Below are positions 1-64,000 of a DNA stretch of 64,000 nt, in pieces; within the stretch, counting starts at the first letter, position 1, and each line of letters starts with the position of its first letter. Below the pieces are notes generated by a model that saw only the letters and a list, made by a program, of their open reading frames with translations, had not been told where the DNA came from and searched no databases. The stretch spans positions 1 to 64,000 of the forward strand of contig CANMSA010000007.1 of NCBI GenBank assembly GCA_947500385.1. The letters are read 5' to 3'. The DNA comes from an uncultured Flavobacteriaceae bacterium (GTDB taxonomy: Bacteria > Bacteroidota > Bacteroidia > Flavobacteriales > Flavobacteriaceae). The position numbers were made by a program, and so were the translations under genes.

Positions 1-1
1 A

Positions 2-175
2 TTCACCCTGACCAATGCGTCAGGGTCCCGCCCAAAAACGTACTACAGGTTGTTGCCCCATTTTGAAAGAGCTGTAAACTCGTATCAAAATGGTAGGCTG
101 AATCAATTCTTATGCGAGCGAAGACCTAGAAGCCCCGCACCAGAACACTACATCAGATACAAAATGCGTTATTGA
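2..175 (+). CDS. C-terminal part of an upstream ORF truncated by the window edge (uncharacterised)
   Basis: Frame open from base 2 to TGA at 173-175 (...RPKTYYRLLPHFERAVNSYQNGRLNQFLCERRPRSPAPEHYIRYKMRY*); no start in window. Confidence 0.3.
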   Translation, partial: FTLTNASGSRPKTYYRLLPHFERAVNSYQNGRLNQFLCERRPRSPAPEHYIRYKMRY

Positions 176-286
176 GACGATTCCCGTACCGCACCACATC
201 AATGATATTGGACGAAAGATCAACTTTAAGCTAGATTTTATAAAAGCAAAAGCCTAGCTTTATGGTATTCGGAAAAGTGTATTTGT

Positions 287-1261
287 ATGCAACAGCAGAA
301 CAACAAAATAGAAATGGCGAACAAAGCCCATGAGGAAATTCCCGGAAACCCCTCTACGGCTACAAGTAGCAAACAACGTTTGAACGACCGTTCGAATGGT
401 AAGCCCTTGCGGGTGCTAAGTGAGGACGACTGGGACTTTTGGCAACATAATGGCTACATTGTTGTTAAAAAAGCGGTTTCCATAGCACAGGCGAAGGCCA
501 CGGCCGATTTTATATGGGAATTTGATGAAAAAGATCCGAACGATGCCAGTACCTGGTATGCCCCTCCTCGTGCCGAAATGAAGATGAAGGAATTGGCCGG
601 AACGGGGATGGTCGAAGTATATAATCACCAGCACTTATGGAATAATCGGCAAATGCAGCGGGTATACAATGCATTTGTAGACGTCTGGGGTACAGAAAAG
701 CTCTGGGTTACCATTGATCGGGCCAACCTCAATTTTCCCCTACCGCCAGGGGTTGATAAAAAAGGATTTATCCATTGGGATTATGATCCGGAGACAAGAC
801 CCCAAAATGTACAAGGTGTTTTGGCCCTTGCCGACCAAACCGATGAAAATATGGGTGGGTTTCAATGCATCCCATGGTTGTACCGCAACTATGATGATTG
901 GAAATTAACGCAACCCGAAGACCGAGATCGCTTTCAGCCCGATACCAGCGACTTAGAGGATAAGATCGTAAAAGTGAAAATGGAAGCGGGCGATCTACTT
1001 ATTTTTAATAGCACCGAACCACATGGCATTCGGCCGAATATATCCAAAGACAAAGTGCGTATTGCCCAATATATTTCTATGATGCCCGCAGAGGAAGAAA
1101 ATGAAGAATTGCGTAGTTGGCGCATCAATTCTTGGAAAAATCGTATTGCTCCAGAAGGCTATGCTTTCCCGGGAGACCCAAGAAATTGGGAGCGCACCAA
1201 ATACGAAACTGCTAAATTATCGATCCTTGGACAAAAATTATTGGGCCTTATAGATTGGTAG
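287..1261 (+). CDS. Phytanoyl-CoA dioxygenase (PhyH) family protein
   Basis: 324 aa ORF; Fe(II)/2OG dioxygenase-like pattern (FIHWDYDPE..., EPHGIRPN). Confidence 0.75.
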   Translation: MQQQNNKIEMANKAHEEIPGNPSTATSSKQRLNDRSNGKPLRVLSEDDWDFWQHNGYIVVKKAVSIAQAKATADFIWEFDEKDPNDASTWYAPPRAEMKMKELAGTGMVEVYNHQHLWNNRQMQRVYNAFVDVWGTEKLWVTIDRANLNFPLPPGVDKKGFIHWDYDPETRPQNVQGVLALADQTDENMGGFQCIPWLYRNYDDWKLTQPEDRDRFQPDTSDLEDKIVKVKMEAGDLLIFNSTEPHGIRPNISKDKVRIAQYISMMPAEEENEELRSWRINSWKNRIAPEGYAFPGDPRNWERTKYETAKLSILGQKLLGLIDW

Positions 1262-1314
1262 ATTGCCAAATCCTTAATAATCACGATATTCGAGGCCGTG
1301 CAGATAAATAGTGT

Positions 1315-1322
1315 TATTTTTG
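1315..1322 (+). promoter_or_regulatory. Bacteroidota -7 promoter element (tatttttg) upstream of the SulP gene
   Basis: Exact TAnnTTTG match 19 nt before the start codon. Confidence 0.6.
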
Positions 1323-1340
1323 CGCCCTTAAAATAGGGGC

Positions 1341-2972
1341 ATGAAAAAATACCTGAATTTATTCGATTTTAAACAGAAAGTAGATTATAAGACAGAGATT
1401 CTTTCTGGACTTACGGTGGCCTTGGCATTGGTGCCGGAAGCGATTGCCTTTGCACTGATACCGGGCTTTTCTCCCCTTACGGGTCTATATGCTGCTTTTA
1501 TTCTGTGCTTGGTTACCGCTATTTTGGGTGGTAGGCCCGGAATGATTTCGGGTGCCACAGGTGCTGTGGCAGTGATATTTGTTGGCCTCATTCTGGAACT
1601 CAAACGTACTTTTCCAGGCATCGAGCCGGAGACCATTCTGAATTATGTCTTTGCCACTGTGGTAATCGCAGGGGTGCTTCAAATATTGGCAGGGCTATTA
1701 CGACTGGGCAAGTTTATACGGTTGGTGCCGCACCCTGTGATGTTTGGATTTGTAAACGGATTGGCCATTATCATATTTATGGCACAATTTCCAAATTTCT
1801 ATGAGAAAGGAACCGATACGCTACTGAGTGGTACATCGCTTTTCATGATGCTAGGTTTAACGTTTTTAACCATGGTCATTATTTGGGGACTCCCCAAGAT
1901 AACCAAAGCGGTACCCTCTTCCCTGGTTGCAATTATAGTTGTTTCTGCAGTCGTCTTAGGATTTGGGATCGATACCTTAACGGTTGCCGATACCATGGCG
2001 GCCGGAGAAACGATCAAAGGAGGTTTCCCGCCGATATCCATTCCCCAGATTCCGTTTACCTGGGATACTATTACCATTATATTCCCATATGCGGGGATCG
2101 TTGCGGGAGTTGGCTTGATCGAGAGCTTATTGACTTTGAACATTATTGACGAAATCACCGAAACACGCGGAAGCGGTAACAAAGAATGTGTTGCGCAGGG
2201 AACGGCGAACATCCTTTCCGGGTTTCTATCGGGCATGGGAGGTTGTGCAATGATCGGACAGAGTTTGATCAATACTTCTTCAGGTGCAAGGGCACGTTTG
2301 TCAGGGATTACCGCGGCCGTAATGTTGCTTGTTTTTATCATGTTCGGTTCAAGTCTGATAGAACGTTTACCCATGGCGGCCTTGGTTGGCCTTATGTTCA
2401 TGGTAGCTATTGGCACTTTTGAATGGGCTAGTTTCAAGACCTTTCGTAAAATGCCCAATTCAGATGTGGTAGTAATGGTATTGGTGACCTTGATAACCGC
2501 CATTACCCATAATTTGGCCGTTGCTGTTTTGTTGGGAGTAATTATTTCAGCCTTGGCGTATTCATGGGAAAATGCAAAACGAATTCGGGCCAGAAAACAT
2601 GTAGATGATGATGGGGTGAAGCATTACGAAATTTACGGCCCCTTATTTTTTGGCTCAACAACCGCGTTTGCCGAAAAATTTGATGTACAGAACGATCCCG
2701 AGGAGGTTATCATTGATTTTCAAGAAAGTAGGGTGGCCGATATGTCGGGTATTGAAGCGTTGAATAAATTAACAGAACGGTATCTAAAAGTAGGCAAACG
2801 GGTTCATTTAAAGCATTTAAGCAAAGATTGTATTCGGTTGCTGACCACTGCCAAAGACATTATCGAAGTAAATGTTCTTGAAGATCCGACCTATAAGGTG
2901 GTGGCCGACAAGACAATTAAAAAAGAGGAAGATGAAGAGGAAAAAAACCTGTTCAACCTATGGGGGCTTTAA
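1341..2972 (+). CDS. SulP family inorganic anion transporter with C-terminal STAS domain
   Basis: 543 aa, multi-TM, SulP N-terminus (LTVALALVPEAIAFALIPGFSPLTGLYAAF) and STAS-like C-terminus (VIIDFQESRVADMSGIEAL). Confidence 0.93.
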   Translation: MKKYLNLFDFKQKVDYKTEILSGLTVALALVPEAIAFALIPGFSPLTGLYAAFILCLVTAILGGRPGMISGATGAVAVIFVGLILELKRTFPGIEPETILNYVFATVVIAGVLQILAGLLRLGKFIRLVPHPVMFGFVNGLAIIIFMAQFPNFYEKGTDTLLSGTSLFMMLGLTFLTMVIIWGLPKITKAVPSSLVAIIVVSAVVLGFGIDTLTVADTMAAGETIKGGFPPISIPQIPFTWDTITIIFPYAGIVAGVGLIESLLTLNIIDEITETRGSGNKECVAQGTANILSGFLSGMGGCAMIGQSLINTSSGARARLSGITAAVMLLVFIMFGSSLIERLPMAALVGLMFMVAIGTFEWASFKTFRKMPNSDVVVMVLVTLITAITHNLAVAVLLGVIISALAYSWENAKRIRARKHVDDDGVKHYEIYGPLFFGSTTAFAEKFDVQNDPEEVIIDFQESRVADMSGIEALNKLTERYLKVGKRVHLKHLSKDCIRLLTTAKDIIEVNVLEDPTYKVVADKTIKKEEDEEEKNLFNLWGL

Positions 2973-2978
2973 TAACTG

Positions 2979-3116
2979 CTACTTCTTTTTCTTTTTTAAA
3001 GCAGTATAACCACCCGCCCAACCAAACCATTTTTTATAGGGGATTTCCCGGTGTTTCGCGCTGTGTAAAAACGACTTTTCTTTATGTCCTCCTAGTGGTA
3101 GCGTAGTATCTTTCAT
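2979..3116 (-). CDS. Small basic protein (45 aa), uncharacterised, not in supplied ORF track
   Basis: Manual translation: MKDTTLPLGGHKEKSFLHSAKHREIPYKKWFGWAGGYTALKKKKK*; convergent with the SulP gene. Confidence 0.5.
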   Translation of the reverse strand: MKDTTLPLGGHKEKSFLHSAKHREIPYKKWFGWAGGYTALKKKKK

Positions 3117-3188
3117 CTTCTCTCATTTTAAGGGATACGCTATTAAGACGTTTTTAAACAATGAAATAAGACAGAAAGAAATTATTTT

Positions 3189-3956
3189 TTAATGATTGCA
3201 TTCTGTGGGTAAGAGAATACTTTTTGCAGTTTCTGAATAACCGACGAGTGTTCGTTTTTCCTCTGCAACGCCGCTAGCATTATAAAAAGTTCGTTCTTTA
3301 AAAATACCTTTTGGAATAGTCGTGTTGCTTTTCCATTCTTCATAAGCGGTAGGGTGCAGTAGAATAGGAAGGTGAAATTCAGTGGCGTCTTGGATGACAT
3401 AGTCGACATATCCAATTTTTTTACGCTGTTGTTTTTTTGGTTTTCGAGTTGATACAAGCAGGTAACGAAGTTCAGGTTTGTTTGCATTCCGTTGCTTCGC
3501 TAGAAGTACGAACTGATAATTTCTCACTTGTCTCTTGTTTACATTCTTATTTCTTCTTAAGGAAGAACAAGCAATCTTTAGCGCACTCGCATGTCGAAAG
3601 TTGGCCGTTTCAAAATACACTTTAAAATACTGCCCATCGTGTTGAAAGAACATAAGTTCTGAGTGAATGGTGTCCGATTCGGTCAGTATCGCGTAATAGC
3701 TGTTGTCTTTTGAATTGGTAAGGAAGTGCTCAGTGGTACTGGTCGAATCCAAATAATTGGTATTCCGGTAGGTAACGGTGTAATCAAAATCGACTTCTTT
3801 TTGCGAATACAGGGAGAAAGTAACCAGAAGAGCAAGCCCAAACACCAGAAAATTTGCTACTCCGGAAATACCACGTTCAGCAGCCCCTTGAAATATCGTT
3901 AAGCGCATAAAGTTACCTTTCATATGATAGGGTAAGAGTATCCAGGGTATGAACAA
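3189..3956 (-). CDS. Hypothetical exported protein
   Basis: 255 aa ORF with N-terminal hydrophobic segment (FLVFGLALLVTFSLYSQ); true start may be an internal Met. Confidence 0.6.
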   Translation of the reverse strand: MFIPWILLPYHMKGNFMRLTIFQGAAERGISGVANFLVFGLALLVTFSLYSQKEVDFDYTVTYRNTNYLDSTSTTEHFLTNSKDNSYYAILTESDTIHSELMFFQHDGQYFKVYFETANFRHASALKIACSSLRRNKNVNKRQVRNYQFVLLAKQRNANKPELRYLLVSTRKPKKQQRKKIGYVDYVIQDATEFHLPILLHPTAYEEWKSNTTIPKGIFKERTFYNASGVAEEKRTLVGYSETAKSILLPTECNH

Positions 3957-3994
3957 AAAAGTGTCGTTACCCTGGCTTGGGATAACGACACTTT
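3955..3994 (-). terminator. Intrinsic terminator downstream of the cytochrome c gene
   Basis: aaagtgtcgttaccc/gggataacgacacttt stem with one bulge, followed by a T-run on the minus strand. Confidence 0.75.
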
Positions 3995-4013
3995 GTTATA
4001 TGATAAATATATT

Positions 4014-4496
4014 TTAAAGCGTCCTCAAATACTCGGCTACCGCACGGGTCTCGTCCTCTGTAAGGTTCTGATTCAGCATAATGGCATTGTTATATTCTTT
4101 TAAAAGGGCCTTGGCAATAGGGTCTTTTTTAAGCATTTCGTCGGGGTTGATAATCATGTTCATCACCCAAGCCGGACTCCTTCGTTCGTAAACACCTTTC
4201 AATGCCGGGCCGATCAAACGCTTTTCGGCAGCATGGCAAGCAACACATATAGCACTGTATTTTGCTTCCCCCGCGGCGGCCATATCGGCATCAACGGCAT
4301 CATCAAAAGAAACATCCTTATACGGCCCTACACCATCATTATCCAAATCAACCGGGACACCTTCCTCTACTGCTTCGGTGGTTTTGGCTTCGGTTTTGGT
4401 GCGATTCATTTCAAAACCTTCCTTTTTTTCTTCTTTTTTGTCACCGCAACTGGCTATCAATCCGCCAATGGCCAATAAGGTCAATACTTTTTTCAT
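4014..4496 (-). CDS. c-type cytochrome, lipoprotein-like
   Basis: CxxCH haem motif (CVACH), lipobox-like N-terminus (LLAIGGLIASCGDKKE). Confidence 0.88.
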   Translation of the reverse strand: MKKVLTLLAIGGLIASCGDKKEEKKEGFEMNRTKTEAKTTEAVEEGVPVDLDNDGVGPYKDVSFDDAVDADMAAAGEAKYSAICVACHAAEKRLIGPALKGVYERRSPAWVMNMIINPDEMLKKDPIAKALLKEYNNAIMLNQNLTEDETRAVAEYLRTL

Positions 4497-4570
4497 GCTT
4501 GTTGATTTAAATGCTGAAACCCGTTCAACACACTGTTGTTTAGAGCTACTAATATAAGGAATACGGGAAA

Positions 4571-5533
4571 TTAACCTAGTTCGTTCAAGAACTTTATTGC
4601 TCTTTTTTCGGTATAGTAGTAATTCTGCCGGTCAAAGAACCCTACATGACCACCGTAGTGTGGCATTTCCAAGAAGAGGTTTTGGTTTTCTTCCGCTTCT
4701 TTTTCGGGATAACATGCGGGACCTAAAAAAGAATCGTTACGGGCATTGATAAGTAGAGCTGGAACCTTTATGTTCGGCAAAAATTGCAAACAACTGCATT
4801 GGGTATAATAGTCCAACGCGTCTTTGAAACCATGTGCTTTACTTGTATATACATCATCAAAATCTTTGAGCGTTACGACCGCTTTGATATCTGCATCCCT
4901 AATTTTGTCAGGAAACAATTGCTGCTTTGCTTTTAGTTTTTCAACTAGGTTCTTTTTAAACCGAATGGCATAAACCAGGTTTTTAGGAAGTAGCAGCTGT
5001 TTTAAAGAACTGTGTAAGCTGCACGGCACAGAAACGGCAATAGCGGCCTTAACTTGCTCTGGAACCGTTCTCCCTTCCCCTAGGTATTTTAAGGTTAGGT
5101 TACCACCAAGACTAAAACCTTTTAAGATGATTTCCCTATAGTTTTTAAGAGTAAGAATATGGTTTACCACGGCTTCCAGATCTTCTGTCGCACCAGAGTG
5201 GTACGAACGATACAAGCGATTGGTTTCGCCGCTACACGAACGCAGATTTACCGAACATGCATCCACCCCCTCCGCATTAAAAGCCTTGGCACTCCCTGTA
5301 ATATAAGCACGTTGTGCATTGCCCTCTAGCCCGTGGAGCAAGATGACCACTTTTGTTGACTTTTCAGAAGCAATGCTCCAATCCAAGTCCAGGAAATCGC
5401 CGTCAACTAATTCCAAGCGTTCTCTTTTTTGCCGCACTCCTTCAACGCTTCGAATGAGGCCTGAATAGATGGTAGAAAAATGTCCGTTCCTAAAAGGGAA
5501 CGGAGGGCGATAAGTAGAAGCTACTAACGGCAT
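4571..5533 (-). CDS. Alpha/beta fold hydrolase, YheT family
   Basis: 320 aa; PPFPFRNGHFSTIY..., VVILLHGLEGNAQRAY, LKGFSLGGNLTLKYLGE. Confidence 0.88.
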   Translation of the reverse strand: MPLVASTYRPPFPFRNGHFSTIYSGLIRSVEGVRQKRERLELVDGDFLDLDWSIASEKSTKVVILLHGLEGNAQRAYITGSAKAFNAEGVDACSVNLRSCSGETNRLYRSYHSGATEDLEAVVNHILTLKNYREIILKGFSLGGNLTLKYLGEGRTVPEQVKAAIAVSVPCSLHSSLKQLLLPKNLVYAIRFKKNLVEKLKAKQQLFPDKIRDADIKAVVTLKDFDDVYTSKAHGFKDALDYYTQCSCLQFLPNIKVPALLINARNDSFLGPACYPEKEAEENQNLFLEMPHYGGHVGFFDRQNYYYTEKRAIKFLNELG

Positions 5534-6549
5534 TAATACAGAATATTGTCTTTTGGACCCACCGGAGGCGGGAGGTCTTCTTCATCGAGCATGTCCCGAA
5601 GGTCGATCTCTATAGTACGACAAAGTGCCGTCATGGGAACATCGTTAATGCGCCCCTCAAAAGGATCTTCGCTGTTGTCCCCAACGACCTCCATCGTTGT
5701 AAAAATCCAAGAAATCAACACCGAAAAAGGAATCATAAGAAACACGTACCATTGCAGCATACCGCCAGGGTTCGACATGGCATCATCTTCAAAAACGTCC
5801 AGCAATCCAAAGGGGAGCAACAAGACGAAAATCCAAGTAAACACCTTGGAAAAAAAACCGTACTGCCTGGGGAAAGGCGTATTTTTAATTCGTTCGCATT
5901 TGCCCTGCAGATTATAAAATTCCTCAAGTACCGATTGCAACTGGTCCTCTTGGAACCCATCGAGTATCCCTTTTTCTTTTAAGGTACGAACATCCTTCGC
6001 CTGGTTTTTCACCAGATGCGTTGCTGGGTTTACTCGGTTCTTAAGGTCGGCAAATTCGCGCATACTTACATAATGATATGCCTCATTGCAAGAGATATTG
6101 CGCTCGTCATGCTTGTCAAACACTTTTTCGACCATTCTGTTTTCTTTGATGGCCCAAGATTTTGGCTGTCGTAACTGTACGCGCAAGGCATTGATCCAAG
6201 CGATTTGGCGATGGATCATTTGGGTATGCATTTTCTTGTCGAATTCAGAATCGTCTGTTTTTACAAAACTCAATACTTGAATCGCCCAGGTACGGCTGTA
6301 GTTCACAATACCGCCCCAAATTTTACGCCCTTCCCAAAAACGATCGTAACTCTGGCTATTTTTGAAGCCGATGTAAAAAGAGACCGCGATACCAATAACA
6401 CTCAAGGGTTGAAAAGGAATATCAATAAAATTCCAGCCCAAATAGTAATACAAAAAGAATATGCCCCCGGCGTAGAGTGTGAAAAAGCATAGATTCTTCC
6501 AGGCGTATCTGAGAACAAGTCCCCACCCGATGTTTCTTTTGATATACAT
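5533..6549 (-). CDS. Bestrophin family ion channel (UPF0187)
   Basis: 338 aa; SFYIGFKNSQSYDRFWEGRKIWGGIVNYSR is characteristic of bestrophin homologues. Confidence 0.88.
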   Translation of the reverse strand: MYIKRNIGWGLVLRYAWKNLCFFTLYAGGIFFLYYYLGWNFIDIPFQPLSVIGIAVSFYIGFKNSQSYDRFWEGRKIWGGIVNYSRTWAIQVLSFVKTDDSEFDKKMHTQMIHRQIAWINALRVQLRQPKSWAIKENRMVEKVFDKHDERNISCNEAYHYVSMREFADLKNRVNPATHLVKNQAKDVRTLKEKGILDGFQEDQLQSVLEEFYNLQGKCERIKNTPFPRQYGFFSKVFTWIFVLLLPFGLLDVFEDDAMSNPGGMLQWYVFLMIPFSVLISWIFTTMEVVGDNSEDPFEGRINDVPMTALCRTIEIDLRDMLDEEDLPPPVGPKDNILY

Positions 6550-6614
6550 GGTTCGCTAACGTCTTTTTTATTTTCTTTTTTGTGCTAAAAACCAAGCTAT
6601 TATAGAATAGCCGT

Positions 6615-7589
6615 TTATTTGGGATAGGTCTCCAGTAGTTTGATTTGCGCTTCAATGGCCACTTTAAATTCTGTTTTAAGCTGATGTACCAATTCGGCAA
6701 CAGGAAGACTATTGTCTATCAAGGCAGACCCCTGCCCAGCAGACCAAATGGTTTTCCAGGCCTTAGCTTCGGTGTCGAGTTCCTTTCCGAAATCTATTTT
6801 AGTATCTTTTTTTAAATCCTCCTCGGTGAGTCCCGCCGCTTTTAGGCTTTTAGATAAAAAATTGGCATGCACCCCCGAAATCGATGCAGTATAGGTTACG
6901 TCGCTGGCACCGGCATCATTGATCATTTCTTGGTATTCCTCTGGGGCTTTGCTTTCTGCAGTATTGATAAATCGCGTACCCATGTAGGCCATATCGGCAC
7001 CCATTTGCATGGCTGACGCAATGTCCCTTCCAGTGCTAATGCAGCCCGAGAGGATAATGGTTTTATGGAAAAACTTCTTTATTTCGGCCACCAAGGTCAT
7101 CGGGTTGATAGTCCCCGCATGCCCCCCTGCGCCGGCAGCAACTAAAATGAGTCCGTCCACACCGGCTTCGGACGCTTTTTCTGCATGCCTTTTTTTGATG
7201 ATATCATGAAAAACCAAGCCTCCATAACTATGAATGGCGTCAACGACCATAGAAACAGCTCCCAAAGAGGTGATAATAATGGGTACTTGATGCTTGATGC
7301 AGAGTTTGATGTCTGCTTCCAATCTAGGGTTGGTCGGGTGTACGATGAGATTGACACCAAAAGGCGCCGCTTTTTTACCGGTTTCTTCCTCGAATTTTTG
7401 TAATTCAGTTTTAATTTCAATCAACCATTCCTCAAAACCCTCGCTAGTACGCTGGTTCAATGCGGGGAAGGTACCAACGACCCCATTCTTACAGCACTCT
7501 ATTACCAATTTGGGTCCAGAGATTAAAAACATGGGGGCGGCAATCGCAGGAAGGGAAAGCTCATTGATAAAGGACGGTTTGTCTGACAT
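6615..7589 (-). CDS. Nitronate monooxygenase family (NAD(P)H-dependent flavin oxidoreductase)
   Basis: LPAIAAPMFLISGPKLVIECCKNGVVGTFPALN; AGAGGHAG; SGCISTGRDIASAMQMGADMAYMGTRF. Confidence 0.92.
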   Translation of the reverse strand: MSDKPSFINELSLPAIAAPMFLISGPKLVIECCKNGVVGTFPALNQRTSEGFEEWLIEIKTELQKFEEETGKKAAPFGVNLIVHPTNPRLEADIKLCIKHQVPIIITSLGAVSMVVDAIHSYGGLVFHDIIKKRHAEKASEAGVDGLILVAAGAGGHAGTINPMTLVAEIKKFFHKTIILSGCISTGRDIASAMQMGADMAYMGTRFINTAESKAPEEYQEMINDAGASDVTYTASISGVHANFLSKSLKAAGLTEEDLKKDTKIDFGKELDTEAKAWKTIWSAGQGSALIDNSLPVAELVHQLKTEFKVAIEAQIKLLETYPK

Positions 7590-7745
7590 AGTCTTTCTAT
7601 TGAATAGGGTTTAACATACAAGTCTATAAATCTACAGTGTATTCTTGGGAAAAACAATTGTATCCCAATGAACTCATAAAGTTGTGGTTCTCATTGCCGA
7701 ATATCGCTAACTTATAGCCTCAATTCAAGGGATATTACAAATTCA

Positions 7746-8834
7746 ATGGCAGAAAGAAGAACGTTTTTAAAGCAAGCAAGTCTCTTGTTGGGAAGCACAG
7801 CGATCTTTCCACAGACAGTTTTTGGATGCAATAGGTCTTCTAAAAAATTGGGGATTTGTCTAGTGGGTTTGGGAAATTATAGTGAAAATTTACTCGCTCC
7901 GGCACTACAGCTAACACAGCATTGCGAACTAAGGGGCATTGTAACTGGGAGCCCTGAAAAAATACCGATCTGGCAAAAAAGGTACGGTATTCCGGATAAG
8001 AACGTCTACGACTACGAGACGATGGGCGGGATAGCGAATAATTCGGATATTGATGTTATTTACATCGTACTTCCTACCGGGCTGCACGCGAAGTATGCCA
8101 TCAAAGCGGCAGAAACAGGAAAACATGTGTGGTGTGAAAAACCAATGGCCAAAACGGTGAAAGAATGCCGGGCGATAATCGATGCTTGTAAAAAGAACAA
8201 AGTGAAACTGGCTATTGGGTATCGCATGCAACATGAACCCAATACGCAAAAAGTCATCTCTTGGGCCAAGACCCGACCCTATGGCCAGATTCAAAAAATA
8301 CAGGCTGAGGTCGGTTTTAATATTCGGAATCCGGCCGATACATGGCGCATGAAAAAAGACATGGGAGGCGGACTGTTGTACGACGTGGGAGTATATGCGA
8401 TCAATGCGATGCGGTATACCACGGGCTTAGAGCCTACGTCGGTGCTGGCGCGGTACGAAAACACGAGGCCCGAAGTATATAAAGAAGTTCCGGAGACGAC
8501 TATTTTCGACTTTCAGTTTCCGAAAGGTATCCAGGCACATGGCCGTACAACGGGAAGGGAAAATAGAAATATACTCAGGGCGGAATGTGAACACGGGTGG
8601 TACCAACTATCTCCTTTTCAAGCCTATTCCGGTGTGCAGGGAAAGGCAAGTGATGGCTTGCTTTTGAACACCTATATAGAAAACCAACAGGCCCGGCAAA
8701 TGGATGATGATGCGCTGGCGATACTGGACGATGCCCCCGTGATGGTACCGGGCGAAAACGGGATGCAAGATATCGTGTTGATCGAGGCTATAATCGCTTC
8801 GGCCGAAACCGGACGAACCATTCAAATCTCGTAA
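7746..8834 (+). CDS. Gfo/Idh/MocA family oxidoreductase with N-terminal Tat-like leader
   Basis: MAERRTFLKQASLLLGSTAIF leader; CLVGLGNYSENLLAPALQ; HVWCEKPMAKTVKEC. Confidence 0.9.
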   Translation: MAERRTFLKQASLLLGSTAIFPQTVFGCNRSSKKLGICLVGLGNYSENLLAPALQLTQHCELRGIVTGSPEKIPIWQKRYGIPDKNVYDYETMGGIANNSDIDVIYIVLPTGLHAKYAIKAAETGKHVWCEKPMAKTVKECRAIIDACKKNKVKLAIGYRMQHEPNTQKVISWAKTRPYGQIQKIQAEVGFNIRNPADTWRMKKDMGGGLLYDVGVYAINAMRYTTGLEPTSVLARYENTRPEVYKEVPETTIFDFQFPKGIQAHGRTTGRENRNILRAECEHGWYQLSPFQAYSGVQGKASDGLLLNTYIENQQARQMDDDALAILDDAPVMVPGENGMQDIVLIEAIIASAETGRTIQIS

Positions 8835-8883
8835 AGATACAGTATCGGGAAATCAACTGTTTTTAGGGCCTTTTAATAATTTT

Positions 8884-8904
8884 TTTTGTATACTGTATAC
8901 AAAA
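8884..8904. promoter_or_regulatory. Perfect 21-nt palindrome, putative GntR-family operator
   Basis: ttttgtatac-t-gtatacaaaa, 17 nt upstream of the GntR regulator start codon. Confidence 0.7.
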
Positions 8905-8920
8905 TTATTATTTTCGATCA

Positions 8921-9562
8921 ATGCGAATCAGTAACGACGAATTGGGAAAACAGGCCTACAAACGAGTGAAACAGATGATAGTTTCCAAAAAGTTGGTGCC
9001 TGGCCAAAAAATTGTGCAGGAACAATTAGCGGCACAGTTGGGCATAAGTAGAACACCTTTGCGCGATGCATTGCAAATGTTAGAGGCCGAATCGTTGGTA
9101 GAATCTATTCCCCGTCGCGGGGTGGTCGTTCGAAAGTTCAGCAATGAAGAAATACTTGAAATTTACGACTGTCGCATTGCCCTGGAAGGTGCCGCCATTC
9201 GTTTGTTTGTGAAAGAGGCGTCCGACGCTGCAGTTGGTTCCTTGCGCGAACTCATAATGCCTTTTAAAGTGGACCGTCCCATTAACGAGAACGCTTATCA
9301 GAAAGCCGATAGTAAATTCCACGATACCATTATCAAGAATTGTGGCAATCGGTTTTTATACAATCTTTTCCAAAAAGGGAATCTGCTTACCTGCATTGAT
9401 TCAATCGGTTTGGTGCGTGCACCGGAAGAGACTTTGCAAGAACATATGGCTATAATCGAAGCGATTGAACGGCGCGATGTTTCGGCTGCTGTTGAGGGTA
9501 TTCAGGAGCATTTAGAAAAGTCAAAGCGTCTGATTCTAAAGAATGTTAAGGATGGCAACTAG
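8921..9562 (+). CDS. GntR family transcriptional regulator with FCD-type C-terminal domain
   Basis: LVPGQKIVQEQLAAQLGISRTPLRDALQMLEAESLVESIPRRGVVVRKFS winged-helix motif. Confidence 0.93.
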   Translation: MRISNDELGKQAYKRVKQMIVSKKLVPGQKIVQEQLAAQLGISRTPLRDALQMLEAESLVESIPRRGVVVRKFSNEEILEIYDCRIALEGAAIRLFVKEASDAAVGSLRELIMPFKVDRPINENAYQKADSKFHDTIIKNCGNRFLYNLFQKGNLLTCIDSIGLVRAPEETLQEHMAIIEAIERRDVSAAVEGIQEHLEKSKRLILKNVKDGN

Positions 9563-10826
9563 CGGCTTTTTCCCGACACGTTATAAAATGGTTTTCGGAA
9601 CCTTTTTATTGGCTATGATCGTGTTGTTTGATCGAATTCTCCTTTCGGTGGCCAAAGATCCAGTAGCAGCGTCTTTAGAATTAAGCGATAAACAAATGGG
9701 GTGGGCCATGAGTATTTTTGCTTTGGGCTATGCCTTGTTCCAAACACCGGCCGGTCTTTTTGCAGATAAGTATGGTCCCCGTAAAATTCTAACAGCGGTA
9801 GTGGCCCTTTGGTCGCTTTTCACGGCTTTGACCGGTGCGGTATGGAATTATGGGGTATTAATGGTGGTGCGTTTTTTATTCGGAGCGGGAGAGGCGGGCG
9901 CTTTTCCTGGAATGGCACGTGCCATTTATAGTTGGATTCCTTTGCAAGAACGAGGAATTGTAAATGGGATTAACTTCTCTGGCGGGCGGATCGGTGCTGC
10001 TTTTGCCCTGCCCTTGGTCGCTTGGCTTATTGATGCGACCGGCTGGCGAATGACGTTTGTGATTTTAGGGGGCGTAGGCCTATTATGGGGGATCATATGG
10101 TATTGGTGGTTTCGGGACAACCCAGAAGATCATCAAGGCATGTCGGAAGCGGAAATCGATTTTATACAGGCGAATACCAATAGAGCGGTAGGGGAAGAAA
10201 AAAATGTAAAAATCGATTTTTCGAAGCTGTTTAGGTCGAAAAGCATGTGGTTGTTGATGGGGCAATATTTTGCCAGTAATTTCACCTTCTTTTTCTGCCT
10301 TACCTGGTTGTTTCCACATCTGAAGGTAAAATTCAATTTGGATGCGCTAGAGGCCGGTTTGTATGCATCGGCGCCGCTAATTTTTGGGGCATTGGGCAAT
10401 TGGTTTTCGGGGTTTTTGGTAGATTATATTTATCGAAAAAAGAGGTGGGCACTTTCTCGAAAAGTACCGGCCATGTTAGGGTTTTTCCTTGCATCGGTGG
10501 GAATCGTTGCGAGTGTGTATATGGAAACGGTAACGCCCGCGATTGTTTTTATCTCCATTGCGGTATTTGGCGCCGATATGACATTGAGTCCTTCTTGGTC
10601 GGCTTGTGTAGATGTTGGGAAGCAGTTTTCCGGAGCGGTGAGCGGAACAATGAATATGGCGGGAAACATAGGGTCGTTTTTAACCGCTCTCGCATTCCCG
10701 TATCTATTGGATATGACCGGTTCCGAGGTGCCGTTTTTCTACCTCGCCGCGACCTTGAACGTATTGGCGATGTTTTTGTGGATGGCGATACAACCGCAAA
10801 AGCCGCTGGAAATAGTCTTAAGGTGA
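9543..10826 (+). CDS. MFS transporter, ACS (anion:cation symporter)-like
   Basis: 12-TM-like; FALGYALFQTPAGLFADKYGPRKIL; RFLFGAGEAGAFPGMARAIYSWIPLQERG; start may be 9552. Confidence 0.92.
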   Translation: MLRMATSGFFPTRYKMVFGTFLLAMIVLFDRILLSVAKDPVAASLELSDKQMGWAMSIFALGYALFQTPAGLFADKYGPRKILTAVVALWSLFTALTGAVWNYGVLMVVRFLFGAGEAGAFPGMARAIYSWIPLQERGIVNGINFSGGRIGAAFALPLVAWLIDATGWRMTFVILGGVGLLWGIIWYWWFRDNPEDHQGMSEAEIDFIQANTNRAVGEEKNVKIDFSKLFRSKSMWLLMGQYFASNFTFFFCLTWLFPHLKVKFNLDALEAGLYASAPLIFGALGNWFSGFLVDYIYRKKRWALSRKVPAMLGFFLASVGIVASVYMETVTPAIVFISIAVFGADMTLSPSWSACVDVGKQFSGAVSGTMNMAGNIGSFLTALAFPYLLDMTGSEVPFFYLAATLNVLAMFLWMAIQPQKPLEIVLR

Positions 10827-11077
10827 GTTGGTATAAGTTAACACCGCTAAGGATTGTAGGCGTAGTACTCATAGTGATGGCGATATACTATGCCCTACGA
10901 CCTGGGCCGATGGGTTTTGGAGTTATCATATCGTTTTACGCTTTTCCAATAGCCTTACTGCTTCTAGGAATGGATCATTTGCTTCGCATGTTTATTAAAA
11001 GGCAAGCATATATGCTGATGGTAGAACTGGTGGTTCTTTCGATTTTAGGGGTGGTTTACCTTTTAAACGGGCAATAA
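10823..11077 (+). CDS. Small (84 aa) integral membrane protein, uncharacterised
   Basis: GTG start overlapping the MFS stop (GTGA); VSWYKLTPLRIVGVVLIVMAIYYALRPGPMGFGVIISFYAFPIALLLLGMDHLLRMF...; ORF-track version 10400..11077 mostly overlaps MFS out of frame. Confidence 0.6.
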   Translation: MSWYKLTPLRIVGVVLIVMAIYYALRPGPMGFGVIISFYAFPIALLLLGMDHLLRMFIKRQAYMLMVELVVLSILGVVYLLNGQ

Positions 11078-11118
11078 AATGAATAAGAATAATGAGAAAT
11101 AAGGATTAGATATAGCAT

Positions 11119-11664
11119 ATGATAACAAAAAAAGACTTTGAAGAAGTGTGCCAAAGATCTATTGAAATGATCGAAGCGGCCGGAATTCATTTGACGGCCG
11201 TGGACAAAGAGAACATTACGGCCGCTGATTTTGGCTTAAGTAAGATAAAGGAAGAAGGTGTTCAAATTCTAACGCTTTTTGATACTGATCGAATGGCGGC
11301 CAAGATTCTGGTGCTACTACCCTATCAGACCGAACCGGAGCATTGGCACCCGCCCGTAGGCGACGACCCGGGTAAAGAAGAAGTAATTCGGGGTATTTGG
11401 GGAGACCTGACCTTTTATGTTCCGGGGGAAGACACGCTCAAAAAAGGCTTTGTTCCTGAGGGAAAAGAAGCTTGTTATACCATGCGAAATGAAATAGTGA
11501 TCGAACCAGGGGACCAACTCATACTGCCTCCGGGAACCAAGCACTGGTTTCAAGCTGGGGAGCGGGGTGCAGTCATGTATTCATTTTCTACCAAGGTTAC
11601 CGATCTAATGGATCAGTTTACCGACCCGGCGATTGTGCGCGATACGGTTATCGAAGGGTATTAA
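11119..11664 (+). CDS. D-lyxose/D-mannose ketol-isomerase-like cupin protein
   Basis: 181 aa cupin; EHWHPPVGDDPGKEEVIRGIWGDLTFYVPG..., PPGTKHWFQAGERGAVMYSFSTKV. Confidence 0.8.
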   Translation: MITKKDFEEVCQRSIEMIEAAGIHLTAVDKENITAADFGLSKIKEEGVQILTLFDTDRMAAKILVLLPYQTEPEHWHPPVGDDPGKEEVIRGIWGDLTFYVPGEDTLKKGFVPEGKEACYTMRNEIVIEPGDQLILPPGTKHWFQAGERGAVMYSFSTKVTDLMDQFTDPAIVRDTVIEGY

Positions 11665-11740
11665 AAGAAACTGGGCATCTTTCAACAAAACGATATTAAA
11701 AACCATGATTCCCACCAATGGGTAAAATAAACACACACAG

Positions 11741-12700
11741 ATGAAACAAAGTATAATTACCGCTTTTTTAGGGAGAACACAAGACCGTTTTTCGGAATAC
11801 CAAACTGCTACTACCTTGGAAGAACGGTTGGATTTGGTCGTAAAAATACCAGGCGTCGACGGCGTGGAAATTGTTTACCCCTATGAGACCGAAGAAGCGA
11901 CTTCCACCAAAAAAATGTTCGATGATCGAGGGCTTCATTTTGCCGCGGTCAATGCCAATATTAAAAAAGAGACCCAATGGGTACCAGGTGCCTTATCACG
12001 TTCAGACGCCAGTTTAAGACAAGGTGCCATCGATATCATTAAAAAAGCAAAAGACTATGCCAAAGCTGTTGGGGCACCCTTGGTTACCTGTTGCCCCCTT
12101 TCCGATGGGTATGACAACCTATTTCAAATAGACTATCCCAAAGCGTGGCGCAACATGGTCGAGGCCGTGGCCGAAGCGGCGGACTATATGCCCGAAATGC
12201 CGCTCTTTATAGAGTACAAGATAAACGAGACACGGGTGCACGCCCAGTTGGATAACTGTGCAAAAACCATCTTGTTTCTCAAAGATGTGGGTAACCCGGC
12301 TACCGGTGTTACCATCGATTTTGGTCATGCTCTGCTAGCCAAAGAAAACCCGGCACAAGTCATTGCATTATGTGAAGAAACAGGCACTGATTACTACCTT
12401 CATACCAATGACAATGATTTTAATTTTGATTGGGATTTGATTTCCGGTTCACGGAATTTGTTGCATACGGTCGAATTTTTATTTTATGCAAAAGAGTATG
12501 GGTATGATAAATATTTTACGGCAGATGCATCGCCCCGAATTTTTGATATGATCGGTTTCTTTACCGAACATGCCGAAATGAATTTGGCCCTTTGGAACCT
12601 AGTGGACAAATTAGATCGAACAAAATACCGCCGCTTAATGCAAGAGGAAAAGCACATGGATTTGATGAAACTGGTTCGCAAGGAAATATATCGTTTGTAG
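11741..12700 (+). CDS. Sugar phosphate isomerase/epimerase (xylose isomerase-like TIM barrel)
   Basis: 319 aa; GVDGVEIVYPYE, FIEYKINETRVH, TGVTIDFGHALLAKENPAQVI, YYLHTNDND. Confidence 0.85.
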   Translation: MKQSIITAFLGRTQDRFSEYQTATTLEERLDLVVKIPGVDGVEIVYPYETEEATSTKKMFDDRGLHFAAVNANIKKETQWVPGALSRSDASLRQGAIDIIKKAKDYAKAVGAPLVTCCPLSDGYDNLFQIDYPKAWRNMVEAVAEAADYMPEMPLFIEYKINETRVHAQLDNCAKTILFLKDVGNPATGVTIDFGHALLAKENPAQVIALCEETGTDYYLHTNDNDFNFDWDLISGSRNLLHTVEFLFYAKEYGYDKYFTADASPRIFDMIGFFTEHAEMNLALWNLVDKLDRTKYRRLMQEEKHMDLMKLVRKEIYRL

Positions 12701-12748
12701 AGGGCCGTGCGCATTTGGTATTGCCTATCCAGATAGTTGCCGACAGGG

Positions 12749-13669
12749 TCAGCGGTCTTTCTTTATTGCAGTCGTTACGTTGTTTACCTGCCCCTTTCTA
12801 CTTGCCAAATAAACGCCCAGAAGTACTAAACTGGCCGCAAGGATTTTTACCCAGGTAAGGCGGTCTTGCCCGGTTAAGAGGGCAAATACAATTCCGAACA
12901 AAGGCTGTATATAGACAAATGCGCTTAGGGTTGATGCTTTGAGTTGTGTAAGGGCGAAGATATTGAAGAGGTAGGTGCAAAAGGTGGTCCCAATAATTAC
13001 AAAGGCAATACTCCATAACATATTTATAGGGATATCCGTCCATTGAATATCCTGGAGTTCTTGATATCCGAAGGGGAGGCAAACAAAAATTCCGATGGTA
13101 AAAAGCCATTTCATGAACGTAAAGGGATGGTACTTTTGAATTAGTTGTTTGGCAGCGATCAGGTACGACCCGAATAAAATTGAATTTAATAAGATCAATA
13201 AATTCCCCAAAGGAATGTTTGGAGCGTCTTGCCGTACTTCACTGCCGAAAAGAATAAGCCCTAAAGCACCGACAAGCCCTATGGTAATCCCTAAAACTTT
13301 TCTAGGGACTATTTTTTCCTTAATGACAATAGCAGAAAGAATTAGAACGATTATCGGGGTTACCGTAATCAAAACCGAGCTGTTGATCGGGGTAGACAAG
13401 GCGAGTCCTTTGAAAAAAGCCAGCATATTAAATCCCATTCCCAAGAGGGCGCATAACACCAACCGAAGATAGTCCCTTCGTTCGATCACTTGTTTTGGAC
13501 CGAAGAAAGAGAGGAGCCAAAAGAGGATGGCGGCCCCTATGACCCGTAGTACTATGAATCCGTAGGGTTGCACATAGGCAGGCATTACCCCTTTTGCGAT
13601 GGTATGATTTACCCCATAGATTATTGTAGCACCAACGGCGGCTAGGATGGCTAAAGTTCGCTTATTCAA
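12749..13669 (-). CDS. DMT family transporter (EamA)
   Basis: 10-TM-like with two EamA repeats; ATIIYGVNHTIAKGVMPAYVQPYGFIVLRVIGAAILFW. Confidence 0.92.
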   Translation of the reverse strand: MNKRTLAILAAVGATIIYGVNHTIAKGVMPAYVQPYGFIVLRVIGAAILFWLLSFFGPKQVIERRDYLRLVLCALLGMGFNMLAFFKGLALSTPINSSVLITVTPIIVLILSAIVIKEKIVPRKVLGITIGLVGALGLILFGSEVRQDAPNIPLGNLLILLNSILFGSYLIAAKQLIQKYHPFTFMKWLFTIGIFVCLPFGYQELQDIQWTDIPINMLWSIAFVIIGTTFCTYLFNIFALTQLKASTLSAFVYIQPLFGIVFALLTGQDRLTWVKILAASLVLLGVYLASRKGQVNNVTTAIKKDR

Positions 13670-14019
13670 GAATGAAGGACTTCTTTTGCCGAGGCAACGG
13701 CCTTCTTACTGTTCCCGACAAAAATTTGATCATCTACCAAGATAACGGGGCGACTTAAAAAAGTGTAATGCTCCAATATGAGTGCCTTATAGTCTTTCTC
13801 GGTGAGCTGCTTTTCATGAAGGCCCTGTTGCCGGTATAGGCGTGCGCGCTTACTGAACAACGCCTCATAACTGCCTGCCAAACCGGCCATCTCGTCTACC
13901 TGCAATGCAGTCATTGCCTCGGTTTTAATGTCTTGGAGTACGACCCCCGTTAGCGGTTGCAACTCTTTAAGGATTCGTTTGCAGGTATCACAACTGCTCA
14001 AGTGGTATATTTTCTTCAT
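13666..14019 (-). CDS. ArsC/Spx-family (arsenate reductase-like) protein
   Basis: 117 aa; SSCDTCKRILKEL, FLSRPVILVDDQIFVGNSKKAV. Confidence 0.85.
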   Translation of the reverse strand: MKKIYHLSSCDTCKRILKELQPLTGVVLQDIKTEAMTALQVDEMAGLAGSYEALFSKRARLYRQQGLHEKQLTEKDYKALILEHYTFLSRPVILVDDQIFVGNSKKAVASAKEVLHS

Positions 14020-14096
14020 GGCGCTTCGTATGTTAGCGATTCAAGACCAAAATTATGAAATAAAGCTTCCAAAGTTTTCATAAATAATCATATATC

Positions 14097-14807
14097 TTAG
14101 GAAAGGTTCAATGCCAATGAAACGGCATTGGCCGTATGTATTTTGGTAGTGTCAAAAGTGGGAACGGACACCTCTTCGTCAGGTACCAGAATAGGTAGTT
14201 CGGTACAACCCATAATAACGCCCTCCGCACCGCGATCGGCAAGGTGCTGGATCATTTCGATACAGCGTTTCTTAGAAGCTTCGGTGAATTTCCCCTGTAC
14301 CAATTCATTGTAAATAATATCATGAATACGGTCTCGCTCCTCTTTTGGAGGGGTTACTACTTCTAGGTCGTAATTGTCTTGGAGGATTTTGGTGTAAAAA
14401 TCTTTTTCCATGGTAAATCGGGTTCCTAATAATCCTACCTTTTTTAACCCTTTTGACTTGATTGCGTTTCCTGTGGCAACAGCGATATGCACGAACGGAA
14501 TGGAGACCGCATCGGTTATATAATGACTTACAATATGGATGGTATTCGTACATAACAGGATCATATCGGCCCCTGCTTTTTCAAGTGTACGGGCATGGGT
14601 TGCCATGAGCCGGCCTATTTTATCCCATTCGCCCGTAAAGCTCCATTTTTCAATTTGATCAAAATCAACCGTAATCATAATACTTTTGGCAGAGTGCGAG
14701 CCGCCAAGCTGCGTTCGTACCAGCTCATTGGTATATTGGTAATACACTTTAGAGGATTCCCAGCTCATTCCTCCTATAAGTCCGATTGTTTTCATTTTTT
14801 GTGTCAT
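14097..14807 (-). CDS. Aspartate/glutamate racemase family protein
   Basis: MKTIGLIGGMSWESSKVYYQYTNELV; LLCTNTIHIV; GVIMGCTELPILV. Confidence 0.93.
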   Translation of the reverse strand: MTQKMKTIGLIGGMSWESSKVYYQYTNELVRTQLGGSHSAKSIMITVDFDQIEKWSFTGEWDKIGRLMATHARTLEKAGADMILLCTNTIHIVSHYITDAVSIPFVHIAVATGNAIKSKGLKKVGLLGTRFTMEKDFYTKILQDNYDLEVVTPPKEERDRIHDIIYNELVQGKFTEASKKRCIEMIQHLADRGAEGVIMGCTELPILVPDEEVSVPTFDTTKIHTANAVSLALNLS

Positions 14808-15007
14808 TTTATCTGATTTTGGAAAGGTATTCTGCACCCTCGAGAGTGAAGGTCGTTAACCATTTGATGAGGACCAATTTTCGGGTCTTTTTTTCTTTCG
14901 CACAAGCCGCTAAATTCACGGCAGTATTGCAACATGGGTTTTGTGTCATACCTTTTGGGGTTTAAATTTCTACATTTCGCTAATTATCGATTTGTTTTAT
15001 TAAAAAA

Positions 15008-15310
15008 TTATAGTTTTTGGGCCAAAGCGTCAATATATGCTTTAATAGTGCGCTCATCCCGCCTATAATAAGTCCATTTCCCATGTCGTGTCGGGATAAC
15101 CAGCCCCGCATTTTGCATACTGGTCAAAAAGGTTGAAACCGTTGACTGCGATAAACCTGTTTTATCCTGAATGTATCCAACGCACACCCCATCATTGAAA
15201 TGATCAATGTCTTGATGCGGGGGGAAGTTACGCTCAGGTTCCTTTAGCCATTGAAGTATCGCTACCCTTGTTTTATTTGAGAGTACTTTACTTATTTCAG
15301 TAATTTCCAT
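15008..15310 (-). CDS. ArsR-type winged-helix transcriptional regulator
   Basis: 100 aa; ISKVLSNKTRVAILQWLKEPE..., TGLSQSTVSTFLTSMQNAGLVIPTRHGKWTYYRRDE. Confidence 0.88.
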   Translation of the reverse strand: MEITEISKVLSNKTRVAILQWLKEPERNFPPHQDIDHFNDGVCVGYIQDKTGLSQSTVSTFLTSMQNAGLVIPTRHGKWTYYRRDERTIKAYIDALAQKL

Positions 15311-15335
15311 GGGGCAAATATATTAAAATATTTAT

Positions 15336-15355
15336 ATATCTAGAAAAATAGATAT
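15336..15355. promoter_or_regulatory. Inverted repeat, putative operator of the ArsR-type regulator
   Basis: atatcta-gaaaaa-tagatat, about 26 nt upstream of the regulator start. Confidence 0.4.
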
Positions 15356-15492
15356 GTTATTTGTCGAATTTATCAGGTATCTTGCGTTTTTTTAAATGGT
15401 GTATCAGGTAAAAAAGAGGTGACTATTTTTTGATATTCGCCAAGGTGTGAATCGGTATCGTAACACCTATGCCTTACAATAAAGTCTGACTA

Positions 15493-15954
15493 ATGAAAAA
15501 ACTTTTCAATATTACCCTTCAAAACAGGAAGCTTCTGTATCAATTTTTGACCAAGACGCCCCGGGAACAACTTGTTAAAATACCTGCCGGGTACCGTAAC
15601 AATATTTGGTGGAACATTGCACATGTGGTCGTGACGCAACAATTGTTGGTATACAAATTGAGCGGGTTGCCAATGAACATTTCCCAAGAATTGGTCGATA
15701 CGTATAAAAAAGGAACCGTTCCGGATGGTTCCGTGACCGATGAGGAGATCGAACTGATCAGTGCTTTTCTTTTTTCGACTGCCGAAACTGCTGAGGCGGA
15801 TTACGACAAAGGGCTCTTCAAAAATTACAATGAGTATCACACGAGTGCTAAGGTAACTTTAAGCAGTGTGGAGGATGCCATTTCCTTTAATGTATATCAT
15901 GAAGGGCTGCATCTGGGTGCCATCTTATCCCTTCAAAAAGCCTTGATGGCCTAA
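15493..15954 (+). CDS. DinB family protein
   Basis: 153 aa helical; NNIWWNIAHVVVTQQLLVYKLSGL, NVYHEGLHLGAILSLQKAL (His-rich DinB-type). Confidence 0.85.
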   Translation: MKKLFNITLQNRKLLYQFLTKTPREQLVKIPAGYRNNIWWNIAHVVVTQQLLVYKLSGLPMNISQELVDTYKKGTVPDGSVTDEEIELISAFLFSTAETAEADYDKGLFKNYNEYHTSAKVTLSSVEDAISFNVYHEGLHLGAILSLQKALMA

Positions 15955-15964
15955 ACTCTCCCTA

Positions 15965-16708
15965 CTACGATTTGGTATTGGTCGCCAAGTAGGGGCGCAC
16001 TTCTTTAAAGGGCAGCGTGAGTACGATTGGGCCGTCTGCATAAGAGGCTACCTCATAGGGGTTGTATAGCAGTTGAATACCGTCTTCGGTAAACCCAATG
16101 TTTTCCGGAAGATAAAAGCGGTCTTTTTCAAACATCAACCCGGTATGGTTAATGGACTTATCGGCCGGGATGGCCTCTTTTTCCCGAAACTTCTGTTCGG
16201 CAAAAATTTCAAAATCTTCTTGGTTGGCAAAGAGTTCCCAAGATTCAATCTCTTTTCCTTTCTCTTTATCAAAATTGAGGAACATTTGAGAAGAATAGCC
16301 ATGTGCGCCACCGGTAAAAATGTAAGCGCTGATTTCAATGGTCAAATGGGTAGTATCCTCATAACTGATGTTTCCCTTTACGGTTGCTTCCCATGGGGTA
16401 TTTTCATCCGAAAAACGTTCTTTTGTCTCGCTGTAGCCGGTCTTGAACGAGGCCATGGCACCTTCCAAGGTATTCGCTTCGCCTTCTTCTTCAAACAATA
16501 AGAGCGAAATTATTTCCTCCTTAACGGCCCTGTTTATCGCCAATGCCAGCGATGTCTTACCCTGGGCCTTGGGGATTTGAATGGAAAATACGGGGCAATC
16601 GCTACATTCGTTTTTTTCCAAGGTAAAAGCGTCAAAAGCAAGGTTATCTTCATTTTTACAACCTAAGAGCAAAAAAAAGACCATCGCAATACGGAAAGTA
16701 CGTTTCAT
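15965..16708 (-). CDS. DUF3298/DUF4163-like domain lipoprotein
   Basis: Lipobox MKRTFRIAMVFFLLLGCKNED; IFTGGAHGYSSQMFLNFDKEKGKEI; start moved in from 16756. Confidence 0.78.
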   Translation of the reverse strand: MKRTFRIAMVFFLLLGCKNEDNLAFDAFTLEKNECSDCPVFSIQIPKAQGKTSLALAINRAVKEEIISLLLFEEEGEANTLEGAMASFKTGYSETKERFSDENTPWEATVKGNISYEDTTHLTIEISAYIFTGGAHGYSSQMFLNFDKEKGKEIESWELFANQEDFEIFAEQKFREKEAIPADKSINHTGLMFEKDRFYLPENIGFTEDGIQLLYNPYEVASYADGPIVLTLPFKEVRPYLATNTKS

Positions 16709-16791
16709 CGGAGTTGGCTTTTGGGGTAAATCGAGGGCAACATTGTATGCGTCCAAAGATAACGATACATTTATGGTAATAATTATACGAG

Positions 16792-17946
16792 ATGAGCGAA
16801 AAAACGTTAAAATTTAATAGTAGAACCATTCATGGAGGACAGCATCCCGACAAAGCTTACGGAGCCGTGATGCCACCTATCTATCAAACATCTACCTATG
16901 CGCAGTCCGCTCCGGGAGTACACCAGGGGTTTGAATATTCCAGAAGTGCCAACCCAACAAGAACCGCCTTGGAAAATGCCCTGGCAAGCATTGAAAATGG
17001 AAGTTATGGCCTAGCGTTCGGCAGTGGTCTGGCGGCTATCGATGCGGTTATTAAGTTATTGGGTCCTGGCGATGAAGTGATCTCTACCAATGATCTGTAC
17101 GGTGGCAGCTACCGCTTGTTTAAACAAATATTCGAAAAGTTTGGAATTACTTTTCGTTTTGTTGGAATGCAAGAGACTACTGAAATTGAAAAGCAGATCA
17201 ATAAAAACACCAAATTGATCTGGGTAGAAACACCAACCAACCCAATGATGAATGTTATCAATATCGAGGCGGTATCTACATTGGCAAAAAAACATGCAGT
17301 ACTCTTAGCGGTCGATAATACGTTTGCAACGCCTTATTTACAGACCCCCTTAGATCTTGGTGCGGACATCGTAATGCATTCTGCTACCAAATATTTGGGA
17401 GGTCATAGCGATGTGGTGGTTGGTGCCTTGGTGGTGAAAGACAAAAAGTTGGCAGAAAAGCTGTACTTTATTCAAAATGCAAGTGGTGCCGTATGTGGCC
17501 CTATGGATAGCTTTTTGGTGCTTCGCGGAATCAAAACACTGCATGTGCGTATGCAGCGCCACTGCGAGAATGGTAAGGTGGTGGCCCACTATTTAGCGAA
17601 CCACCCTAAAATAGAGAACGTGTACTGGCCCGGTTTTGAAACACACCCGAACCATGCCATTGCAAAAAGTCAGATGAACGATTTTGGGGGAATGATTTCG
17701 TTTGTTCCAAAAGGAAGCAGCTACGACGATGCGATTAAGATTGTCTCGAAATTAAAGCTTTTCACTTTGGCCGAATCACTTGGGGGAGTCGAGAGTTTGG
17801 CCGGCCACCCTGCAAGTATGACACATGCCAGTATTCCAAAAATGGAACGTGAAAAAATTGGTGTGGTAGACTCCTTGATCAGACTAAGTGTCGGCATTGA
17901 AGATGCATCGGATTTAATTGCAGACCTGGAGCAAGCAATCGGATAG
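16792..17946 (+). CDS. metB: Cystathionine gamma-synthase/lyase family PLP-dependent transsulfuration enzyme
   Basis: 384 aa; YEYSRSANPTRTALE-like (FEYSRSANPTRTALENALASIE), SATKYLGGHSDVVVGA, SLGGVESLAGHPASMTHA. Confidence 0.88.
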   Translation: MSEKTLKFNSRTIHGGQHPDKAYGAVMPPIYQTSTYAQSAPGVHQGFEYSRSANPTRTALENALASIENGSYGLAFGSGLAAIDAVIKLLGPGDEVISTNDLYGGSYRLFKQIFEKFGITFRFVGMQETTEIEKQINKNTKLIWVETPTNPMMNVINIEAVSTLAKKHAVLLAVDNTFATPYLQTPLDLGADIVMHSATKYLGGHSDVVVGALVVKDKKLAEKLYFIQNASGAVCGPMDSFLVLRGIKTLHVRMQRHCENGKVVAHYLANHPKIENVYWPGFETHPNHAIAKSQMNDFGGMISFVPKGSSYDDAIKIVSKLKLFTLAESLGGVESLAGHPASMTHASIPKMEREKIGVVDSLIRLSVGIEDASDLIADLEQAIG

Positions 17947-17996
17947 ATTTTTTATCATATTTTGAGAAAAATGGGTATTTAATTATAGGAATAGTA

Positions 17997-18004
17997 TAAT
18001 TTTG
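17997..18004 (+). promoter_or_regulatory. Bacteroidota -7 promoter element (taattttg) upstream of gdhA
   Basis: Match to TAnnTTTG, about 50 nt upstream of the start codon. Confidence 0.6.
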
Positions 18005-18045
18005 CCGTTATATTTTAAATTCAATAAAAAACAACTTATTCCTAA

Positions 18046-19407
<1,362 letters not shown>

Positions 19408-19434
19408 AATATCTCCCACAAATACAACAAATAC

Positions 19435-19469
19435 ATGCGAAGTGTTCAAGGGGCACTTCGCATTTTTTT
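19435..19469 (+). terminator. Intrinsic terminator of gdhA
   Basis: atgcgaagtg...cacttcgcat stem followed by ttttttt. Confidence 0.8.
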
Positions 19470-19542
19470 ATGGTTGCGCATACAGTTGAATAAGGAGGCA
19501 ACGCCCGCCCCAACATATTTTATACTTCGCGGATTTTCGAAC

Positions 19543-19550
19543 TATCTTTG
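19543..19550 (+). promoter_or_regulatory. Bacteroidota -7 promoter element (tatctttg) upstream of recO
   Basis: Exact TAnnTTTG match 22 nt before the start codon. Confidence 0.65.
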
Positions 19551-19571
19551 CATAAAATTACTTAAAAACCA

Positions 19572-20291
19572 ATGCGAGTCACCACCAATGCTATAGTACT
19601 TTCTTCCCTAAAGTACGGAGATTCTAGTCTTATCGTAAAAGCTATTACCGCATCCGATGGTGTAAAAACATACATGTTAAAGGGAATTTTAACCTCCAAA
19701 AAAGGGAAACTTAAACCCGCCTTGTTTCAGCCTCTTACACAACTCGAATTGGTGGCAAACCATCGGAACAAAGGAACTCTTGAGCGAATTCAGGAGGCAA
19801 AGGTACGCCACCCGTACCAATCACTACACACCGATATGGCCAAAAGTGCAATGACCCTTTTTTTGGCAGAAATGTTGGGAAACTGCCTGCACGAAGAGGA
19901 ACCAAACCAAGGGCTTTTTGTTTTTTTGGAGGCCTCCCTGCAGTGGATGGACACTCATGACGATATCGTCAATTTTCATATTTACTTTTTGTTGGAACTT
20001 ACCAAATATCTTGGGTTTTATCCTGATACGAACAACCTCCAAGCTACCTGTTTTGATCTTTTAGAAGGGGAGTTTACCGATACGCCATCGATGAACCCGA
20101 TTCTTACAGGAGAAAACTTAGTGTATTTCAAAACCTTTTTGGGCATAAATTTTGATAGGATAGATACCATCAGGATGAGAAAAGCGAACCGACAAGACCT
20201 TTTAAAATCGCTCGTTCTTTATTTTGAATTACATTTGCAGGGATTTAGAAAACCCAAATCACTGGCCATTTTAAATGAAGTTTTCAGCTAG
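19572..20291 (+). CDS. recO: DNA repair protein RecO
   Basis: 239 aa; TNAIVLSSLKYGDSSLIVKAITASDGVKTYMLKGI. Confidence 0.93.
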   Translation: MRVTTNAIVLSSLKYGDSSLIVKAITASDGVKTYMLKGILTSKKGKLKPALFQPLTQLELVANHRNKGTLERIQEAKVRHPYQSLHTDMAKSAMTLFLAEMLGNCLHEEEPNQGLFVFLEASLQWMDTHDDIVNFHIYFLLELTKYLGFYPDTNNLQATCFDLLEGEFTDTPSMNPILTGENLVYFKTFLGINFDRIDTIRMRKANRQDLLKSLVLYFELHLQGFRKPKSLAILNEVFS

Positions 20292-22704
20292 TATGCAGCG
20301 GATTACATACCTCCTTTTTTTTCTGATTTTTCAGGCCAGTTTTGGTCAGGAAATCACGATTTTGGATGTGGATACCAAGGAGCCTATCACCAATGTGGCC
20401 GTTTACAACTTGGATAAATCCAAAACAGCCCTTACCGACTTCGACGGGCGGTGCGACTTAAGTGTCTTTGATCGCAACGAACGTATTACCTTTAAACATA
20501 TCAGCTACCAAATTAGAAAAAGTTCGAAAGGACAAATTTCAAAGCAGGGCAATACATTTTATCTGGTCTTAAAGGCACAGCAGTTGGATGAGGTAGTGAT
20601 GTCAGTTTCCAAATGGGAACAACAAAAGAAAGATGTACCTCAAAAAATAGCATCTATCGACGCACGGGAAATTGCCTTCACAAATCCCCAGACGTCGGCC
20701 GATTTACTGCAAAGCAGCGGAAAGGTATTTGTTCAAAAAAGTCAGTTGGGGGGTGGCAGCCCCATGATTCGAGGTTTTTCAACCAATCGTTTATTGCTTT
20801 CTGTTGATGGGGTGCGGATGAACAACGCAATTTTCAGAGGAGGAAACTTGCAAAATGTCATCTCGATCGATCCCTTTACGATTAAGAACACAGAAGTTAT
20901 TTTTGGCCCAGGCTCCGTTATTTATGGTAGTGACGCCATGGGTGGCGTAATGAACTTTTACACCAAACAGGCACTCTTTTCGAACACCGATAGTCTACAA
21001 CTTACCGGGAACGTAAACTATCGATTTTCCAGTGCCAACAATGAAAATACCGGTCATGTTGATGTGTCTATCGGGAAGAAGAAATGGGCTTTTTTAACCA
21101 GCGCCACCTACAATAGTTTTGGAGACTTGACCATGGGGTCGCATGGTCCCGACAGTTATCTTCGACAAAACTACGTTTCTACCCTAAATGGCGAAGATCG
21201 TTTGGTAGATAACCCCGATCCAAGGCAACAGGTCTCGACAGGTTATAACCAAATCAACCTGTTGCAGAAAGTGGCATTCAAGCCGACGAATGATTGGTTT
21301 TTTAAGTGGAATACCCATTATTCCGAAACGTCCGATTATTCGCGATACGATCGCTTGATCAGACCGAATGACGAAGGCGATGGCCTACGTTCGGCCGAGT
21401 GGTTTTACGGCCCTCAGAAATGGCTGATGACCAATCTTCAAGTAGAGAAAAAAGGACAAAGTAAGTTTTACGACGGGCTGAAAATTACCACAGCGTATCA
21501 ATTTTTTGAAGAGAGTCGCAATGATCGAGGCTTTCAAGAGCCAGTGTTGTTCGCAACCAAGGAAAAAGTGAATGCGTTATCGACGAATATCGATTTTGAA
21601 AATAAAAAAATAGGGAACCTTCGTTTGTATTATGGCACGGAGTACGTTTTTAACAAAGTAGGTTCGGAAGGTAGTGAAATCGATATCAACACAAATACGC
21701 GATTGGCTGCGGCGTCCCGATATCCCGATGGTTCGAGGTGGCAAACCTTGGCAGGCTACGTAAATGGGGAGTACAAGGCGAAACCTAATTTTACGCTCTT
21801 AACAGGGCTGCGCTATAGCCATGTATGGATCAATGCTGTTTTTGACAAAACATTTTTTCCATTTCCGTTTGATGAGACCAATTTGAACAATGGGGCCCTT
21901 ACAGGAAGTTTGGGATTTAGCTGGTTTCCAAGAGCGAACCTACAGGTTACCCTTAACGGTTCTACAGGGTTTAGGGCCCCGAATATTGATGATGTAGGCA
22001 AAGTGTTTGATTCGGAGCCCGGTTCGGTGGTGGTTCCCAATCCTGATTTGGAACCAGAATATGCCTATAATACCGAGTTGGGGGTACAGAAAAATTTTAA
22101 GGACAAAGTGGTGGTAAAGGGCGCGGCCTTTTATACTTATCTGGTAGATGCATTGGTTCGAAGGGACTTCCTTTTTAATGGGGCTTCCCAAATCGATTAT
22201 AACGGGGAGTTAAGCAATGTCCAGGCTATTCAAAATGCGGCAAAAGCATATGTATACGGCTTTGAGTTCGGAGTTGATGCCTTTATGACCGACAACCTAT
22301 CTATTTCGGCCAACCTTACACTTACAGAAGGTATCGAAGAAGAAGATGATGGTACCGAATCTCCAGGAAGGCACGTAGCCCCAACATTTGGGGATTTTCA
22401 TGTTGTATGGAAGAACCAACGCCTGCAGGCCGACATGTTTCTGAACTACAACGGCGAAATTGCATATGATGACTTGGCGGTATCGGAAAGGAGTAAGGAG
22501 TATATTTATGCGGTCGATACCAACGGGAATCCCTTTGCACCTTCTTGGTACACCTTGAATTTCAGGTCCCAATTTAACATTTCAAACACTTGGAGAGCAA
22601 CGCTGGCCCTGGAGAATATGACCAACCAACGTTATCGCACTTATTCGTCCGGGATTGTGGCGCCGGGTACGAATCTTGTTTTGGGGTTGGGAGTACGGTT
22701 TTGA
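20275..22704 (+). CDS. TonB-dependent receptor with N-terminal carboxypeptidase-regulatory-like domain
   Basis: 809 aa; plug motif GGGSPMIRGFSTNRLLLSVDGVRMNNAIFRGG, GSVIYGSDAMGGVMNFYT; start could be 20293. Confidence 0.95.
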   Translation: MKFSASMQRITYLLFFLIFQASFGQEITILDVDTKEPITNVAVYNLDKSKTALTDFDGRCDLSVFDRNERITFKHISYQIRKSSKGQISKQGNTFYLVLKAQQLDEVVMSVSKWEQQKKDVPQKIASIDAREIAFTNPQTSADLLQSSGKVFVQKSQLGGGSPMIRGFSTNRLLLSVDGVRMNNAIFRGGNLQNVISIDPFTIKNTEVIFGPGSVIYGSDAMGGVMNFYTKQALFSNTDSLQLTGNVNYRFSSANNENTGHVDVSIGKKKWAFLTSATYNSFGDLTMGSHGPDSYLRQNYVSTLNGEDRLVDNPDPRQQVSTGYNQINLLQKVAFKPTNDWFFKWNTHYSETSDYSRYDRLIRPNDEGDGLRSAEWFYGPQKWLMTNLQVEKKGQSKFYDGLKITTAYQFFEESRNDRGFQEPVLFATKEKVNALSTNIDFENKKIGNLRLYYGTEYVFNKVGSEGSEIDINTNTRLAAASRYPDGSRWQTLAGYVNGEYKAKPNFTLLTGLRYSHVWINAVFDKTFFPFPFDETNLNNGALTGSLGFSWFPRANLQVTLNGSTGFRAPNIDDVGKVFDSEPGSVVVPNPDLEPEYAYNTELGVQKNFKDKVVVKGAAFYTYLVDALVRRDFLFNGASQIDYNGELSNVQAIQNAAKAYVYGFEFGVDAFMTDNLSISANLTLTEGIEEEDDGTESPGRHVAPTFGDFHVVWKNQRLQADMFLNYNGEIAYDDLAVSERSKEYIYAVDTNGNPFAPSWYTLNFRSQFNISNTWRATLALENMTNQRYRTYSSGIVAPGTNLVLGLGVRF

Positions 22705-22744
22705 ACGGAAAAGGCGACAGCTAAAAGATTCGAGGATAAAATAA

Positions 22745-22775
22745 AAAAGCCCTGACTACCATAGTCAGGGCTTTT
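22745..22775. terminator. Bidirectional intrinsic terminator between convergent genes
   Basis: aaaagccctgacta-cca-tagtcagggctttt, 14-bp perfect stem. Confidence 0.85.
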
Positions 22776-22796
22776 GAGTAAAGCGTATCGATACGC

Positions 22797-23237
22797 TTAG
22801 TTTTTCACGGCATCTTTCGCTTTGTCCACTGCATCGCCTGCAGCTTTCTTAACGTCTTCACCCGTTTCTTTTGCCTTGTCGATTGCATTTCCGGCGGCAT
22901 CCTTGGCACCATCTACAGCTTCACCAGCTTTGTCCATTGCTCCTTCGGCAGCATCTTTCACGCCATCTACGGCATTGCCTGCCGCATCTTTTGCGCCGTC
23001 AACCGCTTCACCAGCTTTGTCCATTGCTCCTTCGGCAGCATCTTTCATACCATCTACGGCCTCACCGGCAGCATCTGCAGCACCGTCTACGGCTTCACCG
23101 GCCTTGTCCATTGCTCCTTCTGCGGCGTCGGCAGCCTCTTCTGTAGCTTCTTTTGCCTTATCGGCAGCATCTCTACAAGAAGTAAAAGATAGGGTAAGGG
23201 CAAGCATAAGTACTGAACTTAGAATTACTTTTTTCAT
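22797..23237 (-). CDS. LEA-like, Ala/Lys/Asp-rich tandem-repeat lipoprotein
   Basis: Lipobox (LTLSFTSC) then (AAEGAMDKAGEAVDGAKDAAGNAVDGVKD)x3. Confidence 0.82.
   Translation of the reverse strand: MKKVILSSVLMLALTLSFTSCRDAADKAKEATEEAADAAEGAMDKAGEAVDGAADAAGEAVDGMKDAAEGAMDKAGEAVDGAKDAAGNAVDGVKDAAEGAMDKAGEAVDGAKDAAGNAIDKAKETGEDVKKAAGDAVDKAKDAVKN
22866..23126 (-). repeat. Three tandem 87-bp coding repeats (29 aa units)
   Basis: tcaccagctttgtccattgctccttcggcagcatctttca recurs at 22921 and 23008, diverged third copy at 23095; spacing exactly 87 bp. Confidence 0.9.
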
Positions 23238-23389
23238 TTTGTTTTGTTTTAGTGTTTAACATAGTTACACGCAAAGATATACGAAACATTTACAATTTTG
23301 GATGCTATTTTTTAACAAGTCGTTAATTACAATTGGATTTAGTGCGTATTTCGCACCCTATATACTGACTTATTTTCGTTTAAAATCGC

Positions 23390-23397
23390 TAATTTTG
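23390..23397 (+). promoter_or_regulatory. Bacteroidota -7 promoter element (taattttg) upstream of ileS
   Basis: Exact TAnnTTTG match 34 nt before the start codon. Confidence 0.65.
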
Positions 23398-23430
23398 CAG
23401 GCTTAAAATGCAGTATTAGAAGTAGTTCAT

Positions 23431-26400
23431 ATGAAGTTTGCTGAATACAAAGGGTTGAATCTTCCAAAGGTTGCAGAAGAGGTTCTGGAGGTTTGGAAAG
23501 AAAATGGAATTTTTGATAAGAGCGTTTCCTCAAGAGAAGGCAAGCCTAGCTATGTATTCTATGAAGGACCACCATCTGCCAATGGGATGCCGGGTATTCA
23601 CCATGTCATGGCGAGAACTATTAAAGATATCTTCCCAAGATATAAAACCATGAAAGGTTTTCAAGTAAAACGAAAGGCTGGATGGGATACACATGGGCTT
23701 CCGATTGAATTGGGAGTGGAAAAGGAATTAGGAATCACCAAAGAAGATATCGGAAAGAAAATTTCCGTAGAGGAGTACAACGCGGCCTGTAAAAAAGCGG
23801 TCATGCGCTATACCGATGTGTGGAACAGAATGACGGAACAAGTCGGCTATTGGGTAGATATGGATGATCCATATGTGACCTATAAGTCGAAGTATATGGA
23901 GACGGTATGGTGGCTGTTGAAACAAATTTATGACAAGGGGTTGATTTATAAGGGATATACGATTCAACCGTACTCACCAAAAGCCGGCACGGGACTAAGC
24001 TCCCACGAACTGAACCAACCGGGCACCTATCAAGATGTGACCGATACAACAGTGGTAGCGCAGTTCAAAGCGATTAAAGAGACCTTACCGAGTTTTTTAC
24101 AGAACGAGGGTACCGTATATTTCCTAGCTTGGACGACCACGCCTTGGACCCTTCCTTCGAACACCGCTTTGACCGTAGGCCCTAAAATTGAGTATGTGCT
24201 GGTTGAAACATACAATCAATATACCTTTCAGCCGATGAACGTGGTATTGGCAAAAAATCTGGTCGCAAAACAATTTAGCGGCAAATTTCATGAGGTAGCA
24301 ACAAAACCTGAATTAGTAACCTATACGGCAGGCGATAAGAAAATTCCATTTTATGTCGTAAAGGACTTTATGGGGGCCGATTTGGTGGGAATCCGATATG
24401 AACAATTGTTGGGTTATGCGGTTCCGTATCAGCATCCCGAAAACGCTTTTCGGGTGATTGCGGGCGATTTTGTAACCACTGAAGACGGCACCGGAATCGT
24501 GCATACGGCGCCGACGTTTGGGGCAGACGATGCGTTTGTCGCCAAACAGGCCATTCCTGAAGTACCACCATTATTGGTGTTGGATGAAAATAGCAATCCG
24601 GTTCCTTTGGTGGATCTTCAAGGTAGATTTCGCCCAGAATTAGGAGAACTAGGGGGTAAATATGTGAAAAACCAATACTATAATACAGGCGAAGCACCCG
24701 AGCGCTCGGTAGATGTGGAGTTGGCGATTAAACTGAAAGAAGAGAACAAGGCTTTTAAGGTCGAAAAATACGTACACAGTTATCCCAACTGCTGGCGCAC
24801 CGACAAACCAGTGCTCTACTACCCTTTAGACTCATGGTTCATTAAGATAAGTGAAGTAAAAGAGCGCATGTTCGCCCTCAACGAGACCATAAATTGGAAG
24901 CCGAAATCGACCGGGGAAGGACGGTTCGGGAATTGGCTTGCCAACGCAAATGATTGGAACTTGTCTCGTTCGCGCTATTGGGGAATTCCCTTGCCCATTT
25001 GGCGAACTGAAGATGGTAAGGAGGAATTGATCATCGGTTCTATTGAAGAATTAAAGGCAGAAATGCAAAAATCGGTCGTTGCCGGGCTAATGGATAAAGA
25101 CATTTTTGCAGATTTTGTAATCGGGGATCTTTCGGAGGCGAACTACGATACGGTAGACCTTCATAAAAATATTGTAGATCAAATTGTTTTGGTGGCTGCT
25201 TCCGGGAAACCGATGAAACGAGAAAGCGACCTGATAGATGTTTGGTTCGATAGTGGATCCATGCCATATGCCCAATGGCACTACCCTTTTGAAAACAAAG
25301 AATTGATCGATGAGGGGAAAACCTTTCCGGCCGATTTTATCGCCGAAGGGGTTGACCAAACACGCGGGTGGTTCTACACCTTGCATGCGATTGGTACGAT
25401 GGTGTTTGATTCCGTTGCCTATAAGAATGTGGTTTCAAATGGTTTGGTACTCGATAAGGAAGGCAAGAAAATGTCGAAAAGACTGGGGAATGCGGCCGAC
25501 CCTTTTGAAACCATGGATACCCATGGGGCCGATGCTACACGTTGGTACATGATCAGCAATGCAAACCCCTGGGATAATTTGAAATTCGATACGGATGGAA
25601 TTGTGGAAGTAAAGCGAAAGTTTTTCGGGACTTTATACAATACCTACTCGTTCTTCTCACTCTATGCCAACATTGATAAATTTGATTACTCGGAAGAAGA
25701 AGTGCCGTTGGCAGAACGCCCCGAGATCGATCGATGGATCTTATCTGAATTGCATACGCTCATTAAGAAGGTAGACGAGGCCTATGCCGATTACGAACCT
25801 ACCCGGGCAACACGTGCTATTTCAGATTACGTGCAAGAGAATTTAAGCAATTGGTATGTGCGCCTATGTCGCAGGCGTTTTTGGAAAGGAGATTATCAGA
25901 AAGATAAAATATCCGCCTATCAAACGCTTTATACGTGTTTGCTCACCGTTGCTAAATTGTCTGCCCCTGTCGCGCCCTTTTTTATGGATCGTCTTTACAA
26001 AGATTTAACAGCGGCGACAAAAAAAGAACCGTTTGAAAGTGTACATTTGGCGGAATTTCCGGTATGTGATGCGTCAGTAATCGATACCGCATTGGAAGGA
26101 AAGATGGAAAAAGCACAGACTATTTCGTCTTTGGTTTTGTCCATTCGTCAAAAAGAACGGATCAAAGTACGCCAGCCGTTGCACAAAATTATGATTCCGA
26201 TTTTAGACAGTGCCCAAAAGGAAGAAATAGCTGCAGTCGCCGATTTGATCAAATCGGAAGTGAATGTAAAAGAAATTGAACTGTTAGACGATGCTTCGGA
26301 TATTCTAGTGAAACAGATCAAACCGAATTTTAAGACACTAGGGCCCAAATTCGGAAAAGATATGAAGCAAATCGCTCAGGCAGTGGCCGGATTTGGGCAG

Positions 26401-26829
26401 GAAGATATCCAAGAAATTGAGCAAAAGGGCGAAATAAGCCTTGAAATTGAAAATAAAACAATTAAATTACAGTTATTGGATGTAGAAATCGCCTCTCAAG
26501 ATATTGAAGGCTGGCTGGTGGCGAGCGCAGGTCCGATTACCGTAGCACTCGATGTTACCATAGATGAGGAGTTAAAAGAAGAGGGAATCGCGAGAGAGCT
26601 CGTGAACCGCATTCAAAACATGCGTAAAGATGCCGGTTATGAAGTAACCGATAAAATTGATATTAAAATTTTAAAAAGCGGCTTGGTAGAAAAGGCCGTG
26701 AAAAGTAATTTAGCGTACATAAAAACAGAGACGTTGACCGCTGAACTCCATTTTAGGGAAACTCTGGAAAATGGCACAACAATTACTTTCGATGACGTGA
26801 ACACAAAATTATTTATTGAAAAACATTAA
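23431..26829 (+). CDS. ileS: Isoleucine--tRNA ligase
   Basis: 1132 aa; GPPSANGMPGIHHVMARTIKD, DVWFDSGSMPYAQWHYPFEN, KMSKRLGN. Confidence 0.97.
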   Translation: MKFAEYKGLNLPKVAEEVLEVWKENGIFDKSVSSREGKPSYVFYEGPPSANGMPGIHHVMARTIKDIFPRYKTMKGFQVKRKAGWDTHGLPIELGVEKELGITKEDIGKKISVEEYNAACKKAVMRYTDVWNRMTEQVGYWVDMDDPYVTYKSKYMETVWWLLKQIYDKGLIYKGYTIQPYSPKAGTGLSSHELNQPGTYQDVTDTTVVAQFKAIKETLPSFLQNEGTVYFLAWTTTPWTLPSNTALTVGPKIEYVLVETYNQYTFQPMNVVLAKNLVAKQFSGKFHEVATKPELVTYTAGDKKIPFYVVKDFMGADLVGIRYEQLLGYAVPYQHPENAFRVIAGDFVTTEDGTGIVHTAPTFGADDAFVAKQAIPEVPPLLVLDENSNPVPLVDLQGRFRPELGELGGKYVKNQYYNTGEAPERSVDVELAIKLKEENKAFKVEKYVHSYPNCWRTDKPVLYYPLDSWFIKISEVKERMFALNETINWKPKSTGEGRFGNWLANANDWNLSRSRYWGIPLPIWRTEDGKEELIIGSIEELKAEMQKSVVAGLMDKDIFADFVIGDLSEANYDTVDLHKNIVDQIVLVAASGKPMKRESDLIDVWFDSGSMPYAQWHYPFENKELIDEGKTFPADFIAEGVDQTRGWFYTLHAIGTMVFDSVAYKNVVSNGLVLDKEGKKMSKRLGNAADPFETMDTHGADATRWYMISNANPWDNLKFDTDGIVEVKRKFFGTLYNTYSFFSLYANIDKFDYSEEEVPLAERPEIDRWILSELHTLIKKVDEAYADYEPTRATRAISDYVQENLSNWYVRLCRRRFWKGDYQKDKISAYQTLYTCLLTVAKLSAPVAPFFMDRLYKDLTAATKKEPFESVHLAEFPVCDASVIDTALEGKMEKAQTISSLVLSIRQKERIKVRQPLHKIMIPILDSAQKEEIAAVADLIKSEVNVKEIELLDDASDILVKQIKPNFKTLGPKFGKDMKQIAQAVAGFGQEDIQEIEQKGEISLEIENKTIKLQLLDVEIASQDIEGWLVASAGPITVALDVTIDEELKEEGIARELVNRIQNMRKDAGYEVTDKIDIKILKSGLVEKAVKSNLAYIKTETLTAELHFRETLENGTTITFDDVNTKLFIEKH

Positions 26830-26833
26830 CACA

Positions 26834-27217
26834 ATGGCACAGGATTTAAAAGTTAGATATTCCGACAAGGATTTGGCCGAGTTTAAAGCACTTATTGAAG
26901 ATAAGATAGAGAAAGCAAAAAGTCATTTGGAACTTTTGAAGAGCTCGTATATGAATGATGGGAACAATGGAACCGATGATACTTCGCCTACTTTTAAGGC
27001 TTTTGAGGAAGGTTCAAAAACAATGAGCAAAGAAGCCAATACCCAATTGGCCATACGTCAGGAAAAGTTTATAAGAGACCTTAAAAATGCCCTGTTGCGA
27101 ATTGAAAACAAGACCTATGGCATTTGCAGGGTTACCGGAAAATTAATTAATAAAGAACGATTGAAATTGGTGCCGCATGCTACCTTAAGCATAGAGGCCA
27201 AGAATATGCAGAAGTAA
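26834..27217 (+). CDS. TraR/DksA family transcriptional regulator
   Basis: RYSDKDLAEFKALIEDKIEKA...YGICRVTGKLINKERLKLVPHATLSIEAK; ATG at 26834. Confidence 0.9.
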   Translation: MAQDLKVRYSDKDLAEFKALIEDKIEKAKSHLELLKSSYMNDGNNGTDDTSPTFKAFEEGSKTMSKEANTQLAIRQEKFIRDLKNALLRIENKTYGICRVTGKLINKERLKLVPHATLSIEAKNMQK

Positions 27218-27268
27218 TACCGTAAGTCCTGAAATAGGACATTGTTTTCTATTCGAAAAACATTTCAT

Positions 27269-27305
27269 AGACCTACAGGATTCGTAAATCTTGTAGGTCT
27301 CTTTA
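27269..27305 (+). terminator. Hairpin, probable terminator downstream of the DksA-like gene
   Basis: agacctacagg...cttgtaggtct followed by a T-rich tract. Confidence 0.55.
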
Positions 27306-27314
27306 TTCATTACT

Positions 27315-27935
27315 ATGGTAAAGCGACTTTGTTTTCTTTTAATCCTTGGATCCTTTATGACAAACGCGCAAAAGGTCCTAAAAAAAACGATCGTACGACC
27401 CGAAGTTGCATTTGTTGGTATCGATGCCGCTAATTGTTTTCAGATAGAAGTCGAAACTACGGCTGGCAATGATCTGACCGTTGAGGCCAAAATAGATGGG
27501 GAATACTATCAAGATTTATTGGTAAGTATTAAAGAAGAAGGTAGTTCATTACAAGTATCCGCAGGGTTTCGCCCGAGCTTTTCAGTCCCGAATGACAAAC
27601 TAAGCGCGCACAAGGTTATTTCAATCGCTTTGAATATCAAAATACCAATAGGGAAGCAAGTGCAATTGTTTGGAACCAGTTGCAATCTTACGATTTCAGG
27701 GCAGTATGAAAGTTTTGATGTAAGTTTAAACGATGGTCACTGCCATTTAAAAAATGTATCGGAAAATGTCGAGGTAAATACGCAAAGCGGGAACATCTAC
27801 GTTATAAGTAATGGTGCTCGGATACAGGCAACCAGTAAATTCGGCAAGGTTTCAAAAAATGGCATTCCCAAGGGAAACAATAGTTATACGTTGAACACCG
27901 TAACGGGTAATATACACCTCACTAAAACCGAATAA
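27315..27935 (+). CDS. Exported DUF4097/adhesin-head-like beta-repeat protein
   Basis: 206 aa with signal peptide; VEVNTQSGNIYVISNGARIQATSKFGKV...TVTGNIHL repeat pattern. Confidence 0.6.
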   Translation: MVKRLCFLLILGSFMTNAQKVLKKTIVRPEVAFVGIDAANCFQIEVETTAGNDLTVEAKIDGEYYQDLLVSIKEEGSSLQVSAGFRPSFSVPNDKLSAHKVISIALNIKIPIGKQVQLFGTSCNLTISGQYESFDVSLNDGHCHLKNVSENVEVNTQSGNIYVISNGARIQATSKFGKVSKNGIPKGNNSYTLNTVTGNIHLTKTE

Positions 27936-27941
27936 TATCCC

Positions 27942-27949
27942 TATTTTTG
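27942..27949 (+). promoter_or_regulatory. Bacteroidota -7 promoter element (tatttttg) upstream of lspA
   Basis: Exact TAnnTTTG match 11 nt before the first ATG. Confidence 0.6.
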
Positions 27950-27959
27950 CCCCTTTAGA

Positions 27960-28637
27960 ATGCGAAGCATGAGTTTAAAAAAATCCCTACTGCTTATAAT
28001 GTTGATCTTGGTAATAGATCAATGGAGCAAAATTTTTATCAAGACCCATTTTTTTTTGGGAGAGTCGGTTGAGGTGTTTAGCTGGTTTAAGATTTTGTTC
28101 ATTGAAAATGAAGGTGCGGCATGGGGGGCCAAACTAAGCGATGTACTGCCTGTTTCTGATAATGTCGGAAAGTTGATTTTAACTATTTTTAGGCTCTTTG
28201 CAATTGTGGGTATCGGGTATTGGCTTTTTGACCTTATTCGAAAAAAGGTTTCTAGAACCTATGTTTTGGCCGTTTCCTTCATTTTTGCCGGTGCACTCGG
28301 AAACATCATTGACTCCGTCTTTTATGGAGTGATTTTTGATCATAGCAGCGGGCAAATGGCTACCCTTTTTTCAGAAGAACCGTATGGAAGTCTGTTTTAT
28401 GGTAAAGTGGTCGACATGCTTTATTTTCCAATGGTCGACACTACTTGGCCCGATTGGGTTCCATATTTTGGTGGTGGGAACTTTAGCTTTTTTGACCCTG
28501 TATTTAATATCGCGGATACCGCCATTAGCACGGGAGTGGGCATCTTGATCGTTTTCAATAAAAAAGCCTTTGGAAGAAAAGAGGAGGAAGTCGAAATACC
28601 CGCTACCAATGAATATCAAGATTCGTTGAAGGAATAA
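27960..28637 (+). CDS. lspA: Lipoprotein signal peptidase (signal peptidase II)
   Basis: LILVIDQWSKIFIKTHF, ENEGAAWG, GALGNIIDSVFYG, FNIADTAISTGV. Confidence 0.95.
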   Translation: MRSMSLKKSLLLIMLILVIDQWSKIFIKTHFFLGESVEVFSWFKILFIENEGAAWGAKLSDVLPVSDNVGKLILTIFRLFAIVGIGYWLFDLIRKKVSRTYVLAVSFIFAGALGNIIDSVFYGVIFDHSSGQMATLFSEEPYGSLFYGKVVDMLYFPMVDTTWPDWVPYFGGGNFSFFDPVFNIADTAISTGVGILIVFNKKAFGRKEEEVEIPATNEYQDSLKE

Positions 28638-29185
28638 ATTTTCTTGGGAGTTACACAAAAATCCAAGCGTACATCTTCAGAATTTACATCGCTGATCAGG
28701 GGCTCAGCTTCAAACAAGGACAATCCTATTTTTACGACATCGGGTCTGCATTCTTTTAAAAAGCGGTCGTAAAACCCTTTTCCATAACCTACCCTGTTTC
28801 CATAATTATCGAAGGCCAACAAAGGAATAAATACCACGTCGATAGCATTGGTTGCGATTTCAATACCGTCTTCAGGTTCTGGAACACCCCAGTTGCTGGT
28901 TATCAACTTTGTGCTATCGGTAAGGAGGTAGTGCTTTAGTTGGGAAGAACTGACGACTTTGGGCAACACTACGTGTTTATCCTTTCCCTGTAATATTGAT
29001 AATATAAAGGACGTGTCTATCTCTTTTTTGTCGAAAATAGAAAGGAATAGATGATAATAACCAGCGTCCCAAATAGGCACTTTGAGTAGTTGGTTCGCAA
29101 TACTCAAACTCGCATTTAGAAGCGCTTCGATAGCTGTGTTTTCTCTAAGGGTACTATAGTTCAATCTCAACTCTTTCTTGAGCAT
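28616..29185 (-). CDS. 5-formyltetrahydrofolate cyclo-ligase
   Basis: 189 aa; VFIPLLAFDNYGNRVGYGKGFYDRFL. Confidence 0.93.
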   Translation of the reverse strand: MLKKELRLNYSTLRENTAIEALLNASLSIANQLLKVPIWDAGYYHLFLSIFDKKEIDTSFILSILQGKDKHVVLPKVVSSSQLKHYLLTDSTKLITSNWGVPEPEDGIEIATNAIDVVFIPLLAFDNYGNRVGYGKGFYDRFLKECRPDVVKIGLSLFEAEPLISDVNSEDVRLDFCVTPKKIYSFNES

Positions 29186-29258
29186 GATTCTGGATTAAAC
29201 GCTTAAGGAGGTGGGGGCTCTTTAAGTAGAATAAGTAGGAAGTAACCAAGTTAATCAG

Positions 29259-29345
29259 TTACTCTTTCAAACTTACAACATAGTAAATCTTGAAAAACAA
29301 CATCAGCATTAGGTATAACCCGAGGGTGATTAAATACTTGTCCAT
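29259..29345 (-). CDS. Candidate 28-aa single-TM micropeptide
   Basis: Manual translation MDKYLITLGLYLMLMLFFKIYYVVSLKE*. Confidence 0.3.
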   Translation of the reverse strand: MDKYLITLGLYLMLMLFFKIYYVVSLKE

Positions 29346-29849
29346 GTGTTGAATAATTTCGATTCTTAAATATAGATAAAAAAACAGTTAAAAAATCTTT
29401 AAAATGCAAGTTTTTACCGATGAAATACCCTTTTTTGGTTCTTTAGGCGAATTTTGACCTTTCAATAAATTGGAATACTTGACATATGATTTTTGTAAAT
29501 AATTGATTTACAGAAGTATAAAAAATCAATTGCGCGCTGATAATAGTCTCTTCCTTAATCCTAAAGTTTTTTCCTACGGCGTGTTTTTTTTTCTATTAAC
29601 CCGGTCAAATGCAGTTTTTAGATTAAAATATAGTAAGGTTTTGATTAATTTTAAGAATCGTTAACACTTGTTGCCGGCTATTTTTTGTCAAAATATTGTT
29701 TTTTCAGTGCTTTTTTTTTCAGTTTTTCAATTTTTAGGCGAACGACTATCAGATTCACAAAGGAGGGTTAAAAAGATAAAATGACTGGGTGCTTTTCTAA
29801 AAACATAGTACTTTAACTTTTTAAACTACCAAAACCTACCAAGATAACA

Positions 29850-31640
29850 ATGCCCCAAGTACCTATCGAAATTCAGTTAAGTACCTTGCCCGATAATCCC
29901 GGGGTATACCAGTTTTACGATGTTGATGATATCATTTTATACGTAGGAAAAGCAAAGAACCTTAAAAAAAGAGTAGCTTCTTATTTTAATAAGAACCACG
30001 AATATGGCAAGACCAGGGTTATGGTCAAAAAAATCAGGGCCATCAAACATATTGTCGTGCCTACCGAGTCAGATGCTCTTTTGCTGGAAAACAATTTGAT
30101 CAAGAAGTACCGCCCCCGGTACAACGTTCTTTTAAAGGATGATAAGTCATATCCCTGGATTTGTATTAAAAATGAGCGCTTCCCCAGAATTTTCCCGACA
30201 AGAAAACTAATTAAGGACGGTTCGGAGTATTTTGGCCCGTATACCAGTATGAAAACGGTACGTACCCTGTTGGATTTGGTTCGGAACATTTACCCTTTGC
30301 GTACCTGTAATTATGACCTTTCACAGGAAAAAATTACCGCTGGGAAGTACAAAGCTTGTCTGGAGTACCATCTTGGCAATTGCAAGGCGCCCTGTGTTGG
30401 GCTTCAGGAAGCCGAGGAATACCATAAACAAATCGCGGATATTAGGGAGATAATTAAAGGGAACTTTAAGTCTTCGATCCAATACCTAAAAGAACAAATG
30501 AAGGCCTTGGCAGATGAAATGAAATTTGAGGAGGCACAACAAATAAAAGAGAAAGTGGTCATTTTGGAGAACTATCAGGCCAAGTCAACTATTGTAAACC
30601 CAAAAATCAACAATGTCGATGTCTTTTCCATTATTTCTGACGATGCTTTCGCATATGTTAATTTCCTGCAGTTATCGCATGGTTCAATTGTGCGCTCCCA
30701 CACAATGGAGATTAAGAAAAAGTTGGATGAAAAAGATGAGGACCTACTACCCTTGGCCATTGTTGAAATTCGGCAACGATTCGACTCTCTTTCCAAGGAA
30801 TTATACCTTCCGTTCAAAGTAACGGTAGAGCCACATTTAAAGGTGACCGTACCACAATTGGGCGACAAGAAAAAAATTGTGGAATTTAGTCAGCGAAACG
30901 CCCGTTTCTTTCGTCAGGAACGCTTTAAACAAATTAAAATTATTGATCCGGATCGTCATACGAATCGAATCATGGGACAGATGAAAATAGATTTACGCCT
31001 GTCAACGGAGCCAAGGCATATCGAATGTTTTGATAATAGTAATATGCAAGGCAGCAATCCTGTTGCGGCCTGCGTAGTTTTTAAAAATGGGAAACCTTCC
31101 AAAAAAGAATACCGGCATTATAATATTAAAACGGTCGAGGGCCCCGATGATTTTGCCTCCATGGAAGAAGTTGTTTTTCGACGTTACAAACGATTGATAG
31201 AAGAAGCGGCTCCTTTACCGCAACTTGTAGTGATCGACGGTGGTAAGGGTCAATTGTCATCCGCATTAAAAAGTTTGGACGTCTTGGGTTTAAGAGGTAA
31301 AATTGCAATTATTGGAATTGCAAAACGGTTAGAGGAAATCTATTTCCCGGAAGATCCTATACCCTTGTATTTGGACAAAAAATCGGAGAGTCTTAAAATC
31401 GTTCAACAACTAAGAAATGAAGCCCACCGATTTGGTATTACCTTCCATAGGAACAAACGAAGCAAAGCGGCCATAAATTCCGAACTGGTACAGATCGATG
31501 GAATCGGCGAAAAAACCGCACAAGAACTTTTAAAGCGGTTTAAGTCGGTGAAAAGAATCAAAGGCGCCACTATCGAAGACTTGACACCCGTGGTGGGTAT
31601 GTCCAAGGCAAAAAAAATTTATGAAACATTTCACCGATAA
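29850..31640 (+). CDS. uvrC: Excinuclease ABC subunit C
   Basis: 596 aa; LPDNPGVYQFYDVDDIILYVGKAKNLKKRV, HIECFDNSNMQGSNPVAACVVF, C-terminal HhH. Confidence 0.97.
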   Translation: MPQVPIEIQLSTLPDNPGVYQFYDVDDIILYVGKAKNLKKRVASYFNKNHEYGKTRVMVKKIRAIKHIVVPTESDALLLENNLIKKYRPRYNVLLKDDKSYPWICIKNERFPRIFPTRKLIKDGSEYFGPYTSMKTVRTLLDLVRNIYPLRTCNYDLSQEKITAGKYKACLEYHLGNCKAPCVGLQEAEEYHKQIADIREIIKGNFKSSIQYLKEQMKALADEMKFEEAQQIKEKVVILENYQAKSTIVNPKINNVDVFSIISDDAFAYVNFLQLSHGSIVRSHTMEIKKKLDEKDEDLLPLAIVEIRQRFDSLSKELYLPFKVTVEPHLKVTVPQLGDKKKIVEFSQRNARFFRQERFKQIKIIDPDRHTNRIMGQMKIDLRLSTEPRHIECFDNSNMQGSNPVAACVVFKNGKPSKKEYRHYNIKTVEGPDDFASMEEVVFRRYKRLIEEAAPLPQLVVIDGGKGQLSSALKSLDVLGLRGKIAIIGIAKRLEEIYFPEDPIPLYLDKKSESLKIVQQLRNEAHRFGITFHRNKRSKAAINSELVQIDGIGEKTAQELLKRFKSVKRIKGATIEDLTPVVGMSKAKKIYETFHR

Positions 31641-31656
31641 CACCGACCCATAAGCA

Positions 31657-33924
31657 ATGCGAACCATTTACTTTCTCATATTCGTCTTAAACTGTTCCTT
31701 GTTTGCCATGGGACAGAACGAGGCAGACAATGAGCGTTTAAAAGTAGGAGTGGTGCTGAGTGGTGGTGGTGCGAAAGGCATGGCGCATATAGGGGTGCTC
31801 AAAGTGATAGAGGAAGCTGGGGTAAAAATAGACTACATAGGAGGTACTAGTATGGGCGCAATTGTCGGGGCACTCTATGCGGCCGGCTATTCGGCAACCG
31901 AGCTCGACTCTATTTTCAGATATATTGATTTTAGTAGGCTAATTCAGGACAACTTACCGCGAAGTGCCAAAACGTTTTATGAAAAAGAAGATTCTGAACG
32001 GTACGCACTTACGCTGCCTTTTGATAAATACAAGGTAAGTATACCCCAAGCATTTTCCGGAGGGCAGAATGTATACAACGAACTGGTGCGTTTGTTATAT
32101 CATGTAAAAGATGTAGAAGACTTTAGGCAGTTACCGATTCCTTTTATTTGTGTTGCAACCAATGTAGAAACGGGGAAAGAAGTGCTTTTGAACAAAGGAT
32201 ACCTACCAGAGGTAGTGATGGCAAGTGCGGCCTTACCTTCCCTGTTTGAGCCGGCCACTATCAACGGAAAAACCCTAATTGATGGAGGCATCGTAAATAA
32301 CTATCCTATAAACGAGGTGAAGGCCATGGGGGCCGACGTAGTAATTGGATCTGATGTACAGCACGGACTGGCAAACAAAGACCAACTTTCTTCTGCGACA
32401 GAGATTTTGCAACAAGTGAACAACTATCGAACGGTAGCTGCCATGGAAGAAAAATCGGGACAGACCGATATCTATATCAAACCCGATATCAGTGCATACT
32501 CCTTGATCGATTTCCAGGCCTTTGATGACATAAAAAAGGAAGGGGAGGCGGCCGCATTCGAACAAATCGGCGAACTCCAAAAATTATCGCGTTACCAAAA
32601 TATTGACAGGGAAACAGTACGAACCGTAGCTACAAAAGATACCTTGATCGTTAACCGTTTGATCATCAATGGCGATGTTTCGAATTTTTCCCGGGGGTAT
32701 GTCAAAGGTAAATTGCGCTTTGAACTGGGAAAGAAGATAACGTTCGAACGTTTACAACAAGGAATCAGTAATTTATCGGCAACGGGCAACTTTAGGACAA
32801 TACGTTACAAGCTCATTAACAATGGTATCGGAGAAGACCTTGTCTTAAGTTTGAATGAAACAAAACAGAAAACATTTTTGCGCTTGGCGGCCCACTATGA
32901 CGAATTATACACCAGTGCCGCACTCGTTAATCTTACTAGAAAGAATTTTCTAATGCGCGATGATGTCTCCTCGTTCGATTTTATTTTAGGCGATAACTTA
33001 CGGTATAACTTCGAATACTATGTAGACAAAGGTTCTTATTGGAGCTTTGGAGTGAATTCTAGATTGAACGATTTTGAACGTGAGATCGATTTTGGGTTGA
33101 TCAGGGGCAATTTTGAAATACCGCCAGGGCTTAATGTAAATAGTATCAATCTTTCCGTTACAGATATTACCAATCAAGCCTACGTGCAGACCGTATTGCG
33201 GGAAGAATTTGCCTTTACCCTGGGCGCTGAGCATAAATTCCTAAAGTATAGTACTCGTACACTTGGTGAGCTCACAGACGAAGATACTACCAACACCTTG
33301 CGGGTAGAAGATGGGCGCACTCTTTTTGAGAATAGTAACTTCTACAGTGCTTTCGGGCAATTAAAACTCGACACCTATGATAATCGTTATTTCCCTTCCA
33401 AAGGGATATATTTTAACGGGGACTTTCACTTCTACATCCTCTCATCCGATTTTAACGAAAATTTCAAGGAGTTCTCCGTAACCAAACTAAGGGGAGGCAC
33501 GGCATTTCCGATAGTTAAGAATTTGTCACTGAACATTGAAGCCGAAGGAGGGTTTAAACTAGGGACCTCGAACGTTACTTCCTTTGACTTTGTGCTCGGT
33601 GGTTTTGGCACCGATTTGATCAATAACTTCGTCCCGTTTTTAGGGTACGATTTTCTTAGCCTTCCCGGTAATAGCTATGTAAAAGCCTATTCGAGGATCG
33701 ATTACGAATTTGCCCGTAAAAACCACTTGTTGTTTTCGGCGAACTATGCCAATGTCGATGATGATCTTTTTAGAACGGGCGATTGGTTTACCAGCCCAAA
33801 TTTCTCAGGTTATGGTATAGGATATGGTTGGGAGTCTTTTATAGGTCCGGTGCAAGTAATTTATGCTTGGAGCCCGGAAGGCGATAGTGATAATCTTTTT
33901 TTTAGTATTGGCTATTGGTTTTGA
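31657..33924 (+). CDS. Patatin-like phospholipase with C-terminal BamA-like beta-barrel
   Basis: 755 aa; VGVVLSGGGAKGMAHIGVLKVIEEAG, GGTSMGAIVGALYAAGY, DGGIVNNYP, barrel-like C-terminus. Confidence 0.93.
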   Translation: MRTIYFLIFVLNCSLFAMGQNEADNERLKVGVVLSGGGAKGMAHIGVLKVIEEAGVKIDYIGGTSMGAIVGALYAAGYSATELDSIFRYIDFSRLIQDNLPRSAKTFYEKEDSERYALTLPFDKYKVSIPQAFSGGQNVYNELVRLLYHVKDVEDFRQLPIPFICVATNVETGKEVLLNKGYLPEVVMASAALPSLFEPATINGKTLIDGGIVNNYPINEVKAMGADVVIGSDVQHGLANKDQLSSATEILQQVNNYRTVAAMEEKSGQTDIYIKPDISAYSLIDFQAFDDIKKEGEAAAFEQIGELQKLSRYQNIDRETVRTVATKDTLIVNRLIINGDVSNFSRGYVKGKLRFELGKKITFERLQQGISNLSATGNFRTIRYKLINNGIGEDLVLSLNETKQKTFLRLAAHYDELYTSAALVNLTRKNFLMRDDVSSFDFILGDNLRYNFEYYVDKGSYWSFGVNSRLNDFEREIDFGLIRGNFEIPPGLNVNSINLSVTDITNQAYVQTVLREEFAFTLGAEHKFLKYSTRTLGELTDEDTTNTLRVEDGRTLFENSNFYSAFGQLKLDTYDNRYFPSKGIYFNGDFHFYILSSDFNENFKEFSVTKLRGGTAFPIVKNLSLNIEAEGGFKLGTSNVTSFDFVLGGFGTDLINNFVPFLGYDFLSLPGNSYVKAYSRIDYEFARKNHLLFSANYANVDDDLFRTGDWFTSPNFSGYGIGYGWESFIGPVQVIYAWSPEGDSDNLFFSIGYWF

Positions 33925-34024
33925 GATTCTTAACCTTTAAAACCCATTCTTTTTTCAGATATTTGCAGTTAAGATGCTACAGCTAAGAATTGATATTACG
34001 GCCCATCTAAGGGCAATGTGGTAA

Positions 34025-34093
34025 TTAACGCACCTCTTTATTCCCAGGCAAGACGGGAATGCGTTAAAATACATCACTTCCTCTAAGAGGTGC
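34025..34093 (+). promoter_or_regulatory. Structured 5' leader of hppD with alternative pairings
   Basis: ttaacgca(34025-34032)/tgcgttaa(34060-34067) versus gcacctctt(34030-34038)/aagaggtgc(34085-34093); nested attccc/gggaat hairpin. Confidence 0.5.
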
Positions 34094-34129
34094 CAAACAA
34101 TTTTCAAAGCAATTCATAAAAAATAGATT

Positions 34130-35272
34130 ATGTCAACATTCGATAAAACCTCGTTACAATTACCTGTAGAAAATCTTGAAGCAGAAGATTTTCTTCCCCT
34201 GTTGGGAACTGACTATATAGAACTATATGTGGGCAACGCCAAACAGGCCGCGCACTATTACATGGCCGCATGGGGATTTCAGCCCTTGGCCTATGCCGGT
34301 TTGGAAACCGGGCTGAAAGACAAGGTTTCCTACGTGCTGCAACAGGATAAGATACGCATCGTACTTACATCACCTTTAAAATCAGGGGGTGACATTAATA
34401 GGCACATCGATCAACACGGAGATGGGGTGAAGGCAATCGCGCTTTGGGTAGATGATGCCACAAAAAGCTACCAAGAAACGACACAACGCGGTGCTGAAAG
34501 CTATTTTGAACCCAAAACCGTCTCGGATTCTGATGGCGAAATGGTACTTTCAGGAATACATACCTACGGGGAGACCGTTCATATTTTTGTAGAACGCTCT
34601 AACTACCAGGGTATTTTTATGCCGGGATATCAAAAATGGGATCCATTTTACAAGCCTGAAGATGTTGGCTTGAAGTATGTAGATCATATGGTGGGCAATG
34701 TTGGATGGAACGAAATGAACAAATGGTGCGAGTTTTATGCCAAGGTAATGGGCTTTGCCCAATTGGTGTCTTTTGATGACAAGGATATCTCAACGGAGTA
34801 TACGGCCTTGATGAGTAAGGTGATGAGCAATGGAAACGGACGGATCAAGTTTCCGATCAATGAGCCTGCCGATGGGCGTAAAAAATCGCAGATAGAGGAA
34901 TATATCGACTTCTACAATGGGGCCGGGGTGCAACATATGGCCTTGGCAACAGACAATATAATCGAAACGGTCAGTGCCCTCAAGAATAGAGGAATCGAGT
35001 TCTTGACCGTCCCGGCTACCTATTATGAGGAAGTGCTTGATCGTGTAGGAGAAATCGATGAAGATTTACAACCACTGAGCGAATTAGGAATCTTAATAGA
35101 TCGCGATGATGAAGGGTATTTGTTACAAATATTTACCAAACCCATTTTGGATAGGCCCACTATGTTCATAGAAATCATACAAAGAAAGGGTGCCAAATCG
35201 TTCGGAAAAGGAAACTTTAAAGCCCTCTTTGAATCTATCGAGCGCGAACAGGAATCACGGGGTACCTTGTAG
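34130..35272 (+). CDS. hppD: 4-hydroxyphenylpyruvate dioxygenase
   Basis: 380 aa; YIELYVGNAKQAAHYYMAAWGF, NGAGVQHMALATDNI, GYLLQIFTKPILDRPTMFIEIIQRKG. Confidence 0.95.
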   Translation: MSTFDKTSLQLPVENLEAEDFLPLLGTDYIELYVGNAKQAAHYYMAAWGFQPLAYAGLETGLKDKVSYVLQQDKIRIVLTSPLKSGGDINRHIDQHGDGVKAIALWVDDATKSYQETTQRGAESYFEPKTVSDSDGEMVLSGIHTYGETVHIFVERSNYQGIFMPGYQKWDPFYKPEDVGLKYVDHMVGNVGWNEMNKWCEFYAKVMGFAQLVSFDDKDISTEYTALMSKVMSNGNGRIKFPINEPADGRKKSQIEEYIDFYNGAGVQHMALATDNIIETVSALKNRGIEFLTVPATYYEEVLDRVGEIDEDLQPLSELGILIDRDDEGYLLQIFTKPILDRPTMFIEIIQRKGAKSFGKGNFKALFESIEREQESRGTL

Positions 35273-35558
35273 TACAACCGGACACACCGACACCTTTTCC
35301 CGAGTGATTTTATGCGGTCTCTAATTGGGCACTAACCCCTGATACCGGCTGAAACAAACCGGCAGTTTCCCAAAAAACTCTTAATATGAATGTGTAAACA
35401 AGGCACAACTATAAATAACTGTTAAGAGAATAGTTAAAGTACGTTAAAAGGGTTTACCAAGTTAAGATCATGTAGTAAATTCGTTGTCATAAGGGGTGGT
35501 TCCCTTATAACTTTAAGTATTGGTTTTTCATAATTTAAAGTTTGGTTGGTTATTTAGG

Positions 35559-35591
35559 AAAAGCCCTGGCGGTTCAGTCAGGGCTTTTTTT
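35559..35591 (+). terminator. Intrinsic terminator
   Basis: aaaagccctg-gcggttcagt-cagggctttt followed by a T-run. Confidence 0.85.
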
Positions 35592-35868
35592 CGTATCAGA
35601 AATTACTGTCGAAAAGGGTAATCCTAACTAAGTGCCAATTTTTTGCTTCAAAACGCAAAAAAACCGCTTCATAGGAAAATTAGGAACATTTACCGATGTC
35701 TCTCCCCTGTACAATACTTTGGAATAAAATTTGTTTTATTAACTGTACGTTAAAACACTTTTGCCGATTGATTTATTAATTTTAGCGACAATCAGACCAA
35801 TCCAAAGATTTATAGCATGGGCTATGTTTCATGATGATAAGTATAAATGACCGTTTAAATAACTACAG

Positions 35869-36660
35869 ATGAAAAAAATTTACGTTATCATTTTTTTATT
35901 GGTTAGTCAGGTAACATTGCCTCAAAACGGCGGTGATAGCAAGGAATCCGTTTTTAAACCCGGGGAATGGCTCAAGTTTAGAATGCACTATGGGGTGCTG
36001 AATGCCAGCTATGCTACCTTACATGTAAAATCTGATAAAATAAACAATGTCCCCGTGTATCATGTAGTAGGAAAAGGGAAAACCACGGGTTGGGCAAGTA
36101 TCTTTTTTAAGGTAGATGACACCTACGAAAGTTATTTTGACAAGAAAGATGGCAAACCCTACAAGTTTATTCGCAAAATTAATGAAGGAGGCTATAAAAA
36201 AGATGTCGAAATAAACTTTGATCATAAGAAAGACAAGGCCGTCTTGAACGACAAGAAAAACAAGAAAGAATATGATTTTGATTTACAGGATGGTATTCAG
36301 GATTTAATCTCCGCGTTCTATTATTTGCGCAATAATTACGATCCGGATGATCTTGTGATTGGCGAGTCGGTAGATTTAAAAATGCTGTACGATGATGATG
36401 GTATTTTTAACTTTAAACTGAAGTATTTAGGAACACAAGTCCTAAAAACCAAGTTCGGTAAGGTAGAATGTTATAAATTTAGGCCTTTGGTACAGTCCGG
36501 GAGGGTTTTCAAAGAAAAAGAAAGCCTTTCTTTGTGGGTCTCCGCAGACGACAATCGAATTCCGATTCGAATCAAAGCAGACTTGGCCGTTGGGGCGATC
36601 AAGGCAGATTTGCACGCTTATAATGGACTGAAGCATCAGTTTAAAATTATAATGGATTAG
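35869..36660 (+). CDS. DUF3108 domain-containing exported protein
   Basis: 263 aa; FKPGEWLKFRMHYGVLNASYATLHV, GQV-type signal peptide. Confidence 0.85.
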   Translation: MKKIYVIIFLLVSQVTLPQNGGDSKESVFKPGEWLKFRMHYGVLNASYATLHVKSDKINNVPVYHVVGKGKTTGWASIFFKVDDTYESYFDKKDGKPYKFIRKINEGGYKKDVEINFDHKKDKAVLNDKKNKKEYDFDLQDGIQDLISAFYYLRNNYDPDDLVIGESVDLKMLYDDDGIFNFKLKYLGTQVLKTKFGKVECYKFRPLVQSGRVFKEKESLSLWVSADDNRIPIRIKADLAVGAIKADLHAYNGLKHQFKIIMD

Positions 36661-36666
36661 CAATCA

Positions 36667-37644
36667 ATGGATGAACAGGAGCTTATAGCATCTCAAATTG
36701 AAAAACTAAAAGAAAAGTATAAAGATTCGGGCCAAGACCTTAATTCATATTTAGACGGCCTCCTATATCAACGTTATCTCACTTACTGGGACTATATACA
36801 CTTAGATACTTTGCTAAGTCTTCAAGTTCCCCGCACCTATTTTCCCGACGAGGAAATCTTCATCATGTACCACCAGATAACCGAGTTGTATTTTAAACTC
36901 ATTTTGCACGAGCAAAAGCAAATCGTGGATCATACTTCCCAACAACTTGATTTTTTAATAGAGAAAATACGAAGGATCAATAGTTACTATGAAGCACTAA
37001 TTTCCTCCTTTAGTATAATGATAAAAGGGATGGAACGCGAGCAGTTTCTCCAGTACCGTATGGCCCTCTTGCCGGCGAGTGGTTTTCAGTCTGCCCAGTA
37101 CCGAATGATCGAGATTTATTCCACGCCCTTGGAGAATCTGGTACACCATACGGAACGCCAGTTGTTCGATGCCTCGAATGGTATCGAAGAACTATATGAG
37201 CACATTTATTGGAAGAAGGGCGCTACCGATTTGGCTACGGGCGAAAAGACATTGACCTTGAAGCAATTTGAGTACCGATACACTCCACGTTTGATACGCA
37301 TTTCAAAACAAGTAGAAGGCCGCACGATCTATCATAAATTCTTACAATTACCCAAGGAAAAACAAGATAATAAAGCACTAATAAAGGCGTTAAAGACTCT
37401 AGACGTGAATGCAAATGTAAATTGGCCTTTAATGCATATGGGTTCGGCCCATCGTTATTTGGGCAAAGACAAACAGGAAATAGATGCGACCGGGGGCACG
37501 AATTGGAAAGAATATTTGCCTCCAAGTTTTCAAAAAGTCATTTTTTTTCCTGAACTATATTCAAAAGAAGAGTTAAATAATTGGGGGAAACAGTGGGTAG
37601 ACCATATCTTTAATCCCGATAAAGCGAAAAGCAAGAATGAATAA
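36667..37644 (+). CDS. Tryptophan 2,3-dioxygenase family protein
   Basis: 325 aa; LTYWDYIHLDTLLSLQ, EIFIMYHQITELYFKLILHEQKQI, SGFQSAQYRMIE. Confidence 0.92.
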   Translation: MDEQELIASQIEKLKEKYKDSGQDLNSYLDGLLYQRYLTYWDYIHLDTLLSLQVPRTYFPDEEIFIMYHQITELYFKLILHEQKQIVDHTSQQLDFLIEKIRRINSYYEALISSFSIMIKGMEREQFLQYRMALLPASGFQSAQYRMIEIYSTPLENLVHHTERQLFDASNGIEELYEHIYWKKGATDLATGEKTLTLKQFEYRYTPRLIRISKQVEGRTIYHKFLQLPKEKQDNKALIKALKTLDVNANVNWPLMHMGSAHRYLGKDKQEIDATGGTNWKEYLPPSFQKVIFFPELYSKEELNNWGKQWVDHIFNPDKAKSKNE

Positions 37645-38917
37645 ATTATGGGGCATTGTCGTATTGTTAATGGCTGTTACGGCTTGTAAAAACGACAGAA
37701 CTACGGAACCCTCGAAAGAAATTACCGAGGTAAAACAGGTAGTTGAGAAGGTAATCACAAAACAATTTGGTTTCAACTTTGATAACTTCAAGGTAAAGGT
37801 CGATACGGTGAAGTGGGGCGATAGTTTTGGAGAGCTCATGCTTTCCCATAAGGTAGATTACCCTAAAATTGCCCAGGTATCGCAAGAATACAAGGACACC
37901 TTTGACGTTCGCAAAATTCGCGTAGGGAAACCCTATTTAATATTACAATCAAAAGATACTTCCGAAACGGCCCAAGTGTTCATCTATCAAAACGATCCGA
38001 TCAACTATACCGTTGTGGACTTTCGCGACGAGGTAGTCGCCTACAAGGAAAAGAAAGAGGTGAAATATGTGGAGCGAGAAGCTTCCGGAGTTATCGAAAC
38101 ATCCCTTTCCGAAGCCATTTTGGCACAGGGCATCGATTACAATGTAACCAATAACCTCTCTGAAGTATATGCATGGACAGTAGATTTCTTCAAACTTCAA
38201 AAAGGCGATAAGTTTAAGGTGATTTATAAGGAAAAATATATCAATGATTCTATTTACGCCGGGGCCGAGCCTATAGAAGCAGCTTATTTTGAACACAACG
38301 GCAGACCTATTTATGCGTTTGCGTATGAAAATGACTCCTTAAAAAGCATTGTGGACTATTTTGATGAAGAGGCGAACAACCTACGCAGGACATTTTTAAG
38401 AGCTCCTTTGAAATTTGGCAGAATGTCTTCCAGATATAATTTAAAAAGGAGAATACGGTATTACGGTAATAAGATACGGCCACACAGAGGAACGGATTAC
38501 GCTGCCCCCGTAGGAACGCCCATTCTGGCAACGGCAGACGGTACCGTCACCGAATCAACTAGAAGAGGGGGCAACGGTAAATATGTGAAGATTCGCCATA
38601 ACGGCACCTATTCTACCCAGTACCTCCATATGAAAAAGCAAAAAGTAAAGCGAGGGGAGTTTGTGCGACAGGGTGATGTGATCGGGTGGATCGGCATGAC
38701 CGGGAATACCAGCGGTCCGCATGTTTGTTATCGTTTTTGGAGAAATGGCCGACAAGTGGATCCCCTTAAGGAGGAATTGCCGAAAGCGGAACCCTTGGCC
38801 GAAACCTTGCAACCGGCGTACTTCGCGTATATTGAACCAATTCGGGCGCAGTTAGACTGTATGGTCTATCCCGATTTGCCCGAAGAAGCGGAAGAACTTC
38901 TTACGCTGAATCAATAA
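37637..38917 (+). CDS. M23 family metallopeptidase, lipoprotein-like
   Basis: RPHRGTDYAAPVGTPILATADGTV...VKIRHNGTYSTQYLHMKK; lipobox TACKND; overlaps upstream stop. Confidence 0.94.
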   Translation: MNKLWGIVVLLMAVTACKNDRTTEPSKEITEVKQVVEKVITKQFGFNFDNFKVKVDTVKWGDSFGELMLSHKVDYPKIAQVSQEYKDTFDVRKIRVGKPYLILQSKDTSETAQVFIYQNDPINYTVVDFRDEVVAYKEKKEVKYVEREASGVIETSLSEAILAQGIDYNVTNNLSEVYAWTVDFFKLQKGDKFKVIYKEKYINDSIYAGAEPIEAAYFEHNGRPIYAFAYENDSLKSIVDYFDEEANNLRRTFLRAPLKFGRMSSRYNLKRRIRYYGNKIRPHRGTDYAAPVGTPILATADGTVTESTRRGGNGKYVKIRHNGTYSTQYLHMKKQKVKRGEFVRQGDVIGWIGMTGNTSGPHVCYRFWRNGRQVDPLKEELPKAEPLAETLQPAYFAYIEPIRAQLDCMVYPDLPEEAEELLTLNQ

Positions 38918-38968
38918 CACAGCCCATTACCATTTTGTTAAGTGTTCCCGATTTATTGGGATAATGGT

Positions 38969-38976
38969 TACTTTTG
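38969..38976 (+). promoter_or_regulatory. Bacteroidota -7 promoter element (tacttttg) upstream of pgi
   Basis: Exact TAnnTTTG match about 50 nt before the start codon. Confidence 0.55.
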
Positions 38977-39028
38977 CCGCTGCGTTACGCGAAAAAAGTA
39001 CACAGACCACAATCTTTAAAATCATCAC

Positions 39029-40666
39029 ATGGCACTTCAGAATACCGATCCTACAAACACCCCCAGTTGGAAAAAGCTTCAACAACAGTTCGAAGCTTCT
39101 AAGAACCAGCATTTAAAAGAGCTTTTTGAAGAAGATCCGGATAGGGCGGAGAAACTGAATATACAGTGGGAGGATTTCCTTGTCGACTTTTCCAAGAATA
39201 AGATCACTGAAGAAACTTTAGGATTATTACTGCAACTGGCCGACGAGGTGCATTTAAAAGATGCCATCAAAAAATATTTTGAAGGGGACACCATTAACCA
39301 GACGGAAGGACGTGCGGTATTGCATACGGCATTGCGCGCCAAAGAAGACGATACCGTTTTGGTCGATGGGGTGAATGTGGTGCCCGAAGTGTATCAAGTG
39401 AAAGAACACATTAAGGAATTTACCAATGCGGTGATTTCCGGAGCTAAAAAAGGTTTTACGGGAAAAGCGTTTACCGATGTGGTGAACATTGGGATCGGAG
39501 GGTCAGATTTAGGCCCGGCCATGGTAACCGAAGCATTGAAATTCTACAAAAATCATTTGAACGTTCATTTCGTCAGCAATGTCGATGGGGATCACGTCCA
39601 TGAAGTGCTAAGAGGGTTAAATGCGGAGACGACCCTTTTCGTGGTTGTTTCCAAAACCTTTACGACCCAAGAGACTTTGAGCAATGCCACAACCATTAAA
39701 AAATGGTTTTTACAGTATGGCACCCAGGCCGATATCGCGGCACATTTTGCTGCGGTTTCTACCAATACGGAAAAGATAGCTGAATTCGGAATTTCAGAAT
39801 CCAATGTCTTTCCTATGTGGGACTGGGTAGGGGGTCGCTTCTCTTTATGGAGTGCAGTAGGCCTTTCGATAGCCTTGGCAGTAGGTTATGACCATTTTGA
39901 TGCCTTGTTGAAGGGTGCGAATGCAATGGACGAACATTTTAAAACGTCTGATTTTGATCATAATATCCCCGTTGTATTGGCCATGTTGAGCATTTGGTAC
40001 AACAATTTTTACAAAGCCGAAACGGAGGCAATTATTCCGTACACCCAATACTTAAGCAGGTTTTCCGCCTATCTGCAACAAGGTATTATGGAAAGCAATG
40101 GGAAAAGTGTCTCTCGAGACGGTACCCGTGTTGGGTATGAGACCGGAACCATTATTTGGGGAGAACCGGGAACCAATTCACAACATGCCTTTTTTCAACT
40201 CATACATCAGGGAACAAAATTGATTCCAGCAGATTTTATCGGTTTTAAAAAATCCCTTTACGGGGAAACGGATCATCATGATAAGTTAATGGCGAACTTT
40301 TTTGCCCAGACCGAGGCATTAATGAATGGTAAAACTGCCGACCAGGTGCGCAGCGAGCTATCATCAAGAAAAATGCCAGAGGTGGAAATGGAAAAATTGG
40401 TGCCCTTTAAGGTGTTTGAAGGAAACAAGCCCACTAATACCATTTTAATCGAGCAACTTACCCCAAAAAGTCTCGGTGCTTTGATAGCACTTTATGAACA
40501 TAAGATTTTTGTTCAGGGCGTGGTTTGGAATATCTTTAGCTACGATCAATGGGGTGTCGAATTGGGCAAACAGCTTGCAGGGAATACCTTACAAGACATT
40601 CAGGGCTCTGAAATTGGTGATCATGACGGCTCCACATTGCATTTATTGCAAGCTTTTAAGAATTAA
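39029..40666 (+). CDS. pgi: Glucose-6-phosphate isomerase
   Basis: 545 aa; [61 protein letters not shown]. Confidence 0.97.
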
Positions 40667-40836
40667 CATATTGGTTTTATAATTCTTAACAACCTCTAAT
40701 AACTTCCTGTTTTCCAGCGTTCACCGGTGCCAAATTTATGTTAAATTTGCGCGAGCTAATTTAACATTGGCTTAATGTAAAAGGACGAAAAATACCGCAC
40801 TTTTGCGCAAATTAAGCAAACAAAAAACACGAGAAC

Positions 40837-43563
40837 ATGAAACAGAAGTATTTTGCACTGGTAGCGTTTTTTATGACCGCCATTGCTTTTTCGCAGGGTA
40901 CCATCACAGGATCGGTAACCGACGGTGAACTGGGAGGACCACTTCCAGGGGCCAGTATTATGGTCGAAGGAACTACCAATGGGGTTTCGACCGATTTTGA
41001 TGGTAATTTTACCATTGATGTAGTAGAAGAAAGCGGAGTTTTAGTGGTATCCTACATAGGTTTTACTACTAAAAAGGTACCGTATTCTTCTTATGGGAAT
41101 ATAGGGGCGATCAATCTTGACCCCGATGCCCAGGAACTAGAAGGTGTGATTGTAACAGGGGTACAAGATATCGCCAAGGATCGTAAAACGCCGGTAGCGG
41201 TTTCTACGATTAAAGCTGCTGAAATTCAATCAAAACTGGGGTCTCAGGAATTCCCTGAAATCCTCAATACCACTCCTTCTATCTATGCTACTAAAACAGG
41301 TGGTGGATTTGGAGACGCACGTATCAATATTCGTGGTTTTGACACGAATAATTCCGCAGTAATGATCAACGGTGTACCTGTGAACGATATGGAAAATGGT
41401 CGTGTTTTCTGGAGTAACTGGGCCGGGCTTGCAGATGTAACTTCTGCCATTCAGGTTCAAAGGGGTCTTGGATCATCCAAATTGGCAATTTCCTCTGTGG
41501 GAGGTACCATTAACGTCGTAACTAAAACCTCACAAAATGCCCAAGGAGGTGTTTTAGGAGCCACCGTAGGGAACGACGGGTATGTTAAAACGCTGGCATC
41601 GTACTCAACAGGATTGTTGGAAAACGGATTTTCCGCTTCACTTTTTTTAAGTAGAACCGGGGGGAACATGTATGCGGATGGAACCAACTTTGAAGGATAC
41701 AATTTTTTCTTAGGGCTTGGTTATACGACTGACAAGCATAGCTTGGAGTTCATGGTCACTGGAGCACCGCAATGGCACCATCAAAGAAGTTTTGCGCCCT
41801 CTATCGCCGATTACATCGAATATGGTGATGGTGATGGTGAACCCAACAGAAGGTACAATGGTGATTGGGGATTCCGTGACGGGGAAGAATTCAACTTTAG
41901 AAGAAACTTTTACCACAAGCCAGTGATTAGTTTAAACTGGGAATGGGAAGTTGGTGATAAGAGCACCTTGCAAACTTCTGCCTATGCGTCCTTTGGTCGT
42001 GGTGGTGGAACAGGAGAAATTGGTGAAATTGGAGGCCGGCGTCAGTTTGCTTTGCCAAGAGATGCCAACGGGCTTGTACGTGTAGATGATATCGTTGCTT
42101 TTAACAGCGGGCAAACCGTAGCGGACTTCAATAACGGAAATCCAAGGGAACAAATTGACGGTTTGTTCGTAAACAATAGCGATAGAAACCCGAACGAAGA
42201 AAATACCAACGGTATTTCTAGAAGAGCTTCAGTGAACTCCCATAACTGGTTTGGTTTGTTGGCAAACCTGAACAATCGTATCAGCGACAAACTTACGATT
42301 GATTTTGGGGTAGATTTAAGAAGATATAAAGGATTCCATTACCGAAGGGTTAATGACCGTTTGGGAGGGGATGTGTATCAGCAAACAGATGATGCGAACA
42401 ATCCTCTAGGTGAAGGTGCTTCGAATCTATTTTTTGAAACATACGATGCCAACCAGCCTTGGTGGGTATTTGGTAACATCGATGACGAAGAGAAAATCGA
42501 TTACTACAATATCGGTTATGTAAACTGGTTGGGCGTCTTTGGTCAGGTAGAGTATAACTTTACCGAAAATATTACCGGTTTCGTTCAAGGAGCCTTGTCG
42601 AATCAAGGATTCTCGCGTGAAGAGCTTTTTGGCGAAACACCTCCTGCACAGACCGACTATGAGAACATCCTAGGAGGGAACATCAAAGGGGGACTTAACT
42701 GGAACATTGATGAGCACCACAATCTGTTTGCCAATGGTGGTTTCTACTCAAAGCAGCCTTTGTTCGATGCAGTATTCTTAAACTTTAGTAATACGGTTAA
42801 CCCAAACCTTACGAATGAGAAAGTTGTAGGTGTTGAATTGGGTTATGGGTACCGAAGTGCTAAACTTAGGGCGAATGTGAACTTATACCGTACTAGTTGG
42901 AAAGACCGGTTCGAGTCTGTAGGTGCTACCTTTAACGCGGGTGAACCGGATGAAATTAGAGGAAACGCCAACCTTTTGGGCATTACGCAAGTACACTCAG
43001 GGCTTGAAATCGATGCACAATTCCGCGCAACGAATCAATTAAGATTTAACGGAATGATCTCCATCGGAAACTGGGAATACCAAGACAATGTAACGGCTAC
43101 CTTCTTTGATAACGATCAGGCACCGATTATTGTAGATGGGGTAGAGCAAACCGAAACCTTGGAGCTAGATGGGGTTAAAGTAGGTGATGCTGCTCAATTC
43201 ACGGCTTTTATAGGAGTAGATTATAGCATTATCGAAAACCTTAGTGTAGATTTAGGATATCGATATGCCGACAATCTGTATGCAGATTTTGATGCAACCG
43301 ATGTTGGCCCTGATGGCGCCTTGAAATTGCCTTCTTTTGGTTTGGCCGATGCCGGGATTGCCTATAGTTTGCCTTTTGGAGACAAGTTATTGAGTCTACG
43401 TCTAAATGTGAACAACTTGTTCGATACGACCTATATCGCAGAATCGGATACCAACCGTTTCGTAGAGGCAGGTGATGAAACCTATGATGGTATCAATGTA
43501 AGCAACCGGGTGTTTTTCGGATTCGGAAGAACTTGGAACGTAAGCGCTCGATTTAACTTCTAA
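40837..43563 (+). CDS. TonB-dependent receptor with carboxypeptidase-like regulatory domain
   Basis: 908 aa; ITGSVTDGELGGPLPGASIMVEGTTNGVSTDFDGNFTI, RINIRGFDTNNSAVMINGVPVNDMENGRVFWSNWAGL. Confidence 0.95.
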   Translation: MKQKYFALVAFFMTAIAFSQGTITGSVTDGELGGPLPGASIMVEGTTNGVSTDFDGNFTIDVVEESGVLVVSYIGFTTKKVPYSSYGNIGAINLDPDAQELEGVIVTGVQDIAKDRKTPVAVSTIKAAEIQSKLGSQEFPEILNTTPSIYATKTGGGFGDARINIRGFDTNNSAVMINGVPVNDMENGRVFWSNWAGLADVTSAIQVQRGLGSSKLAISSVGGTINVVTKTSQNAQGGVLGATVGNDGYVKTLASYSTGLLENGFSASLFLSRTGGNMYADGTNFEGYNFFLGLGYTTDKHSLEFMVTGAPQWHHQRSFAPSIADYIEYGDGDGEPNRRYNGDWGFRDGEEFNFRRNFYHKPVISLNWEWEVGDKSTLQTSAYASFGRGGGTGEIGEIGGRRQFALPRDANGLVRVDDIVAFNSGQTVADFNNGNPREQIDGLFVNNSDRNPNEENTNGISRRASVNSHNWFGLLANLNNRISDKLTIDFGVDLRRYKGFHYRRVNDRLGGDVYQQTDDANNPLGEGASNLFFETYDANQPWWVFGNIDDEEKIDYYNIGYVNWLGVFGQVEYNFTENITGFVQGALSNQGFSREELFGETPPAQTDYENILGGNIKGGLNWNIDEHHNLFANGGFYSKQPLFDAVFLNFSNTVNPNLTNEKVVGVELGYGYRSAKLRANVNLYRTSWKDRFESVGATFNAGEPDEIRGNANLLGITQVHSGLEIDAQFRATNQLRFNGMISIGNWEYQDNVTATFFDNDQAPIIVDGVEQTETLELDGVKVGDAAQFTAFIGVDYSIIENLSVDLGYRYADNLYADFDATDVGPDGALKLPSFGLADAGIAYSLPFGDKLLSLRLNVNNLFDTTYIAESDTNRFVEAGDETYDGINVSNRVFFGFGRTWNVSARFNF

Positions 43564-43582
43564 GAGTGGCCTTAAAATAATT

Positions 43583-43613
43583 AAAACCCTGACCATAGCG
43601 TCAGGGTTTTTTT
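43583..43613 (+). terminator. Intrinsic terminator downstream of TonB-dependent receptor
   Basis: aaaaccctgac-catagc-gtcagggtttt followed by a T-run. Confidence 0.85.
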
Positions 43614-43654
43614 ATGCCCAAAAATCAGTACATTTAAAACGTAAAACAATCATT

Positions 43655-44095
43655 ATGTACGAGACTATTCAAACACTGCATTCCTATTTGGCCTATATTG
43701 TGTTGGCCTTGTTATTCTTAGCCGTTGCCAACGCTTTGATCGGCTGGATGGGCAATAAAATTTTCAACCTTTCCAAAGACTATCGACTAAGCCTATTTAC
43801 CTTGATTTTGTCCCATATTCAACTGGTGGTAGGGCTTATTTTGTTCTTTGTATCGGCCAACGGGTTCAAGGCGATACAAACCTTGGGTATGGGTGGTTTA
43901 AACGCACCTTCTCGATTATTGGCCGTTGAGCATCCGTTTATCAATATTGTTGCAATTGTGTTGATTACCATCGGTTGGTCGCGCCATAAAAAGTTTATGG
44001 AAGGAAAAAAGAAATTCAAAAGCATCGCGATTTTTTATGGGTTGGGCCTCTTGTGCATTCTGAGTCGCATTCCTTGGGGGCAGTGGTTCAATTAG
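43655..44095 (+). CDS. Small (146 aa) 4-TM membrane protein, cytochrome-b561-like topology
   Basis: MYETIQTLHSYLAYIVLALLFLAVANALIGW..., conserved His residues in TM regions. Confidence 0.7.
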   Translation: MYETIQTLHSYLAYIVLALLFLAVANALIGWMGNKIFNLSKDYRLSLFTLILSHIQLVVGLILFFVSANGFKAIQTLGMGGLNAPSRLLAVEHPFINIVAIVLITIGWSRHKKFMEGKKKFKSIAIFYGLGLLCILSRIPWGQWFN

Positions 44096-44207
44096 AACAC
44101 CCGTTTGAAAAATTTCTTCGAAGGCGGAAATCTAAAGAAGGCTGAAATCTCAATAAGGTGCAAATCCTCGGACTTCCACCTACCATAAATGCTAAAACCA
44201 ATTCAAT

Positions 44208-44795
44208 ATGAATAAAATACTCTTTTTTACGGTCGTTCTTTTTTCGTCCTGTATGTCAGGACAAAAGTCACTCTTTAATGGCGAAGACCTTTCCGGTTGG
44301 GTCGTATATGGTACCGAACTGTGGTACGTAGAAGATGGGTTATTGGTATGTGAGAGTGGTCCCGACGAACAATATGGGTATTTGGGAACCGAAAAACACT
44401 ACAAAAACTTTGAATTGACGTTGGAGTTCAAACAAGAAGCCGATGGCAATAGCGGTGTTTTTATTCGTTCCACGGTAGAAGGGACCAAGGTAAGCGGATG
44501 GCAAGTAGAAGTGGCGCCGCCAGGACATGATACGGGCGGGGTGTATGAATCGTATGGTCGTGGTTGGTTGATCAAACCGGCACCTGAAAAAGACAAAGCC
44601 CTAAAAAAGGGGGAATGGAACCAGCTGAAAATCAGGGTAGAGGGCGCAACAATCACTTCCTGGCTCAATGGTACCGAAATGATTACCCTGACGGACGAAA
44701 AAATTGGTGCCGGTGAAGGCGGTATCGCCCTACAAATCCACGATGGTGGCGGTATTAAAGTAAAGTGGCGCAATATTCAGATTACGGAGTTGTAG
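44208..44795 (+). CDS. DUF1080 (3-keto-disaccharide hydrolase-like) lipoprotein
   Basis: SLFNGEDLSGWVVYGTELWYVEDGLLVCESGPD; FKQEADGNSGVFIRS; EWNQLKIRVEGATITSWLNG. Confidence 0.9.
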   Translation: MNKILFFTVVLFSSCMSGQKSLFNGEDLSGWVVYGTELWYVEDGLLVCESGPDEQYGYLGTEKHYKNFELTLEFKQEADGNSGVFIRSTVEGTKVSGWQVEVAPPGHDTGGVYESYGRGWLIKPAPEKDKALKKGEWNQLKIRVEGATITSWLNGTEMITLTDEKIGAGEGGIALQIHDGGGIKVKWRNIQITEL

Positions 44796-44802
44796 TTTAA
44801 TG

Positions 44803-45891
44803 CTAGTACTTGGTTTCTAATTTTTGATATGGACCGGTTTTTTGTTTTGGTACTGCTTTTTTGATCAAGTAGAGATAAACAGGAAAATGATCACTATACC
44901 CGCCCGTATAGCTGCCGCCCGCATAGGTGCGAAACGGATACCCCTTGTACCTGCCTTTTTTGGTGATAAGATAAGGCGCATCGTACACCGCCGCTTTCCA
45001 GAATTTGTAGGTGCCCTCTTTCGGTTTGATAAGGCTGCTGGTAAGAAAGATTTGATCAAATAAATTCCACTGATCTCGGTAGGCCAACGAACCAATTCCT
45101 TTTCTAAAAAGCTGTTCCATGGGGTTGAACAAGTCTCCTTCTTCCAAACCTTCTTTTTTCCGCTTGGTCTGCAGTACTTTTTTAAGGCTATCATTGGTAG
45201 GGTCGTCATTTAAATCGCCCATACTAATGATTTTTGCCGTAGCATTGCGCCTTTGTATCGAATCGATGATACGTTTGTTTAACTCGGCCGCTGCCATACG
45301 ATTGGGCCTACTTCGCGCCTCACCGCCACTTCTAGAGGGCCAATGATTCACAATAAAGTATATTTCTTCATTGTCTAGCAAGCCACTAACCACCAATTGG
45401 TCTCGCGTATAGTTCCTTATTCCCGGTTCGTCGAACAACAACAGGCGATGGCTCGCCCAGGAAACGGGTAAAAACACCCCCTTTTTGTACAACAAGGCCA
45501 CATCGATTCCCCGTTCATCCGGAGAATCATAGTGAATAATACCATAGTCTTTTTGGGCGAGATTCGGATGGTGCACAAGATCTTCGATTACCTGTAAGTT
45601 CTCCACTTCGCAAATACCGATAACATCTGGTGAGCTTCCGGTAGCCATGCGTCCGATCTGAGAAAGTACCATTGAAATATTGGAAAGCTTTTGCTCATAC
45701 CGTGCTTGTGTCCATTGATCTTTTCCCTTTGGGGTACGGTCATCGTCAAAGGTGAGCGAATCATTTTCGATGTCGAAAAGGTTTTCAACATTGTAAAAGG
45801 CGACCGTACGAATTTTATAGAGGGTCTGTCCATGTACAAAGGAAGCCGAAAATAGTATTAGTAGGAAACAAAATAACGGAACTCTGATCAT
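44803..45891 (-). CDS. Exported endonuclease/exonuclease/phosphatase (EEP) family protein
   Basis: Signal peptide MIRVPLFCFLLILFSASFVHGQ; VAFYNVENLFD, DVIGICEVENLQV, SMGDLNDDPTND, YSDHFPVYLYL; start moved in from 45963. Confidence 0.9.
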   Translation of the reverse strand: MIRVPLFCFLLILFSASFVHGQTLYKIRTVAFYNVENLFDIENDSLTFDDDRTPKGKDQWTQARYEQKLSNISMVLSQIGRMATGSSPDVIGICEVENLQVIEDLVHHPNLAQKDYGIIHYDSPDERGIDVALLYKKGVFLPVSWASHRLLLFDEPGIRNYTRDQLVVSGLLDNEEIYFIVNHWPSRSGGEARSRPNRMAAAELNKRIIDSIQRRNATAKIISMGDLNDDPTNDSLKKVLQTKRKKEGLEEGDLFNPMEQLFRKGIGSLAYRDQWNLFDQIFLTSSLIKPKEGTYKFWKAAVYDAPYLITKKGRYKGYPFRTYAGGSYTGGYSDHFPVYLYLIKKAVPKQKTGPYQKLETKY

Positions 45892-45991
45892 ATGGGATTG
45901 GCTTTGATGTAATGATCTAGCAAGATAAATTTCTAGACTGCATGCATCCTGCAGTGGCGCCATTTATATTTGAATCGTTCAATATCAGAAA

Positions 45992-48721
45992 ATGCGTTCA
46001 CTTTTCACGATACTACTAATCATTTTAGGGTTGCCCAATATATTGGGGCAGCAGCGGTATTCGGTGAAAGGAAATGTACTTGACCAACATTCAAAGGAGC
46101 CTTTGTCCGGGGTCTCGATTACAATCGAAAGCACCGGTGCCTTCACAAAAACGGATGCATCCGGTGATTTTAAGATGAGTGACATGGAAAAAGGGCCGCA
46201 TATCGTTTCGCTCATAAAGAACGACTACATTACACAACGAATTCCCATTGAAATTGGGGAGGAAGAAGTTCATTTAGGGTATATTTTCTTAGAGAAAGAT
46301 ATCGTTACCGAACAAACGGACAATCTTATTTCCCTGACCGAGGCGGAACTTTTTGATGATGCCATCAATACCAATACTACCGGTCTCTTGCAAGCTACCC
46401 GCGATGTTTTTTTGAATACCGCCGCCTTTGATTTTGGTCAGGCCTTTTTTCGGGTCCGTGGATATGATTCCCAGCATGCCGTTGTTCTGATCAATGGGAT
46501 TCCCATGAACCAACTGGTAGATGGGCGCCCGCAGTGGAACCACTGGGGTGGGTTGAACGATGTAACACGCAACCAGCAGTTTTCAAGTGCACTGGGCACT
46601 TCAATTTATAGTTTTGGAGGAATTTTGGGTACTACCAATATAGATACACGGCCCTCAAAACTTCGAGCGGGCGCAAGGTTTTCATCTTCTGCATCCAATC
46701 GTACCTATGCAGGTAGGTTAATGGCCACCTATACTTCCAAACAGAACGATTCCGGGATTTCCTATAGCTTTTCAGGATCTCGCAGGTGGGCGAACCAAGG
46801 CTATATCGAAGGTACTTTGTATGATGCTTTTTCCTTCTTTATGGGGTTGGAATACAAGGTTAATACAAAGAATAGTCTTAACCTGACCGGCATCTTTGCT
46901 TCCAATAGAAGGGGAAGGTCCTCGGCGATTACACAAGAGGTGTACGAACTTGCAGGAAATCGGTACAATCCTTATTGGGGAGAACAAGAGGGCCAAATAC
47001 GCAATGCCAGAGAACGAACAATTGCCGAACCTATTCTATTGCTACATCATTTTTTCGAAGCGGAGCGATTTAGCCTCACTACCGCTGCCTCCTATCAGTT
47101 TGGAACCAGTACAAGAAGTCGGTTAGGTTACTACAATGCACCGAATCCAGATCCTACCTACTACCGATATCTACCCAGTTTTTATATCAATAGTCCCATT
47201 GGCGCGAATTTTGAAAGCGCCCGACAGACCGAGCAGGGTTTTTTGACCGACCCACAACTAAACTGGGAACGATTGTATCAAGCAAACGAACAGGGCCCCG
47301 CAAGTTATCTTTTGTACGACGATCGGGTCGATAACAAACAGTTGACCCTGAACACAGTAGGGAATTGGATGATCGGTACGCGTTTCCAAGCGACTGCCGG
47401 ACTAACCTACAAACAACTGGTTTCGGATAACTATGCACAGATAAACGACCTTTTGGGCGCTTCTTTTCATACGGATAGCGACCCGTTTTCAAATACGGCC
47501 AATGATTTGAAAAATACGGCTCCAAAAATGCAGAACGATGTTTTTAACTACCACTACCAAATGAATGTAGCAAACTATGAGGGGTTTGCACAGTTGGAAT
47601 ATCGTAGAAACAAATGGAGCGCCTTTCTAAGCGGCATGGGGTCTTCAAAAGAATACCAACGGGAAGGGTTTTTTCAAAATGAACGGTTCGCAGCGAACTC
47701 CTTGGGAAAAAGTGAGATCATCAAATTTACAAACCTTGGCATAAAGGGAGGGTTGGAGTACAAACTTACCGGAAGGCATTGGGTGTCGGGGAACGCGGCC
47801 CAGATCAATAGGGCCCCACTTGTTCAAAATAGTTTTGTAAATCCGCGGGAAGCAAACCTAATAGTTCCAAATTTACAAGAAGAGCGTATTTCAAGTGTTG
47901 ATCTTAATTACTATATACGGCTTCCTAAAGTTATAGGGCGCCTGAGCGCTTTCCATACCCGTTTTCAGAATAGTACCGATGTAAATTTCTTTTTTGTGGA
48001 TGCAGGTGTGGGGTCCGATTTTGTGCAGGAGGCACTTACGAATTTGGATAAGTTGCACATGGGAATCGAGATGGGTTTGGAATACAAACTGTCCTCCGCC
48101 GTAAAGTTAACGGCGGTAGCGGCGGTAGGTGAATATGTCTATGCAAGCAATCCCGAAGTTGCCATAAACTTTGATACCTCGGGAGACCCAGAAGACGTGA
48201 TCGATACCAAAGGGAAGGTAAACTTGGGAACAACGCAACTAAAAGGGTACAAGCTAGGGCAAGGACCGCAACAGGCTTTTGCCGTTGGCGTCGAATATCG
48301 GGACCCGCGCTACTGGTGGATCAAAGCGACCACCAACTATCTTGGGAACAACTATGCCAATGTTTCCGCAATTACGCGAACACAGAGCTTTTATTTAAAC
48401 CCGGATACCGGGCAGCCCTTTCCGGAAGCTACCCCAGAAAATGTACAGGCCCTTCTAAAACAGACGCCGCTAGACAAGATGTACCTTTTGAACTTGGTCG
48501 GAGGCAAATCATGGCTTAAAAAAGGAAAATACATCAGTGTGTTTGCAAGTATCAATAATGTGTTTGACACCGTGTTCCGAACCGGAGGGTATGAACAAAG
48601 TAGAAATGGCAATTTTGGACAACTGCGGCAAGATACCTTAAGCGGAATGCCCTCGTTTGCACCAAAATATTGGTACGGTTTCGGGCGAACCTTCTTTTTG
48701 AATGTCGCCTATAGTTTTTAA
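45992..48721 (+). CDS. TonB-dependent receptor
   Basis: 909 aa; KGNVLDQHSKEPLSGVSITIES, FFRVRGYDSQHAVVLINGIPMNQLVDGRPQWNHWGGLND; aromatic C-terminus (VAYSF). Confidence 0.94.
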   Translation: MRSLFTILLIILGLPNILGQQRYSVKGNVLDQHSKEPLSGVSITIESTGAFTKTDASGDFKMSDMEKGPHIVSLIKNDYITQRIPIEIGEEEVHLGYIFLEKDIVTEQTDNLISLTEAELFDDAINTNTTGLLQATRDVFLNTAAFDFGQAFFRVRGYDSQHAVVLINGIPMNQLVDGRPQWNHWGGLNDVTRNQQFSSALGTSIYSFGGILGTTNIDTRPSKLRAGARFSSSASNRTYAGRLMATYTSKQNDSGISYSFSGSRRWANQGYIEGTLYDAFSFFMGLEYKVNTKNSLNLTGIFASNRRGRSSAITQEVYELAGNRYNPYWGEQEGQIRNARERTIAEPILLLHHFFEAERFSLTTAASYQFGTSTRSRLGYYNAPNPDPTYYRYLPSFYINSPIGANFESARQTEQGFLTDPQLNWERLYQANEQGPASYLLYDDRVDNKQLTLNTVGNWMIGTRFQATAGLTYKQLVSDNYAQINDLLGASFHTDSDPFSNTANDLKNTAPKMQNDVFNYHYQMNVANYEGFAQLEYRRNKWSAFLSGMGSSKEYQREGFFQNERFAANSLGKSEIIKFTNLGIKGGLEYKLTGRHWVSGNAAQINRAPLVQNSFVNPREANLIVPNLQEERISSVDLNYYIRLPKVIGRLSAFHTRFQNSTDVNFFFVDAGVGSDFVQEALTNLDKLHMGIEMGLEYKLSSAVKLTAVAAVGEYVYASNPEVAINFDTSGDPEDVIDTKGKVNLGTTQLKGYKLGQGPQQAFAVGVEYRDPRYWWIKATTNYLGNNYANVSAITRTQSFYLNPDTGQPFPEATPENVQALLKQTPLDKMYLLNLVGGKSWLKKGKYISVFASINNVFDTVFRTGGYEQSRNGNFGQLRQDTLSGMPSFAPKYWYGFGRTFFLNVAYSF

Positions 48722-48883
48722 ATCGATAATAGCGATTTAGTGATGAAGGCCATCGGAGATGTTGATTTGACGTTTGCCAGACAAATGTACTGTTAAACCA
48801 AGGGCCAAAAAATTGCAGGTTTCTATTGAACGCCTTTTGGGCTGGTGCTAAGGTGGTTAACATAAAGTTGAAACACCCTAAAA

Positions 48884-50233
48884 ATGAGAAGAATTACATA
48901 TATACTCCTGGGAATACTAGTAATGGGCTGTGTGAAAGATCGCGATTTCGAGACGGCCACATTCAAGTGCTCCGATATTACGGTGAACGCAAGCTACCAA
49001 CAGCTAAGATCCTTGTACAAAGGGGAAACTATCCAAATTCAAGAAGATTGGACAATTGAAGGGTACGTAATCTCTTCCGATCAAACAGGGAACTTCTTCG
49101 GTGCGCTTTATTTTCAGGACAAGCCCTCGGAACCGACCGAAGGCTTCCAGATGGCCTTAGACCTTCGAGACATTCATCTGTTTTATCCGGTGGGGAGTAA
49201 AATAGCCATACGGTTAAAGGGCCTATATCTGGGAAAAACAAACGATGTTTTTAAAATAGGAGGTGTTTTTACCTCCTTCGGAAATACCACGGTGGGGAGG
49301 TTGCCCGCTACAGTGGTACCGAAGCATATTGCAATCCTGTGTGATGGAAAAACCATCATAACACCACAATTGGTCACACTCACCGAACTAACACCTAGTT
49401 TAACCAACACGTTAGTGCAAATACCCGCTGTTGAGATTGCCTTGGATGAAATAGGAGCGTCATTCGCGATTCCTGAAGAAGAAACAAAAAGGAGCTTAGT
49501 CGATTGCCTAGATAACGAACTCACGTTATTGAATAGTGGTTATTCGGATTTTCAAGAGGAGCCCCTTCCTTCAAAGAACGGTAGTGTTACCGGGATATTA
49601 CTACGAGAGAATACGCGCTATAGTATTGCAATTAGGAGTTTGGATGATATGGATTTTACCCAGGAACGTTGTGCTGAATTCGTAGATGAGTTTTCTTCGG
49701 ATCAGGTCTTTATTTCCGAATTGGCAGATCCCGATAACAATAGCAAAGCGCGCTTTGTAGAACTCTACAACGCAGCTTCAGAATCAATAAGCTTAAAAGG
49801 GTGGGTCCTTCGGCGTTACACAAACGCAAATACCGAAGTAAGTTCTACAGTAGATTTGTCAGAATTTGTAATTGAACCCAAAGCGACGCTGGTCATTTCC
49901 CCAAATAAGGCCGAATTTGAAGCAGTATATGGGTTTGCACCCGATCTTGAAGTAGGAACGAACAGTCCGGCCGATTCAAACGGTGATGATACACTTGAGT
50001 TGGTAGACCCCTTCGACACGGTCGTAGATATTTTTGGGGTGATAGGGGAAGACGGCTCCGGTACGGACCATGAATTTGAAGATGGGCGTGCGTTTCGGAA
50101 AAGCTCCGTCCTAAGAGGGAGTGCCGTCTACACCCCTGCGGAGTGGATTGTTTTCAACGATACGGGAGCGGCAGGCACCATTGATCAACCCCAAAATGCC
50201 CCGAACGATTTTACGCCCGGGACACGGGATTAA
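48884..50233 (+). CDS. Lipoprotein with DUF5689-like N-terminus and lamin tail domain (LTD)
   Basis: Lipobox LLGILVMGCVKD; VFISELADPDNNSKARFVELYNAASESISLKGWVLRRY...FVIEPKATLVISPNKAEFEAVYG. Confidence 0.82.
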   Translation: MRRITYILLGILVMGCVKDRDFETATFKCSDITVNASYQQLRSLYKGETIQIQEDWTIEGYVISSDQTGNFFGALYFQDKPSEPTEGFQMALDLRDIHLFYPVGSKIAIRLKGLYLGKTNDVFKIGGVFTSFGNTTVGRLPATVVPKHIAILCDGKTIITPQLVTLTELTPSLTNTLVQIPAVEIALDEIGASFAIPEEETKRSLVDCLDNELTLLNSGYSDFQEEPLPSKNGSVTGILLRENTRYSIAIRSLDDMDFTQERCAEFVDEFSSDQVFISELADPDNNSKARFVELYNAASESISLKGWVLRRYTNANTEVSSTVDLSEFVIEPKATLVISPNKAEFEAVYGFAPDLEVGTNSPADSNGDDTLELVDPFDTVVDIFGVIGEDGSGTDHEFEDGRAFRKSSVLRGSAVYTPAEWIVFNDTGAAGTIDQPQNAPNDFTPGTRD

Positions 50234-50239
50234 ACAAAT

Positions 50240-51664
50240 TTAACTGGCCCCATTGTCAACACGGGCTTCGATGACCGCTTCTACAGCATTAGGGATGTTT
50301 TCAAATAAATCATAACCAGTGAGATTTTCGATGGCATTGACCGATGTGGTAAAGGAACGCCAATCGGTACTAATATTTTGATCATTGGGAACATTAATGG
50401 CAATAACCCTTGTAGACGTGGTTACCCTGGAAATATCGTTCGATCCGTTTGGAAGTATCAATGCGACTTTCCAAAAAGAATCTGGCACGGTAATATTGCC
50501 ATTATCGATCGTGCTTGCAAAGCCGTTTCTTCCGGTACCACCACTCCCGGCAACTCCGGTTACGATATGTATTTCAAAACCTTGATCGGTAAGCTAGCGA
50601 AGGTAATTTTCAAAACTGGCCCAGGAACGTTGGTTATTATCGGGCGATTGTGGTGCAATATTGGTCATAAAATAGGTATTGGCGTTGTCTTCACTGCTAC
50701 CGTTCCTATCAGCGGAAGGGCACAAATGACCGCGATCAAAACCAGAGTTGGTATAGTCGCTACTAGTGGCTCTAAAAAATGAACTGGGCAAGGAAGTATC
50801 TTGTCTAAAACAATTGCAACGAGCGGTGTTTCCGGTCCATGCACTACTCAAATGCCAACTGGCCCAATTTGCGGTACCACGATTATTGTTGTAAGAAACG
50901 GTATAGTCATCTTTTGCCAAAAAATAGTTGGTAGCACTAGACCCGGCATTCGAAGGATTCCCAAAGGTGAGATTACTATCGCGGGCGGGGTTGGAGCCGC
51001 CGCCCGAGGTAGCGGTTGTAAATTCAACATTGTCGATATTCAATCGGTTACCACCACCACCGGTTTTATAGATTCCATACCGAGCTGCCCTGGTATCATT
51101 GATAGTGAAGGTTACCGTATTTAGCGCCGTAGAGGAGGTATTTACGGTGTTCCCGGCAAAAAGCCAAGAACCGCCATTGTCATAGGAGACGATCAATCGC
51201 CACTGTGAGCTGCCATCGCTCCCATATTTGGCATGGCGCACGCGAATAAGTTCAACGCCATTATCCATATTGAAGTTCATAATGGCGTAACCCGTATTGC
51301 GGATACGGGCCGAACGCGCACCAAATTTCCGGTCGTTGGAAAGTGACCCGATAAGGGCATCGTTCAGGAACCAACTTCCCGAAGAACTAAGGGTCACGTT
51401 CGCTCCGGCGTAACTGCCTTTGGTGGCAGATTCAAAACCTTCGGTAAAACCAGACGATCGTTCTGTGCCAAAAGTGTGTTTATGGGGCCCTTGATTGTCC
51501 TGAAAAAAGGTAGGAATGTCAAGTTCCCCCTGAATGGTCAAATAATTGTCTTGGGGTAATTCGCTTATTGCTTCGAAGGGAGTTTCATTTTCCGTTGAAC
51601 AACCAACCAAAAGAAATAAAAGCATACTGAATACTACAATAGGTTTTAAGATTACTAATTTCAT
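50240..51664 (-). pseudogene. Exported DNA/RNA non-specific endonuclease (NucA/DRGH family) interrupted by an in-frame amber codon at 50594-50596
   Basis: ORFs 50594..51664 and 50240..50488 are in the same frame; readthrough gives ...SWASFENYLR[TAG]LTDQGFEIHIVTGVAGSGGTGRNG...VPDSFWKVALILPNG; DRGHLCPSADRNGS active-site motif. Confidence 0.85.
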
Positions 51665-51793
51665 AAGGTGTATAATTTAGGGTGTGAATAATTAGTGACA
51701 AATGTAACTGTAGTCTTTTTCTTTCATATCATCATTTGGTTATTAAAAGACTAAACTTTATTACAATCGTAGCGGTTTTAGATTTTTGAACAT

Positions 51794-51824
51794 AAAAAAA
51801 TCCCTTCTTGCGATTAGAAAGGGA
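51794..51824 (-). terminator. Second terminator-like hairpin downstream of katG
   Basis: tcccttct...agaaaggga (bulged) with a T-run on the minus strand. Confidence 0.5.
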
Positions 51825-51848
51825 CCTATTGAATGGATATCGGAAATG

Positions 51849-51878
51849 AAAAAGGCGACTCGGAAACGAGTCGCCTTT
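51849..51878 (-). terminator. Intrinsic terminator of katG
   Basis: aaaggcgactcg-gaaa-cgagtcgccttt, 12-bp perfect stem. Confidence 0.85.
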
Positions 51879-51901
51879 AAAGCGTATTTGTATAATATAG
51901 A

Positions 51902-54193
<2,292 letters not shown>

Positions 54194-54396
54194 TTATTCC
54201 AATATTGAAAATATCTATGGCGCTGGTTCTGAATGAAAACTTGTTCGAACTAATTTTAATAACGGACTTTAAACCGGGGTTTTGTGAAGTAAAATATGAG
54301 AGGTCTTACAAGTTTTATTAACTTTGAGTATACCGTTCCACCACCCACCAATTTGAATCATCTTTGAGCAATACTGCTCTTTATTGTATGTAGCTT

Positions 54397-54873
54397 ATGG
54401 AAAATACAGAAGCTTTTTTTGAAGAAGTACGAAAGGGAGCAATAGCGCCCGTTCAAAAAATACTGGACGAACAGCCAGCGTTCATAAATGCGATAGACCA
54501 GCGGGGGAGTACGCCTTTGATATTGGCGACCTACTACAATCATGTAGATCTTGCCATGATATTGATAGAACGGGGAGCGAATATCGATGCCAAAGACGGT
54601 TCTGGGAATACGGCGTTGATGGGGGTATGCTTTAAAGGCTTTGACGAAGCAGCGAAACGTCTTATTGAAAAAGGAGCTAGTGTGAACGAACGCAATGCCA
54701 TGGGGGCCACTTGTCTTATCTATGCAGCCACTTTTAATCGCTTGGAGATTGCAAAATTGTTGATTGCCAATGGGGCCGATGCAACGGTAAAAGATGGTAG
54801 GGGCAACACGGCTATGGATCACGCGAAAATGCAAGGTGCTCCGGCCTTAATAGACCTTTTGGAGACTGTTTAG
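54397..54873 (+). CDS. Ankyrin repeat protein
   Basis: 158 aa; repeats QRGSTPLILATYYNHVDLAMILIERGANIDAKDGSGNTALM... Confidence 0.93.
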   Translation: MENTEAFFEEVRKGAIAPVQKILDEQPAFINAIDQRGSTPLILATYYNHVDLAMILIERGANIDAKDGSGNTALMGVCFKGFDEAAKRLIEKGASVNERNAMGATCLIYAATFNRLEIAKLLIANGADATVKDGRGNTAMDHAKMQGAPALIDLLETV

Positions 54874-54885
54874 TACTACTATAAT

Positions 54886-55428
54886 ATGAAGAAGCCTAGT
54901 ATTCTGGCCCTTTCGGGAAGTATTCGATCCAAGTCGACCAACAATGGAATATTGCGGTATATAAAACAACATTTTAATCACCATTTTGATATCGAGCTGT
55001 ATGAGGGAATTGCCGCTTTGCCGCATTTTAATCCGGATATGGATACGGATATCCCGCCTAAGGAGGTGCAGCTTTTAAGAAAAAAGATTGCCGCTGCGGA
55101 TGGGGTGCTGATCTGTACGCCCGAATATGTATTTAGTATTCCCGGAAGTTTGAAGAATGCATTGGAGTGGAACGTTTCAAATACCCTTTTTCTAGATAAA
55201 CCAGTTGCATTGGTAATTGCTGCCGCTTCTGGCGAAAAAGCGTTGGAGTCGTTGCAGTTGATTATGAAAACCCTGGGAGCGCAGATTCAAAAAGACGCTG
55301 CTTTACTGATTCAAAGTCCAAAGGGAAAACTAAAGGGGACGGAAATTACAGATGCTAAAACCTGTATGAATATACAACGACTAATGGAAGCCCTAGGCGA
55401 TTCTTTGGTAGCGACTAACAACGAATAA
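54886..55428 (+). CDS. NADPH-dependent FMN reductase family protein
   Basis: ILALSGSIRSKSTNNGILRYI; GVLICTPEYVFSIPGSLKNALEW. Confidence 0.92.
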   Translation: MKKPSILALSGSIRSKSTNNGILRYIKQHFNHHFDIELYEGIAALPHFNPDMDTDIPPKEVQLLRKKIAAADGVLICTPEYVFSIPGSLKNALEWNVSNTLFLDKPVALVIAAASGEKALESLQLIMKTLGAQIQKDAALLIQSPKGKLKGTEITDAKTCMNIQRLMEALGDSLVATNNE

Positions 55429-55439
55429 TAATAAAGACC

Positions 55440-56216
55440 ATGAGCGAACAATTAAAAGTAGCGCTTATTCAAAGAGCATTGGCATGGGAAAATCCGGCCC
55501 AAAATAGAGATGCTATTGAAAAAACCGTACATGGTATCACCAAGGAGGTCGATCTGCTAGTTTTGCCGGAAATGTTTACAACTGGCTTTACCATGCAACC
55601 CGAAAACGTAGCGCATTCCGAGGGTGTTGAGACCTTGTCCTGGATGAGAGAAGTGGCAGCCAACAAAAAAACGGCGGTCATGGGTAGTATCCCCTTTTTC
55701 GAAAATGAAAACTATACGAATCGGTTGTTCTTCGTTACGCCCGATGGTAATCATCGGCACTATGATAAGCGCCATACTTTTACGCTTGCCGGGGAAGATA
55801 AGGTATATACAAAGGGAACCCAGCGATTGATTTTTACTTATAAGGGTTTTCACTTATGTCCTATGATTTGCTACGACCTTCGCTTTCCCGTTTGGGCGCG
55901 TAATACAGAGGCATATGATGTATTGATCTATGTTGCCAACTGGCCTAAACCCCGAATCACGGCATGGGATACCCTTTTAAAGGCACGAGCCATTGAAAAT
56001 ATGGCTTATTGCATTGGTGTAAATAGAATTGGAACCGATGAAAACGGACATGAGTACTCAGGGCATTCGGCCGTTTACGACGCTCTTGGGGTGCAACGTG
56101 CCTTTTCTGAAAAGGAAGAAGTGGTTTTTGCAGTATTGGAAAAAGAACACCTCACCACCACTAGGAATACGCTTAAATTTCTTGACGACCAAGACGAGTT
56201 TACTCTAAAAGTGTAA
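55440..56216 (+). CDS. Nitrilase/omega-amidase family amidohydrolase
   Basis: 258 aa; LLVLPEMFTTGFTMQPE (Glu), YDKRHTF (Lys), CPMICYDLRFPVWARN (Cys). Confidence 0.93.
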   Translation: MSEQLKVALIQRALAWENPAQNRDAIEKTVHGITKEVDLLVLPEMFTTGFTMQPENVAHSEGVETLSWMREVAANKKTAVMGSIPFFENENYTNRLFFVTPDGNHRHYDKRHTFTLAGEDKVYTKGTQRLIFTYKGFHLCPMICYDLRFPVWARNTEAYDVLIYVANWPKPRITAWDTLLKARAIENMAYCIGVNRIGTDENGHEYSGHSAVYDALGVQRAFSEKEEVVFAVLEKEHLTTTRNTLKFLDDQDEFTLKV

Positions 56217-57828
56217 AAGTCTCGATCTTTTCCCAGTTGGCGCGAACTTCGATTGGCCCCGGGTAATAACTTACCCGTTCGGGCTGTACTTTCTTAAGCC
56301 AGTTTCCGGTGTCCCATTTCCCATTTTCGTTGGTGTCAAAAATTACGCGCACCAAATAATTGGCCGGGTCAATATAACTGAACTCAAAGGTTTGGGGTTG
56401 AGTGGCGTAGATTTCTTGTTTCACCTCCCCTTTTTCATCGGTTAGTTGCACTAATAACGGATATTCGGCAGCTCCGACAAGGTTCAGTTGTAAGTTTCCA
56501 TATTCTGCAAGGCTTTTGGTCGACAGGGCATAGGTGGTACTGTCATTGGTAGCGGCAAAAAAATCGATCATCGCCCCTGGCAATAAATCAATTTGGTAAG
56601 ATTGATTGGGTTCTACCTCAAAATCAAAATCCATTTTGTTTTCCAAACTATCCAGATTCACCTTAAAATCGATCGCGACAGAATCCCGGTTCATGATACT
56701 TATTTTAGTGGAATCTATAGAAGTCAGCGGTATATTGGCCGCAATATGAAACGACTTGTTAAAGTCATAAGAACCTCGGAAATTGGGATTTAACAGGAGT
56801 GAATCAATACCCACTTTTCGGGTTTTTACATTGAAGGTATCAATTAATTGCTGCTTTTCATTGGTCACCGTAAAAAGGATGGAATCTGTCTCGAAAGGGG
56901 TCAGCCAAAAGTTCAAGGTGTCTTTGTCACGCTCTTTAAGAACCGTACTTCGTATGGTATCGGGGAGGATGGTTATGGGCGCTATTTTGATCGCTTTGGC
57001 ATCCCCGTAATAGCCAAAGATGATTTTGTTCTTCGCGGCATAAGTTGGCACTGCGGCTGCATAATTGGGTACTTCTTTGAACATCGTGAGCAAATAGGTG
57101 CTATCGGTAGGGATTGCGATGGTATCTGCTTCAAAGCCTATTTTATCGGTATTTTGGTCGAAAACGTTGTTTTTGGCCTCATCTTTTATCGCGAAAAGGG
57201 CATACTTCCCTTCCTTGATATTGCTGATCTTGAAAATTATGGCGCTATCCAACGTATTCGTAATATAGTTAGGGGGGCGTTGGTAGATAGTAGAGTCGGT
57301 ATAGGTACTATCGATTTCATAAAGCATAACGCTTACGAAAGCATCTGCTTTTTGGTTGAGGGCGTCTTTTACAACCCCGTTCAAAGTAAGGGAATCTATA
57401 AATGTTCCGGTCGAGAACACATAGTTTAGATAGGGATACGGGTTGCCTTCGTTATTATCAACAATACTCTGACCAAAATTCAAGGTATAGGTCGTATTTT
57501 CCTTTAGGGTATCCTTAATTGTAATTTCTACTACTTTGCTGGTGCCTCCCTGAGGGCTAACTTCTGGCACATACTTTAAGGGCGGTGATACGATTAATTG
57601 CTCTTGTAGCTTTTCCAGCTTCACATATTCGTCAAAATAGAGTTTGATCGTTTTGGCCTTAAAGTTGGTAGACATGTTATCGGGTTCCGACTTCAAGAGT
57701 ACCGGGGGCGTTATATCTTTAGGCCCTCCTGTTGGGCTGCCCCTTTTGGCGCATTGTAGCAAGGCAGAAGCGATTAAAAATAAAAATACTGCCGCTAAAA
57801 GGCGTCTAATAATGACTGAACCGTTCAT
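56200..57828 (-). CDS. Ig-like (SbsA-type) domain lipoprotein
   Basis: Lipobox FLIASALLQCAKRGSPTGGPKDITPPVLLKSEPDNMSTNFKAKTIKLYFDEYVKL. Confidence 0.88.
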   Translation of the reverse strand: MNGSVIIRRLLAAVFLFLIASALLQCAKRGSPTGGPKDITPPVLLKSEPDNMSTNFKAKTIKLYFDEYVKLEKLQEQLIVSPPLKYVPEVSPQGGTSKVVEITIKDTLKENTTYTLNFGQSIVDNNEGNPYPYLNYVFSTGTFIDSLTLNGVVKDALNQKADAFVSVMLYEIDSTYTDSTIYQRPPNYITNTLDSAIIFKISNIKEGKYALFAIKDEAKNNVFDQNTDKIGFEADTIAIPTDSTYLLTMFKEVPNYAAAVPTYAAKNKIIFGYYGDAKAIKIAPITILPDTIRSTVLKERDKDTLNFWLTPFETDSILFTVTNEKQQLIDTFNVKTRKVGIDSLLLNPNFRGSYDFNKSFHIAANIPLTSIDSTKISIMNRDSVAIDFKVNLDSLENKMDFDFEVEPNQSYQIDLLPGAMIDFFAATNDSTTYALSTKSLAEYGNLQLNLVGAAEYPLLVQLTDEKGEVKQEIYATQPQTFEFSYIDPANYLVRVIFDTNENGKWDTGNWLKKVQPERVSYYPGPIEVRANWEKIETFTLLE

Positions 57829-57905
57829 AGTGGCAAAGAAACGATTTATTTAGAAATTGGGATGGATTCCGTTAGGTTCCCCCGTCATAAAACTTTGTTA
57901 TTTTC

Positions 57906-58619
57906 CTAAGTCAGGGGAACCACGGCCATACTGGCAATGTATAGGGTCACATTTGGAATCTGTAGCAAGGCCTGTGCGCATATTTCCATCGTAGCGCCCG
58001 TGGTAATTACATCATCTACCAAAAGTATATTTTTACCGTTCAGATTTTCAGTATTGCCCAAAATGTATAGGTCTTGCTTGCTTTGCCAACGACCAATTCT
58101 GCCTTTTTTGGTCTGTGTTTTAGTATTCGCTGTTTTGACCAACACATCGTTCCTAAAATCCGCGGCTAAATGAAAGGCCAATTTTTGTGCAAATACATCC
58201 ACCTGGTTGTACCCTCTTTTTTTTTGTTTTTTACGATGTAGGGGCACGGGTAGTACAAAATCGATTGCTTGTTTTAAGCCAGCATCTTCCTTTAGTAATT
58301 GTCCGTACAAATCTCCTAAAAACACCCCTACTTGCTCTTGATTTTTATATTTCAAATGGTGAATGAGATGTTGAACGATGCTATTTTCCCTGTAAAAAAG
58401 AAAGGAACTTGCTTTTTTAACAGCAATTCTACCATAAAATATACGGTCAACGGGGTTTTCTACGTTAAAGCAGTACTCGGTGAACGGCAGATCGTTTCGA
58501 CAAACGGTACACAGCTGTTGCTCACCTCTATATAAATGCGCATTACATCCAAAACAGACTGTTGGCAGTAACACCGTATTGATATCATTTAGTATCTTTG
58601 TGAGATTGGATAGTAACAA
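57906..58619 (-). CDS. ComF family phosphoribosyltransferase-like protein
   Basis: Zn-finger CFGCNAHLYRGEQQLCTVC; PRTase motif ILLVDDVITTGATM. Confidence 0.93.
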   Translation of the reverse strand: MLLSNLTKILNDINTVLLPTVCFGCNAHLYRGEQQLCTVCRNDLPFTEYCFNVENPVDRIFYGRIAVKKASSFLFYRENSIVQHLIHHLKYKNQEQVGVFLGDLYGQLLKEDAGLKQAIDFVLPVPLHRKKQKKRGYNQVDVFAQKLAFHLAADFRNDVLVKTANTKTQTKKGRIGRWQSKQDLYILGNTENLNGKNILLVDDVITTGATMEICAQALLQIPNVTLYIASMAVVPLT

Positions 58620-58660
58620 ATCTTACTAGTTTTAAACCTACTTAAAGCCTACCTTATTTG

Positions 58661-59560
58661 ATGGACGACAGTCAAGATAAGAAATTCAATTACAATATCG
58701 TACTCGCAGCGCTTGTTGCGGTGATACTAGGTATTTTGATTGCCTTTTATTACAGCTATGCCCAATCTAAGAATCAAATTGATTATTTAGAGGAAGAGAA
58801 GGCGATTTTGGTGAAGGACCTTACCTTGATGAAAGCCGATGTGGATCGCTTGACCGCGCGCGATGAGGTGAGTACCATTGAGATTCAAAATGCGAAATAT
58901 CGGGTACAACAACTCCTTGATTCCGTGGGACGTTTGAATTTTACCGTAGAAAAGTTACGGGAGTATAAAACAGAACTCAGACGTTTAGAAGCCAAGAACG
59001 ATAGTTTAAAGCTTAAGAACAATTTCTTGAAGTACAACAATATGTTGCTTACCGATAAATATGAGGAGACGCGCAAGCAGATCGAGGAATTGCGCGGCAA
59101 AAGCAGTTCCCTTGCCGAGGCGGAGGCGTTACAGCGCAAACAGATCCAAGAGTTGAACAAAGAACTTAAGATCAAGAGCTACCTAAAGATCCAGAACTCC
59201 CAAGGCAATGGTTTCCGGGTACGTAATGGAAAACCGATACAGACCAATAAAGCATCCATTGTTGCCAAGCTAAGGGGCAGTGCCATTATTTTACCGGACG
59301 AGACTGCGAAGGGAACCGAAAAAGTGGTTTACTTTCAATTTTTAGGCCCTAGTATGCAGATAATCGAGGACAATGCAAATACGATTACCGTGAATGGGAA
59401 TATTTATAGCAAACGCCACGAATTCCTTTTTGACGGTACCGAAACACAGGTTTCTGACTTTATTACTTTTCCCGAAGGCTCCTTGGAACCAGGAACCTAT
59501 ACCCTCAACGTTTTTGAAGACGAGCGATTACTGTCCAGCTCCGAGTTTGAGTTAAAATAA
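58661..59560 (+). CDS. Membrane-anchored coiled-coil protein, uncharacterised
   Basis: N-terminal TM (IVLAALVAVILGILIAFYYSYAQ) then long coiled coil; ATG at 58661. Confidence 0.75.
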   Translation: MDDSQDKKFNYNIVLAALVAVILGILIAFYYSYAQSKNQIDYLEEEKAILVKDLTLMKADVDRLTARDEVSTIEIQNAKYRVQQLLDSVGRLNFTVEKLREYKTELRRLEAKNDSLKLKNNFLKYNNMLLTDKYEETRKQIEELRGKSSSLAEAEALQRKQIQELNKELKIKSYLKIQNSQGNGFRVRNGKPIQTNKASIVAKLRGSAIILPDETAKGTEKVVYFQFLGPSMQIIEDNANTITVNGNIYSKRHEFLFDGTETQVSDFITFPEGSLEPGTYTLNVFEDERLLSSSEFELK

Positions 59561-59597
59561 TTTGTAAATTTCTCACCGCTCTGTTACGGTAAAATTC

Positions 59598-59605
59598 TAT
59601 TTTTG
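59598..59605 (+). promoter_or_regulatory. Bacteroidota -7 promoter element (tatttttg) immediately upstream of glyS
   Basis: Exact TAnnTTTG match; upstream tttg at 59571; ATG only 5 nt after the element. Confidence 0.65.
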
Positions 59606-59609
59606 CCGA

Positions 59610-61151
59610 ATGGCAAATCAAGAAGATATTTTTAAGAAGGTAATCTCCCATGCAAAAGAGTATGGGTACGTATTTCAATCAAGTGAAATTTATGATGGGC
59701 TTAGTGCAGTCTATGACTATGCACAAAACGGTGCCGAGTTAAAGAAGAATATTCGGGAGTACTGGTGGCGCGCCATGGTACAGCTGAATAAAAATATCGT
59801 GGGCATCGATGCCGCTATTTTTATGCACCCTACCACTTGGAAAGCTTCTGGCCATGTAGATGCCTTCAACGATCCCATGATCGATAACAAAGATTCTAAA
59901 AAGCGGTACCGGGCAGATGTATTGGTAGAAGATTATACCGCAAAAATTGAATCTAAGATAGAAAAAGAGGTCAAGAAGGCGGCCAAGCGTTTTGGGGACT
60001 CTTTCGACAAAGCGCAGTTCTTGGCCACTAACCCGAGAGTGGTCGAGTACCAGAAAAAAATAGATGCAATTTTGAAACGCTTGGGCAGGTCGCTTGAAAA
60101 TGAAGACTTGGCAGATGTTAAGGCACTCATAGAAGAATTGGAGATTGTATGTCCCGTTTCTGGGTCTAAGAATTGGACCGACGTGAAACAGTTTAATTTA
60201 ATGTTCGGTACCAAGCTTGGGGCCTCTGCCGATTCGGCAATGGATCTATACCTAAGGCCCGAGACCGCACAAGGTATTTTTGTGAATTTTTTGAACGTGC
60301 AAAAAACGGGTCGGATGAAAATACCTTTTGGTATCGCCCAAACAGGAAAGGCTTTTCGAAATGAGATAGTAGCCCGGCAGTTTATTTTCCGTATGCGGGA
60401 ATTCGAACAGATGGAAATGCAGTTTTTCGTAAAGCCCGGTTCACAAAAGGAATGGTACGAAGCTTGGAAAGAAAACCGTATGAAATGGCATCTTTCGTTA
60501 GGCATGGGCGATGAGAATTATCGTTTTCATGATCATGAGAAACTGGCCCACTATGCAGATGCGGCCAGCGATATCGAGTTTCGTTTTCCCTTTGGATTCA
60601 AAGAGTTGGAAGGGATTCATTCTCGAACAGACTTTGATTTGGGCGCACATGAAGAATACTCCGGAAAGAAACTGCAATATTTTGACCATGAGGATAATGA
60701 AAGTTATGTGCCCTACGTAGTGGAGACTTCCATTGGGTTGGATCGTATGTTCTTAGCGGTATTTTCGCATTCCTTAAAAGAAGAAACGCTTGAAAACAAT
60801 TCAACCCGAACGGTCTTGAAATTACCGGCGGTACTGGCACCTACAAAGGCGGCAGTGCTTCCTTTGGTCAAAAAAGACGGACTCCCGGAAATTGCCCACC
60901 AAATAGTGGAAGATTTAAAGTGGGATTTTAACGTGGTATACGACGAGAAAGATGCCGTTGGGCGACGCTATCGACGGCAAGATGCCGTTGGAACGCCATT
61001 CTGTATTACGGTAGACCATCAAAGTTTGGAGGATCAAACGGTTACCCTACGACACCGAGATACCATGGAACAACAACGAGTCGCCATTGCCGAATTAAAT
61101 GGAATTATTGCGAAGGAAGTAGATATGAAGTCTTGGCTGGTCAAGATGTAG
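59610..61151 (+). CDS. glyS: Glycine--tRNA ligase (class II, single-subunit type)
   Basis: 513 aa; EDIFKKVISHAKEYGYVFQSSEIYDGLSAVYDYAQNGAELKKNIREYWW; LRPETAQGIFVNF. Confidence 0.96.
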   Translation: MANQEDIFKKVISHAKEYGYVFQSSEIYDGLSAVYDYAQNGAELKKNIREYWWRAMVQLNKNIVGIDAAIFMHPTTWKASGHVDAFNDPMIDNKDSKKRYRADVLVEDYTAKIESKIEKEVKKAAKRFGDSFDKAQFLATNPRVVEYQKKIDAILKRLGRSLENEDLADVKALIEELEIVCPVSGSKNWTDVKQFNLMFGTKLGASADSAMDLYLRPETAQGIFVNFLNVQKTGRMKIPFGIAQTGKAFRNEIVARQFIFRMREFEQMEMQFFVKPGSQKEWYEAWKENRMKWHLSLGMGDENYRFHDHEKLAHYADAASDIEFRFPFGFKELEGIHSRTDFDLGAHEEYSGKKLQYFDHEDNESYVPYVVETSIGLDRMFLAVFSHSLKEETLENNSTRTVLKLPAVLAPTKAAVLPLVKKDGLPEIAHQIVEDLKWDFNVVYDEKDAVGRRYRRQDAVGTPFCITVDHQSLEDQTVTLRHRDTMEQQRVAIAELNGIIAKEVDMKSWLVKM

Positions 61152-61163
61152 AAACACGGTGCT

Positions 61164-62657
61164 TTAGACGGCGTTAAGGGCTGGATAGCTTTCTTCAAAG
61201 GCTAACTTTAGTTTTTCAATAACCGTATGTATTTCAGATTCGTTGTAGGCCGCAAATCCCATACGTATGGCGTTGTGCCCGGTTTTCGAGGTGTCGTACC
61301 GTTCCCAATCCCCAATGATCAAACCATGTTTTTTGGCGCCAATGGCAATGGTTTCCCAGGTGTACTGTTTTTGAAGACACACCCAAACGGCCATACCACC
61401 CTTGGGGACCGTGAAGGTAACAGCATCTCCGAGCTGTTTTTTTAAAAGCGTACAAAAGAGGATTCTTCGCGCTGCATAAATCTTGAGCACTTTGCGAATG
61501 TGCCGATCTAAGTCGCCATTCTTGATGAAATTGGCGAAGGTGGCCTCTAAAAGTGAATCGCCCTGCCGGTCAACGATGCGGCGTAATTTGGCGCATTGAT
61601 CTACAAAGGTTTTAGGGGCAATCAAATACCCCACACGGTATACGGGGGCCACTGTTTTGCAGACGGATCCAATATAGATAACATTGCCATTTTGATCATG
61701 GCTGGCGAGGGGCAATATCGGGGCATGGTCATAGTGAAAATCGTAGTCATAATCGTCTTCAATGATGGCAAAACGATGGGTGCGTGCCAGATTTAGCAGA
61801 TGCATTCGTCGCTTGGCCGAAAGGGTTACTGTGGTCGGGTGATGATGATGCGAGGTGCAATAGAGTGCTTTAATAGGGTATGTATTGCAAAGCGCTTCGA
61901 CCGCTTCGGTATCCAACCCGTTTTTGTCCACAGGAACTCTTAGAACCCTTGCCCCTACGTATTGAAATGTACGGTCGGCGGCGATGTAATTTGTTTCTCC
62001 GACAATGACATAGGAATTTGGCTCAAAAAGCAATCTCGAAGCCAGATAAAGTGCCATTTGACTGCCGCGCGTAATGAGGAGTTGTTCCTTTGTAATATGC
62101 AGCCCCCTGGTCTCATTTAAATAGTCGACCAGAGCGGTTCTGAGCTCGGGGTTGCCATAGGTGGTGCCGTACCCCAGGTATTCGATGTTTCGTTTACGAT
62201 TTGCCAGACTTCGGTATTCTTTGGCAACGGCCTTCATCGGTGATAGGCGCGTATCGGAAACTCCGTCATTCAAATAGTAAAAGCCCTTTAATTTTTCTAT
62301 GGGAGGTCTTTCTAGGAGCGGTTCTTTTAGAAATGGGAAGCCGGTATCCTGCAATTGGGAATGCGAGGTCTTCCCCGAAAATTCTTTTTGTTGTAATAGG
62401 GGAATACTCTGGTGTACGAAGGTTCCTTTTTTTGGGATGCTCTCGATCCAACCCTGTAACAATAGCTCTTCATAGCATGCGATGACCGTTTTTCGATGTA
62501 TTTGTAAGATCGCTGCCAGGGTGCGACTCCCGGGAAGCTTGGCACCTGGGGTGAGGACCCCATTTTTGATCAACATTACAAATTGATTTGAGAGTTGAAG
62601 GTATAATGGCTGTTTGCCGTTTCGATCAAGATCAATGCTGGTTTTATACGGAAGCAT
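61164..62657 (-). CDS. MocR/PdxR-type regulator (GntR winged helix + aminotransferase-like domain)
   Basis: 497 aa; PLYLQLSNQFVMLIKNGVLTPGAKLPGSRTLAAILQIHRKTV; GTTYGNPELRTALVDYLNETRG; IEDDYDYDFHY. Confidence 0.93.
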   Translation of the reverse strand: MLPYKTSIDLDRNGKQPLYLQLSNQFVMLIKNGVLTPGAKLPGSRTLAAILQIHRKTVIACYEELLLQGWIESIPKKGTFVHQSIPLLQQKEFSGKTSHSQLQDTGFPFLKEPLLERPPIEKLKGFYYLNDGVSDTRLSPMKAVAKEYRSLANRKRNIEYLGYGTTYGNPELRTALVDYLNETRGLHITKEQLLITRGSQMALYLASRLLFEPNSYVIVGETNYIAADRTFQYVGARVLRVPVDKNGLDTEAVEALCNTYPIKALYCTSHHHHPTTVTLSAKRRMHLLNLARTHRFAIIEDDYDYDFHYDHAPILPLASHDQNGNVIYIGSVCKTVAPVYRVGYLIAPKTFVDQCAKLRRIVDRQGDSLLEATFANFIKNGDLDRHIRKVLKIYAARRILFCTLLKKQLGDAVTFTVPKGGMAVWVCLQKQYTWETIAIGAKKHGLIIGDWERYDTSKTGHNAIRMGFAAYNESEIHTVIEKLKLAFEESYPALNAV

Positions 62658-62712
62658 AACTGGACTACTTAAAAATCAGTTTCTGGATGAATACAGTAGC
62701 CCATAAAGCTAT

Positions 62713-62720
62713 TAAATTTG
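62713..62720 (+). promoter_or_regulatory. Bacteroidota -7 promoter element (taaatttg)
   Basis: Exact TAnnTTTG match 21 nt before ATG 62741. Confidence 0.6.
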
Positions 62721-62740
62721 CACTCATATACGAAAGGATT

Positions 62741-63421
62741 ATGAAAGAATTCAAGATAGAAGCACTCAATAAGGTGCGCAGAGGTGCCAATAGGGCTACC
62801 TACGATGTGGAAAAGGTAAACGCCATACTTGATGCCGGTTTTGTCGGGTATGTATCCTACGTTTTTGAAGGAAAGGCAATCTCGTTACCAATGGCCTATG
62901 GGCGACGGGAAAATAAAATATACCTTCACGGATCTTTGAAGAATAGAATGTTATTGTCATTGTTGGAAGGAACGGGGGCCAGTATGACCGTGATGCATTT
63001 GGATGCCCTGGTCTTAGCACGTTCAGGCTTGCACCATTCGGTCAATTATCGTTCGGCGACACTGTTTGGTAGTCTGGTAAAAATTGTGGATCCAGAAGAA
63101 AAAGAAAGGGCGCTAAAATGCGTAGTGGATCATATGATGGAAGGACGTTGGGAAGGTATACGCCCTATGTTGAAGAAAGAATTGGATGGTACTTTGGTGG
63201 TGGAAATGACCATTGAGACAGCTTCTGCAAAAATTAGGGATGTGGGCGTGAACGATGAAAAAAAAGATTTGGAACTACCTATTTGGGCCGGCCTACTTCC
63301 GTTAAAACAGGTAGCGGAATTTCCTGAGAGCGATGCGCTACTCCCAAAGGGTGTTGAAATACCCGAGCATGTAATGGCCTATTACGAAACCAATAAATAT
63401 AAAGGCAATGTTAGAAATTAG
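62741..63421 (+). CDS. Pyridoxamine 5'-phosphate oxidase-like (flavin-binding split-barrel) family protein
   Basis: GYVSYVFEGKAISLPMAYGRRENKIYLHGSLKNRMLLSLL; start 62741 preferred over ORF start 62687. Confidence 0.88.
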   Translation: MKEFKIEALNKVRRGANRATYDVEKVNAILDAGFVGYVSYVFEGKAISLPMAYGRRENKIYLHGSLKNRMLLSLLEGTGASMTVMHLDALVLARSGLHHSVNYRSATLFGSLVKIVDPEEKERALKCVVDHMMEGRWEGIRPMLKKELDGTLVVEMTIETASAKIRDVGVNDEKKDLELPIWAGLLPLKQVAEFPESDALLPKGVEIPEHVMAYYETNKYKGNVRN

Positions 63422-63698
63422 ACCCAGCTGCGAAAACTGTGATACAGATTTGCCCCCCGAGGCTACCAATGCAATGATTTGTACGTATGAGTGTACTTTC
63501 TGTTCAGATTGCGTAACCGACATCCTCCACAACGTATGCCCAAATTGCGGTGGTGGCTTCGAGAAACGCCCGGTTCGTCCTAAGGGACAATTGGGAAAAA
63601 ATCCAGCCAAAAAAACACGCCTTCATAAACCGATAAAACAGCATGAATTTAATCTGTTAAGAAAAAAGTGGGAAGACATCGCACCCGAAAAGAGATAA
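63408..63698 (+). CDS. DUF1272 domain-containing zinc-ribbon protein
   Basis: LEIRPSCENCDTDLPPEATNAMICTYECTFCSDCVTDILHNVCPNCGGGF. Confidence 0.9.
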   Translation: MLEIRPSCENCDTDLPPEATNAMICTYECTFCSDCVTDILHNVCPNCGGGFEKRPVRPKGQLGKNPAKKTRLHKPIKQHEFNLLRKKWEDIAPEKR

Positions 63699-63711
63699 AA
63701 GTCTTAGGTGT

Positions 63712-64000
63712 TTACAGTTGATACCCGAGCCGGATTCCTCCATAAAAATTACGGGAATCGCCAGGATAAAAATACCGAGGTTCGTTCCCTCCAAATCCCC
63801 GGGTATTGATTAATACCGATTGGGCGTATACCACATCGAACAAGTTATGAATGCCAAAATCTACTCCAAGGGCAAATTTTTCAGATAGCTTTTTATAAAA
63901 GCCCATGCGTGTATTGAAAACGTTGAAAGAATCACTTGAGAGACTATTTGCATCGGTCAAAGGAACGGCCCCCACATATTGATGGGTAGTATTCCAATAA
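63712..64000 (-). CDS. TonB-dependent receptor, C-terminal part only (runs off window)
   Basis: Barrel-like LGVDFGIHNLFDVVYAQSVLINTRGFGGNEPRYFYPGDSRNFYGGIRLGYQL*. Confidence 0.75.
   Translation of the reverse strand, partial: YWNTTHQYVGAVPLTDANSLSSDSFNVFNTRMGFYKKLSEKFALGVDFGIHNLFDVVYAQSVLINTRGFGGNEPRYFYPGDSRNFYGGIRLGYQL

What the first reader, a model, noticed from the sequence alone, without database searches (positions are those of the whole stretch)
44803..51664. Candidate extracellular nucleic-acid (eDNA/phosphate) utilisation locus
Seen in sequence: an exported EEP-family hydrolase (44803-45891, minus) lies 100 bp from a divergent TonB-dependent receptor (45992-48721). This is followed by a lipoprotein with a lamin tail domain (48884-50233) in the place where a SusD-like partner would sit, then a convergent exported NucA/DRGH-type nuclease (50240-51664). 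Established knowledge: EEP proteins include DNases and phosphatases, NucA-type enzymes degrade DNA/RNA, and lamin-tail domains recur in bacterial surface proteins linked to nucleases. Inference: the four genes form a PUL-like system that cuts extracellular nucleic acid and imports products through the TonB receptor. This is the best candidate here for an under-described system.
Basis: partly seen in the sequence, partly recalled or inferred. Interest (0 to 1): 0.72.

Follow-up and report, generated by a model that had tools for sequence, protein, structure and literature searches.

The report
Bacteroidota outer-membrane DNA-uptake gene triad
The locus is not best read as a feeding system for loose DNA: two of its genes are counterparts of genes that the duck bacterium Riemerella must have to take up and keep foreign DNA, and together with a neighbouring nuclease gene they form a widely conserved set that probably pulls DNA through the outer membrane with a TonB-type receptor instead of a pilus.

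Summary
In detail: EEP hydrolase, divergent TonB-dependent receptor (TBDR), DUF5689+lamin-tail lipoprotein and convergent DRGH nuclease are present, but the nuclease frame has an in-frame TAG. The interpretation changes. TBDR and DUF5689 protein are orthologues of RA0C_RS04915/RS04920 of Riemerella anatipestifer, whose markerless deletions abolish natural transformation (PMC8459023); that locus was identified by gene order and exact published comEC primers. EEP(divergent)-TBDR-DUF5689 is a conserved triad: 87 of 99 loci in Flavobacteriaceae, Weeksellaceae and allied families, reaching other orders. DUF5689 is predicted confidently as a tandem OB fold; its nearest solved folds are mostly DNA-binding (HIN-200, telomere) proteins. 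The lipobox is invariant with a surface-export-like signal; the receptor models as an ordinary TBDR. ComEC and ComM are missing only from TBDR-negative genomes (6 of 10; 0 of 25 positives), partly confounded by genome reduction but clean in one 3.6-Mb genome that lost triad, ComEC, ComM and ComF. The DRGH nuclease is accessory, though in one distant family it joins the operon. Best reading: TonB-driven, pilus-independent DNA import for transformation; nutrition is a weaker rival. The pair was known in 2021; the EEP partner, fold, TonB link and wider range are additions.

The parts
44803..45891 (-). Exported EEP-family hydrolase (PF19580), 362 aa; third conserved member; likely periplasmic nuclease acting on incoming DNA (role inferred). 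Orthologue by position of RA0C_RS04910.
   Evidence: Pfam 413 bits; catalytic N, E, NH, DxN and DH residues invariant in 22 aligned EEPs; divergent next to the TBDR, with DUF5689 downstream, in 87 of 99 loci
45965..45972 (+). Bacteroidota-type promoter -7 element TATATTTG upstream of the TBDR
   Evidence: read from sequence; TAnnTTTG occurs upstream of 59 of 100 TBDR orthologues against 9.4% of random windows
45992..48721 (+). TonB-dependent receptor, 909 aa, orthologue of RA0C_RS04915 (essential for natural transformation in R. anatipestifer)
   Evidence: 33% identity over the full length, against 22% for the paralogue; groups with it in a tree; AF2 pLDDT 83.6, Foldseek hits FhuA, Fiu, PqqU
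48884..50233 (+). Lipoprotein, DUF5689 + lamin-tail domain, 449 aa, orthologue of RA0C_RS04920; predicted surface DNA-binding partner of the receptor
   Evidence: lipobox Cys invariant 54/54, usually followed by an acidic LES-like motif (PMC5080379)
48986..49648 (+). DUF5689 domain: predicted tandem OB fold (nucleic-acid binding)
   Evidence: pLDDT about 96; Foldseek top hits HIN-200 (IFI16, p204), Teb1, LEF-3, telomere-end binding protein
49697..50041 (+). Lamin-tail domain; clade-specific C-terminal module (others carry DUF5017/choice-of-anchor J)
   Evidence: 19 of 54 relatives have LTD, 25 of 54 DUF5017; not confidently folded
50240..51664 (-). Lipoprotein DRGH nuclease (PF01223), accessory; interrupted by an in-frame TAG at 50594-50596
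   Evidence: same position with an intact copy only in L040 among the Flavobacteriaceae loci fetched; codons after the stop still conserved
57906..58619 (-). ComF family protein (cytoplasmic competence factor), context only
   Evidence: TIGR00201 90.8 bits, below its curated cut-off of 233.55

Best explanation
EEP, TBDR and the DUF5689-LTD lipoprotein are the outer-membrane stage of the Bacteroidota natural-transformation machinery. The surface lipoprotein binds extracellular DNA through its tandem OB fold and presents it to the TonB-dependent receptor. The receptor lets DNA through the outer membrane with energy from TonB. The exported EEP enzyme trims or cuts the DNA. ComEC, DprA, ComF, ComM and RecA then bring a strand inside and recombine it. 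Shown elsewhere: both deletions in R. anatipestifer abolish transformation, and a tonBA mutant transforms less without an iron defect. Shown here: orthology, conserved linkage, folds (predicted), export signals, partial co-loss with competence genes. Inferred: DNA binding, TonB-driven passage of DNA, the role of EEP, and that the window's organism is competent.
For: Genetics: deletion of RA0C_RS04915 or RS04920 gives no transformants (PMC8459023); tonBA and tonBB mutants transform less, and tonBA without an iron defect (PMC8383284). Identity of the R. anatipestifer locus: recA...comEC...EEP|TBDR-DUF5689 in exactly the published locus-tag spacing, and both published comEC primers match exactly. 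Orthology: best hits and tree. Conservation: TBDR in about 92 of 101 family genomes, nearly all from different genera, and in 118 of 119 Weeksellaceae with one match each; triad in 87 of 99 loci, EEP upstream in 61 of 79 named loci, triad in other orders. Median TBDR-DUF5689 gap 20 bp. Tandem OB fold. Export signal. Own genome has ComEC, DprA, ComM and ComF. Co-loss: ComEC and ComM absent in 6 of 10 TBDR-negative and 0 of 25 TBDR-positive genomes, P = 1.3e-4; G027 (3.6 Mb, RadC kept) lost triad, ComF, ComEC and ComM while most of its neighbourhood remains.
Against: No experiment shows DNA binding or DNA passage by any of the three proteins. A TBDR channel with its plug is narrow for dsDNA. EEP was not tested in Riemerella, and 16 of 79 named loci (mostly Flavobacterium) lack it at this position. 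Most TBDR-negative, com-negative genomes are small, and RadC, a control gene, is also missing or broken in several. G029, G044, G079 and G271 lack the TBDR but keep ComEC and DprA. Other families of the order lack the receptor but have DprA. F. johnsoniae was not transformable in the laboratory (PMC7965970). The Riemerella lipoprotein matches the family named after M949_1556, a gene reported as associated with LPS synthesis, antigenicity and virulence (cited in PMC4976936), so an indirect envelope effect is possible.
Confidence: 0.66

Rival explanations
1. Extracellular nucleic-acid utilisation: surface nucleases cut DNA and the receptor imports fragments for phosphate, carbon or nitrogen.
For: Three nucleic-acid-linked proteins side by side; in family f24 a five-gene operon of DUF5689 lipoprotein, DRGH nuclease, EEP, TBDR and DUF5689; lamin-tail and EEP modules resemble ExeM-type nucleases. 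Phosphate affects transformation frequency in Riemerella (PMC8383284).
Against: No SusD, nucleosidase, nucleotidase, phosphatase or PUL regulator recognised nearby; near-universal rather than patchy; the orthologous pair is required for transformation; the DRGH nuclease is absent from almost all relatives and interrupted here.
Confidence: 0.14
2. TonB importer of some other compound (nucleotide, cofactor, metal complex) whose loss shuts down competence indirectly.
For: Canonical TBDR fold whose closest solved structures are siderophore, PQQ and vitamin B12 importers; iron, phosphate and peptone all affect transformation in Riemerella.
Against: The deletions abolish transformation completely whereas nutrient limitation only lowers it; OB-fold partner; nuclease-family neighbour; loss together with ComEC, ComM and ComF in G027.
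Confidence: 0.12
3. Envelope/LPS-related pair: loss alters the cell surface and so blocks DNA access.
For: R. anatipestifer RS04920 belongs to the M949_1556 lipoprotein family (599 bits, cut-off 475); M949_1556 is reported as associated with LPS, antigenicity and virulence.
Against: Does not explain the conserved EEP, the TonB receptor, the OB fold, or co-loss with com genes; the original paper could not be read here.
Confidence: 0.08

Closest known systems
Riemerella anatipestifer RA0C_RS04915-RS04920 natural-transformation pair (PMC8459023)
   Same: Orthologous receptor and DUF5689 lipoprotein, adjacent and co-directional, with a divergent EEP gene upstream (RS04910 by position)
   Different: Lipoprotein ends in a lamin-tail domain instead of DUF5017/choice-of-anchor J; comEC not adjacent (ComF lies about 8 kb downstream instead); an extra DRGH nuclease gene; EEP not considered in the paper
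SusC/SusD polysaccharide utilisation loci
   Same: TBDR with carboxypeptidase-like N-terminal domain followed by an outer-membrane lipoprotein
   Different: Receptor gave no SusC/RagA (TIGR04056) match at E <= 0.1, no SusD, no polysaccharide enzymes or regulator; partner is an OB-fold protein
ExeM/NucH extracellular nucleases (NF033680, NF033681)
   Same: Lamin-tail module and EEP nuclease domain both occur in that family
   Different: Here on separate proteins, far below the family cut-offs (33 and 49 bits against 300 and 1300)
EndA / NucM DNA-entry nucleases (DRGH family; PMC6384898)
   Same: Cell-associated nucleases of the same DRGH family needed for DNA uptake in pneumococcus and Moraxella
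   Different: The window copy is interrupted and the gene is not a constant neighbour; no uptake function shown
Type IV pilus / ComEA DNA uptake
   Same: Feeds the same ComEC-DprA-RecA pathway
   Different: No pilus gene in the triad; transport step proposed to be TonB-driven

Membership tests
Riemerella-type transformation pair | TBDR orthologous to RA0C_RS04915 | tested here: met
   33% identity over 950 columns, 506 bits against 110 for the paralogue; tree groups them
Riemerella-type transformation pair | Adjacent DUF5689 lipoprotein orthologous to RA0C_RS04920 | tested here: met
   31% identity over the DUF5689 part; PF18942 214 bits
Riemerella-type transformation pair | ComEC, DprA, ComM, ComF in the same genome | tested here: met
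   G000 C23:61530, C2:62249, C6:41876, window 57906
Riemerella-type transformation pair | HhH protein (RS02645) and DUF1343 protein (RS09020) in the genome | not tested
Riemerella-type transformation pair | Deletion abolishes transformation | not testable with these tools
   needs the organism
SusCD polysaccharide utilisation locus | SusD-like lipoprotein beside the receptor | tested here: not met
   partner is DUF5689 + LTD, no SusD family hit
SusCD polysaccharide utilisation locus | Receptor of the SusC/RagA subfamily | tested here: not met
   no TIGR04056 match at E <= 0.1 for this receptor, while the paralogue at 40837 gives 112 bits, itself below the 368-bit cut-off
ExeM/NucH nuclease | Score over the NCBIfam cut-off | tested here: not met
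   33 bits against 300; 49 against 1300
DRGH DNA-entry nuclease | Complete PF01223 domain | tested here: not met
   domain split by the in-frame TAG: profile positions 12-128 before it and 134-222 after it

The most novel reading that the evidence does not exclude
Bacteroidia import transforming DNA across the outer membrane without a pilus, through a TonB-energised receptor, fed by a surface lipoprotein with a tandem OB fold like those of animal DNA sensors, with an EEP nuclease as a dedicated third component; in some lineages a DRGH entry nuclease joins the operon.
Probability: 0.42. Interest if true: 0.86.

Novelty: new variant of a known kind. Interest (0 to 1): 0.64.

Why it matters
How Gram-negative bacteria without an obvious DNA-uptake pilus pull DNA through the outer membrane is open, and Bacteroidota are a main reservoir of resistance genes. 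The receptor-lipoprotein pair is known in Riemerella only as a genetic requirement. The analysis gives it a testable mechanism: a predicted DNA-binding fold, an energy source, a nuclease partner, and a conserved distribution from Flavobacteriaceae to other orders of the class. It also predicts that many flavobacteria thought non-transformable carry the outer-membrane apparatus.

Tried and rejected
PUL reading: no SusD, no catabolic genes. The DRGH nuclease as a core member: found at this place in only one other flavobacterial genus among the loci fetched; kept as accessory because of the f24 operon. Sequence search of PDB for EEP and TBDR found nothing, and for DUF5689 only EcoRV hits at E about 0.5, treated as chance; the fold search replaced them. 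G058 was first counted as TBDR-negative; its locus shows a divergent triad, so it was moved to the positives. RadC used as a control gene weakened the co-loss test for small genomes. ComF as a co-loss marker through its zinc-ribbon profile (PF18912) was too insensitive (it missed 5 of the 25 receptor-positive genomes) and is used only for G027, where synteny shows it. The C-terminal lamin-tail domain could not be modelled (pLDDT below 50), so nothing is claimed for it. Mirror-tree correlation TBDR-EEP (r 0.91; 0.83 after removing PGI) is not used as evidence because the pairs are not independent and PGI is a poor species clock. The genome-contig scan did not return Riemerella by name, so the species was identified by primers and gene order.

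Full report
What is there. The window is a contig piece of a 6.0-Mb genome whose genes look flavobacterial. The EEP protein matches PF19580 end to end (E 7e-124). The receptor has a carboxypeptidase-regulatory N-terminal domain and only a borderline Plug hit. The lipoprotein is mainly DUF5689 (PF18942, 214 bits), with a lamin-tail domain behind it. The convergent nuclease is PF01223. One correction: the nuclease frame 50240-51664 contains an in-frame TAG at codon 357 (50594-50596). The 117 aligned codons after the stop are 86% identical in amino acid to the intact relative in L040, with 52 synonymous against 16 non-synonymous differences, so the stop is recent, tolerated by read-through, or an assembly error.

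The lead that changes the reading. A full-text search for DUF5689 returned one paper: a transposon screen in Riemerella anatipestifer in which RA0C_RS04915 (outer-membrane protein with carboxypeptidase-regulatory domain) and RA0C_RS04920 (DUF5689 + DUF5017) were found essential for natural transformation, each by markerless deletion, below detection (PMC8459023). Its authors suggested that the pair binds and transports DNA across the outer membrane. A companion paper reports that tonBA and tonBB mutants transform less, and that the tonBA mutant has no iron defect (PMC8383284); in the passages read its authors explain this by nutrient transport and do not connect it to the receptor.

Orthology was tested, not assumed. 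Genome G312 holds recA, dinB, sdhB, sdhA, sdhC, comEC, a 145-aa gene, a carboxylase, EEP, TBDR, DUF5689 in a row (names other than EEP, TBDR, DUF5689 and comEC read from the sequences by eye, comEC by Pfam). This is the spacing required by the published tags RS04870 (recA), RS04895 (comEC), RS04915 and RS04920, and both published comEC primers match that comEC exactly. The Riemerella receptor hits the window receptor at 33% over its full length (506 bits), against 110 bits for the paralogous receptor at 40837-43563. DUF5689 and EEP hit their counterparts at 31% and 42%. In a small tree all triad receptors including Riemerella's fall together, apart from the paralogues. By order, RS04910 is the EEP gene. 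The paper mentions it only as an upstream gene whose expression did not change.

Distribution. A receptor match was found in 97 of 101 genomes of the window's family, about 92 of them full orthologues, nearly all from different genera. It was found in 118 of 119 Weeksellaceae-type genomes, one match each. In 99 neighbourhoods fetched, 87 have EEP divergent upstream and DUF5689 directly downstream, with a median receptor-DUF5689 gap of 20 bp (layouts). Named loci (Chryseobacterium, Kaistella, Epilithonimonas, Elizabethkingia, Algoriella, Flavobacterium, Kordia and others) show DUF5689 downstream in 78 of 79 and EEP upstream in 61 of 79; the 16 loci with another gene upstream are mostly Flavobacterium. 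A phylum sample found further orthologues in families f17, f18 and f24 of the same class, and most of those loci keep the triad. The paper had reported the receptor only from Flavobacteriaceae in the broad sense. In f24 (L226, L227) the genes run DUF5689-large lipoprotein, PF01223 nuclease, EEP, TBDR, DUF5689 on one strand (the large lipoprotein matches DUF5689 in L227 only). A TAnnTTTG promoter element lies upstream of the receptor in 59 of 100 loci against 9.4% of random windows; the window has TATATTTG at 45965-45972.

Structure. AlphaFold2 gives DUF5689 (residues about 30-262) a pLDDT near 96. Foldseek against the PDB returns, at the top, HIN-200 domains of IFI16/p204/p202 (tandem OB folds that bind DNA), Teb1, LEF-3 and telomere-end binding proteins, with LysRS OB domains lower down. 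TM-scores are low (0.3-0.4 on the target), probably because the two OB domains are arranged differently, so the claim is 'tandem OB fold', not 'HIN-200 homologue'. The lipobox cysteine is invariant in 54 of 54 relatives and is typically followed by CVQDDDF/Y. That resembles the Bacteroidota lipoprotein export signals SDDFE, SDDDD and QKDDE (PMC5080379), so surface exposure is predicted. The receptor model (pLDDT 83.6, pTM 0.78) matches FhuA, Fiu, PqqU and BtuB, so it is an ordinary TonB-dependent transporter. My count of about 22 strands comes from the DSSP string by eye. EEP has all catalytic residues invariant in 22 sequences and a signal peptide but no lipobox, which suggests the periplasm (inference).

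Co-loss. Among 35 genomes of the Flavobacteriaceae- and Weeksellaceae-type families and two allied ones, all 25 that hold the receptor have ComEC, DprA and ComM. Of 10 without it, six lack ComEC and ComM (Fisher P 1.3e-4); five of those also lack DprA and the sixth has only part of it. Caution: four of the six are small genomes in which the control gene RadC is also missing or broken. Without them and the two receptor-positive genomes that lack RadC, P is 0.037. The positives were chosen by hand and the genomes are not phylogenetically independent. The cleanest case is G027, 3.6 Mb with RadC intact: its locus (L217) keeps PGI, the paralogous receptor, the 146-aa gene, Ig542 and GlyRS, but EEP, TBDR, DUF5689 and ComF are gone from it, and ComEC and ComM are absent from the genome. 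In G029 the EEP remains beside a 61-aa receptor remnant while ComEC and DprA remain. Outside these families, receptor-negative lineages of the order mostly have DprA, so competence there, if any, must use another outer-membrane route.

Mechanism. I propose that the surface OB-fold lipoprotein captures DNA, the receptor passes it with TonB energy, the exported EEP trims or nicks it, and ComEC takes a strand inward. The requirement for the pair and for TonB is published in Riemerella. Orthology, linkage, folds and signals are computed here. DNA binding, passage through the receptor and the EEP role are inferred. DRGH nucleases are known entry nucleases in pneumococcus (EndA) and Moraxella (NucM; PMC6384898), which makes the recurrent nuclease neighbour fit the transformation reading as well as the nutrition one. 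A complication: the Riemerella lipoprotein matches the family named after M949_1556, a gene reported as associated with LPS, antigenicity and virulence, so an indirect envelope effect is possible.

Novelty. The pair and its requirement for transformation are known (2021), and a 2025 review of transformation does not mention Riemerella or TonB. What this adds is the EEP partner, the tandem OB fold, the TonB connection, the lamin-tail variant, the spread beyond Flavobacteriales with the nuclease operon, and the co-loss pattern. Only open-licence papers were searched, so later work in subscription journals may exist.

Noticed in passing
window 50594-50596 (-): In-frame TAG in the DRGH nuclease gene, with the downstream 117 codons still conserved against the intact relative in L040; recent nonsense mutation, read-through or assembly error.
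   Followed up: partly
window 40837-43563 (+) and 43655-44095 (+): A paralogous TonB receptor and a 146-aa membrane protein sit beside the triad in most Flavobacteriaceae loci fetched (PGI - TBDR2 - 146 aa - EEP); function unknown.
   Followed up: no
L066:5675-6643, L058, L077 and others: Many genomes carry a second EEP gene (about 44% identical) just downstream of DUF5689, next to what looks by sequence like an HflX GTPase gene.
   Followed up: no
L088 (G094), L092 (G019); G224 C19, G275 C53: The receptor gene is found in two pieces in several genomes, suggesting repeated loss of the uptake receptor.
   Followed up: no
L164-L166, L170-L174, L176, L178-L180, L191, L195: In 14 named loci (mostly Flavobacterium) a short ORF of about 200-215 aa follows the receptor, before a larger lipoprotein gene (checked in L165), i.e. 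one module of the lipoprotein seems to be a separate gene.
   Followed up: partly
L226, L227 (family f24): Five-gene operon: large lipoprotein (DUF5689 in L227), PF01223 nuclease lipoprotein, EEP, TBDR, DUF5689.
   Followed up: partly
G000:C6:1958-2467: A second, weak DUF5689 match in a 1715-aa frame of the same genome; similar very long DUF5689 proteins are common in family f6, in which the receptor was not found.
   Followed up: no
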